Source of the DNA: Maylandia zebra
Lineage: Eukaryota; Chordata; Actinopteri; Cichliformes; Cichlidae
DNA length: 64,000 bases
NCBI RefSeq assembly: GCF_041146795.1
Contig: NC_135174.1
Location: 23,026,878-23,090,877 of the forward strand
Direction: 5' to 3'
The notes below the pieces were generated by a model. It had not been told where the DNA came from. It did no database searches and saw nothing but the letters and a program-made list of their open reading frames with translations. The position numbers and the translations under genes are program-made. This document shows positions 1 to 64,000 of the stretch, one piece after another (position 1 is the stretch's first letter; the number at the start of each line of letters is the position of its first letter).

Positions 1-479
1 TAATGTTGTGAAAATCCAATTTCAGGCAACATGCTCGGTAACACACACAGCAGGTAGGGAGCAACATTAGCATTCAATATGAGTCGCATTCCTCAGCACT
101 GTCAGTTGAATATCGATCATTCTTTGAGTTTTTTATGCTTTACCAGAGGAAAATAACGGCATCTTTAGTAGCTAAATGTTCAATTATGTTCAACACAAGG
201 TTATTCTACAACTTTGTGCATCACCTGCTTGGTCGTGTAAAGATCGTAGACTGGGCTGCGGGAAATTGTGTTTTGTGTTTTTGTTTGATTTTGGGATTAT
301 TTAGAGCTATTAGATATTAAATTGCTGTTAGGTATTTTTTTCGCGATCTTAGTCTTTCAAGACTTTCTCATACAAGTGTTCTCACCTTTCCCAGAGTGCC
401 CCTTAGTGTAAAATTGCTTTGTATATGTGTGTCGAACTTCTGCATTTAAATGTTTCTTCTTTTTCATTTAATTTGTCTC

Positions 480-813
480 CTGTGTGCTTAGTTTTACTTC
501 CCATGGGTCATTAGTCTTATTGGTTTCACCTTGTGCCTCGTTACCATCCTGTTCCCAATTTCTCCAATTACCCTCTGATGATTTCCTTTCTCACTTTCTT
601 TTAAATTTATCAGTGTGTTACCCGCCCATCTTTGATTTTTGGTTAGCTTGTGTATGGTCCTTCCTCTGTGTTCATGTGGCTTCTTTTCTTTTTTTACCTT
701 TTTGGCTTTGTGTTATAGACTTTGCAAACAGCCACATTAAAGAGTTTACTTTCTGTTTAATCCTGCCTGCCTGTTGAGCCCATGTTTGGGTCCTTAACCT
801 GCAAACTGTGACA
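480..813 (+). mobile_element. Degraded LTR 3' part
   Basis: Ends CCTGCCTGCCTGTTGAGCCC, then TTTGGGTCCTTAACCTGC and TGTGACA, after a CATTAAAGAG signal. The pattern is of a fish LTR end, but the left boundary is unclear. Confidence 0.35.
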
Positions 814-1053
814 GATACAGCTGCCTGCTGCTGGATTGAGGACTGATAAGAGTTTGATCAGTTTACACTGATAAGCTACAGGATACCATGAGGAAACATA
901 AACCTGCAGAAAAAAAAGATTATGTTGAAGCTACTGACTTAAGAGTATTTCTTTTGTTATTTTTGAGTGTTATGTTTTGTCACATACACTCCCATTCATT
1001 CGGTACACACTGCTTGTATTAAGTTGAACCATCTTTGTATTTAGAAGAGTCTC

Positions 1054-1145
1054 AATTTCTCATGGCATAGATTAAACAAGCTGCTGGAAACATACTTTTG
1101 TGATTTTAGTCCATATTGATGTGATGGCATCGCAATGTAGTGTTT
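1054..1145 (-). mobile_element. Tc1-like fragment
   Basis: GCATAGATTAAACAAGCTGC, followed by GTCCATATTGATGTGATGGC, matches the 3' part of the Tc1 family seen at 14483-14875, minus strand. Confidence 0.5.
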
Positions 1146-1318
1146 CATGTCCACTTTAAGGTTTACATAACAAAATGCTCAAAAATGACATCTTTCACAG
1201 TAAATTTCATCATTCTTTCCCGTGTAAAACAAAACTCCTAATACACATTATTTATGCTGGTTCTCAATTTTTAAGCGGATGACTTTACGACAATAACTTG
1301 ATAAGGTAGTGCAATTAC

Positions 1319-1939
1319 TGTCATGACCTGGGTCTAGGGACCCAGGGCTCATGTATTTTAGTGTATGTTTATATTTTCCGTGTGGTGTTTTGGTTTTCTC
1401 TCCTTTTTCTCCATGTTTCTCCGTGTGAGCTTCCGGAGGTTTTGGTGTGCTGAGGAGACTGCAAACCCGGAAGCGTTTCTGCTCTAGAGACAGCCACACC
1501 TGCCGCTCGTCGTCCTCTGCCAGCTGCAGCAGATTACGCTCGTCAAGGGAGCAGCATTTAAGACTGTAGCTGAGCTGAGGCCGATGCCGGATTCTTGAGT
1601 CAGAACTCGTCAGTACAGCCGTGGACTTGGTATAAACCTTTGAGAAAGTAGAGTCCCTGCTAACCTGAATGTGTTTGTGTTACCAGGAATCTGGAGCAGA
1701 GTGTGTTTTGGAAGTCACGGTGTGGGAGTTTTTGGAGTCGCCACTGTTTCACCTTTCACGAACATCTGCACTGTGTGGGATTCAGGGAGAATCGCCACAG
1801 GACCACAGTGCCGGGATTTTGTATATAGTTGTGTGTTTTCCACCCGCTGTCAATAAATCCACTGTCCTTCACTAAGAGTCTCGCATTTTGGGCCCTACTT
1901 TCACTGCAACTCCACGGTCTGCCATCGCAGCCCGTGACA
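1319..1939 (+). mobile_element. Solo LTR
   Basis: 621 bases starting TGTCATGACC and ending CCCGTGACA, with an AATAAA near 1853. Flanking bases ATTAC and ATTAT form a near 5-bp duplication. No internal retroelement sequence is adjacent, so this looks like a solo LTR of a Gypsy- or BEL-type element. Confidence 0.6.
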
Positions 1940-4266
1940 ATTATGAGGAAGCTTTTTAAACACTTATTTCACCACCAGATGTTACAGACATTTGAAGTGC
2001 TGTTTACCTCTTAGTCCAACTCTCAAACTCCCCTCCCCATTTATTCCCGTAAGCGGTACATGACACACACAATCTGAAAGTTACAGCAGAGATGCTGCTG
2101 TTAACTTGCTCTTGGTCTTACTGTTAATGTGCACAAGCTGCTGCATGTCTACAGTACATACCCACTAGTATTCTGCATATGGCTATAACATCACCGTAGG
2201 GTATGGCACTGTTGCATAATGCTTTTTCCACATGAATATTCTACACCCAACATATGCTTAAGACTGCACAAAGGAACGTGTTTTCTCTTTGCCATTAATA
2301 ATGTGCTGTTGTTAGAGATTTGCATCTGCCTCAGGTGAGCTTTGCGTTGTGTTGAGCAGCTTTAAAAACAGATTTTTTTTTTTACATGTATCATTGCTAT
2401 TATTAATGCAACATAGCACATCCCTCCCCAGCGTGTGCACACACACAAACACATTCCCATAAAAGTTGCTAAAAGTTCTGAATTTCTTTGATCAGTTGTT
2501 CCAAAGCAATTTTACACTGAAATTACTCCTTTTCAGAAACCATGCTGACTAAATTTCTCTCAGAGTTACCAAGAAACAATCAATAATGTGTAAACTCTAA
2601 AGCTTCATCTTCTGAATGCATTTTTTTTCCAAGCACACTTAAAAAAAACAACTGGGAAAAAAATTGAGCATTAATATTTGAAAAATGTTTTTCTCAACAA
2701 CATATAAAAATCACAAATATTACACATCTCAGAAAATAATATTCAGAGTATAAATATGTATTAGCTAGTCAGTCTGGTTTGTCGCAGTACTCGCTGCAAT
2801 GTTTTATCCCCACTACCTCAGATTTAGATACAAAAGACACATTTGCAAATCAGAATCCAACTCTGCTCGTTCCACAAACACAGACACGTTTCATTGGCTC
2901 AAAAAACACTCATTCTCTCAGTCATACTATAGATATGAGTTATTTCAGTCATTGCAGGTATTATGTTTCTGCGCCTTAGGCAGTCCGCTGTGATTGATAA
3001 CTCAGATGATTACACTTTGCCAATGGGAGATGGGGGAAGAGCAGGATGGGTGAAGGGAGGAAGAGAGGAAAGGAAGGGACATAATGATGCTAATGATAAT
3101 TACAGAATTGCTAATACCTGAAACTTCAGCAAAGTAGCTTTGCCTGCAGTCTTAGCCACAGCAAGATATAATGAACCCACCATATCATCACATTTAGCCA
3201 GTGCATAATATCAGTATAAAGGTAATAGCATACACTATATATTTCACTAAGACTGATGTGGAATTACCACTGGTGATTTTCAAATCAATTAGAAGCCAGA
3301 TGAATCAGTATCATCTAGCTCCCATAAACCATTGCGAACCATTTTTGCAGCATTTTGCTTTAATTGTTTGTGCATGCAACCTTCATTAGGAGGCCACGCT
3401 GACCTCCATATATGCGTTTGACCCTGTATGTCACAGAAACATATGGGCATTCATTTATGGAGAGTGACATTTTAATGAAGACGACCCTTTTTATCACCTG
3501 TGGATTGAGTGGATATGCATGTGTGGCCGTAGTGTTTGTCCAACCAAAAATAGAGCACATAGTACTCACCTGTTATTGCTGTTAGTTGAAAAACTGCTTT
3601 GCCTTTCTGCCTTCTTTTAAATGTATTTTTATTTAATTACTTCCTGTGTGAAATCATTATGTCACACCAAAGGGTGACATAAAATGGGAGGACACACATG
3701 TAATCATGTCTTTACAAAATAGCCTCACTGTCATGTGGCATACTGACAGTTCTTTTGATATTATAGTCAGACAAAGTCATTTTGACAGCACATTTCCATT
3801 TTCTGAACCTACCAGGACACCTGCAATTGTTTTAGCTTTGACTTACCTGGTCCTAGCAGACAATTTTCTAGCCTGTTTGAGATCTAGAACTCTTTTGAGC
3901 CACTTTTTCTCCCAAAAGTGATGTTTCGTTTTCGAATGCCCTCTTAGTTTGCTTGGTACCGTATTCTCCCAACCTTTTAGGCTGACAGCTTCAGACATCT
4001 CCGGTAAAGCTGAAGCCATAAAACCTGTAGCTTTTGCAATATTGCCTCACATTCATTTTCCTTCTTTGCTTGAGGCGATGGGTCGTCTGCACTGATGCTT
4101 ACATGTTCTTTTCTGTGATCTGTTTTCCCTCTTATTAACCTTCTCACTGTCAATCAGAGCCTTTGATGTGTTGTGTCATCTCATACCATCTGGCTGCTGT
4201 GTATAAGACAGGATCGTTTTGAGTGTGCTGCTGCACTGGGAACAATTGGACTGATTTGTGTTTTTG

Positions 4267-4362
4267 ATAAGATAAGATAAGATAATCTGAATTTTAAAAC
4301 TCCCTACTGTCCAAGGATATCAAATAGAAAAGATTAAGTTTAAAAAAAAAAAAAAAAAAAAG
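4267..4362. repeat. (GATAA)n and poly-A tract
   Basis: Four GATAA units at 4267-4287 and a run of 20 A at 4341-4360. They may be the ends of an old retroelement. Confidence 0.6.
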
Positions 4363-6582
4363 AGCAATAGATACAAGAAAGGATGTGAAAGGATTTCAAA
4401 AATGTAAATATAAATGTAAGCGTAAAGGCATGCATACTCTCCCCTCTAGTGCCACTCTTTAAATTTGCTGCTACAGCTGCTGTGTATTACTCAAGGCTCA
4501 AAACAAACACCAGCAGCCCAACAAATTAGTTTTCCCTGAATTTTTGCTGTGTCACTTTGGCAGCCCTGTCCCGACACCGTGCTTCTATAGCAGCTTGCTA
4601 ATTACTGGACAGGGGCCTGGTTCTCCCAAACCAGACCTGACAGTGTTCTGTGGCACAGTCATAATGTCACAGCAGCTAAATGAAGAAAGTGAAGTCAGTG
4701 AAAAGTCCCTACGGCGTTCCCAGGTGGACAGTCCTGCTGAAAGCAACATGGTCTGTGTGTATGTTGGCCCTTGCGGCTGCTGTCAACATATCCTGCAAAG
4801 TCTGGACATCCTCACCCTCAATGAACTTAGCCTCTGCAAGAAAATTACTAGAGAGAAAAGTCACAGGAAGCACACACACACACACACACAAGCAGAATAA
4901 TGTATCTGAGCATGGCAGCATGTGTGGCCTGTGTGTATATTAGCTTGTGTGTTTGTTTCTTTTGATGGGATCTGGCTGTGTTCTCTGTTACTACATGTTT
5001 GTGTTTGTTGTTGTGTGAATGACTCACTGCGACCTGGTGTCAGTCACACTCCAGCAGCAGCAACAGGCTGATAAACATCTTCCAATTACCAAGTCTGAGG
5101 TCGGGCAAACCAAGAAACATGCATACAAACACAAAAAAACCACATATTGGGCTTAATCAAAGCTTTTCTTTTAATATTGTTGCATCCAAATGACCCGTCC
5201 CTGCTATTGGCACGTCTTAATTTGTGCAGCAGAGGTCAAATTAGCATCCTGCAGGGTTAGAATATGCAGTGGAAAGACTTTAAATCTGCAGGTATAATGT
5301 AATACCAAGCGGTGAGCAAAAATATCTATGGCAGTCTGTTTTTCAGTGAGATAAATCAATAGGAATACTCTGTTAATCCACCCACCTATTTCGTACAGGG
5401 TGTAGATGGGATAGATATGAGACAGGATTTAATACAAAAATTTAATATAAGACAGATTTCTGTTGAAAGTGTGATTAATATACATTTTATATAGTCAGTA
5501 GAAAAAGCTCATCAGTTTAATTGAGACAAGGTGAGGCTTAAAGAGAGCTGGATAACTCGGCTCTCAAAGAAAGGGGACGAATCAAAGACAGCACAGGGTC
5601 GGATAAAGGAGAATAATAACGGTGCGAAAGCAGGCGAGGATGACAGAGAGAAGATGAGGCTTATTAACGGAAGGTGGAGAGGAGCTGTTTTTGTGCCACT
5701 CTGTGCCAGAACCGCTCCGACCAGTCCCCCTGTTTTGGCTGGCAGATGGGTCTTGTCATGGTGCCGCCTGAAGGATGGTGTGCCATGCCGACGCCTTCCC
5801 GGGTAACACACACACATTCACACACACTTTCACAATGTTGTCTGGCAATTTCGCTTCCTTTTTTGCCAGAATGGCCACAGCCCTGACAGATTGAGAGCAA
5901 ACAGGCAGGCAGGCAATCAGCTCAGACACCTGAGAGCGCCCTGAGGACCCTCACTCTCGCTGGCAGCCAGAAGGAACTGCTGGCTACACTGCAAAACACC
6001 AATTAGGTTCTTAAAAAAAAAGTGCCAATAATAGACCAATTAAAGGACTATTACTGAGTAATGAGAGGAATGATACCTGTTAGGTCTGAACCAGCCAGAA
6101 TCAATAGAGATAAAGCAGACGCATCATGTGAGCACTGCTGTTTTATAGGACAGCCACATGTTGCTCAGCCACTGAGGTTGTACTGACAGGGCACAATGAC
6201 AATACAAAGGGTTGCAGCTTATTATGATATCTATTTCTACTAATTCTCTTTTATAAGCGAAACCTCCCACCAACCCGAACCCGCACACACACAGGCGAAG
6301 CAGATCTGCCAGAAAATAAACCTTAAATGAAGGCGTTCTTCACAGTTGCAGTGGAGCACATCCAGGGAATGAAGAAAAACAGTGTCGTGCAGAGCAGTGA
6401 TGAAGTGAGCTGCCACTGAATTCCCTTTTCTGTCGTTAAAATACGGTGGACTTCAGAAGGGCACGAAAAAGAACGACTCATAGAGCGAAGACTGCGAAAC
6501 TAAAATTGTTGTGTAATCACTTAACTGTGTGATTACTTTCCATTTCTATCCACTCATGCGGCCTCTCTAGACGGGTGCCTGA

Positions 6583-6585
<3 letters not shown>

Positions 6586-6620
<35 letters not shown>
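6586..6620. repeat. (GT)n microsatellite
   Basis: Uninterrupted GT dinucleotides. Confidence 0.95.
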
Positions 6621-6621
<1 letters not shown>

Positions 6622-7094
6622 AGACAAAGAGAGAGTGAAACGACAGACAGAGACAAGTGTCCTTCTGCTTGATATCTCATCCTCCATCAGGACCAATCAA
6701 TACAATCTCTCAGAATTACTGTCACAACAGAATGAATTGCCCTGCCATGCAGAGAATACTTACACACTCACTCGCTCTTGCTCTCTCTCACACACACACA
6801 CTCAAATTTTGTATGTTGCTCATTTGTCCCTGAACACAATCTGACATTTACTGCATGTGTATTGAAGCAAGACATTGTGTAGACCCGTTTGTTCATTTGA
6901 TGCAACCCTGGCCTTAAAAAGAAGAAGAAGAGATGTGCAATGTGCTCCCACCTCCTCCACCTACTTAAGCGAGAGCAGAAACTGCTGCCATCTTGTGCCA
7001 GTCGTGTCATCCACCTGCTCAGCAGTGACTGTCATCGTGGTCCTGTTTTCTTTATTAGCCAAATAAACCAGAATTGATAAGAACAGTACGTGCT

Positions 7095-7285
7095 ATGACA
7101 GAAGCTCTTCTTTTCCTTCTTCTTTTCAGCGGTCACCACACCAGATCATCCTCCTCCTTCTTAGTGAGGATCCGCATGTTTGTTATGGGAAAGATTTTAC
7201 GCTAAATGCCCTTGCTGACACAACTCTCTCAATTTATCCAGGCTCTGGACTGAGACTAGTAGTACCATGGCCTGTCGACCCCTGT
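7095..7285 (+). repeat. Dispersed repeat fragment
   Basis: CAGCGGTCACCACACCAGAT, TTTTACGCTAAATGCCCTTG and CAATTTATCCAGGCTCTGGA have the form of a common fish interspersed repeat, heavily mutated. The family is not certain. Confidence 0.4.
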
Positions 7286-9384
7286 GATATAACGGAGCAG
7301 AAACCATGTTAGCAAACATGGAAGGGATGGGGTTCTTAACCTTACTGATTACCCAAACTGTCAGTCAGTGTTTACCAATGTTTACTGAAACTTGAAGTGT
7401 GTAGTAACTGTCTCAGAGGTGAAGCCAGAGAGGTCAAGAATCGATACACAGTAGCTGTAGGTGGGATTGTAGCAGGTCTGAATGAGAGCCTTATCTGGGA
7501 ATCTGGAGGACGTGGAATTACTGGGTCCATAACTTGGAAAAATGAGACTAGAAACACTAGGCAAGCTTCAGTTTGTTTGTTTTTGTTGTTTATTAATTTA
7601 TTTTGATCATGTAAACAATATACTGAAGTTTATTTGGTAAAGATACAACACTGAATACTCTTGGGACAGTTTAAAGGTTTAAATGGTGTGAAAGAAATAG
7701 GCTGATACTGGTGGAATCAACAAAACGTCACATTAAAAGAACCTTTTTTGCAATATGGCATCTATTCATAGAAATAAGCACATGATTTGACCTTTTAATG
7801 GTTATTTTTAGGAATTCGCAAAACTTTTTCTAGTCTCTCTCCCTACATGCACAGCTTTGGGGGAGGACGGGTGTGTAGCGATGGCCATTAGTTATCGGCA
7901 TCTGTCTCCCCAATGCATCCCTCCACAGATCCCAGAGAAGCAGCCCTGCGCTGACATTGAGGCCAGCTGTTTCTACAAATTCTCGTGTGATTAAATCTAG
8001 AGGAGAGGTGGGATGGCATTTCCTCGGTGAGGAAAATATGATCACAGAAGAGATGGCTGTCAGTACTCATGGGGCTAACACAATACTTTAATCAACTCAC
8101 ACTCTCCTCCTATCCCAGATGCCCAAAGCAGCCGGCCAACATCTGAAGATCATTTTTTATCTCTCCAGCTTTCCCTCCATTTTCTCTTGTCCTTCTGTGT
8201 CCTGTTTCCCTGTATGTCTCTTTCTTTTCCCGTCCTTCACTCTGTTTCCATCTTGTAGTCGTCTCCATTCATTGCTTATTGACCATCTCTGTGTCACTCT
8301 GTGTGTCTCGTACCCTCTTTCGGTGTCTCAACACGGTATCTATGAAGACAAATGCGACCCCAAGGATACATGATGTCTATTTTCCAGCAAAAGTCAATAT
8401 GCCACCATGTAACAAGGACAGATCCTCCCCTCAAATGGGGAGAGAGGTGGAGACAGACAACAGGGAAGAGGTGAGAGTGTCCGTATCTCAAAGGACAAAA
8501 CAATCTTATTAAAAGTTGTGTCTTTGGGTTATAGCATCAAAATCACATCAACAAATTGGTCAGTGGGATTCATTTAAGTCAGATACAATGGTAAATGTAT
8601 TTCAGATGTCAGTAATAATACTGTGTTGAAGAGGAAACATCTGTATAGAGAATTCAACTGATGCAATATAAACTAAGTATTCCTATAAAACCGATTAATT
8701 TTCCCTCTTACATTGATGCAATTCACTTTTGGCAATGTTTCATTTAGTCTTCGTGATATGAACACCAAGAAATGATAGAGTCAACAGTGACAAGCTAAAG
8801 TTTTTTGTTGTCATCCTTCCTGGCTGCATGTAGTGATACTTCAGTGTATGACTTGCATACAAAAGTAAACGCTATCACAGTAACGAGTGCAAGGCAATTA
8901 CATTTGTTCTCATTAGACAAACATGAGTCAGAATATGTTTACAAATGAACCCAACTGAATTGTTGGTTGTGCGAGTGTACTGTGACGCAGGGCTGTGCAA
9001 AAGTCTTGAGCCACATCTATATATATTACAAATACGTGCAGTTTGCTCATACAACATGTGTGGCCTGCTAAAATCGTTTTTGTGGTCAAACTTCATTACA
9101 TTATGCGTTAAATTCTTGTATTATAATTTGACTCCCTTATACAGATGCATTACGTTTCAACGGGAACTTGGAATTTGCCCTTCAGCAGCACAATTTTGTG
9201 CATCCCTGACCAGTTAGCATGGATTACCTGCTTTCTTTAAGAATTTGGTAGGACAATGCGACGTCATTGACACATTGTCACATTGTCACAGCACAGGCAC
9301 TCACTCGTTAGCTAGCTCTTGACTGAGTGTGGCCGCTTCGAGTGCTGCTGAAACATTGAGGTTGTTTATTGAAAGATCAATTTT

Positions 9385-11515
9385 TAAGTAGTAGTTTTTA
9401 AGTGAGTAGTTTTTTGGTTTTTTTTTACTCCCTACTAGAGATGGACCGATCCGATATTACGTATCGGTATCGGTCCGATACTGACCTAAATTACTGGATC
9501 GGATATCGGAGAAAAATAAAAAAATGTAATCCGATCCATTAAATATCACGAAAGCACCTCACAAAACTTGCAACACGCGTAACTCACCTCAGAACGTTAG
9601 CACGTCGGAGCAGTATGCATCACGTGATAGAGCGGCTGTGGCATGCGGGACCTGTGGTCTGGATAGCATGTGGAGCTTCGCTAGCAACCCGGCATTTCAT
9701 CTCCGACAAAGTTATCCCCGAGAGAAGTAAAGCAAGTGTGTAAGTCCATCTCTGAATGTAAAGCATTCCTGCGTTAAGCTTAACGAGCGACTGCCTCTCG
9801 CTCTCCGGCTGCTACTTCAATCATGAAACTGCTTAATGATCAGCTGATCGGCTTTTCTGTCCATGTCTCTTGTTTGCTTTTGGCCCACTTTGCACCAGAA
9901 AGAGGAAACTAGCGGATAAACAACAGCAGCACGTTTAAGCTTGATCAGCTGTTGTTAGAATGTATTTAATATTACTTTCTACTCGAGGATCTTTTTCTAC
10001 GTAGCTGACGCTGGTAACTGTGCAGGGGCGGATCTAGCAAAGTTTAGCCAGGGGGGCCGATAGGGCATTAACAGGGAAAAGGGGGCACAAAGACATACTT
10101 TTCTTTCTTATTCTCATTTAAAATGTCTCGCTTTTAATTATTTAATATTTATCTGAATCTTACACCCAAAGTTTTAATCTGATGTAAAATGTATAGAAGT
10201 CCATTACTGCATATAGTAACTGTTAAGTCTAATATACCCTAGTAAGCTATAGTACTTTTTCCTTTGGGAAGGTACCATCTGTGCAGTCTGCAATTTTGTT
10301 GAAGAAAGATGTTGAATCTATTTAATATTTCTTGAAAAATAATTGATTTCTGTGCATTTTTTTCACACTGCATCAAATTAAGATTGATTACGTCGATTAA
10401 GCATCATGAGGTGGAGCGTGAGGGGTGGTTCCCTATTTTTTATTTATTTATTTTTGTTGTTGCTGGGAGTTGGAACCCTATTAGTTAGGTTGCTTAATAT
10501 TTATGCTAAGTACTCTTTAAAATACCAGAATAGGGAGGATGGTGTAGGTTTAAGTTTATTAGATTGATCAGTATTGCTGAACTATGAAATATTTTTTTTT
10601 GCATACAGGTATAACAGAATAGCTTTAGTGTAGTTGTTGTTTTAAACTTGAGTATGAACTTATACAAAATGCAGCAAGATATTTAAAAAAACAGTTTTGT
10701 TGATTAAAACACACTATATCGGATTCATATCGGTATCGGCAGATATCCAAATTTATGATATCGGTATCGGTATCGGACATAAAAAAGTGGTATCGTGCCA
10801 TCTCTACTCCCTACATTTTAAAACAAATATCTGTACTCTCTACTCCTCGTTACGTTTGAGGGGGAGTTACTATTTCATGTCACTGCGAGCCTTCAAACAT
10901 CAAGCCCATTTGGTCCTAAACAGTAACACGTGAAAGTCAATCCTGCTCATGTATTAATCATCAGGGGATGTTGCATAAAAATAAATTAAAGGGGGGGGAG
11001 TGTGCCATAGTCAGGGATTAAAGTAGGCCGGTGTTAACAGTAGAGTGACCAGACCAGGAGAATGAACCCAAATGCAGACACTCAAATATTGTTGAGTTGT
11101 GATTCTTTTTCTTTTCCCGCACTGAGCCACTACAACTGTTTTTAGGGTTACCCCATTTGCTGTGCTCATTTTCCTGTTTAGAGGCAAAGTCACCCTCTAC
11201 AATGTAGGCAACAGAAAACAAACCTTCTTTTTCTCTGCTCTACTTAACTGATTCTGAGTACATTTGTTAGAATTAATATTTAGACTGAAACAAGTTTGTA
11301 TTCCTACTAATATTATTTTATTATTACATTAATGTAGCACAAGTTTCAGTGAGCTTTGCATTAAAACTGATGGTAGAAATGTTCTTCTAGGACTTTCTTA
11401 CTCTGAGTACATTTCATAGCTGGTACTTTTTCACTTTCACTTGAGTAAAGAAGTTGAACTTTTACTGGAGCATTTTTAACACTAGTATCTTTACTTGTGC
11501 TTAAGTATAGAATGC
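9385..11515 (+). repeat. Dispersed fish repeat hosting the hAT element
   Basis: Flanks of the hAT element join into ACTCCCTACATTTTAAAACA, followed by TACTCCTCGTTACG, and end in CACTTGAGTAAAG and TGCTTAAGTATAGAATGCC at 11440-11515. This is a common fish dispersed repeat with ACTTGAGTA-type ends. The left boundary is approximate. Confidence 0.45.
9436..10806. mobile_element. hAT-like non-autonomous element
   Basis: Ends TAGAGATGG and CCATCTCTA with subterminal ATCGGTATCGG motifs on both sides. A perfect 8-bp duplication CTCCCTAC flanks it (9428-9435 and 10807-10814). It has no transposase frame. At 10023-10090 a CAGGGGCGGATCTAGC start suggests a further nested fragment. Confidence 0.9.
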
Positions 11516-11548
11516 CTGTGTGTGTTTTACTATCCAGGGATGCTTTGG

Positions 11549-12618
11549 GATTAGAATCAGAATCAGAATCAGAATGGGGTTTATTGCCAAATGTTGAGCA
11601 GATTTACAACATTAGGAAATTGCTGCGGTGCTTCAGTGCAAACATGCTGTCATAAATAGCACTTAAATAGACATGGAAAAAAATAAAAGTAGGGATAAGA
11701 ATTAAAAGTGCTACGTGGAAAGATATGTGCATGAGATATACATGAGATATATACATGAGAATAAGAATTAAGAGTGCTACGTTGAAAGATATATACATGA
11801 GTGCAGGTGGTGATCAGTGCCAAACATAGAATGATGCAGTGACACAGCGTAGGGTCATGTGTTAGTGGCGGGTACAGTCATGTGGTTATTGTTCATGTGT
11901 CCAACAGCAGAGGGGAAGAAACTGTTCTTATGGCGAGAGGTTCTGGTGCGAATGGACCGGAGCCTCCTGCCTGAGGGGAGCAGGTCAAACAGACTGTGTC
12001 CAGGGTGAGAAGGGTCAGCTGAGTGTCCTGGAGGTGTACAGGTCCTGCAAAGATGGGAGTCTGCAGCCAATCACCTTCTCAGCAGAGCGCACAACACGCT
12101 GCAGTCTCTGTTTGTCCCTGATAGTGGCTCCAGCGTACCACACGGTGATGGAGGAGGTGAGGATGGACTCGATGATTGCAGTGTAGAATTGCATCATCGT
12201 CCGTGTTGGCAGGTTGAATTTCTTCAGCTGCCTCAGGAAGTACATCCTCTGCTGGGCTTTCTTGATGACGGAGGTGATGGTGGGCTCCCACTTCAGGTCC
12301 TGGGTGATGGTGGTACCCAGGAAGCGGAATGAGTCCACAGAGGTGATGGGGGTGTCAGTCAGGATGATGGGGGGGAGTGGAGCTGTGTGCTTCCTGAAGT
12401 CCACAATAATCTCCACTGTCTTCTGGGCATTCAGCACCAGGTTGTTGTGGCTGCACCAGGACACCAGACGTTCAACCTCCCTCCTGTAGGCAGACTCGTC
12501 CCCGTCCGAGATGAGTCCAATAACGGTGGTGTCATCTGCAAACTTGATTAGCTTGACAGACTGGTGGGTGGAGGTGCAGCAGTTGGTGTACAGGGAGAAG
12601 AGCAGAGGAGAAGAATGC
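11549..12618 (-). mobile_element. 5'-truncated L2-like LINE with (TTCTGA)n tail
   Basis: The minus strand encodes the end of a reverse transcriptase: FADDTT catalytic box near 12540, then NNLVLNAQKTVEIIVDFRK, SFRFLGTTI and KKAQQRMYFLRQLKKF, closing at 12015. A frameshift near 12030 precedes the usual tail DPSHPGHSLFDLLPSGRR, which continues in another frame. The 3' end is a GAATCA repeat (11552-11572). The copy is truncated at the 5' side at about 12618, as is usual for LINEs. Confidence 0.85.
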
Positions 12619-14482
12619 TATGCTATGTAGAAAAAAAAATCGTTATGCACGAATGATTCATAGATTAGCGTTAAGTGGATTAACAAATAGAGAAAACATT
12701 CCTCTGAAAATGTTCGGGCTCAAGAACTGGATTGAAAATGAATGAAAAAGCAGAAAGAAAAACTTTGAAAGATCTCCAGAAAGAAATATACATTTTTAAG
12801 ACGGAGAAACTAATGACACTGCACACTTATATGGCTGCGACTTGACAATCAAAAATTAGCCACATGCAAAGTATGTTTAGCTTTGTTGTCCATTATGCTG
12901 CATGTAAGATTTGAAACTGGTGAATGAGACCACCATCAGAAATCCTTACTGAGATCATGCATCAAGTAAGCAGAGTCATTTAGACCTTTTTTTGCAACTA
13001 GAAAGAATCCAGGTTAAAGCCAATTGTGCATTGATTTCACTTTTATGTGTTCATGTTATATATTTTATATATCCCTTACTTTAATTGTGGTTGTCTTATA
13101 TAAATAAAGGTGACCTGGCTTGATTTCATTAAATATACAGTCGTCTTTTTCATCCCAGCACATCCAACCTGGAAATAAACAAAATACCCTCCACAAGGCA
13201 CACACTCACACTGAGACACAAACATTATCTGATGTATACACAGACACAACAAGGTCACTTTGGGCATCTGTGTGACCAGCGGTGTTGAATATTTAGACTG
13301 TGTTTGGACTGAAAACTGGATTTGATGCCACTTCAAATAACCAAACAATTGTCATCTGTATTTGCTTTGCAGTTATTTTTATTCACTCAGTCACTCGTGG
13401 TCAGAAGAGTTGCTTTTATTGGCTGAGGACTTGTGGGAAAAGTGACCAGCAGTGTGTTGTCTGTGTTTATTTGACGATGCTGAAAGCGGTTATTGACAAA
13501 GCACACAAAGAAGAGAGATGTAATCCAGGAGAAGTGAGGAGGGGAGGGCCATTTTTGGTGAAGACAGAAAATACTAAGAACAAATGGGGATAAAGAAAAC
13601 GGCATTCAGAGTACAGTCAGCAAAATGTGTTCACAATCACTTCTTACAAAAGCTGACATGTGTCTTGATTATGTATTCAAACTCTGCCTAATTGTGCTGC
13701 AACACTTTGAAAACCCCATTCAGACGTATTCAGTGGGTTCTCCATTGAAGTGCACTGGGATTGGACTACATTATAATTAGCATTTAATATGTCCTCTGAT
13801 TTCATTTAAAGTCCATGTGCCATTTATAAATGGATGTAAGTACATGGTACGTATTTAGAATTGAGATGAAAGAGGATAAGGAATAATTAACAGGCAGACG
13901 ACAGGGAAGAATAAAATGTAACTGTCGTTTTTACATACTTATTCGCCACCATGAGCACTGACACAGGCACAGACATTAACAAGCTTGTCCCATCTGTTTA
14001 GCTGACCATCAATCTTCCCTGACACATTATTAACCATGATAGCTCTGGTGGGTGTATCTATATTGAGAAAGGCTCTCTTTATTTACACAGAACTAATCAC
14101 ACGTGCTGATAAGCACACACATGTGTACCTCCCTTGTATTGTTGTGTTTTTCAAATCTCTTGCAGCTATCTGTCATGCTTTGAGGGGGGAAAACACATTT
14201 ATAACTTCACATCTCCATCTGACTGCCTCAGTCTAAATGGAAAGTCGCCTTGGAGGAGCATACCACAGGCATGGCCAAAGATGTAATTTGTCAGACTTCA
14301 CCAGCATATAATCCCAGTGAGAGTTATTACCTGGAAACAAAAATGTGGTAGTCCAATTCAAATTAGATGCATTTTTTTTCTCTCCTTTTCCTTTTTTTAA
14401 ATGAAGATGAAGCTGATGTGGTACAGCTTAAGAGCAAGAGCTTTTTTGTGTTTGTTATTAGTTAATCTTTGCTTCAGAATGG
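12619..14482. other. Gene-free stretch
   Basis: Unrecognised sequence; no exon or repeat family identified. Confidence 0.55.
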
Positions 14483-14880
14483 CCTTAATTATTTATGACA
14501 TAGATTAAACAAAGTACTGAAAAGATTCCTTAAATATTTTGATCCAGCTGACATGAAAGCATCACACAGTTCTTGCATTTTCATGATGAGAATCTCCCAT
14601 TCCATCATATCCCAAAGCTGTTTTATTGAATTGAGATCTGGTGACTCTGGTGGCCATTTGAGTACAGTGAACTTCCTGTCATGTCCAAGAAAACGGTGTG
14701 ATTTGATTTGAGATCTGTGACATGGCCTGTTATCCTGCTGTAAGATCTCCAAGGCATTTTTATCCAGATAACTGCCACTCACTGGATATTTTCTCTCTTT
14801 CAGACCATTCTCTATAAACCACAGAGATGATTGTGTGGGGAAAATGCCAGAAAATGACCATTTTCTCAAATACAAAGATA
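14483..14880 (-). pseudogene. Tc1-type transposase, internally deleted
   Basis: The minus strand gives a Tc1 DDE transposase C-terminus: LQQDNRPCHRSQIKS, FTVLKWPPESPDLNS and IKQLWDMMEWEI, where SPDLNPIEHLWD is usual. The 5' piece (PVSGSYLDKNALE) is joined directly to EILQQDN, so the middle of the gene is deleted. It is inactive. Confidence 0.8.
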
Positions 14881-14894
14881 CTCAGACCTTCCCA

Positions 14895-15300
14895 GCCTGA
14901 CACCGACAACACTGTGACATTCAAAATCTCCTTCCTTCTTATTTGTGTTGCTCTTTTTGGACTTTAACAGGTCAACTGAGCCATATCGAATTGCTGTCAT
15001 GTAATTGGCTGATTGGATATTTATGTTAACGAGGTGTACTGCCCATGCCACCGTCGCTGATTCACCATTATTCCTTCCTTGGACCTCTTTTGATAAATAC
15101 TGACCACTGCAGACTGGAAACACCCCACAAGAGCTGCAGTTTTGGATATGCTCCGACCTTCGACTAGCCATCACAATTTGGCCCTTGTCAAACTGGACAA
15201 AATGTTCACTTACTACCTAATGTATCCCACCTGCTAACAGGAGCCCTGATGAAAAGAAAATCAGTGTCGGTCACTGATTCAATGGTCATAATGTTATGTT
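14895..15300 (-). mobile_element. Second Tc1-like family, 5' part
   Basis: Read on the minus strand: CATAACATTATGACC, then CTCCTGTTAGCAGGTGGGAT and TTTGACAAGGGCCAAATTGT. This is the start of a different Tc1 family (protein start FDKGQIVM-like). It ends near 14895 and abuts the other family's remnant. Confidence 0.65.
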
Positions 15301-18300
15301 ATGTATCACTTTAGAAAGCTTGACAGTCACAGACACATTTAAGACCCATCTTAAAACACCTTCCATCATGTCTGTGTTTGCCTTGAATGTTGTCTATTTA
15401 TTGTTTCATACTGCACAACAGCAGTACTGTAATCGCTATGCTACATAATCAGTTTTAGTCTATTTTTAGGTTAATATAACATTCTAAATTTAGCATTCTG
15501 TCTTATCTTTAGCACTTTGAATTGTCTTTTTCTTGAAACGTGCAATAAAATTTAAATGCATTCGCTTTGCTGTTGGTAGAAGAAACAAAAAAAACAAAGA
15601 CTGCAAGCCAGATTTTGTTAGGTCAACACATACCACTCCACTCCACTTGTGACTAATAGAAATCATGCTTTAAAAACACAATGCCTTTTACACCTACTCG
15701 AAATGTGTCTAGGAAACAAACCATGGGACTGCAAGTGATCTCACGGTTCCATTTACACTCGACTGTCGGAAATGAATTGCAATCTAATCGGCCAAAGTAT
15801 TTGAAGAAGCTACTTGACTTTTAAATATTACATCTGTGGTTGGCTTGTTGCAAATCACCTCTTGAAAAATGTTCATGGGCTTGGCAAACGTGACGGGAGC
15901 TGCTCCTCTACTTCCTGAAGGCAAGCATGTTTTTGTCACTTTTGCATCAAAGTTACGTTTCTATTTTGTTAGTAAAAGTCATTGCTGAAGCGGAAATTAA
16001 TGCAACACTTGTTCCATGTCTATGATAGATAGAGCATTTGTCTTTTCTGTGTTTCATTTGCTTTTACTTGTATATATTTCAGACTATCTACAAGATATTT
16101 TACATTCTTGTGTTTTAGATAAGACAAATGCAAACACTTTGTTGTTTCACCAGGGGGGGAAATGTAGTTCAGGGGGCAGAGTGTGCTAAATCAGATTAAA
16201 GCAAAGAGACATGGTGCAACTTGAAGGTCAAACCTCATCCTGACTATTAAAACTCACATTACAACCACTCACAGCAATGCCAACATCCACATGTGAAGGG
16301 AGACTCCTTAATCTGTACAATATATTCTCCTCATGCTTCCCCTATTTCAGGAGACAAGGGGCCTCTCTTCATTTGCTGCGTGACGGGTGTGTTGCAGGGG
16401 GTGTCCCTGCCGGCTACAGATGACGGCTGCGTAGAGGCAGTGGAGTGACTGACGACTCAGAGATAGTCCGTCTGTCAGACAGAGTGATGGCTGGGAGACA
16501 CTCGGTGACAGATCAGGCGAGACGAGAGGAAATAAGAGAAGAGGAGGGAAGCCTGGCAGCTTTGTTTTTCATTCTGGGGAGATATGGGGAATGGGGCAAG
16601 AAGGAAAAAAAAATCACAAACGGTGGGTGTGTTGCTTTTAGATGATGAGCAGGCACCTATACTTGTTGACGTGTTCAAAAGGGATAAAAGGCTAAAAGTG
16701 TGCTCTATTATGCTCCATTAAGCTTGTATCTGATGTTGTTCAATGTGATATCAACGTGAAAGCTGTCATCAGCCAAGTCTCTAATCAGCCAAGTATCTTA
16801 ATTAGGCTTGGGAGGGTTGCTAGAGAGCAGCCCTGTGCCTGACTTTAATCAGTCAGACCTCAACTGGCAGCAGCTTTGGGGAAAAATGTAGTGATAATGC
16901 GTTTTGATTAGCCTGAACACAGATGGGTTCTTCCTTGAAACTCTTTTGTTTGTTTGTTACAAAGGTGCCATTTGCTGTTGATGTTTTTCACCAACAGCAC
17001 TATTACCCACACTTGCTAAAACTCAGGGGATGGCAATGTCAGTTTGAGGTAGATTTATTTATAATTTTACATTTTTAGTGAAATGCATCATCAATAATTG
17101 GACACATTGGCACAAAAATTGAACACAAATCTTTCTTAAGCCCAGAGGATGACTTCTAATGTTCTTTGTAGTCTCCTGAGTTTAGAAAATTGCATAGTCC
17201 CCACACAATAATTTACTTTGACTTTGACAATTCTGAAACTTTTACTACTGCCACAGTTATGCCAACATTTGCACTTCTTGAGTGCAATCAGTGGACGGCA
17301 CAGACCTTCGTTCTCTAATCGGAATGAATTTCAAGACCTTTAAAACTTTTGGCTGTGACTGTGTTTTAAATATACTGAGGTTTAAAGTTATTTGAGCGTC
17401 ACAGTGAATTACAAATTCACCACCTTGTTAACCAACTGATATGCTGAGCTTGAGGTTGTAAGCAAAGGTTGCCATATTGCCCAACAGGTATGCCAATAAT
17501 ATACTTTTCTCTCTTATGTTTAATGTTATTTTCTCAGTTAATATTCACTTTTTGCCAATTGTCCATGCATCGCTGCTAAATCTGAACCTCGCTCCTTGGG
17601 AAAGTTGAATACATTTGCATAACCCTTTCTGCAGAGCAGCCACTCCTCCCGGTGTCACACAAAGTGCTTCTCTAGGGGGTCACATGTAGATTGCACTCCC
17701 AGGTTTTGCTGCCTCTCGGCCCCGATATTTTCCGGGACAGGAGCAGTACTAAGACACACATTAGCATAAACCCTTCCCTCTCCTTGCTTCTTTTTCTCCC
17801 TTAGTCTGCCCTTCGCAAACTCCCTGACAAGTCCTATTTCCTCAGTGTTGAAACTAATTGGCCTGCTTCAGAACTGAGCTTTTACAACTCAATTACTTTC
17901 TTTTTTCCTGTTTGGGCTCTAGGCAGTTCAATCAGGAGTTTGAGTAGCATTTGTATTCAGAGCCATTGTACCTGAAAGATCCTTCAGTTTAAATAAAACA
18001 CTGAAAGTTTGTTTTGTGGGGATAAGAGCCTCGAGCTTAACCGCTAAACTCCTGCTGAGTCACACGTACAAGGGAAGCCTTAATACTTCTAAAAGTGACA
18101 TGTTTCAACACTTCTTGCTATCTGCTGTTTCTGCCACCGTATGAGCATATGTTTGCAGTGGGAAGTGTTTGTGAGGAGTGAAAAAGAGTTGTCCAAGGTA
18201 TTGCCTGTCAGGGTAGCTGTAGTCATTATGAAAGAAAGTGATAGCCGTGCTTACTAACACTGTCATCGTTATTCAGCAGAATGACAGCAATACACACCAT

Positions 18301-20194
18301 AATGCAGACCTGCAGGCTGAGGGAAATGGTGAGTGAGACTTTCACTGACTCAGGAAGGAGAAAAAAAATGAGATGGAAAAAAGGATGGTTGACAAGAAAG
18401 TCAGAGGACTATTGTGATGTTTTGTCAAAGTCGACTCTCTAGTTTCCTTTTTGTCTGATTGTTGCTGCTATATTTTCCTGTTTGCGTTTCGTGTCATCTT
18501 GCATTCTGCCTCTTTGTCCTTCGTTCTTTTCTTGTTTTTCTGAGCACTGATTAAAATAACTTGTCAGAGGTCTCAGTAATAATAAGCTCCTAAAACTGTT
18601 TAAGTCAGCTTGGAGCTCAGCACACAGAGAAACACATTTACAGTCCTCCATGATTCAGTTTGTCATATTTTGTATTCACAAAGGGGCGTAGTGGTCATTT
18701 TGGCCCATAATCTCTCTCAGCTCTCAAGGTTGGGACTCTGAGTGCTCAGCTCTAAATATCATGATCAAATATAACTAATTTTGATTGGTCCTCCAACTGT
18801 CTGAGTGTCGCTGTCCCCTCCTCTAATTGACTTCCTGGTGTTTCCTCCCACAGTGATAATCTCCAATCAACCATCTGCCGTGTCATCTCTGTGCGCCACT
18901 CCTCTGCCCTTCCCTCCATCTCTTGTTCATGTTCCCACTTTCCCCTGCTGGTAATGTCAAGATGCAATATTCTTTCAAAATAGCCATTAATAATAAAACC
19001 CCCCAAATGAAACCAAATACAGAATTGGTCTGTTCTTGTTCCTTTTTTTATACACAATTTATGTTTCACAGTATGAGGTTGAGTGTGTCTTATGGACATA
19101 ATAGGCCAGGACAGATGGCCTCCCCTCCCACCAATCCACTACGACACACACACACATTTACATGCGCAGACACAAGCCTCAAGCTCAGCCTCGGTGTTTG
19201 GTCGTGGTTGTTGTTGCCTGTTCCAGTACTAGCCTTATTCTGTCGCTCAGAGCAGCAGGAGAGAGCTACATCTGTGCCGCGTTCGCTTGTGATGTCAGTA
19301 CAGAAATAGAAGTGAAGGAGCCGGTGTTTGAGCCGACCATTCAGCACTCTGACATCCCCGGGTAAAAATAAGCTGCCTGGGACGCGGTAGGCTCTTTGGT
19401 GCTTGGTGTTCAGTTTAACATCTGCCTGTCATAACCCGGTAGAGCTTTATAGTGTGACATGGCAGCAACAGGTGTGCCATCTGAGACCGGATGAAATTTC
19501 AATTTGCTGTTTTCACTGTTATCACAACAAGTCAAGTTCAGTTTAATTTTCCCCTTTAGTATCAAGTTTGTCATCTTTTGATTAAAATTTTGGCATCTGA
19601 GTGACTCCATGTGTTGTAATAAAAGGAAAGATTTTAATAAAAAATGCTGTAAAATTAAAACCTTTTGTCATGTAGTTGCTGTTGTGTTATAAGTGAAATG
19701 ACACTGACGTGTTTCCAGTGCAGGTACTGAAGCTGGGAGCAGAAAATTGCTAAGACTAGTTAATGGGAGACAACTTTTGGTTAACAACGATACAGCAATC
19801 AGTGCAGAGGAGCGCTGCTTCTTGCTAGCAATTCATTTTGGTGTTTGTGGTGGCATTACAGTAATCCACTGAGAGCTCAAAATAGCAGCTTTTATACTGA
19901 CAGTTCAATAAGGAGAATAATTTCTCACAGATTCTCAAATTATCTATTTAGCAAAACCTATTAGTTTTCATTCAGGAAGTCTCACTTCCATCAAGGTTTC
20001 ATTAATAAAAATTCCAGGTAATACAAATAAAAACATTCACAAGCCGTCTTAGAAAAATTAGCAAGAAAAGCTTCAAACTTTCCCAGATGTCTCGAGCTTT
20101 GAGCTGTGTTATCAGTTACATATACTAGCAGGAATTTTCTTAGCTAATAGCTAACTCATAGTGTAAGCATTTCACTGTGCATTATGCAGTCATC
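15301..20194. other. Gene-free stretch
   Basis: No exon recognised. Small frames at 16445-16645 and 18752-19309 overlap on both strands and lack splice support or family resemblance. Confidence 0.55.
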
Positions 20195-20615
20195 TTATAC
20201 AGCTGGTGAGTTATTCAGCTTTGCATTAATGCAAATATCTAATCAGCCAATGAGAGTAACTCAGTGCATTAAGGTATATAGACCAGGGGAAGTTCAAACC
20301 AAGCATTAGAATGGGCAGGAATAGGAAAGCAACAGTAATTCCTCAAAACCATGTCATGCAGAAGAGCATCTTTGACTTTACAACATGTCTAACTTTGCAG
20401 ACCACACTAGGTGCCACTCTTTTCAGCTAACAACAGGAAACTGACTCACAGACTCACCATAATTGGATAGATTATTGGCAGGAAAAAAAATCCCCAGTGT
20501 GGTGAATCTCAATTTTTGCTGCAAAATTTGAATGCTAGGGCCTGTATTTGATGTAAACAACATGAAAACATTGATCCATCCTGCCTTGTTCTTGCTCATT
20601 TTCTTGGGAGCCTCT
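20195..20615 (+). mobile_element. Tc1-like remnant
   Basis: TCTAATCAGCCAATGAGAGT, AACAACAGGAAACTGACTCA and TTGATCCATCCTGCCTTGTT match the Tc1 family of 14483-14880 on the plus strand, with large deletions. Confidence 0.6.
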
Positions 20616-23600
20616 GTAAATAATTCAGAGGCTGTATTTTTAAAATTGTTTATGTAAAAAATAAACCTTGAAACTAGAGACTCAATCTAACAAAGGTCAG
20701 AACCCCTATCGATTTTAGGATTCAAAACGTAGTATGTTCTTTATTTTTGAGGACAGATTCCTCAGCAGGGAGGATACCAGAAGTGCATATATTTCTGCAG
20801 GGATATTTAAGGAGTTGTTGTTCTTTAGTTCTCTGAAGTCCAGCAACAGTCCTTGCCAGGGCAGTCCCCCCTACCATCCATCCTCTTTTTTTTCTTCAGA
20901 AACTTTGTGTGATTTTTTTTTTTTTTTTTTTTTTTGCACAGGTGCTTGGATCATTATCATGTTAGAATTTTTCCATGAGGCTCCTGGAGACTGAGAGTCA
21001 TCTTGTCAGCCAGTATTTTGGGTGATTTTATCTCATCTCTTTCATCTCCCCGATACCTTTTCCACTCATGCAGCCACGTATCATCACACTCAGCTCAGTG
21101 CTTCACTGACAACACTATGCATTCACTGCGGTATCCCTGGCCAGGTTCATGCCAAAACATGCTGAATCTTAGCTGAGCACATTTATTTTGGTCTCATCTA
21201 ACTTAACAAGGAGCTGTCAATATTCATCACATTCTAGCAAGTTTTGTCGTGCATTTTTTGTACTTATTAGCAAGTTTTCTTTCCCCCTTTTTGGATACTG
21301 TCCATAAACATTGAGTTCTGTAACTTGTTGTACAAATTGTAATTTTCATTGTCAACCCCAGTGCCAAGTGTAAAGCATTTTGCTGTTCAGTTTTCAGAAC
21401 TAGATAGTGCAAATAGTATCTTTGCTGTTAAGTTAGTAGCATTGGCACTGTGTCTGTGAGTGCCGACACAATGGTGCATTTTTGCTGCTGCAACTGTGTT
21501 TAGAGTCATTTTTATTTGGCAACAATCTTCCAGTTTCTTCACCGAGCAGCTTTATAATGTGTTTATATGTGTAATTTTTCATATTGTCTGGTCAAACTGC
21601 AGTTGGCCTCAGTTTGGATGCAGTGATCTTAGCTGTTCTTGCTTGCGTGTCAGTAATCATAGGTGTTGTCACTTGTCATAATGAGTCTCTACAGTTCTGA
21701 CTTTTTAAAGTATCTTGATTATTCATAACAGGAAGTACTCTAATTGTCAGCTTATGAATAATTCAACAATAAGCGGTGATACAATTTTGAATCACTTAAC
21801 ACTGAAGTGATAATGTTTTCAAACTGCATGTATGTTTAAAAATCAGTCCTGTCAAAACTACACAGCATCACTTGAAGAAATGAGTTGTAGTTGTTATAGT
21901 GACTCTACCCAATATTGTACAAGTTCTAGAAGAACTGTGTGCCTGTTGCATTTTTTTTGATCTTCCTCTCCCAGTCGATCTGTGTCGATGTCACTTTCCC
22001 CTAGCTTTAGGTTTAAACTTATTCTCAGACTTCTTGTCTAACTTTTCTGCTAACTCTGAGTTCGGTAAAGTGCACAATACAGCCGGGTGGATTTGTCCAA
22101 AAACTCTCTTGCACTTGTCAGAGGAATCGATTGGGTAATGCTAATCTGGACTCTATGCTGATGAGAGTTGTCATCGACCTGTCACAAAGGTCCATAAGTG
22201 AGATTTTGCCTGACTGAAAAGGCAGCAGGCTGTCAGAGAGGGGGAGAATTTTGTTTTCTTGTCTGCTTGACAATCAAACCTGTTATATTTAAAGACAAGG
22301 AGCAATCCCCCGAGGAAAGCTCTATCAAAGTGATTTGACCCATTGAGTGGCGGATTGACACCCAAGCATCGTGTATATGTGTTGATGTGTGTATGTATGC
22401 AGATGTTTTGTTAGTTTTCTGTAGTTATTTGTAGTTTGTCCGTATCAAATGAATGATGTGTGTGGAGTCAGTCAGCAAGCTGTGTCACTGTATCTATCCT
22501 TTAAGGGTACTATAGGCCAACAATAACAAGGGCCACGAAAGGGAAATGAAAAAAGCCATAATTAGAGGCACAATGAAATCCTAATGCAATTACATGGAGT
22601 TCTTTCTGCAGAAAACAACAGGATTAAAGTTTAAATGACTTATTTGCAAAGACAAGCAATATAACAGTCTTCAGCCATGTTAACGGGGTTTGAGGGCACA
22701 GAATGCAAAATTCATCATGCATTATTAATAAGTTTTATATTAAAAATAATATATGCATGCTTCTAGCATCTCCCATTACAGAGAGGAATTGGAGCTATTG
22801 ATTAAACATTTCATGTGTGCAGCTCATCATATGTTTGTTCAAAGACAAAAACAAGAACTAGGAAAACAGATCTTGACAATAGTGTGGCAGATAGTCAGTT
22901 TTTACTGTTGTTATCCTGTGGCATATGGAAGACTAAAGTGCTAAAAATTACACAAATACAAACACCTTTTCAGAGATATTTTTTATCTTCTGCCACTTGC
23001 CTGGCAGAAGATGGATCTGGTCTCTCTGTGACCTGCAGGGACAGCAGTCTAAGCAGAGAAGCCCAAACCTCCCTCTACCCGGACTACCTCTTTGTCCTCT
23101 CCCGAGGAGACAACAAGGCATTTCTAGCCAGCTGAGACATATAATCATCTCTCCAGTGTGTCCTGGGTCTGCCCCATGGCCTCCTCCCAGTAGAACATGC
23201 TCAAAACACCTCAGTTAGGAGGTGTCCCAGGAGGCATCCTAGCCATACCTAAACCACCTCAACTGCCTGCCAGTTTTTTGTAAGCACACAGGTTTGTCTG
23301 CTAGACACTGACTGCAAAGCACCAGCTACGCATTTAAGGCGAACTTTAAACACACTCAAAAAAGAACAAGAAGAATGAGCAGGCTCCTGCTGGTATCTGT
23401 TTCTTTCTTCGTTCACGTATAATCCAAAGAATTCAAAGGACCAGGGCTCTCTCTGACAACTGCCAGTATTCCCAGCTATAGCTTGTTACAGTTGGTCAAA
23501 AAGACCACAAAAAAAGGAAATGTGTCTCTTTCTGAGGCCATCTTTCTAAACTAGCTAATAAAGCATATGGAAACAGAGTAACTAACCACTAAAGACATAC

Positions 23601-25079
23601 TGTATGCTAACTAAGCAGGGCTGTCCATGAACCTTTCACTGTAGCTAACAGCTAGAATTACCACAGATGTTTCACTGGGTCCTGCATTTTTCTTAGGAGA
23701 TCTTTTTACAGAGATGAATTAACTTGCAATCCACAGCTTATGTTGGGCCCTTACTTTGATGCTGGTTGCTAATTAACCCCAAATCTTTACATCTAATCTA
23801 ATTTTTAAAAAAATATATAGCCTGCTCAGCGAGCTTTAAAAAAAGCTAGAGGGTTGTTTACAAAACCTTCTACTGTTTGAAAGTTTTTACAAGTGTCCTC
23901 TAGCCAAAAAGATTGCCATTATTATTTTTTTTAACCAATTTGTTGTGTTGCAGTGTGCAGAATGCTTTTGGCTGAAAGCCACAAAAACAACACGCTGACA
24001 GATTTCACCAAGTAAAGAAGGTAGTCTGCTGCTTTAAATGAAATCCTTTTAACCTAGTTAAAACTTCTCAACCTTGAGGCCCTGATTCATCAGACATAAC
24101 TTGACCAAGTGTCTTTAGATTTAGACAGGCAATCATGAGGTAATTATCCTAAGTAATGAGAATTCATAAATGGTAGCCTGTCTGTTATCCTGTGTTTTTA
24201 CGTAAATATCCATTTCATTCCCCTAAACAAGACGTCAGCTAAGCGTTTTTCACCAGAGGGCGATCAAGACAGTCGTTAGTAACAGGTATGTGCAACTCTT
24301 GTCTACCTGTAAATAATTCCAAGGCTCATCTCATCTCACATCAAATATTTAAGTGGTTCCCAGAGTAATAAAGTTAGGATTGATTAGAGGACGTGCCCCT
24401 GCGTTAGAACGCCTCAGGCGGGATGAAACCAATAAGAGAGGTAATTATAAGAAGAGAAATGGGAGAAAGATCGAGAAGCAAGATACACTTGACTACACTT
24501 GTGTCTATCCTTGTGTTGGCATTTCTAGTTAACAAATGTGCAGGCAAGGGATAAGCATTTAGTTTAACTTAGGTACTGTCCCAAACTGCTTTCATATCTG
24601 CAAAGCAAGGAAGACTAATTGAATCTATGTAAATATCTTTGCATACCTGGTGAGGTGTGCAGTCAAGCGGCTTGTCATTATTAAATTCAATCCATGTGTG
24701 AAGGCTTATGTTCAAAGTCATAAACTGCCTTTAAATTTATTCTATATTTAGACTATATGAATACTATACAGGTAACTCCAAAGCACATGTCTGCCATCTA
24801 GTGTTAAGCTCTAGTAATCACACTGTTTCTGAGAGGCTGCTCATCGCTGTTTCAGTGTGGTAGTGGCTTTCCCAGACATTTCCCCTGAACTTTAAAAGCT
24901 GCTTAAAATATATTAATAGTCCAGGAGCAGATATAGTGTCCCTGTAGTTTGAAGCTAAAAGGGTGAAAATACAGGGTAGGTGATATGGTTCAGGAAATCC
25001 TGAATAACGTTGAAACAATGAACACATGGCAGAGTGGGTGAGGGAAAAAAAAGAAAGCATAAATATGCAGGTGTTAGAC
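20616..25079. other. Gene-free stretch
   Basis: Contains the retroelement fragment at 23000-23285 and a T-run at about 20918-20935. Otherwise nothing recognised. Confidence 0.5.
23000..23285 (+). repeat. Non-LTR retroelement-derived fragment
   Basis: AGCTGAGACATATAATCATC, GTGTCCTGGGTCTGCCCCAT and AGGAGGCATCCTAGCC follow a widespread fish repeat derived from a non-LTR retroelement. The exact family is unsure. Confidence 0.45.
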
Positions 25080-25845
25080 ATATCATCGTACTTACAAGAA
25101 ACATGACCAGGACGCACGAATGGGGAAGAAAGTGTATTTAAGTGACTTTGAACATGGTGTGGTTGTTGGCACAAGACACACTCTCCCACATACTTCAGAA
25201 ACTGCAGGTCTACTGGGATTTTCTGGCGCTAGGGTTTACAGAGAATAGTCTGAAAAGATGAAACATCAAGTGAGCACCAATTCTCTTGCTGATAAGAGGT
25301 CAGAAGAGTGCGAGATTGTGGCCAGCTTATAGAAGCTGATAGAAGGGCGATATTAACTCAGATAACCACTCATTGCAACCAATTTGTGCAGAAGAGTATG
25401 ACTGAAAGCACAGCTCTGAAGCAGATGGGCTTGAGCAGCAGAAGACCAAATCAGGTGTCACAGCTAACATGAAACTGAGACTATAAACTCACCAAAATTA
25501 AAGAGTAGGAATGAGGACTCAATTTGTGCTACGACATTTAATCGTAAGGTCAGAATGTGTCAGTAACATAAAAGCACGGATCCATCTTACCCTGCTTTGG
25601 CAGTTCAGATGTTATAATGGTGTGGTAAATATTTTCACTGCATGTATTTGGAACCAACTGAGTATTGTTGTACACAATGGATGTGAAGCTGACAAATCTG
25701 CAGGAAGCGCATGATCGTGTTGATACGGACCCAGCACCTTGTTGAATCTGTGCCATGAAGAATTAAAGCATTTGTGAAGGCAACAAGAGGTCCAACCCAG
25801 TAATAGCAAGCTATAAATAATAAAAGGGCCAGTGAGTGTACATTT
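25080..25845 (+). mobile_element. Tc1-like remnant
   Basis: AAGTGACTTTGAACATGGTG, GCAGATGGGCTTGAGCAGCA and CCAGTGAGTGTAC at the end place this as a plus-strand copy of the same Tc1 family. The transposase frame is lost and pieces are missing. Confidence 0.7.
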
Positions 25846-26236
25846 GTAAGAAAAAAAGAGAAAGAAACCCAGTTTATATATTTAAATGAAAAATGGTCTG
25901 TTATTATCTCAATTTGCACAATCTTAAAAATTTGCTAACAATGTTTCTGAACGTTCGTTATTCATGCTTGAAAATTACTTTAACAAAACTAATTGTGAAG
26001 TTTGACTTCAGTACAGACACTTACACACATAATTTGAAATTATTTTATTATTTAAAGCTTCCCAAAGATATCCAAACGTTCAAAGATTTAGCACAAAGTT
26101 GAATTAGCGATAACACATAGGAAAACAACATTCTCAGTATTGCTGCCTTTGAATAGGAATTCACAATTATTTCAAGCACTTGTGAAATGATTCAACATGA
26201 AGAGCATCACTATAGAAAGTTTTAGATGTAACGTGA

Positions 26237-26246
26237 TTTATTTATT
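26237..26246 (-). terminator. Candidate polyadenylation signals of the armadillo gene
   Basis: Two overlapping AATAAA hexamers on the minus strand, about 245 bases beyond the stop codon at 26488. Confidence 0.35.
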
Positions 26247-26487
26247 CTAATCCTTGATTCACTTATTGCCCAAATTTAAACAGCACAGTGTGACACTAAA
26301 ACAGCAGAATTGCCTAATCCGTGTCGTGACGCATGTAGTTGCAAAAGTTAGCATTTCTGAAAATACACATAAATAAATAGTTCCTTGATTGAACCTTACA
26401 AAGTAGATGCAAACAAGAAGAAGAAATCAAAAAATTCTGATTAAAGTAAACGGGAAGAGCCCAGAGACATTTGTGTATTTCCAGATT

Positions 26488-29400
26488 TCAGAGGAAAGTG
26501 TGGAACACACGGGTTTTCAGACTTTTTGTCCGTGGAATATTCCTTGTAGAGAACTTGAGCAGCTTGTACAAATTTGAGCAGCTTCCAAAGCTGGAAAAGG
26601 GGGACCAGTGAGCAGTCCGTTTGTTCCCATGAAGGTTCCAGAAAGAGGACGAGCAGCGCTGGAAAACCTCGATGCTGACTGCGTACTGACCCGGCCCCCA
26701 CTGAGACACACGCACCAGAGTCACAGAAGAGTCAAAACCACAGGTGTGAGGAGAAACGCCGTGAAACACAGACTCCCCCGGCCTCACAGACGCTCCTCTC
26801 TCCCACACCCTTCCGGCCTCCTCTGCTAATCCCATTCCACTGATGTTACAGAGGGCCTGAAGGCACACATCCCCCAGGGCCTCCTTATCAGGAAACTGGA
26901 GCAGGATGGCAACAAGACGAGGCACCGCACCTTGGCGTAGTAATAGTTGCTGCAGCTTAGCTGAAGGGGAAAGTGAGCACTGAATATTAAATCAATTTAT
27001 TGAGCCAACTTTATTTATTTACTTTTACATGGGACTTGTTTTAAACAAATTTCCTCACATTGACAGATTTTTTGTAAGTCAAACATTTAGCAGAAACCCT
27101 GTTGGCTGCTTTCTATTTTCCATAAAGAGAATGAATAAGATTGTATTTTCTATTTCAGTACTGTTTAACTAAAAAATAAATAAATCCAGGACATTTGATA
27201 TATAGCATAAAGCAAATGTAAAATGCAGTGTTGAATTTGATAGAAGCTTCAGACTGTGTTAACTTACCGCTATCATAAGACATGCGTGAGACGGCCCTCG
27301 CTGCGTGGAAAAGCAATTCTTGGTCTGAACTGGTCAGGACCGACAACAAAGCCGCAACCAAGCCCGTGTCACCAAAACCTTTACGAATCACAGCTGATGG
27401 GAAGAAGAAGAAACCTTGATAAAGTGTATTGATAAATAATATACAGTAAAGAAAGAAGACTTTGTACTAGACTAATAACACTTGAAGCAACAGAGAGAGA
27501 AAGCTTTCGGGTTCACCAGCAAACCTATAGATTAACATTATACTTTATTTGTATTAAATAATAAACTGTACATAGATAAAGAACAATATAAGCATTGATT
27601 ACTTACATTCCCTGGCAAGTTCAGCCACTAGTTTTGCAGTCAGCACACTCAGAGGCCCTCTGCTTCTCAGGCTCAGAGCAAGGATTGGCAAGATCCCACT
27701 GATCACCACCTGCTCAGCAGCACCTTTCTCTGGACACAAGTGGAATTGCATATTTAAAAATAATTAATATTTTTGACACTACCAACACTTGTTGGATTCC
27801 CTTTATATAGCCTTAGAAGAGTTTGTCTCTTAAGAGACTGCATAGACTATATGTCAAGTTACCTGAACTGAATCTTGTAATCTGTTTTTTTGCGTGACCT
27901 CTGACGCTTAATTCCCTCTGCCGCCTTCTTATCCTGCTGTTGACTTGCTGGGAGACACAAATATAGCTTAACCTCTTCTTAGTGCTTACAACTGCCTTGC
28001 ACATCTCGCTTCATGGGGCCATTTCTTATCAGTGTGGTTTTGCGGCCTATGATATAGGTGCTGTTAAATATTCCTACATGTTCGTATACATTGCATGCAC
28101 CTGTGACATTAACCCCTCATTAGATTTACATCACACACAAAAAACAAACAAAAGGCATCAAATATTTTATATTGCTTTGCATAGTGTTATACCTAAAGGA
28201 ACTTACTCTTCTCCTTAATGCTGGCCATCACTGTGTTCAAATGGGGTTTAAGCTCATCTTCAATGAGCTCCACACCAAGGACTCTGATAGCGCCTAAGGC
28301 ATTGTTTAAGTTGTCTGCAGGGGCAATCAGGAAAATGGAAATATTAAGAATTATAAAAGGATGGCATAAGAAATATGAATGTTACAAAGAGCTGGGCAGG
28401 GCATGAAACAAAGCACGAGAGAAATAATGTTTTACTGCACTTTGAACAGTAAATATAAGAACATGAAAAAGGTGCTCCTCGTGTAAAACCTCCACACACG
28501 AAATCTAGATGTCAGCTTCTTTCTTGTTTACATTCAACTGATCAGCATTTTTTTAAGTACATGCTGAACCATGTCATCCTATGAGAAAAGCTCTTTGAAG
28601 CTAAACTTGTGCCCGGTGCTGCTTTGAGTCACATGTTTAGCAGTTATACTGTTTACTGTTTATTAGCATTCTGTTTGTTAATGCTGTTACACAGAAAGAG
28701 AAAGCCAAGGATTAGCTTAAAGCAGGAGCGTCAAACTCATTTTACATCAAGGGGCAGACCAGTGAAACCACTGCCTACAGTAATGACCTAAAGAATTCCT
28801 CCAATTGGTTCTGTCTTTCTTTACTTAGAAGTCTATAGACAAAAAAAGGACAATATGTCTCAGCTTTTCTGCGTTATAAAGAAATGCTGCTGTAGTAAAT
28901 GTTTTTTAAATCCATCAACAAGACTCACTGGGCGAGTAGTAATAATAAAAAAGCTTTTATTTTTCTAAAGTAATGGTTTATCTGTTACTTACTCTTACTT
29001 ACGGTCTTTGTCAGTTAGAAGACAAAATAAATGTAAAATAAAAAGTAAAATAAATGAAAATACAGTTTATGCTCTTCTTCTTTAAAATTTCTATATTTTT
29101 ACAGAGTTATCCAATAGGCCAGACTGGACCATTTGGTGGGCCCTAAGTTTGATATCCCAGACTTAAATAAATCAAACACAACGATTAACTCTGAACAAGC
29201 AGTGTCTGCATGGTGATATTTGATAGCAAGCAATACACGTAGGTGAGATTTTGGATGCTAAACTACAAAGATGGACAATTTAAAAGTTAGAGCTAGATGG
29301 AAAGTTGTGGGACTGTGATTGGAGAAGGTTAGGGTCAGGTTTGTACCAGATGTACAGGATTCTAGTTAGACCAACAAAGACAGTGCAAAGTTAAAAAAGC

Positions 29401-30755
29401 ATAAAACATTTTCCCTAGATACAAAAAAGACATAAAAATGATGTTTAAAAAAAAAGGTAAGCCAAGTATTAATAAGTAGGATGTATTATATATAAAATTC
29501 AGAGAATTAGGGTCAGTTTTGTAAGCTCTCATATATATACAATGTCAAAAGTGTTACTGTGTTTTTGTAAAACTGTATGTAAAAGGATGTCTGGACAACT
29601 ACTGAGGATCAGCATCAAAGCTTACTAATCACAAGAAGATATTCAATAATATAATATAAATCTTTCATAAGAAGAGGTCTGCCATCCTTACCGGTTATAG
29701 CCAAACAATTTGGATTTGAAGTTAGTTGAATTTACTAGACAACAGTCAAATTTGTAGAATACTAATATCCAACTGCACGACCTGCTGAACTTGCATTAAA
29801 GGTTTTGTTGTGTGTATATATACACTAGTATCGGTATATAGCCTGCATATACTTGTGCAAAGCAGAAAAAACAGAGTTAACGAAACAGTGCTGCAGTAGA
29901 AGCTTGGCACACCTCACTGCTAACTAATCAAATCTGATTTACACTCTCTTCTGCTGTGGCCATCAGTTCATGTTTGGATACAAAAAACATTGTTTGTACA
30001 GAAAAGATGATCATTCACCAAGTATAAAGCTTCGGTTAGAGTGTTGCTCTTGTAACATAACTGTGATCAGACACATTTCAGCTTTGTTCTCACCGTGAAA
30101 TCCATTTAAATGAAGACGTAATGGAGTGAAGTTATCATGCATATAAACTGTATTACCACACAGCAGTGATGTAAATGGAAACAAATCGATGCCATTGTTG
30201 TTCATGGTTGTGCACTATGAAGCTCAGACTTGAGGGTTGTGCAACTGTCACATTGCACAGGAATTAACAACAAAGACTGGTTGGACTGATGAAAACACAT
30301 GTTGAAGAACAGGCTGAACATAGCATTGCCAGTTAAAAATTGTTTTATGAAAATTGGAATGGCCCTTTACAAATTCATAGAAACTACAGGAGAGCTTGTT
30401 GGTTTGAATCTTATCTTAGTTATAAATACAAAAAAATTTATTTCAAACAAGACAGCTAACATCTACCTAAGTGCAGACAGTTTTATGTGAAGCACAAAAA
30501 CAACAACCACCACCATGCAGGTGCTATTCCCTATTGTTAGTGTTGCAATCACAACAACATCAAAAGCCAATATCTACGATCTGTGACTTCTAACAATTTT
30601 CTTTACAGTGTAACATATTCAGTCATGCCACTCTTCTACTCACCATTTGGTGTGTAAGGTTGCAGTCGACTGGATCTGTTTTTGTCCCTCTGGGAATGCA
30701 TGTGTTTGTGTGAGAGGGGCACATTGGGGTGCCCCATTGTGCTCCGTGCTGCCAT
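26488..30755 (-). CDS. Armadillo-repeat protein, smgGDS/RAP1GDS1-like
   Basis: Six coding exons on the minus strand: 30644-30755, 28207-28314, 27863-27943, 27607-27729, 27268-27393, 26488-26960. GT-AG junctions keep one frame of 340 residues. Exon 1 encodes a basic N-terminus starting MAARSTMGHPNV. Exon 2 gives an amphipathic helix pair (DNLNNALGAIRVLGVELIED), exon 3 a basic RIRRRQRELSVRGHAKKQ stretch. Exons 4-6 carry about three armadillo repeats (SGILPILALSL, GLVAALLSVL, GAVPRLVAILLQ). The segment SSDQELLFHAARAVSRMSYDS resembles the second repeat region of RAP1GDS1, a guanine-nucleotide exchange chaperone for Rho/Rap GTPases. The last 110 residues (from EEAGRVWERGASV) have no armadillo pattern and I do not recognise them. 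RAP1GDS1 has about 600 residues, so this is shorter. The exon 3 acceptor is ambiguous (CAG or CAGCAAG); only the second keeps frame. Function is not assigned. Confidence 0.7.
28727..29162. mobile_element. MITE-like element in the armadillo gene intron
   Basis: Starts CAGGAGCGTCAAACTCATTT and ends AGTTTGATATCCCAG, degenerate inverted ends of a common fish element (CAGGGGTGTCAAACTCA type). The flanks share CTTAAA on both sides. Confidence 0.55.
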
Positions 30756-33177
30756 CTCTGGACCAGTCGTACCTATCTTAGATCGACATGTTTCAAAATG
30801 CACAGCACTTTTTAAAAGCTGTCGTCTTTTTTCTTTTAGTGCCGTATTTTCGAGTCATTAGCTGCTGCTTGGAGGACCCCCTATTTCAACTTACACATCC
30901 TTTTGACGACAGTGTATTTCATACCTCCCTGCACTGTTGCTTTTTTCCCTCTATTTTCCTACAGGTCTATCTACTCTGGCTTCCTTGTGCTCCAGCTGAC
31001 TCTGTGTTCCCTGTCAGGGTTAATACAGAGCAAATCCTCACTAAAGCTGTTCTCTCTTCCACTCACCACTTGTGGATGTGTGTGCGTGTGCACTGTTAAG
31101 GTATTAGCACTTGGCTGACTCTGCTGAGTGTATTTCTATACTCCCGTAATGCCTTTCACCTTCTATAAAAATCCAAGTCAAAACAGCACAGACATATGGA
31201 CATCTGTTCTTGTATACAACCTTATTATTAGGCGTAATTTTTCCCCATTGTGTCAGTTTGGATTAGAATTGAATCTGATGAGTTTATTACAACAACAACA
31301 GGTGAAACGCACTGAAAAGCAGTTATTCATCTGCTTATAAAACAAGATTCTTTTGAGAGGTTTGAGTATTTATGTGGGTTTGACTTTGGCTAGTACAGCT
31401 TTTCTAAATGTTGCTGCAGACAGTGCACTCTGCCAATTTGCAAAAACTGCTTTTCTGGATTTCAAGGAACAGGGTGAAGAGTACAACAAACTGCATCTAT
31501 GCAGGGTGAACCCTCCCCTGCCCTCCGGTGCCAGACACCACTGGATGGGACACGAAATAGGTCAGAGTTGAAATAGCCTCAAAATGGGGACCTACAAAAA
31601 TGTTAAGCTGGTGGTTATAATTTTGTTTTCAATCTTTAATCCAACTCTGGCACTCCAATTCTTCTCTATTAACTGATTATTTTAAACTAGATTTATATCC
31701 TCCCATGTACAACCAAATCAGCTCAAGCAGTGGGGTCTCCATTAGTGTCTGGCACCATTGGTTGCAGGTATTTTGGGATGTAGGGTGGTGCCACCCCAAT
31801 CTGAGTTGGTTGCTTTGGCTCTTTGATATTTTCCTGAGCAGTTTTTTCAGCAGTGGTGGGCATTAACCCGCTTACCCATCATCAAATGCAACTGCCATAG
31901 CAGTGAGGGGGTGGGTTCAGACAGCAAGGCTGTTTAAACAGGTAGGGTGACAACACTCTAGGTTTCCCAGATGAACTTTAATATTGCAGCTGATAGGGGT
32001 ATTTAAAGCCTCTGTCAGCTCCTGCTCCATTTATGAGATAACAAAAAGAACAACAGAAGACAATTCTTAAAACTAGATCATCCTGTTTTACTCAACTCAA
32101 GTAAAAACCTCTATTTCCAGTATTCTAGTACAGACGTGAAAATCTAAGGAATAAATACAACATTAAAACAGGAGACAATGTACCACAAGCCAAAAAAATA
32201 TAATCTACATTTGATATTATCCATGTACCAGATGTTCTGTTGACTGAAAAAATAATGTATGATTGGATTCTAACTGATACCAAGAAACAAAACCTGTTAC
32301 TGAAGCAGCAAATGATCAATTTAAAAAGATATCTGGAGATTTTGGAAAATGCACTTATTGGCTTTCTTGCAAAGGCTGAGATGACATGACTGACACCACA
32401 GCTGTATCAGGTACACAGTAAACATGCAGCAGTTTCACCAGATTGCCTAACTTAGCACAGAAAGTGGAAACTGTTTTAAAAAAGTCCATCCAAATGAAAC
32501 AAAACATAAGGTTAAAGCCATATTTCATTTACTTTGCTTTAATAAAAAAAAAACAAAAAAAAAAAACAACAAAAACAAACTATTGCACAGAGTGCCATGA
32601 AAACTTTGTCTTGTCACACTTGTTTTTGTGCATGGATTGAACAAATGATAGAGGGGGTTGTTAAATCCTATTGTGCCCATTTTCAGCTACAGTATTTCTT
32701 ATTTCATGACTACTACAACAGCCTTAAAGAATTCACAGCTATCCTACCTTTGTCTTGAGTTTCTGCTCTTTGCAAACAAGGTTTTAGCAGAAGGTGGGCG
32801 CAAAATATTCAGTGCTTTAGAGTGGCTGAAGCCTGAGCTTTACTTGTAAATATGCTGACCTCTTTATTTTAAACTTTGGGCATGTTAAATATGCACCTTT
32901 GAAAAGAAATACATATTAAAAAAAGCCATCAAGCCTGTGTGTATTTCCAGCCTTACTGATAAGGTAGGTTAACCAGCTGTGGCTCTGACTACATATTACA
33001 ACTTTCTAGAAGAAAGTGAATAGCTCCTTAAAGCCTGACACCAATATGTAACATGTTGTGATGATTTTGCGCTCATTACAGTGGGGAGCTTAATTTACCC
33101 CGACCTCTGTCCGATTGCTGAGAATCAGTTTGAACAGCACTATGACTGGGTCTTTATACTTATCATGTGAGCAAGTA
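30756..33177. other. Region between the armadillo and AP-2-like genes
   Basis: Holds the presumed promoter of the armadillo gene on its left and the 3' UTR of the AP-2-like gene on its right. No further exon recognised. An A-rich run lies at 32545-32575. Confidence 0.5.
32863..32868 (-). terminator. Candidate polyadenylation signal of the AP-2-like gene
   Basis: AATAAA on the minus strand, 310 bases beyond the stop codon at 33178. Other A-rich stretches are nearby, so the choice is tentative. Confidence 0.35.
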
Positions 33178-36100
33178 TCAAACGGGTCCAACTGAACCGA
33201 GGCCGCTGGATACAGTCTCGTAACCTACAGACACCAGAGTGAGGACATTACTCTCCACACCATCTGGCTTGCACGGCTCTGCCTGGGTCTCCACAGGTCC
33301 AGAAGCTACAGTTTCCTGTCTGATCTTCTTCTTGGCTCTGATTCGACCTTTGGCTTTTGAAATGAGCTTTCCTTGTTCTTTTTCCCCTCCAGACACCTTA
33401 TGAAGCTTCTCATTGTCCATCGAGCGAGTTTTGCGGTGGCGTCTGCGGACACGGCGCATTTGTGGACCTGAGTCGGCCGGGTCAGATGCTGCGACACCAG
33501 ACAGGATGCGAATCTGCTGTTCAATTACCATAATAATCATGTCCAGTGCAACATCAAGCATTCCAAGACCGAGGCCATGAGTGACGTTGTCGAATGCACC
33601 ACTGTTGACTGGGTCCCTAAAACACTTTCTCATATCCTCAAGATGGTTCCTAGGAGAAAAAGGGAAAGTGTTAATGTAAACTGGTCGCTTAATTATGATG
33701 TTTTATTTTCACAAGCACAGTAACCATGTTATACAGGACCCACAGTAATGAAAGACATACTTTGTTTCAATAATTTTGGACCAGTGTTGAACTGTATTTG
33801 TCTCTGGGATAAGCTGCTTTGCCATGTTGCCATAGTCAATGTAGTCATGGGCAAAATCCTTCATATCGTCACACAGAGCTCTGGTGTCACCTAAAAAATA
33901 AATTAACCAAATAAGCAGCCGAGTCTTTCAAACTCATTATCAATTCCAAACATGGCTTTACACACACACGCCACCCCACACACACACACCTCTAACCTTC
34001 AGTGAGTTTGGAGAAGGACGAGGATACAGAGGTAGTTGTGCTTGGCGTGAGGCCGAGTACATTAAGTGACTCCAGGAGTGTTTTCTTGCTGGCTGGTCCT
34101 CTGCTGACCCGAGTGTACGCTGCCAAAGACCGCAGGGACATCTTTTCTGGAGCCTGCAGACGCCTTTTAATTTCATCATATGAGATGAGATATTTCCCTG
34201 AAATTAGAGCAAAACAGAGGGACATAAATCAGCACAGCAGGATTAGAATGAAACAGCATCTGATCAAATCTGAACAGGGAAATTGTTTTTTAAAATCTAA
34301 CATTTTAAACTGTAAGGGCTAGAATCAAGGAAACATTATACATTTGCTGAATAAATGACTTCAGGGAGCTGTGGCAAATAGAAAGCACAGCCTCTTTGAT
34401 CTCTAAAGTTTTACATATCAGGATATAGGAAAAATGCTCTGATCCTTAGAGTGTCTTAAAAAATAAGCAAACTCTTAGTTTTTTTCTGGGAATTAACAGT
34501 ATAAATATTATTAAACCTGACCATTATTAAGTGTGAGCACCTGTATAAAAGCAGATGTTTTGGGAGTTTGATGGTCTGGAGCATTCAGGTGCACGGTAAC
34601 ACAATGCTAAGAAGGAAAGACCTCAGCAACGGTCTTAGAGAAGCAATTGTTAATGTCCATGGAAAGGGTTACAAGGCCATTTTTAAACTGAGCAATCACA
34701 GAGTCAACCATAAAGTCAGAGGCGAGGTTATCTGCAAAGCAGCCAAGGCCCAAGCACAGGGGCGAATCTATAGAATGGCCCAAAGTCCTTAGACCTTAAC
34801 CAAACTAAAATGGTGTGAACCTTAAGAGAGCTGTGCATAAACAATGACCTGCAGACTTTAGTCAACTAAGCAAAGTTGTAAAGAAGGATAGGTCAGAAGT
34901 AGGGCTGGGCGATATGGCTTAAAATCCATATCGCGGTATAATTTGAAGCATGTGCGGTAACGATATATATCGCGATATATTCTTTTCTTCTGTATAACGT
35001 ATTTTACACACTATAAGGCACACTTAAAATCCTTTAATTTTCTCAAAAATTGACATTGTGCCTTATGTATGAATTTTGGTTGTGCTTACTGACCTCGAAC
35101 CAATTTTATGTTGTACGCGGCGTGCAGAAATCTGTCAAAAATGTTTTAGTACGACTTTGGTAAGCTATGAAGGCGTACCGCTTGATGGATTGCCAGAGCA
35201 TTACGGCTGCCGAAGTCAGGAGCATTGCGGAGTAATCTGAGTCCAAAATAGGCAAACGAAAACTGCGGCATCACTGAGAGTTAAAAACTGTCTAAATTCT
35301 TTCATCTTTAATAAAATGATCAGCGTTGCTGCTTTATCAGGTGTAACAATTAAGTTTAACATCCAGGCATCCATGAAAACAGAATGTTTTAAATTCAATG
35401 GAGTGAGAAGTTAGCAGGAAGTTAGCTCGCTAGTTTCCACCTAAACATGATATAGCATGTTCTGACTGAGAGATTAATGAAAAAATTAAAACATATAGCT
35501 CTGCTATCACTTCCAACATAAATGAAGACAAAAAAGTAAACAGCAGTGACTTTTGTAGGGTTACTGAAATCAGACTAGCTGATATATAATGATGTCCTAC
35601 GTGATCGCTAGCAAAACAGCTACGTTAGCATTAGGGCTGCCACAAACTATTATTTTGATAGTCGACTATTCAGATTATTTTTGCGATTAGTCGACTAATC
35701 AGATCATGCATCCATTGGACCAGCAGTATCTGCTTTTATATAACTATCATTAGCTTACAGCTTTAAGTGTTTAAGGTCTGTGCTAACTAAAAATAAAGAC
35801 AAGATGATAGTTTATTAAATTTTAATGAAATTTACAGATTGTTTCAGTGAAGTTTAATAACTTCTTGCTATCTAAAATATAACAGGACACCGGAGTATAT
35901 TCTCGAGCATCTCACACTTCTGATAATCAGCTGTCTGCTTGATGTTTATTCAGCTGTGTAAAAACTATAACTTTAATTTCAGCCAAACCGATTTACTCAG
36001 GAACAAATAAAATACTAAAAAAAGCCAAACAATAACATTTTTAAATTATCTAAGTGACTTATTCATGTTAAACCTGAGTAGCGAAAGACGGCGGTGGGTT

Positions 36101-37795
36101 TGAAAACGATTTGCCAGGAGTCCAGTGTTCTCACCGGCTCTAGTAAGCCTTGCCCCCAGCTAGCTATCGAGCTAGTGGGTAACAGACGTCTCCGAAAACG
36201 TCGGAGCGCTTTTGAAAATATGTGGTGTCTTGATAAACTGAGCAGATATTTGAGGTTTACGCAGTTACATTCTCACCTGAAAATGTTAAACGTTTATTTT
36301 GTGACCCAGAAAGAATAATAAGAGTAATATTAAAACTAGCTGCCGCCATTGTTGGAAACTGAGCGGGGCCGCGCTATGAATTCTGGGACAGAGCTACTTC
36401 TTCTTCGGGGTTTAACGGCAGCTGGCATCCTTGTACATGCAGTGCTGCCATCTTCTGTTTCAGTCCGTTATTGCACTCTTAAATCCTACTACCTGCGTCT
36501 TTTGGGATCTTACAAAGCTTCAAACGACGCGTCGACTATTAAATCAGTCGTCAACGATTTTAATAGTCGACGTAATCGTGACTAGTCGACTAATCGTGGC
36601 AGCCCTAGTTAACATAACATTAGCACAGTAAAGCTGAAGAATGAACGCTAACCTTTTTCCACTCGATAAAAGTTAACGTGAGGGTGGTTGGGGACAAATG
36701 CAATTGCATAGCAGGATGCTATAAACAGACCAAACTTCAGTCAGGAGAACAACTGAGATAATCCATCCACAATACGAGGTTAGTTATTAATATACTGCAA
36801 CAACATGGGAATAGAGCAGCTGCGAGAGAATTCAGCATTAATGAATCAATGGTAGGGAAGTGGAGGAAGCGCAGTAATTTGCAGATGATGTTGTTTGCAG
36901 TCGCTGCAATGCTTTCGACCAAAACAGGCGCAGCTCAATGACACCATCAACATGCGCTATCACGGTAGAGGGGTATAGTCAAAATCTCTACCGTTGGCCA
37001 AATTTATATCGTTTCTACCTTTTCTGCTGCCCACCCCTAGTCAGAAGTCCTCCATAATGATACCAGAGGCTGAAAGTCACACAGTAAGCAACTATTTCAA
37101 ATTATTGCTGCTAAATGTAGCTCTATAAGCTACTGAATCATAGGGTATACTTAGTTTTTCACTGCTTCAGTATTTTGTTTTAGTTTTTGTTAACACTTAA
37201 CACAATCTTTCATTTGTATTATTTACATTGTTTTAAGAACTGGTAAGGACTTAATGTTCTGATATGCAAAACCTAAAACTGACAGATAGTGTACTTTCTT
37301 TTTACGTTACTTTGCAAAATTTTCACTTCATTGTATTTTACTTGGAGCCATAAGATTGAAAAACATTCAGATAGTGTGATTTCAAACAACTGGCTACTTA
37401 CGAGCTTTTGATCCTTTCATGTTGGGATCCAGGAGTGATGAAACCTCAGCAAATGCGATCTGGCTAGCGGACTCTGTATTTTCGCTTGAGCTTTGTGGGA
37501 GATCCTGATTCGCAGGTAAATTCTCAGTCTGGACTGGGGCAGAAACCTGCATCAGAGGCTGAATATGAGGCTGTATGGTGTTCATTTCCATCTGGTTCTG
37601 GTCTAGTGGAGGCTGACCTTGTGCCTGAGGGAGGACTAATGTGCTTTCAGCTAAACCCTGTAGACCCATGCTCCCTTGTGGAGCACTGCCATTTTGCTCT
37701 GAAGACACCTGAAATATGCCCATAACTGGCTTTACAACTGTGAAAACCATGTTCCCCTGGTTATCCAGGCTCACCATTCGGGCAGATGGGTCCAT
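33178..37795 (-). CDS. AP-2 (TFAP2)-like DNA-binding protein, divergent
   Basis: Four coding exons on the minus strand: 37402-37795, 33997-34197, 33761-33890, 33178-33649. The start ATG at 37795 has a good context (AAAGACATGG). All junctions are GT-AG and frame is kept, giving 398 residues. Residues 1-131 are a Gln/Pro/Ser-rich segment like an activation region (PLDQNQMEMNTIQPHIQP). Residues from about 132 read RKYLISYDEIKRRLQAPEKM, then a Lys/Ser segment (RVSRGPASKKTLLESLNVLG) and several amphipathic helices ending GLGLGMLDVALDMIIMVIEQQ. The order and spacing recall the basic region and helix-span-helix of AP-2 factors (KYKVTVAEVQRRL in AP-2). A basic stretch with RRVRRRHRKTR and KAKGRIRAKKKIRQ, a likely nuclear localisation signal, precedes a variable tail. 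The gene call is firm because of the splicing and codon coherence. The AP-2 relation is my reading of the pattern and is less certain. The intron 34198-37401 is filled with nested transposons. Confidence 0.72.
34900..37039. mobile_element. hAT-like non-autonomous element
   Basis: Ends TAGGGCTGGGCGATATGG and CTGCCCACCCCTA are imperfect inverted repeats. The flanks are a perfect 8-bp duplication, GTCAGAAG (34892-34899 and 37040-37047), the hAT signature. It contains no transposase frame. It carries the younger insertion 35632-36607. Confidence 0.88.
35632..36607. mobile_element. hAT-like element nested in the previous one
   Basis: Ends TAGGGCTGCCACAAACTATT and CGTGGCAGCCCTA are inverted repeats, with TAGTCGACTA motifs repeated near both ends. 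The flanks GTTAGCAT (35624-35631) and GTTAACAT (36608-36615) match at 7 of 8 bases. The homologous copy at about 49.9 kb reads GTTAGCATAATATAAAC without the insertion, which supports the boundary. Confidence 0.88.
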
Positions 37796-38585
37796 GTCTT
37801 TGTTGAAATATTACCTTGCTAACTGCAGCAGAAGGAGAAGAGGCTTTAATTATCAGTTCAGATTGCCCTAGAGGCCCATGTAGTGTTACAGTATACTCTT
37901 ATGGGCTTAAATGGTTATAGTTAAAGCTGATCTCACAAAACAGGAACATATGCCAGCTGACTCCCTTATCGTTCAGGTAAAACCTAAACTTTTACTTTTC
38001 CCTTGTTTTGTCCTGCTGTGTGACACTTTTATTCACTCATGGCAACAATACAGCAGAAATGCCATTCTGTAGACAAGAAGAAAAAGATAAATTAGGACAT
38101 ATTAGTCTGTCAGTAAATAGGATAACGTACATTTGCTGCAGTCCACAGAGTTAAATGTACAGGTGAGATGTATTCAAATGACATTTGAATTATTCAAAAA
38201 GCAGGAAATGTTCATAATAAACGAAGACTTCTATTGTCATAAAACAAACAAAAACCAACTCAATGAACTGCATTTTTACATGTTTCCAATTTTTTTCTGA
38301 TTCACAGAAACAGTTTCATTTGTCAGTGTATTTTAGGAAAGTGTTGGAAATAACCTGGTTATATCAAAACTATCAAGCCAAATAATTGTTCAAGACATGT
38401 ATTAGAAAATTGATTAATGATTGAAATATTCTGAGTGCGGGAGATACAAATGACCTCCAAATTTCCTGGTTTTAGTTTCTTACATGTGATACTGATTATG
38501 TTATTTTTGAATGTGATAAAAATATCAGATTTTTAGAGCCCCTGGAAAAATCACAATACCACTTCCAAAGTGCTATAGATGCACA

Positions 38586-38695
38586 TACAGTCACCAGCCA
38601 CTACATTAGGTACACCTGAGCAACTGCTTGAAGTATAAAGGCAGCTCTGAAGAGAAAAGGGGCTCCAACCCGGTACTAGACCTAATAATACAGAG
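38586..38695 (+). mobile_element. Short internally deleted Tc1 copy
   Basis: A terminal repeat (CAGTCACCAGCCACTACATT, then AGGTACACCTGAGCAA) is joined directly to the element's 3' end (GGGGCTCCAACCCGGTACTA). Almost the whole transposon is deleted, leaving a MITE-like stub. Confidence 0.6.
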
Positions 38696-39456
38696 GCTAA
38701 TGAGTATATATGTCAATCTAGAGATCTGGGACACAAGGAGACGATTCAGAGAAAAAAGACAATAAGAGAAAAAACAATGCTCTCCTACGTCCAACCATCA
38801 ACTTGAGTGTGGAAGATGTGGAAAATAAATTATTAAAGGATAAACAAAATGTAAAAAATCTCAGACCTGTGGCTTCACGTACAGTTTAGCAACTGAAAGG
38901 ACTGCATCATCAGCACGTGCTACACCTTACAACAGCCAAGTGATGGTGCAAGTTAGAGGTCACAGCTCGGCTGCTTTGTGAGAGGAGTCAAATTAAAACA
39001 TCCATATTTTAGCTCAAAGAGCTAATATGTTTCTGTCCAAGATTACGTAAAACAATTAAACTCATAAGAGCTTTGAAAGGCAGGAACAATCGAGATGAAT
39101 AAGTTTGAGTCTCGCGCCCACTCGCACGGATGGCCAGCGTTGATGTGCAAACAAGTTTTTTTTTTAAGTAACATAAAGTTTAGAAGAAGTTTAAAAACAA
39201 CTGATACTTGATGTAGCAACCGCGCCTGACTTTTAAAGCTACCAGCTAAAGACGCCAATTTCATCAACGCGTCCGCATTTAAAGTGTCTAACATTCATCA
39301 TGGCTGCCTTGCTCCCACTGTGTTTCTCTGTGGGGCGAGCCTGAAACGTTACACAAAGCTGGCGAAACTGAGGCGGACCTTTGCGTTTCTGGACGGGACA
39401 CACCAAATTCACAAGCCCTAACCTTGGGTGCAACTAGTGACGGCAGTCCCACTCAC

Positions 39457-39560
39457 CGAAATGCCTTCTAGTTTTTCCTAAAAGGACACTGATCCTAGAA
39501 CGGTCCGCGTCGAAGCCAGCGACATTTTCCCTTCTTCTCTGCAGTTTCTTCAGCGGGTTG
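39457..39560 (-). promoter_or_regulatory. Probable non-coding first exon and promoter of the AP-2-like gene
   Basis: A donor site TTTCG|GTGAGT lies at 39457 on the minus strand, in a stretch richer in CpG than its surroundings (about 39.2-39.65 kb). An acceptor at 37818 (CTGCAGTTAG|CAAGG) is 23 bases ahead of the coding ATG, so this exon would splice to the first coding exon. The upper boundary is not defined. It contains a 15-codon upstream ORF (39478-39525, starting MSLASTRTVL), which could dampen translation of the main frame. Confidence 0.45.
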
Positions 39561-39649
39561 CAAATCAGCTGTGTCCACTACCGCCCAGGAGCCGTAATCC
39601 CCTCTCTCATTGGTCAACTCACACATCAATCACACAACAAGCGAGTTAT

Positions 39650-40046
39650 TATTGGGCAAGAATGTAGTCAGTAGCCCACAGGGGGCGGTATTTCCGACTC
39701 GCTTTTTTTCTTTGATCAAATACACATGTATGAAGATGTATCTGTTTTCTTCTTTTAAAATGTAATTCTACCACAAAACTATTTAGTAAAATATAGAAGA
39801 CCAGGAGTTTTTATAATAATCTACTTTATTTTAATCTGGACGATATATTCAGTTCTCTGCTTTTAGCTGGAAGCAGAAGTTTTGACAGTATAATAGGTTA
39901 GTTAGCGGATTTTCCCCCAGTTTTATTACAGGTTGAACCATAGATGAATATATGATGGTTAAATAATGTCCAAATATAGAGACACATCCTTCAGCATAGT
40001 GTTGGTTGGTCATGACTCAGTGAAAAACATATTCTCCAGTTGTTAC

Positions 40047-40090
<44 letters not shown>

Positions 40091-40922
40091 GGCTACAGTT
40101 TTATGGTATGGCGAAATTATAAGGTACACATAAGCATCTGAGAAAAAAAACAATAAAAAAAGTAAAGTATACATAATATTACCAATTTAAAAAGATTATA
40201 ATACTTTTTTTAAAAAAAACGGAATTATAAATACAAAATCAATTAAAGTCGCCCGCATTTTCCAGGGGATACATGCAAAGACTGGATTAACACTGGAGTA
40301 TAAAAATAAAACGTGATTACACAAGAAAAAAAATACCTTACTGCAATTTAAATGGTCAACCATGGCCTTCGCGCCCCCCCTACTGGATATATGTGAATAT
40401 TACACAAGATAGACGAGTGTTACAGATGTTACAGACTTTGCAGGCAAAGTAAACGCACAACAAAAACACATGCTTTGTTTTTTGGATACTTCGGTTAAAT
40501 TTATTTAGGTAGTTTGAAGAGCACAATGATCAAGAGGATTAAGTTTTCTTTTTTCTTAAATTTCAGTGTGTCAGGTTGAAACAAACTCACTACGAAAAAC
40601 ATTGATGTTGAAACCTTTTTACTGCAGGCCATTACTCTTTTTTTTGTTTTTAAACATCGGCATTGGTTTAATATTGTCTCCTAATCTTTTGTCCCATATC
40701 CATAATTTCCCTTGGATTCTTATGTATCTTCTGTGAGGCTCGTTAACACCAACCGTTCACTGTTCATAATAAGCACAGAACATTACAGAGCCATTGCACT
40801 GATAACAAAGCAATATAAGCACAGTCTTGCATTTATGAGCTTGATATGTTCCTGACACGACGATACCACAAGTGATTAAGCACAACAGCGAGCTAAAGAG
40901 GAAACACTTGACCCTCAGCACC
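39650..40922. other. Region upstream of the AP-2-like gene
   Basis: AT-rich sequence with the TG microsatellite; nothing else recognised before the LINE duplication. Confidence 0.5.
40049..40087. repeat. (TG)n microsatellite
   Basis: Uninterrupted TG dinucleotides upstream of the AP-2-like gene. Confidence 0.95.
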
Positions 40923-40937
40923 ATCACAGTGAGACCT
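40923..40937. repeat. Target-site duplication of the LINE, left copy
   Basis: ATCACAGTGAGACCT, identical over 15 bases to 53010-53024 on the far side of the LINE. Confidence 0.9.
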
Positions 40938-41235
40938 CTTTAAATATTTTTATTGTGAAGCACAAATAACAATCACAAATTGTCCCATAGACTGACATTG
41001 CTTCCTTTTTACAGTTTTGGCATCAAAAAAAAAAAAAAAAGGAAAAACAAAGCGAACAACAACAATAGCAACAAAAAACAAAACAAATCCAAACAACAAA
41101 AACAGGAAAAAACAAAACGTACCGAAAAGGGTGGTCAAAAAAAAACAAAAAAAAAACCCAAACCCCTCCTCCCTACCCTTATCCCAGAGTGCTATCAGCT
41201 TATTTTAAGCAATGGTGAAGTCCACATAATAACTC

Positions 41236-44200
41236 TCATTTGTTCATAATTTCCAGGTGCTCAATGAGCGGCCTCCAAATCTGATCGAAGTCCTCCAGTT
41301 TGTCATTTATAATGTAGCGGATCCTTTCCAGATGAAGAGTATCTGTCAATACGGAAATCCAGGCTTTCAAGGAGGGCAATTCTTTTCCCTTCCATAGGAG
41401 GAGAATCAGTCTGTTTGCACACATCAGGCCATAGACCAGGAGGGGGATCTGTGTGCTCTTAAGTTTTTTAGATTGTCCCGATAGTCCAATAAGAATCAAA
41501 ATGGGGTCAGGGTCTAACTGCACATCAAAAAGTTTGGGGAAAAAAAAAGAAAAAAACTGAAGCCCAAAAACTCTGTAATTTGGTACACATTACAAAACTG
41601 TGAAGCAGATCAGCTTCTGCACATTGACATTTATCACAGATGGGTGACGTTTCAGGAAATATTCGATGTAATCTGGTCTTCGAGTAGTGCAATCTGTGCA
41701 AAATTTTAAACTGAATTAACCTATGTCGGGCGTTGATAGAGCAGGAATTAACATTACGTAGCCCTTTAGTCCAGATATCATTATGAATTTCTGACCCTAA
41801 TTTCTTTTCCCAAGCTGATTTTATTTTACCTGTATCCTTCTGCCGGAGTGACTGTAATATCTCATATATAGAAGCAACCGCATGCTTTTCTGTTATACAA
41901 TCCGCCAGGCATTGGTCAAGCTTACCTGGAGTTGCAAACTCAAATTGTTGTAGTTGGGACCTTACATAGCTCCTTATTTGAAGGTATCTAAAAAAAAAAA
42001 TCACAGGCTAGTAAATTGTACTTCTCCTTAAGCTGTTGAAATGAAGCAAAAGAGCCCTGAAAATACAGGTGTCCCACATTTCGCAACCCCATTTCCTTCC
42101 AGCGATCAAATGTCCCATCTAAAACTGAGAGGTTGAATGCAGGACTAGCTGTAATAGGTGTCAAAAGCGAGAAGGCTCTGAGTCTATACTCTTTCACGAT
42201 CTGTCTCCAGATTTGAATTGTATTGTGAATAACTGGATTACAGTTGTAGTATGTATTTTTAAAACGAACAGGAGACAATGCAATTGCACCAAGAGAATGA
42301 GGCATACAGTCCTCTCGCTCCATGTCCAACCAACTTCCCATTATAACTGTATCATGTAGCCAATAAGCTATGTATTGCATATTAGCTGCGAAGTAGTAAT
42401 TTTTAAAATCTGGTAAGGCTAGGCCACCATGTATTTTCTCTTTACAAAGGTGGGCCTTTTTTTATCCTGTGGCTCTTGTAGTTCCAGATAAAAGGGAGAA
42501 GGACTGAATCCAATTTTTGAAAAAAATGTAGCATTTAGATACACAGGGATATTTTAAAACAGATATAGGAGTTGGGGGAGACAAATCATTTTGATCGCAT
42601 TCACCCTACCTATCATGGAAAGTGGGAGTGATTTCCAAAATTCAACCTCGTTTTTAAATGTATCCAGAATTCTCACAAAATTGGCTTCATATAATGACTT
42701 GTATGACTTAGTAACTTCAATTCCAAGATATGAAAATTTCTCCGACGTTATTCTAAAGGGAAGACGATTTAGTAAATCAAGATTACTGCATTTAATTGGC
42801 ATCAGTTGGCTCTTCCCCCAATTTACTTTGTAACCTGAAAAAGAGCTAAATAAATCTATTGTTACGAGCACCTTAGGGATTGAGTCTAATGGTCTGGTTA
42901 CAAACAGCAGAATATCGTCAGCATACAGTGAGATCTTATTAGAGGTGTATCCTGCATTATAGCCATGTATTTCTTTATGTTTCCGAATTGTTTCTGCCAA
43001 CGGCTCTAATGCGAGGTCAAACAATAAAGGGCTCAGCGCATATCCTTGTCTTGTGCCACGAAATAGCTTAATTGGTTCGGAAAGGGTATTGTTTGTGAGT
43101 ATTCTGGCACACGGATTACTATATAACAATTGAATCCAGGAAACAAATTTAGGTCCAACTCCGAACTTACTTAATACTGCATATAGATATGACCATTCGA
43201 CACAGTCAAAGGCCTTTTCTGCATCAAGGCTCAGTATCACTAGGTCTTTATCTGGATCCCTAGAGGAATAAATAATGTCAAAAAGACGTCTCAGGTTATA
43301 AGATGCATGTCTTGCTGGGATAAACCCTGTTTGATCTGGGTGAACCAGTTTACCTATGTGAGAACTAAGTCTCCTGGCTAAAGACTTGGCCAGTATTTTC
43401 TGATCTGTGTTCAATAAAGAGATTGGTCAGTTAGAACTCACCAATTCTGGGTCCTTTCCGTTCTTTGGAATGAGAGTCACAGTTGCTTCATTCAGAGTCT
43501 GCGGGAGTGCACCATCTTTCAAGGCCATATTAAACATTTTCAGCAAATATGGGGTTAGTAAACTGCTAAACTTTTTATAAAACTCATTACATAGACCATC
43601 AGGTCCTGGGCTCTTCCCGTTTTTCAGGGAGCGTATGATATTAATCAATTCTGGACATGTTAAATCTGCATCTAGAAGTGTCCTGTCCTTTTGTGCCAAT
43701 GTGGGCAAGTTACATTTGCTTAGAAAATCCTGCATAATTTCAGGAAGTGCATTACACTGAGATGTATATAACTGTTCATATAACTGTCTAAAAGCAGTGT
43801 TAATATCCTTACAAGAATTAATCAACAACCCTGAGTCTGACCTGATTCCATGAATAGCCCTATCACTTTCTCTCTTCCTTAGATGCCTGGCCAGTAATTT
43901 ATGTGGCTTATCGCCAAATTCAAAATAGGTCTGCTTAACATACATGAAAGCCCTGGAAATTTTAACTGAGAGTAAGTTATTGAGTTTATATTTCAGAGCT
44001 GATATTTTACTATGTAGCTGTACAGATGGTTGTCTGGCATTCACAGAGTCCAATTTTTGTATTTGAACCTCCAACTGTATGCGTTCCATGTTATTACGTT
44101 TTTTCTCAGACGACTGAAAAGAAATTACACAGCCTCTAGCATATGCTTTAAACGTCTCCCACAATAACAGAGGTGATACATCATCTTTGTCATTCATCTC

Positions 44201-45058
44201 AAAAAACAACTTGATCTGTTCTTCCAGATAATTGCAGAATGTTTTCCTCGTAAGAAGTTGAGGGTCTAATCGCCAGTGTTTATAATTACCACCTGATTCC
44301 AGTAAATTTAGTGAAATAGACACTAGGCTATGAGCTGATATAAGGATATTATGATATTTACTACTCTGGACTCCATGTAACAGTTTACTATCTAATAGAA
44401 AGTAGTCTATACGGGAGTATGTATTATGAACCCCAGAGTGAAAGGAATATTCCCTTCCGGTTGCATTCAACGTTCTCCAAACATCCACAAGACCCAAATT
44501 ATCAATAAACGATTTCAGAAACCTAGAAGCATTCGATGGCGCAATTCTTTGAGCTGACGACCTGTCTAGATAGGTATCTAAAACTAAATTAAAGTCTCCC
44601 CCAGGTATCAAGTTTGTAGTTGAAATATCCGGGATCAAGCTAAACATTTTTCTAAAAAACTCTGGGTCATCCCTGTTCGGGCCATAGACATTTAGCAATG
44701 TGATTGGTATAGACTGAATTTCTCCTACCACCATGATATATCTCCCCTCCTTATCTGCCAGGGTCGATTTATGTATGAATGGCACATTTTTACGAATAAT
44801 TATTGCTGTACACCTTGCCTTTGCGAAAAACCTTGAGTGATAAACCTGCCCTATCCACTTAGCTGTAATCCTGCAATGTGCATCATTTTTAAGATGGGTC
44901 TCCTGATAGAAAATAACATCTGATCTCAATGACTTTCGGTATGCCAACACCTTACCACGTTTTATTGGTTCATTGATGCCATTCACATTCCAAGAGCAAA
45001 AGGTTACAAGCCCTCTCCTGTTCACCCCATCATTTCCATCACCATCTATTGAGGCCAT
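41236..45058 (-). pseudogene. LINE ORF2: endonuclease and reverse transcriptase, degraded
   Basis: The frame begins at 45058 on the minus strand. The apurinic-type endonuclease shows SWNVNG, QETHL, NVYGPN, GDFN and SRIDYFLL. The final SDH motif reads SAH, so a catalytic Asp may be lost. The reverse transcriptase shows GPDGLCNEFYK, GFIPARHASYNLRRL, LSLDAEKAFDCVEW, GTRQGYALSPLLF and the catalytic YADDILLF. The frame is closed by TGA at 43427-43429 (where CGA, Arg, is expected before PISLLN) and TAA near 42554 (CAA expected). It shifts again near 42520, 42460, 41990-42000 and 41535-41550, each time at a run of A or T. The last segment ends at 41236. Such decay makes the copy inactive. Confidence 0.92.
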
Positions 45059-45611
45059 ATTGTTAGTGATTTATGTGTATTGTCCCATATTGACTAGAAC
45101 ATTTTCTACCATAGCACCTTCCTACCCAACAACCCCACCCACGAAAATACAAAATAAACACAGCAGAAATAATAAAAAAGAAAAACAAACAAACAAACAA
45201 CAAAAAAAACCCCACATACACCTAGGTCATAGCAGGAAGGGGAGCCTGCCATCCTCCCAACAAGACCACGTGTACTTCCAACCATCCTCTGTCGCAACCA
45301 CCGACATAACAAGTGCCCTGTGTAGCTCCATAAAGACATTAAGCATAGACCAGGTATCACAAAAAGAAGGATCAGAAGGTACATTATCGTCACTATTAAA
45401 CAAAACAATACAGTTATTCAAAAACAAGTTAAAGGGTGTCTAACTAGCAGCCCTTAAAACCAAGTATGAGACCGCAACATGTAACATCATTAACAAGTAT
45501 AACGTTACTAACATATGCCTTTAACCGCAGGCTACCCGGATTATTGACTCTTAGGTACACAAAGGAAAAAAAACCCAAAAAAACAACCTGTCTGTAGTAA
45601 AGTGCTAGATG
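45059..45611 (-). other. Spacer between LINE ORF1 and ORF2
   Basis: About 550 bases without a coherent frame. Small ORFs on both strands here (for instance 44973-45443 +) have A-rich composition and are not supported. Confidence 0.6.
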
Positions 45612-46184
45612 TCACCTGCGTAGAGGTTCTTTGCATTCTGGGTGGTGTATTGTGGCATTATCTGCCCTTATCTCACGTGGGATAGGATCCAGTGATCCTC
45701 CGTTATCCACGTCTCCAATGAGGCGTTCTGCATACTGTCGTGCTTCTTCCGGGTCAGTAAAAAAATTCTCAACACCGTCGTGAGACACTCGTAGTTTGGC
45801 TGGGTAAAGAAGTCCGTATTTGACTCCCGGTTTGTCGCGTAGCATCACAGCGGTGAACGTAGCTCGGCGCTTTGCCACCTCAGGTGGCAGGTCCCGGAAA
45901 ATCTGAAACCGCCAGCCACAAAATGTTATATCCCGGGTGCCCATGACTTTCTTCATGATGTCCTCATAGGTGTGGCAGTAGTGAACTCTTACAATAAGAT
46001 GTCGAGGTGGTTCGTTATCTCCGGGCTTCTTTCTCAAAGCTCTGTGGGCTCTGTCAGTCACAGGTGTCTCGTCCAGTCCAAGCGCTTCTTTTAACAGCCT
46101 CCCTGCAAACTCCCTGGCATTCTGCCCGTCCTCTTTGCCTTCTTTCACCCCTACCACTCTTAGGTTCTGACGCTTCGAGCATCC
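45612..46184 (-). pseudogene. LINE ORF1, C-terminal part
   Basis: 190 codons and a stop on the minus strand. It carries the Transposase_22/L1 ORF1 RNA-recognition pattern (RQNLRVVGVKEGKEDG, DRAHRALRKKPGDNEPPRHL, IVRVHYCHTYEDIMKKV) and the C-terminal domain (FQIFRDLPPEVAKRRATF). Together with 52438-52875 it would make about 336 residues. It lacks any start of its own. The apparent Met at 46202 is inside the inserted element. Confidence 0.88.
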
Positions 46185-46190
46185 CTCGAG
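46185..46190. repeat. Target-site duplication of the composite element, left
   Basis: CTCGAG, matching 52438-52443. Removing one copy and the element restores the ORF1 reading frame (Leu-Glu-Gly-Cys), which independently supports the boundary. Confidence 0.85.
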
Positions 46191-46212
46191 TACGGTGTAC
46201 ATTTTAGGACAT

Positions 46213-46487
46213 TGTCAGGTCTCAAGAAAAAATTGTCAGGTCTCAGTTCTCAAAAAAAAGGTTGTCAGGTATCAGACAAAAAGTTGTCAGGTCTCAGTTC
46301 TCAAAAAAAATATTGTCAGGTATCAGAAAAAAAATTGTCAGGTCTCAGTTCTCAAAAAAAAAAGTTGTCAGGTATCAGACAAAAAATTGTCAGGTCTCAG
46401 TTCTCAAAAAAAAATTTGTCAGGTATCAGAAAAAAAATTGTCAGGTCTCAGTTCTCAAAAAAAAAAAGTTGTCAGGTATCAGAACAC
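46213..46487 (+). repeat. Subterminal tandem array, left arm of the outer element
   Basis: Eleven copies of TTGTCAGGT(C/A)TCAG. After the first, two forms alternate strictly: a long one (GTCTCAGTTCTC then 8-11 A) and a short one (GTATCAGA then C and A-run). The composite period is about 50 bases. It is inverted relative to 52219-52420. Confidence 0.9.
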
Positions 46488-46659
46488 AAGGTACCAGAGA
46501 GAAAATCTTCCTGCAGGTGGCGGTGTTGTCATGTCCCACCCGAATTGATTTCCAAATACGTCATCAACGTGTGACAGTGGGAGAGCGTAAGGTCATTGAC
46601 CTCACCGGAGTTTTACCGCAGTTCAGGCTCCTAACTACGGTGGCCCCTAGAGACAAAGC

Positions 46660-46968
46660 ACGTACAAACTCCAAAACACTTGCAAACTCCAAAACACTTG
46701 CAAATTCCAAAACACATGCAAACTCCAAAACACTTGCAAACTAAAGAACACTTGCAAATTCCAAAACACGTACAAACTCCAAAACACTTGCAAAATCCAA
46801 AACACTTGCAAACTAAAAAACACATGCAAATTCCAAAACACGTACAAATTCCAAAACACTTGCAAAATCCAAAACACGTACAAATTCCAAAACACGTACA
46901 AATTCCAAAACACGTACAAATTCCAAAATACTTGCAAACTCAAAAACACATGCAAATTCCAAAACACA
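46660..46968 (+). repeat. 18-bp tandem array, left arm of inner element
   Basis: About 17 copies of CAAA(C/T)TCCAAAACAC(T/G)T(G/A) and variants (CAAACTAAAGAACAC). The period is a multiple of three, so frames stay open across the array on both strands. Confidence 0.9.
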
Positions 46969-47017
46969 ATGGAAGTGCTCTAGGACGCTAGGGGCAGTGT
47001 TGAGCTTTTGTTACCTA

Positions 47018-48667
47018 GTAACTACACAAGCCAGGAAGTACCAATGACCGGATTTGGGGTTTGCAGCCTTAAAGGCCGCATTTTAAGGCCGATTACGTCA
47101 CAGCGACAAGAGAAGGCTTTCCCAATTCAAAGGCTGCTCAAAATGCGGCCCTCAAATGCGTTCATAATTTCCCTGAATTTTAAGGATGGGTCGGTGTAGC
47201 CTTCATGGCCCAACATATCCCAGACTTCATAGTGCGGTGGTGGTGTGGATAATTTTGCCGAAAAAAAAACGGTGGAAGCGGAGCGGAGGAAGAGTAAACT
47301 TTCAGAAGTAAGTACTGAATATTATGTCACTTATTTATGCGCAAATATTTTTTTAATGAAGAACATTAAACCATTATTGTTGGCCACATGTCGGGAAAGT
47401 TATGTGACATTAGTCATGTCTGTACTATCAGAATTAACTTGGTTTTAAAGCCTTTACTTTAAAAAATATATATATAGTCGACCTTAATCTTACAGAGATT
47501 GTGATGATTTTGTGGATAATTAAAGTCAGTCATATATCCACAAACACAACAAGCTGAAAGTCAGTGATGCTGCTCGGTTTGCAGTCCTGAATAGCACAGC
47601 ACAAGGAGGATTCACTGCACTGTTAATGTTAGCTATGTTATATTGCTGCCTCTGTTCGGTGGTGTCGAGCCAAACGGACTTTAACGTGTGTTTGAACGAG
47701 CTGACGGTTCACTTGTTAAGCTGAAAGAAAGATGCTTTAATCGCAGGAGTCACACATGTGTCCACTGTACCATCTGGGAACTCCTCTTGTTTCGTAATAA
47801 CACAAACACTAAATCCTCCTTCTTTTGTGCTGTTTTGTAGCAGTGTATACACCTGAGACTGTCACCTGTCTGTCTGTCCTGCACTCGCTCTCTGTTTCTT
47901 TCTCTCTGATTGTGGAATAAAAGTATGAACATGTGTTTATAAGTCACACTTGTGTTTGAATCCTGCAGCTTATCACACATTTGATTTCCATGTGTGACAA
48001 CTGCAAGTGTCCAGAGTGAGGACAGACTGAGGGACACACTGCTGCACATCATCTGTGAGGCTTTGCACCCCTGATGATCCACCAGGACAAACTCAGCAGT
48101 GTGTGAGGAAGAGTAGGAGGAAGAGCCAGCAGCAGCTGACAGATGGAGAGAATAGACAGACTGTTCCCTGTTTGTGAAGGACTGCTAGAAAAGTTTAAAA
48201 TAACTAATTGTCTGTCCTGAATCAGTCTTATTAGGTAATGTTCAAATAATTTTATCATTCCAGTGTTTTCAGTGTGGGAGAAAGTACTCAGGGCCTTCAA
48301 GTTACACACTATGAAAGGCAGCAACAAGTGTAATATTCAGAAACCTAAAGTATGTATCAGCAGCAGAATGGACCTAAAAATAAATGTTTGTTCCAGTTCT
48401 ATGAAGCTTTGAGTATTTTGGATCAGTAGCACTGCTGTGTTTGTTGCATCATATTGCTGTAATTGTTTATATGCTTTATTTATTCTGAGGTAAGTTGATC
48501 TATAGAGTTACATCATATTCTATAAGGATGTTATGTGTTTGTAGACTTTCTGCCCAGTTTGACCCATTTAGCAGAAGCCAGCCTGTTTAAGGCTCTGATA
48601 TCTATTCTGTATGACTTAAAGCAGTTATGACATGGGCTGACTTTCTCACCCAATAAAGGAATATTTC

Positions 48668-48670
<3 letters not shown>
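47018..48670. other. Interior of the inner element, left half; no gene recognised
   Basis: Mixed sequence. A short Lys/Glu-rich frame at 47245-47300 runs into a GTAAGT-like donor (CAGAAGTAAGT), and 47750-48330 has exon-like composition without an open frame of note. None of this gives a recognisable protein. Confidence 0.5.
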
Positions 48671-48711
<41 letters not shown>

Positions 48712-48845
48712 GATTGGATTTATATAGCGCTTTTCAAGGCACCCAAAGCGCTTTACAATACCACTATTCATTCACTCTCACATTCATACACTGGTGGAGG
48801 AAAGTTACAGTTGTAGCCACAGCTGCCCTGGGGCAGACTGACAGT
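48671..48845 (-). mobile_element. Retroelement 3' tail with (AAT)n microsatellite
   Basis: A perfect AAT run (48671-48710) borders GGATTGGATTTATATAGCGC and AAAGCGCTTTACA. Read on the minus strand this is the 3' end GCGCTATATAAATCCAATCC followed by (ATT)n, a very common non-LTR retroelement tail in fish. Only the 3' end is present. The exact family is not certain. Confidence 0.6.
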
Positions 48846-50325
48846 CTACTCTTCATTCTATCAGAAACAGTTATCACAGCTTGTACATTTTCTTTTTATA
48901 AATATATGTAAGCAATGAGCCAAATTTAGTAATGCCAACATACTGAAGGAACAACATTTGTCTCTTATATATGATACACCTATATATGCACTGTCAAAGA
49001 TACTTGTCTTTGAGTGAAGATTTAAGGTGATAAGACATGTAAATAACTGCAACTTGAATCTGTACTGAAGCTCAGTATTTGACACAGAGTTCATGTTCAC
49101 TGCTGTAATAGCTAATAATGATTAATATAATAACTATAATATTGGCCATATTATATTTACATTACCAAAGTGATATGACTTTAGTCTCATGAACAACATC
49201 AGCTAATTCTTATTTACTAATTAATCTTGAAATAACTGTTCAGTACAGAAATGAAGCCCAAAAATCATGTTTTACTGTCCTGTGGTCTCAGCCTCAGATA
49301 CTTATCAAATCACACAAAGCTCTTGTAGAAACAAACAAACAAATGAACAAAATATGTTCTCCCTCATTTCTGTCAAACCAAGTTGTATGACACGTTTCCA
49401 GCGGTTAGTATCATGGTTGCTAGGCAACCTGGGAAGCGCGACGGAGACTAGACCGTCCCATCCGATTGTTCAGTCTGACGTCACTAGCCGTGTCTGGGTC
49501 TAAACTCTGCTGCAGGTCCATATATCAAACAATCACTGTGGCATTACTGAGAGTTGAAAAACTGTCTAAAGTCTTTCATCTTTAATAAAATGATCAGCGT
49601 TCTGCTCTACCAGGTGTAACAATTGAGTTTAACATCCAGGCATCCATGAAAACGGAATTTATGACATTTAACGGCGTTAGAAGTTAGCAGGGAGTTAGCT
49701 CGCTAGCTTCTATCTAAATACAATATAGCATGTCCTGACTGCGGGGTTTTGGAAACAAATTAAAACGTACAGCTCTGCTATCACTTCCAGCATAAATGAA
49801 CACAGAAAACTAAACAGCAGTGACGTTTGTAGGGTTACTGAAGTTGGGCTAGCTGGTATATAATGATGTGCTACGTGACCGCTAGCGACACAGCTATGTT
49901 AGCATAATATAAACAAGCTAACTTTCTTTCCACTCGATAAAAGTTAACGTGAGTGTTCTCGGTGGTCAGAAACAAATGTAATTGCATGGCAGGATGCTGT
50001 AAAAGGACTGAGATAATCCATCCACAATACGAGGTTAGTCATTCATATACTGCTGCATGGGCTGGGCTGTAGTTACATCCAAAGGTTTTAAAAACTGAGC
50101 TTACATAAATGATTAGTGGTAATAAAAGCCGAGGGAGGTCAACAGGGATCACTGACTGTTTTAGGAGCTTTTTGAGATCAAATAGAAGAAAATACATAAC
50201 ATTAAACATGTTAACAACAGAAAAGCCATATTAAACGCAGACTACTTTAGACCCGGAAGTAGGATTCGTCGCGTCATCACTGAACAACCGGATACAGACA
50301 AACTTGCCGTTTATTTTGCAAATCG
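48846..50325. other. Interior of the inner element, right half, with a hAT-shared segment
   Basis: About 49525-50050 aligns by eye with 35255-35631 and 36608-36795, the interior of the hAT-like element in the AP-2-like gene intron (shared CATCCAGGCATCCATGAAAA and GATAATCCATCCACAATACG). The rest is not recognised. Confidence 0.6.
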
Positions 50326-50368
50326 AGCTCAACACTGCCCCTAGCGTCCTGGAGCACTTCCGTTGTAT

Positions 50369-51014
50369 TTTGGAATTTGCATGTGTTTTTGAGTTTGCAA
50401 GTGTTTTGGATTTTGCAAGTGTTTTGGAATTTGTACGTGTTTTGGATTTTGCAAGTGTTTTTTAGTTTGCAAGTGTTTTGGAATTTGTACGTGTTTTGGA
50501 GTTTGCATGTGTTTTGGAATTTGCATGTGTTTTGGAGTTTGCAAGTGTTTTGGAATTTGTACGTGTTTTGGAATTTGTACGTGTTTTGGAATTTGCATGT
50601 GTTTTTTAGTTTGCAAGTGTTTTGGGTTTTGCAAGTGTTTTGGAGTTTGTACGTGGTTTGGAATTTGCATGTGTTTTGGATTTTGCAAGTGTTTTGGAGT
50701 TTGTACCTGTTTTAGAGTTTGCATGTGTTCTTTAGTTTGCAAGTGTTTTGGATTTTGCAAGTGTTTTGGAGTTTGTACCTGTTTTAGAGTTTGCATGTGT
50801 TCTTTAGTTTGCAAGTGTTTTGGATTTTGCAAGTGTTTTGGAGTTTGTACCTGTTTTAGAGTTTGCATGTGTTCTTTAGTTTGCAAGTGTTTTGGATTTT
50901 GCAAGTGTTTTGGAGTTTGTACCTGTTTTAGAGTTTGCATGTGTTCTTTAGTTTGCAAGTGTTTTGGATTTTGCAAGTGTTTTGGAGTTTGCAAGTGTTT
51001 TGGAGTTTGTACGT
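50369..51014 (-). repeat. 18-bp tandem array with a 72-bp higher-order unit, right arm of inner element
   Basis: About 36 copies of the same word, inverted. Between about 50690 and 50985 four 18-mers form a 72-bp unit repeated about four times nearly without change; the variant GTACCTGTTTTAGAG recurs every 72 bases from 50703. This marks a recent local expansion that the left arm lacks. Confidence 0.9.
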
Positions 51015-51038
51015 GCTTTGTCTCTAGGGGCCACCGTA

Positions 51039-52204
51039 CGACATAAGGTAAGTTTAAATTTTGTTCATATTTTTGCTACAGTTGTGTTATATTAAGTTGC
51101 GGTTATGTTGTGAAAGTTACATATCAGAGAAGGAAAGCTAGTTTTGTACGAAACCAAATCAGTACTATTTTTGTCTGGCTAATTCATTCTAGCTAGCGAC
51201 AGTGATGAAACGTGATTTTTTTTGTTTTTTATTCGGAGATGTTTCTGTTTTATTAGGAGACTGTCTCACCCCAACATCGTCAGACTCATGGCAGTTGCCC
51301 GCACTGAGTCCTGCTTTTTGTTGGCAGCTGAATACATTCATGGCGCAACCCTGCAGCAAGTGCTTCACACAGACAGCTGCTACTCTTAATAGTCTGTGTT
51401 GTTGAAGGATTCAGCACTTCTTATGTTTTTTTTTAATCCATTTTTAGACAGCGATGAGATCGGCTACACACTCCACAGAAGCCCAGAGTTACTGTTAATA
51501 TCAAAAATATAATGCTGTCCTTTGAGATTTTAACATTTAAGACTGTGAGTGTAATGGATCTAAAACTGTTTAAATCTCTTCAGCCTGGTAACAAGGAAAC
51601 TTTAAAAACAGAAGCAGAAGGTTTCAGTAGTGTAGTCTAATTTGTTCTTTTTATTTAATAATAATCCATATTATGTATAACAGCTACATTCACCCTGGAG
51701 AGAAACTAGTGAGGGAGACCATCAGGACCAAGCTGGGTTTCCTGGGTCCAGAGGTTTGGAGAAACTTCTTCCCTTTCTTTCATCACAGCTGTCCTGTGCC
51801 AGAAGTTCTGTTGACCCACTGAAAGAGGCATCATTTAAGAAACACCAGGAACACTGAAGCTCATCGCATTGATCAAACAGGACTCATGATCTTCACCAGC
51901 AGCTCCCTCACAGGGAAATCTTCAGCACTCCTCCGTAGGCCCGCCCCAGAAGATGGATAAACCCAGCATTTCATGAACACTGTGATGGAGACCTTTGGTT
52001 TGTGTAATGTTACAAATACTCGGATACTCCCCAGAGGCTCCGGACTTTTACATAAAGGTATTATATTCAGTCCTGTAGAAAGTTAAATATTTAAAAAGAT
52101 ATGATCCTCTCTGGTTACTCTGGTATGAATAACTCTGAATCACTTTATACTTTAACCTTTGTATTGTTTTCATCAGTTCATTTTGCAGTTAACATGTGAA
52201 CATG
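51039..52204. other. Right flank of the inner element within the outer element; no gene recognised
   Basis: 1.2 kb without a usable frame. It includes a donor-like CATAAGGTAAGT next to the inner element end and an exon-like stretch at 51680-52010. Its origin is unknown. Confidence 0.4.
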
Positions 52205-52218
52205 GATGACCACCTTTT

Positions 52219-52420
52219 TTTTTGAGAACTGAGACCTGACAATTTTTTTTCTGATACCTGACAATTTTTTTTTGAGAACTGAGACCTGACAAATTTTTTT
52301 TTGAGAACTGAGACCTGACAATTTTTTGTCTGATACCTGACAACTTTTTTCTTGAGAACTGAGACCTGACAATTTTTTGTCTGATACCTGACAACTTTTT
52401 TCTTGAGACCTGACGATGTC
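52219..52420 (-). repeat. Subterminal tandem array, right arm of the outer element
   Basis: Eight copies of the same word in inverted orientation. The alternation is broken once: two long-form words follow each other near 52275-52320, so the two arms have diverged by unit loss or gain. Confidence 0.9.
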
Positions 52421-52437
52421 CTAAAATGTACACCGTA

Positions 52438-52443
52438 CTCGAG
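52438..52443. repeat. Target-site duplication of the composite element, right
   Basis: CTCGAG, the partner of 46185-46190. It encodes Leu-Glu on the minus strand in ORF1. Confidence 0.85.
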
Positions 52444-52875
52444 GTCGAGGCATTTTTCAGAAAGCGATGTCACTTGCCCACGGAGCGTCTCAACTTTGTT
52501 CTCCAACTCCCGTATTGCATCGGATGAGCCGCTAGCCGTGTTGGCTAGCTCTTGCAGCGTATGGCCATGTGACTCTATCTCGTTCCTTAGCGTTGTTATG
52601 GCTTTGTCATTCTCGGCTTTCAAGCTGGCTATCTCCCCTCTTAATACAGCTGTGACTTCTGAGATCTTATTTTCAATTTTGTCACAAATTTCAACCTTAA
52701 CACCTGCCAGTTCAGAGCGGAGTGCCGCAATAGCCCCCAACACTATATTGTCTGTGCTCGTGACGGTTCCGCTGGCGTCTTTACTGTGGCCAGAGGCTTC
52801 ACTCGGGCCTTCCCCGTCCGGCGTGTCCAACTTTGGCAAAACTTTTTTGGGCATTTTCAACTGGTGTGTAGACAC
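52438..52875 (-). pseudogene. LINE ORF1, N-terminal part
   Basis: 146 codons on the minus strand from the ATG at 52875 (a second Met, MPKKVLPK, follows at 52854). The sequence is a long heptad-rich coiled coil (ALRSELAGVKVEICDKIENK), typical of the trimerising N-terminal half of L1-type ORF1 RNA-binding proteins. The frame runs into the inserted DNA element at the CTCGAG duplication (52438-52443), where Leu-Glu is encoded. The remainder of the protein resumes in the same frame at 46184. Confidence 0.85.
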
Positions 52876-53009
52876 CCAGCCACTTTATCAGACAGTAGTT
52901 TAAGTTACCTTCGGTTACTGCCTATAATTACGGTCTATTTGGAGTTTTAGGATCGAAATTAAGCGGAGCTACTGCCGTGTCAACCTCACCCACTCATCGC
53001 CAAAACCGC

Positions 53010-53024
53010 ATCACAGTGAGACCT
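53010..53024. repeat. Target-site duplication of the LINE, right copy
   Basis: ATCACAGTGAGACCT, identical to 40923-40937. It lies about 180 bases past the kif19 stop codon, so the LINE sits immediately 3' of that gene. Confidence 0.9.
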
Positions 53025-53096
53025 GTGTGAAATTATCCAGCTCAATGTTGTTACAAATTTTGCGTAGTGACAGTCACTGAAGGATTAATTCTTTTT

Positions 53097-53102
53097 TTTA
53101 TT
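53097..53102 (-). terminator. Probable polyadenylation signal of kif19
   Basis: An AATAAA reads on the minus strand 104 bases after the kif19 stop codon. It implies a short 3' UTR ending near 53080, before the target duplication of the LINE that starts at 53024. Confidence 0.55.
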
Positions 53103-53205
53103 GAGGCTGCATGCTGTCAGATCTCTGATAACAAGATGGTTCGGCCTCCAGGCTCAGCTGGGTTTGGTGTTAATGCTGGTGTTGGGAGTCGCGGCCAGTG
53201 TAAGC

Positions 53206-56200
53206 TCAGTGTCTGCGTATACGCTGGGCGCCCGCGCCTGTGTTTGTTATGTAGAGGAGGGGCTGGGGCTGCCGTAGTTGGGGTGCTCGCTTCAGGTTAT
53301 TCATATTGGTTGTAGAGGACTCAGCATTTGAGCCTATGGAAAGAGAGGGAATAACAGAATGAATGCTCAGTACAGTGATGACGAAAGGTGAAAGAGGAAT
53401 GATACTTGAAGATTGGAGACACATGAACATGAGTTATTTAAAGGCTATGTGTATGTATAATGTCATGTATATACCTGAGGGGTGTAATCATGTGAAGCTG
53501 AGCAGTAGAAAATACACTTTACATGTTTTGCATATTATAAAATGTACATCAGGAGGTTTCTCAGATTGTGCTCGGCAGTGTAACAACTTTAAGGAAGACT
53601 ATCTCCTCACAGGCAGTGAAATTGGTTTACCTGTTTGCTGGCTGCTGTGGGGAGGCCTGACTTTGGCGAGAGGAGGGACCCCTCGGTACTGGGGGCGTAG
53701 CATAGGGGCCTGGGGTTGAACATTAATGTGGAGATGAGGGTCTGATGTGCTGTCCAGAGGGCGAAACCTCTGAGCTGTGCTCGTCTTGGTTTGAGGTACC
53801 TGGAAGTTAGATGAAGAACACTAATAGACTCATCTTCCAAGACACACGGCATACGCCCATACCAGTGACATATATGTAGTGACATAGTACACAGAGGGAA
53901 TAACTCTAATATACAGTCTATAGTACCAAGCGGCTGGCTTAAATCCTTATAAGACAAATGATTACCACAAAAGAAGCCACCCCAGACCAGTCATATTAGT
54001 CCTCTTGTTAACATAGACTACTGATAATCTACAGACATCAACATTATGTGACACCTTTCACGTGTCTTGTGGCAGTTTGAAAAGAAAGCCAAATACTAAC
54101 CGCTTGACCTGTGACCTCGAAAGAGCGTGAGCGTCTCTTTTTGCGACGGCCTTCTAAGTCTGCCTCGCGAGGCGTTTGGTTCTTGTTGAGCACCTGTCTG
54201 TTACGTGGGCGTGTCCAGGTCACATGCAAACCAGGTCCCTCCCCGGTGCTGCTGGACAGGTTATCGTCTGAAGTGGCGTGTCTCAGCTCGGGGCTGGGCT
54301 GCCTGACGCGCCTCATTGGCAAACCTCTAGGGGGAGCTTCGCTTAAAGAAAGGCTGCTCTTCTGCTTCTTGGGGTCCAGGGGAGATGGTGCAGAAGGTAA
54401 CCGCAAGACATCCACCTCGAGCGCTTTGGAGCGCCGACGTGCTGCTTTTACTGCAATGTTCTGGACCCCCTTTAAAATCTGCTGCCGTTCTGTGGAGACA
54501 CAGGTAATTTCTTTTCACTGTCATTTTTAATCTCCATTCACACAACAGAAAGAAAGCTAGTTAACAGAGAAACACTACTTTTCCCCATTAGCACTGATTT
54601 AATTGTTATAACTGAAAATCAATCGCTCATATTAAACATGAAGAAGATCTGCAGAATATTTCTTGTGTCCTGCTTCAAAAAATACACTTCTAGGTCACCG
54701 TGAAATCTGAAGGCTTCATCCTGAGCACTGATGCAAAGTGCTTTAAAAAAATCTTACATCATGGAAACAAACAATCATCAAACTCAAGGGTTTATTGATT
54801 TTCTGTTACCTGCATTTAAATACTCCCCCTGTATTTAAACTGTAGATAAAAACTCTGTTAAAATTCCCCAAAGTTCATATGTCCTCATTTGAATATCGTA
54901 CCATTTATTGAGAGGGGGATATCGGCCCCTGCCTCGCTGCTCTCAGGTGATGAGTCCAGGTGGCTGCTGACACTGTGGCTGAGATGGCTGTAACTCAGAA
55001 AGCTCTCAGGAGCCAGAGGCTGCAGCTGCAGACGTGAGATGCAGAGTGCCACATTACGATATGACATTCACTGTGGTACTTTGCTTTCAGTCGGTCTGTC
55101 TGAGTGTCAGTGAGGATTAATCAATTCTATGGCTCTCCAAAATGAAATTTTAATTCTGAATGGGGCTCTGGTGGACTCTGGTGAACATAACTTTATCTTG
55201 CCAATGAATCACATCTCTCAGATGCATTTACACAGGAAAAAATAATGAGCTGGAGGTGATGAAACAAAGATGTAATTCTTTGGTAAGCTTAGCAAAAAAA
55301 AAGCCTGAACACAGGAGTCAATAGTGAACATTTTATTATGGACAGGTGAATGTTGAAAAACAAAGGGATTAATAGAGTGAAGTATCTCTGAGAGTGAAAT
55401 TCAAATATGAAGCCATGTGAAGAGAAGCTCTTCTGCATTTTCTCACAGCTAATAAAGCAAAATGAACAAAACCAGATGGTGTTATAGTTGTGCTTACCTC
55501 TCTGTTGCCCTTCCCATTTATGTGGATAGGAGGTGGGGTCATTACTGCTGAATTTTTCATTTGCCTGGCATGAGGGCTGCTCTTGAAAACTCTGTTATTG
55601 TCCCTAAAGCCGGGAATAAGAGAACAAAACTGAGAACCTACAGTATGTATCCAGACAGTGTAACGAGTTAAAAAGCTTTAAGGCACACATGAAAAAGATG
55701 TCCTCTTACAGATCAGGTTCAGGCAGAATGGGAGGCAGGGTATGTCTGCGTATTTTGGCTTGACCTCGCCTGTTATCTGAGCACATGTTACGTATGCTCT
55801 CCTGGTCTGAATCTATGTCCTGCATGTTGTCACGGCCGCGAGAAGGCAAGGCGATTTTAGGAAGCGAGACCTCCTGGAAGTAAGCACATAGGAGTTAGTT
55901 GTACCTTGTGTTCTTCTAAGCTTAATACTACTATAGTATCACTTAGTTTAGACTTTACGTGTCAGCTGTGGTTACCTTGATGGTCTGCCTGATTGTCACC
56001 TTTTCTAGGCCAATTGCTTTCTCCAGTTTCCTATCATCTAGTTCCTTCATGTACATATCATACAGCTCCTGAAGGTGTGGAGGTACGGGCAGACTGTGGT
56101 CTGTAACACGGAGGATAATTCATGTCAGGAAATAATTTCATAAAAAAAACAAATCAAAAACAACTGATGAGCTCCTTCATGATTATTCAATTGTCTAACT

Positions 56201-58443
56201 TTCTGGTTCAAAGTAACCTCATTTCACTTCATTGATATTAAACTGTAAAGGGCCTAATAACCCAGTTAGCAGTGCTATATGTATTTAGATGATCTTTGTT
56301 TTTAACAAACTTCGGAGTCATAATGCTCACATACTCACCATCAATGAACTGTCTCTGCTGCTGAATAATTTCGTCACACAGGTGTCTGTGCTGTTCAAAA
56401 CGCTGCACCACAAAGTTTTTCTGTCGGATCACGTTGTCTTTGAGCAGAGCGTGGGACTGCATCTCTGCGTTCTCAATCTCCAGCTCGTGGACCTTACAGA
56501 GAAGTCCTAGGACCTCGCGTTGCTCCTCTGAGCTAACCCGCCGCGGCAGCAGCTCCTCCAAGCGCCGGGCCTGATCCCGAAGCTCCAGAAACCTACGCTC
56601 AAGCAACGCCTTTAAACAAAAGGTATAAAGGCACATTTTAAAAAGCAGACTGTATTTCAGACACTAAAAATATTATGTATGCACTACAGTCAAAGGTTTT
56701 ATGAGAACGATTCTGTTTTCTGCTATTTTTTTCTAGTTGTAGACAGATATTCCCACCTTCTCCTTGTGAATCTTTTTCTGTTCAGCCATGAGTGCAACCA
56801 GATTTTCTCGAGCTATTGCCACCTCCTGAGTCTCCGTGGTGTCTGGAGGAGACTCTGAGGAATCAGAGTCCTTCTCGCTTTCATCCTTATTGACACTTTC
56901 CTTCCTCCTCTCCGCACGCCACTTTCTCCTGCGCCTGCTGCGCTCCTGTTCCCAGCTAAGAGAAGAAAATTACACATGGTCACTGACAGAGACAATAATA
57001 TCTGGTTAATGAAGGCACATTTGAAAGTACATAGTTGAAAAAGTCTTCTGTTTTAAAAAAAAAAAAAAAATGCGGCCAATAAAATTCATTATTACATTTG
57101 ATTTATGTTGTTTTTTTGTTTTTTTGATCAGACTTATTGTCAGGGGTTTGACATTAGTTCAAACACATCACTGGGTCATAACACTTACAATAATTTATAT
57201 TTATATAATCCACAAACACTGACACTTTCAGGCAACTTTAAGCACGACAAAGACATGCTGTGAGTTTTCAACATATTATCAAATAGCTGGATTTAATAAT
57301 GTTACAAAGAGAAATACAGGATAAATAGTGTTGGTTAAAGAAGGGAGAAACATGACAAAAAGGCTTGAAACTGACTCTGTAATAGTTAAAAGATTGTTAG
57401 AGGTGGCAATCTGGATCTCCATGTTGTTGTTTTCCAGCTCCATCAGGCTCTTCCTGATCTGCATCTGTTGGCGGAAGGCATCCAGAAGCTGCTCCCTCAA
57501 CAGATCCATCTCCTCTCGACTCTGCTGGCTGGAGTGGGCCTGGACCTCTGCTACAAGGGAAGGGATGGAGATTAGACTCAAAGAGCTCAAAAAGCAGGTA
57601 TTTTTCAAATATTAAAGTCAGCTGTGAGTGCGAGACCTTACCCTGAACATTGCGGATGTCAGCTCGGTCAGAATTGAGCTGTCGACTCGCCTGTTCGGCA
57701 ATCTTCTTTTTCAACCTCTCGATCTCGCAGCGCAGGTCTGAGATGATATTGGTGTACTGAGCAATGTGGTATGACACATTTATCATGTTCTTCTTCACCT
57801 AAAGGACAAAGATGACAAAGAATACTTGAGATATACTTTGGATATATGAATTATACAATAGAAGTTGGATTTCTAACTGCAGAAAGTTGAGTTGAAGCTA
57901 CATTAATTTATTTAACTTCTGCTAGAGTGAAGCAACACTGAGACATAAAATATTACTCAGCTCACCCGTGTTCGAATACTTTTGGCACGGTCTGCATATG
58001 TCAGCGTGTTACGAGACTCCTCAAAAGCTACAGAGGCAGGGCTAATATGGGCTATCATGACCGTTCGGCTGTTTCCGCCCAAGGAGTCCTTTTGTTTAAA
58101 AAAAGAATGATAAATATAAATACACACACAAAAAACATCTAAATCATCAACACAGATGGTCCCATATAAACCTTTAGAGGACTGTACCTTCAGGAGACGA
58201 GTCAACTTGCTGTCTCGATAGTTGACATACTTGTTACCATTTTTGTCACTCAGGGCGTTAATGCAGTTGCCCAAAGCCAGGAGGGAGCGGTTGATGTGGG
58301 CCCCTTCCTTCAAACGCTGACCTCTATTTTGAGTCTGATAAAATAAAATAAAAATGGATGAGTAATGAGAAAACTTCAAATATGCTTTTAAAAAAGGAAA
58401 ATATTCCCCCGTTTCTTTTACTGCTCTGAAGGTGATTTAAGTA

Positions 58444-58508
<65 letters not shown>

Positions 58509-60343
58509 TAATAATAACAGTAATATTATGATAACACTTACTTTTGGGTGGCACTGACAAAAAAACTGAATAAGTATCAACAGATTAACACAGTTTAAAC
58601 CTTTTAAATTAATAAGTTATACTAAATAGAGGATTCATTAATGATGGTGATATTTGAGCTATGTTTTCACAGGCTTTACAGCCCCCGGACACCAGGGGAG
58701 TGTCAACATTAGTAAGCTATTGTTGGCTGTTTCTTTCGGTGGTGTAGTTGACATGTTTCCACTCCTGACCAATAGATGGCATTAGCTCCAATGCTTGGTC
58801 CATCTAGTACTAAAATAACACAACCTCACCTTTTGCTAACTACATGGATGCCTCTTGTTTACAGGGAGAGAAAATGTTCTTTGCAGCTTCATGTGACTAA
58901 CACCTGTGAGGTATGCTCAGCCTTGTAATGCGCAACTCATCAATATTATGCCTTTGAATCATTCAAATAGTCTCCATGACAAATAAGTGCTCTCACAGCC
59001 TGACCGCATGATTATCTCATGGTGAAGAACAACAAGCCTGTGGTAAAATGAGCATCAGTGACAAGCTATTCAAATGAAGGAATAACGCAGTCTCAACCTG
59101 AACAACTGCCAAAAAGAAAAAAACAACTGAACAAATACTTGAGTTTTTCTCACTTAACCGCTTGCAAAGAAAAGGTCAAGGCGATAATAGAACCCAGAAA
59201 ATGAACTGGCTCGCAGATTCTCTTCATCGCTGTACTGATAAATATCAGTGTGACAATACTAAAAAGAAATTCCATGTACTGCTCTTCGCTTTTATATCTG
59301 TCATTCTTATTTTCTCTGTGAAGAATGTGCTTTAATATGTCATCTTCCAAGTCTTTATTTTGTGTTAGTTTTCTGTAGAAATATCTAGAACACTTTTCAT
59401 AAATTCCTGGAAAACAAAACAGTGTTGTCTAAAAAAAGAAAAAAAGTGCAGACATCAGATTTCATTTATGAAAAGAAATGAGTTGTGATACCATTAACAC
59501 AGTTACGGGATTCATGTTTCTGACCACCTGTCAAATTTAAGTCCACTATGAACTGTTTTTGACTCTACTTAGGTAGAGGTTGCAGGTATCGTGTCACAAA
59601 TATATGTTAAAATGAAAAAACAAAAGCTGGTGGCCACTGGTGGACATATCCTACTGGATCAAGGGACTCTGATTATATTATATTTTTTATAAGTCTCCTA
59701 AGATTTATGATAACGTCTATCCTCTGAAGAAATCATTCATTGTTGCCCATGGAGACACGATTCATGGAGCAAACCCTTGTACTGTATACAGACACATCAC
59801 ATTAGCCACAGCCTTGAATCTTGACTTCGGTGGGTAAGCACTTGATAAAAGTAGCTTCACCCACACTCACTCCCTCTGAATAAATATATACATATATAAA
59901 TATATATATGTACACACACCTGTGCTGCTCGTTCGGAGCCGGCGAGGTCAATCATGAAGAGGCGTGCAAAGCGGACCTCCTGCAGAACGTCACGACAGCG
60001 GCTCTGCTGTTTGACAGCTACTTGTAGCACAGCGTGGGAGCGAGATGACGTCTGATTGGCGGCTGTTGGCTCCTGGGTGCGCTGTTTGTTGCCCTTCATG
60101 AGGAGCTCCATGATCTAGAAAAACACAGGTGTGAGTTATTTCTGGTCTTTGTAATTTCTGAGTGTTTTGATTGAAATAAATGGGTCATGTAGTGCTTGGA
60201 AAGGTAAACTGACTCACCTCTTGAGCATTGATGGTGGACACCTCTGTGATTCCAGCAACCTGAATAACTCCCTTAGAATCTTCTCTTAGGTCTAAGAAGC
60301 CTGAGGATGGATTCAGCAGGTCACGGATCATCTCATTGTAGAT
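53206..60343 (-). CDS. kif19: Kinesin-like protein KIF19, 5' part outside the window
   Basis: Fifteen exons read on the minus strand: 60218-60343, 59920-60114, 58188-58334, 57966-58088, 57642-57798, 57376-57550, 56757-56955, 56339-56609, 55976-56100, 55710-55873, 55498-55603, 54902-55025, 54101-54489, 53631-53799, 53206-53333. All junctions are GT-AG and keep frame, giving 865 residues and a TGA stop. The motor part shows [12 protein letters not shown], the switch I motif TSSRSH, the switch II motif DLAGSE, the [17 protein letters not shown] helix and [10 protein letters not shown]. Then come the neck and coiled coil ([17 protein letters not shown]), the conserved [20 protein letters not shown] block, a Ser-rich tail with [11 protein letters not shown] and [13 protein letters not shown], and a C-terminus ending RIRRH. 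These match vertebrate KIF19 (about 1,000 residues). Roughly 170 N-terminal residues with the P-loop are missing and should lie beyond 64000. KIF19 is a kinesin-8-type motor that walks to microtubule plus ends and depolymerises them, limiting the length of motile cilia. Confidence 0.96.
58443..58517. repeat. (TAA)n microsatellite in a kif19 intron
   Basis: TAA triplets, about 24 copies with slight breaks at both ends, about 110 bases upstream of the exon that starts TQNRGQR. Confidence 0.95.
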
Positions 60344-62666
60344 CTAATAACAAACAGAATATATGTATAAATATGAACGGACCTGTAATAAAGATCATAA
60401 AGCTAGGTTACAGACACACATTAACTGCGAAAATGCTTACATCCATGGAAAAGGCTTCATTCAGCCTTTCAGGCCTCCTGCATAGACTGAAACCTGGTAC
60501 AAAAACATCAAGTGCTACATTTTCAGCAACTTGTCATTAAATAACCTCTACTTGTTGGGTGGCAAGCTGTCATCAAATTAACGTCAGTGCGCTTTTTCAT
60601 GAAAGCAGAATTGAAGTGACTTCTCTGAACTGACAGTAATGGCGTGAGCGTGAAGGCCCACAGCCACATAAAAACCCAGTGTAGGAAGTTACATCCTGGA
60701 AAGTGACCACTGGACGACAATCTGCCAGTGGGTTGGAAATGTTAAAGATGCTTTTTATTTGTCGAGCAGACAAACCCACAAACGCTAACAAGAGGATGCT
60801 TTTACTGCCACTGACAGCTGGGTGGTTGTTCCGTTATTTTCTCCATTGGTACACTATGATTGCTGGTGATGTTTAAACAAGCCCGAGTGTACAGCAGCTC
60901 TGAGAGGTTCTACTGAATCATAGTGGTACTTTGAGCTAAAGGTTAAAATACACTCATGGTAAACGTGCTAGAATCACTGTTAGCACAAGACACAGCTAAG
61001 ATATACGTTCACAATACAAAGTGTTGAATAAATTTAACACTTGACAAGATGATGGCTTTAAAAGAAAATAATGGAATGATTAAAGATTGCTGGATAGTCA
61101 GAAATATTACAGTGTAATACATCAAAGCTAGCAAAGAGGATACAAAAACAACTGTCAGTGCAAACTATCGCAAAATCTACTTAAATAAATACCAACAATC
61201 AGCCTAATGCTGTCATGATATTAGAAATGTAATTGCTAGTGAGACTACCAGCTGAATTAATGATTCTTGATACGCAATTTAACACCAAAACAAAGTGATT
61301 ATTACATGTACTTCAACACAAACGTCTCGATTAAAACGTTACGCTGTTGCCAGTTACTTTAGGATAACAGCACAAAGTACTTCCATGTCCAACAGTGTCC
61401 ACCTGTCTTCATCAAAGGTATCCTAAATATTAGTTCTGGTGACCTCTGGTGACCTACAACAGCTTTCAATCCGAGTAAGTAACATGTCTGGAAAAGTCTA
61501 ATACTAACATGGTGCCAAGTAAACTGAAAAGGCTTTTGGAAATCAGACATCATTCAGAAAGAAACCCATTTCGTAAGAGAACTGGCTTTATATTCTGAAC
61601 CTTCAGATGGACAAAATAGTAGTTAGTTATTTGGACAAAAGCAGCTGCCAGAAACCAGCTTGCAGAGTTTGCCATCCTTAGAGGCTCACTAATGTAGCTA
61701 AAAAGGTTTCTCTTTCCATTAAGGTTTCTAAATCTGCCAAAACCCACAAACCAGAATAAACATGAACAAAAAAGGAGGACTGCTGTGTGCATGTGAATGG
61801 TACAGAATGGCTGAAGGTGTCCTTTTATCAGTACAGGCTATATTTATGTGCTCTGTGCACATGTTTAAGAGATTGCACATGTGAAAGAGATTGTGATCGG
61901 AACAAGGAAAGGAACAGATGTGTGCACTTCGCCCAGTAAGGCTATAAAATGGCGTTTAAACTCTTTGTGGTGAGGCAGCAGCGGTAACAGATTGCTCCCT
62001 GGAAACAGCAAACACACATGTCACACACACACTTGTTTCAGGATTCATCCCGATGAGTTCAATACAGGTCAGAGAGCATCCAGACTCAGCGACTAGGCTT
62101 CCTAATAGGAACATTTTAACTTCCACCCACCCAGAGCGCTACTAAAAGCTAGGCTTCAATAACATTGTCAGTCACTGAACATAATGATAGAGTCTGGCAC
62201 TGAAAACACAAAATGTCATTTTGATGTCAGATGCAAAGCCCACTCTGAGAGGTTAGATTTGTATCCAACAAGTACGTCTATTGTGCTCTTTTCATTTTTC
62301 ATCTCTCTGTTTGTATTCCTCATTTTGTTTTCTTTTGCCTGGAGCTTTTCCTTTTTGTTTTCTTCTCCAAATTTCTTTTGTTTCCTGACAGCCTGAACAT
62401 TTCTGAATAAATCTGACACATTTATTTGTATTTTTGTACTGCCATCTTTTGCAGATCTTGTTGCAAAACTATAACAGATAAATTGTTCACTTAAAATCAT
62501 AAAAATAACCTCAATGACACAGTTACTTTACACAGTTACTTTCAAAGATTCTTTTCATGTTTAATTAAAACAGAAAAAACCCAAACCAACAAAAACATTC
62601 AAATATCTTGCTAAATGACGTGGTGAAAATTGTAATTAGATCTCTTGAATGATCACCTTGTTGTTG

Positions 62667-62714
62667 AATTGTGCTATACAAATAAACTTGCCTTGCCTTG
62701 CCTTGCCTTGCCTT
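62667..62714 (+). mobile_element. LINE/SINE 3' tail with (TTGCC)n
   Basis: GTGCTATACAAATAAACTTG is followed by a CCTTG pentamer repeat. This is a typical fish retroelement tail; only the end is present. Confidence 0.55.
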
Positions 62715-63157
62715 ACTGTAAGGCTATATTGTTTTTGTATTTTCAAAGTGAGGAAAAGCCTAAACGACCTCTTGAAGCCTGTAGCTATACTAATTCACAC
62801 CAGCCAGGATAAGTTTCTTCTGTCAGAGTCAAGTGAACCAGCTCTATTGTACCCAGGGCTATTAAGGCTTTTGTTGCTGAACACACAGAGTGAGCTGTAC
62901 CTGCTTGTCAATAATGAGGTGTGGAACACAGCCAACAGTGAAACCGCCATCCTCAGCCTGTGGTTTTATCTGTGGTTCATCATCCACTGAGAAAAGCAAA
63001 GGTAAGAAACACCTAAAAGTACTGAACCTTTCTATATAAAGGCACATGTAAATCCAGTACCCAAGAATAGTTTCCAGTTACTGTTGTCAATTTATAGCAA
63101 TGTGCTGAAGTAATGATGACAAGAGACAAGGATGGCATGGACTGAGCAATGGTCTCT

Positions 63158-63500
63158 TCAATCGACCCCCGCCTATTCGCAGTTCAGTATTCGCAGATTT
63201 TCTTCGTAGGGCATTTCTAAAATATTTGCTAATCATTTTAATTTTATTTTTGTGACTAAGTAAATTTTTATGATAGAAAAATGATTTACTAATTTTCAAA
63301 TATTCATATTAATGTAAACACAGCAAAATATCAATAAAATGTCGAAATTCCAAACACAAAGCTCCCGGGAAAGAAAATGCAGCTTGGGAAGCTGAAATAT
63401 ATCAGCATTTTAAGAGGGGGTCCCAAGTATTTGAGCATTTCAGCTATTCACGGGAGCTTGTGGTCCCTACCCCCTGTAAATACCGGAGGTCGACTGTACT
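63158..63500. mobile_element. Pogo/Tigger-like MITE
   Basis: The left end TCGACCCCCGCCTATTCGC and right end CCGGAGGTCGACTGTAC are degenerate inverted repeats, the form of pogo/Tigger-type elements. No transposase is present. Confidence 0.4.
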
Positions 63501-64000
63501 ATAATTCCCTTGTAATGTATTCAAATCACAATTCAGTCTAACTTAAAAAACAAACTTGAACTAATAGCCCCAACACAGGAAAATCACTTAAAAAACTTCA
63601 TTCCAAAGTTCAAATAAATTATTTAATTGTTTGCATCAGTACTTCACCTAAATGTAGTTAAACTCAAAAGCTAATTAGGAGGTAATCAGCATCACAAAAG
63701 CACATTTTGTATGTTTGGTATTGCCACAGGATAAATAATTAGTCAGACGTCGACACTGTTATTAAAATATAATCGCTCAGTAACTTTCGTTCACTCAGAA
63801 GCAAACGCATATTTGTTTTTTAATAACATTTAATTGAATTTTAATAGAATATCTACATAGGCATACCCAAGCCCATTTTCAGGAAACCATCAAACCTGCG
63901 CTCTAGTGCAAAACTGTTCAAAACTAATGCGAGTTTATGAGGTTAAAAAATAATTTTTTATGAATCAAATAAGTTAGCACAGCTGAAAACTAAACAACCT

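Follow-up and report, generated by a model that had tools for sequence, protein, structure and literature searches.

Two nested transposons in the window

The window, by which we mean the whole 64,000-nucleotide stretch of Maylandia zebra DNA that was analysed, carries a 6.25-kb insertion (46191–52437) that consists of two elements: a TACGG-type transposon inserted in an outer transposon that is likewise of the TACGG type and measures ∼1.85 kb by itself. The insertion and its immediate borders comprise the following features.

46185..46190, no strand: left copy of the target duplication, CTCGAG (flank comparison)
46191..46212, plus strand: outer element, left inverted end of 22 bp, TACGG... 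(perfect match to the opposite end; 103 tips in the genome)
46213..46484, plus strand: left TTGTCAGG array (tandem repeat finder; word counts)
46485..46635, plus strand: remaining part of the left inverted repeat, as far as the inner element (aligned with the long inverted repeats in full-length copies)
46636..51038, no strand: inner element, bounded by perfect inverted repeats of 69 bp, TACGGTGGCCCC... (empty site in relatives; 2,051 ends in the genome)
51039..51217, plus strand: long inverted repeat of the outer element, continued; GTAAGT adjoins the insertion point
51258..51380, plus strand: partial kinase exon, residues 383–423 (100% identical to P0001)
51382..52204, no strand: stretch common to the short copies L040, L044, L045 and L047 and not in the full-length C11 copy
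52207..52415, minus strand: right array, reading CCTGACAA on the plus strand (tandem repeat finder; word counts)
52416..52437, minus strand: outer element, right inverted end of 22 bp
52438..52443, no strand: right copy of the target duplication, CTCGAG (flank comparison)

The outer element is flanked on both sides by CTCGAG, and its tips (46191–46212 and 52416–52437) are perfect 22-bp inverted repeats of the form TACGG..CCGTA. Each tip leads into a tandem array, with 11 occurrences of TTGTCAGG in 46191–46500 and seven of CCTGACAA in 52200–52437; outside the outer element, the window has two occurrences of either word in all. A looser form of the word is found 11 and 8 times in the two ends, nowhere else in the element and five times in the 57,753 outside bases. 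The initial annotation, made from the sequence of this stretch alone, had described the same boundaries, tips and arrays, all of which stand. It had also read the interrupted sequence as the ORF1 frame of a LINE. Joining the flanks with one CTCGAG does restore a single 339-aa open frame on the minus strand; the scanned half of that frame gave no Pfam match, but an endonuclease-domain ORF is present on the same strand (43430–45043).

The block at 51218–51381, which includes the partial kinase exon, matches the full-length C11 copy of the outer family at 98% identity, and for the adjoining 51382–52204 a source sequence was sought and not found. A tblastn search of the whole window with the transposase of the family gave no match, in keeping with the earlier statement that no transposase is visible here. 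The outer element is very probably an internally deleted, non-autonomous IS3EU-type transposon.

Relatives that lack the inner element carry CTCCTAACGACA(C/T)AAGG uninterrupted across the insertion site, the empty site reading CTCCTAACGACACAAGG in C11, C3 and C15 and CTCCTAACGACATAAGG in C14. The initial annotation had treated the 6.25 kb as one composite element; its outer borders were right, but both the separate transposon at 46636–51038 and the piece of kinase exon had escaped it. Enclosure of the entire stretch by the outer ends and their duplication would fit a single composite unit that moves as a whole, yet this is highly improbable, given that BLAST pieces of outer sequence abut directly across the inner site (46635 to 51039) in 17 of 20 fetched loci and that the inner family is abundant on its own, its tip having 2,051 genome matches at ≤3 mismatches (control, 0). 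As for the remaining three loci, the pieces abut within ∼20 bases in L044, another insertion occupies the place in L047, and L048 has no match to the region.

The inner element is 4.4 kb long, with arms built of 18-bp arrays (46636–47006 and 50326–51038), and its family ends in TACGG..CCGTA. No transposase was recognised in it and none was linked to its family; the window holds an ordinary nested pair of non-autonomous transposons. Ten end pairs picked from the inner family showed duplications of 6 bp (four pairs), 7 bp (one) and 5 bp (two, both in AT-rich sequence), or none (three). The window copy shares a single base at 46635/46636 and 51038/51039, unlike seven of ten other copies (5–7 bp). 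This 0–1 bp duplication first suggested a PHIS-type element (Spy, Harbinger), a reading that was dropped because of those seven copies. Pieces of the inner element also occur in other places: 49526–49905 (380 bp) recurs at 35253–35631 of the window with 86% identity, and 47059–47524 and 48909–49461 reappear in L047 within the different insertion there.

Full-length relatives of the outer element

Searching the genome with the left end returned 101 matches, and the outer tip pattern at ≤3 mismatches returned 103 (54 forward and 49 reverse; reversed control, 0). Opposite tips bracket elements of ∼11.3, 9.4, 7.3, 3.3 and 1.0 kb. Many other copies were found in this way, ending at the same bases and including some with coding interiors. 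For 16 elements, chosen from this family of 103 tips by having both flanks within fetched loci, the 6-bp duplication is perfect in 12, agrees at 5/6 positions in one and is missing directly next to the tips in three. The number of tips and the 12 perfect duplications bear out the mobility claimed for the element, while the four of 16 without a perfect duplication count against the explanation proposed below. Position 1 of the perfect duplications is C in 10, position 2 is T in 7, position 5 is A in 7 and position 6 is G in 11.

Six copies are full-length (11.2–11.4 kb; C4, C11, C13, C20, C21 and C22), each matching both a kinase and a transposase, which are the genes recognised in full-length copies; as a rule, cut-and-paste transposons encode hardly anything besides a transposase. 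Their inverted ends are ∼1 kb each and comprise the 22-bp tip and the TTGTCAGG array. In C11, C20 and C4 alike, spliced alignment recovered both genes intact: the transposase has 429 aa encoded by 12 exons and the Ser/Thr kinase 607 aa encoded by 13 coding exons, with GT-AG introns and a stop codon in each. The kinase gene is entered from one end of the full-length element and the transposase gene from the other, so that the two are convergent. In the C11 copy the kinase occupies 947–5502 and the transposase, on the opposite strand, 10302–5732; the start codon of the kinase falls within the long inverted repeat. The initial annotation had supposed that the element is moved by a partner elsewhere, and these six 11.3-kb copies, with an intact DDE transposase in the three that were read, supply one.

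The transposase matches PF24764 (5.7e-33). Its catalytic D139 and D198 are present in 13 of 13 aligned rows and E238 in 12, the other row having a gap (spacing D58D39E), and the HHCC pattern is absent from all 13 proteins. A PDB sequence search with the transposase gave a best E of 0.23. The kinase matches PF00069 (4.6e-44) over profile positions 1–259 of 263, that is, the whole domain, and has the glycine loop, K, E, catalytic D, N, metal-binding D and APE. K360, E377, D455, N460, D474 and E510 are conserved across 12 rows wherever a row has a letter at the position, and HQD and DWG take the place of the usual HRD and DFG. Its N-terminal domain is tentatively assigned as ubiquitin-like (beta-grasp), the fold search for the kinase and the protein search for its N-terminal part covering proteins of 0.55–1.75 times the query length.

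Pairwise comparison of the three full-length copies revealed 0–1 differences in 1,821 kinase coding positions, 1–2 in 1,287 transposase coding positions, and 5–12 in ∼6,350 positions of non-coding interior, with a higher rate of 8–19 in ∼1,800 positions in the repeats. The near-identity outside the ends points to a very recent spread of the outer family.

Shorter copies have lost parts of the kinase gene. The six fetched 7.3-kb copies have one deletion in common, which removes the kinase N-lobe. The C-lobe exon was found at at least 13 places, in the six full-length and seven shorter copies (72 of 300 candidates scored), and the exon for residues 383–424 occurs alone in at least 11 short copies including that in the window (best candidates scored). 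Copies without the N-lobe are as many as full-length ones (seven versus six), which argues that the kinase is not needed in cis. Below these matches, the best candidates scored comprised a few relics and then two matches at 30–31% identity; a host parent gene of the kinase was not found in this genome among the best 72 of 300 candidates, where the next matches are just 30–31% identical. The genome holds many further transposase loci with 30–39% identity to the IS3EU-type one, and among the matches listed for the two proteins, compared by eye, none of these was less than 50 kb away from a strong kinase match. On this ground, the kinase in this genome appears to be tied to the outer transposon family.

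Proposed movement of the outer copy and possible role of the kinase

We propose that the outer copy is very probably an IS3EU-type deletion derivative, mobilised in trans by the DDE transposase that its full-length relatives encode; the kinase would serve the transposon, and the inner transposon was inserted later. The outer element would have been inserted by cut-and-paste, making the 6-bp duplication, and the transposase from the six full-length relatives would move short copies in trans, both proteins presumably being made from full-length copies. The TTGTCAGG arrays would be the transposase binding sites. The kinase would most likely phosphorylate the transposase, or else a host factor that keeps transposition in check or sets its timing, and kinase-deleted copies could draw on kinase made elsewhere in the genome. 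A further TACGG-type transposon has entered the outer copy.

The arrays were present at both ends in 13 of 13 counted elements, with 3–28 words per end. Such variation in number, together with the far longer array at a locus on C19, would also be expected if the words were repeats of a promoter or structural kind whose number simply grows through slippage. The long inverted repeat does contain a 5′ splice donor and the start codon of the kinase, and must therefore hold a promoter. We nevertheless regard slippage alone as unlikely, considering that the words are retained at both ends of all 13 elements, even in a 1.0-kb copy that is barely more than two ends. The C19 locus (L048, ∼796750–798444) has an outer-family tip followed by a TTGTCAGG array of 69 words in the fetched locus, and left-end matches recur there over ∼1.7 kb; TTGTCAGG arrays can grow towards satellite-like length.

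Separate searches placed kinase and transposase homologues on shared contigs in seven other fish species, namely Paramormyrops, Notolabrus (two contigs), Melanotaenia, Coilia, Triplophysa tibetana, Acanthopagrus and Leuciscus, and in the frog Ranitomeya, linkage being judged from listed contigs of the same species and equal length (in Coilia also from neighbouring locus tags). The kinase and transposase matches of Alosa are listed on different contigs, one contig being given per cluster. Between the cichlid (P0001/P0121) and Paramormyrops (P0009/P0122), the kinases are 87% and the transposases 82% identical, which is high for such distant fishes, and horizontal transfer is a possible reason.

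In the separate trees of the two genes, Coilia and Alosa form a fully supported group each time, and so do the two Notolabrus copies. Triplophysa and Misgurnus group with full support in the kinase tree and with 94/87 in the transposase tree, and the cichlid pairs with Paramormyrops in the kinase tree (89/89), a pairing that the transposase tree leaves open. The trees thus appear to agree where they are resolved; many inner branches are open and strict co-evolution is not proven. Two proteins, P0039 (Clupea) and P0040 (Sardina), combine an AIG1 GTPase domain of the GIMAP type with a kinase domain that is 45–47% identical to the transposon kinase; the hosts may have put the transposon kinase, or one related to it, to use.

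The kinase might instead be a passenger that was captured once and is useless to the transposon, its conservation stemming from the recent horizontal spread of whole elements and not from selection. Kinase-deleted copies have indeed been amplified, as the six 7.3-kb copies with one deletion illustrate, and the striking likeness of the cichlid and elephantfish proteins fits recent horizontal transfer. We consider this account rather improbable: the catalytic residues are retained wherever the position is present, even in rows that are just 45–57% identical overall to the cichlid protein, the 13-exon frames are intact in three of three full-length copies, and linkage to the transposase recurs in the other fishes and the frog. 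Among the ways in which the kinase could serve the transposon, it is a real possibility, though one that we hold with reserve, that a lineage of vertebrate DNA transposons has retained a kinase of its own, bearing a ubiquitin-like domain, in hosts as distant as fishes and frogs, and that this functional second gene governs transposition or works against restraint by the host. A catalytically complete kinase that is linked to a transposase in distant hosts, and occurs in near-identical copies in a cichlid, opens to direct testing whether a transposon steers itself or its host by phosphorylation. The findings further suggest that a set of fish database entries with the names of ordinary kinases (MARK-A-like, MAP3K-like, mos-like and others) are transposon genes.

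Comparison with known IS3EU elements

The outer family fits IS3EU by its ends, duplication length and transposase type. According to two papers (PMC10045372, PMC12730594), IS3EU elements have TAYGG..CCRTA or TA..TA ends, usually with 6-bp duplications, and an integrase-like DDE transposase without the HHCC motif; the outer family likewise has TACGG..CCGTA ends, 6-bp duplications and a DDE transposase that lacks HHCC. The initial annotation had offered IS3EU tentatively, and the ends and duplication length do match those published (TAYGG..CCRTA, 6 bp; PMC12730594). Unlike IS3EU as described in the accessible parts of PMC10045372 and PMC12730594, the outer family has array-built ends of ∼1 kb and a Ser/Thr kinase gene.

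The fungal TET-carrying IS3EU elements provide a close parallel. PMC12730594 describes, for all such families, a TET gene between oppositely oriented transposase and alpha-kinase genes. The transposase and kinase genes of the cichlid element are also oppositely oriented, but the fungal elements carry a TET/JBP gene in addition, and their kinase is an alpha-kinase (PMC12730594). Styx (PMC10853768) and Intons (PMC3520738) are multi-gene fungal elements said, in the text available, to derive from IS3EU-type ancestors; in contrast to the cichlid element, they are fungal and have genes of their own, among which that text mentions no kinase.

The literature searched, which lies outside Repbase and most subscription journals, yielded no description of an animal IS3EU element with a Ser/Thr protein kinase. 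Alpha-kinases are a kinase family different from that of the cichlid enzyme. If a vertebrate lineage has indeed kept its own kinase as a working gene, then, with the fungal alpha-kinase, IS3EU would have recruited kinases at least twice, and the superfamily would have needed phosphorylation repeatedly.
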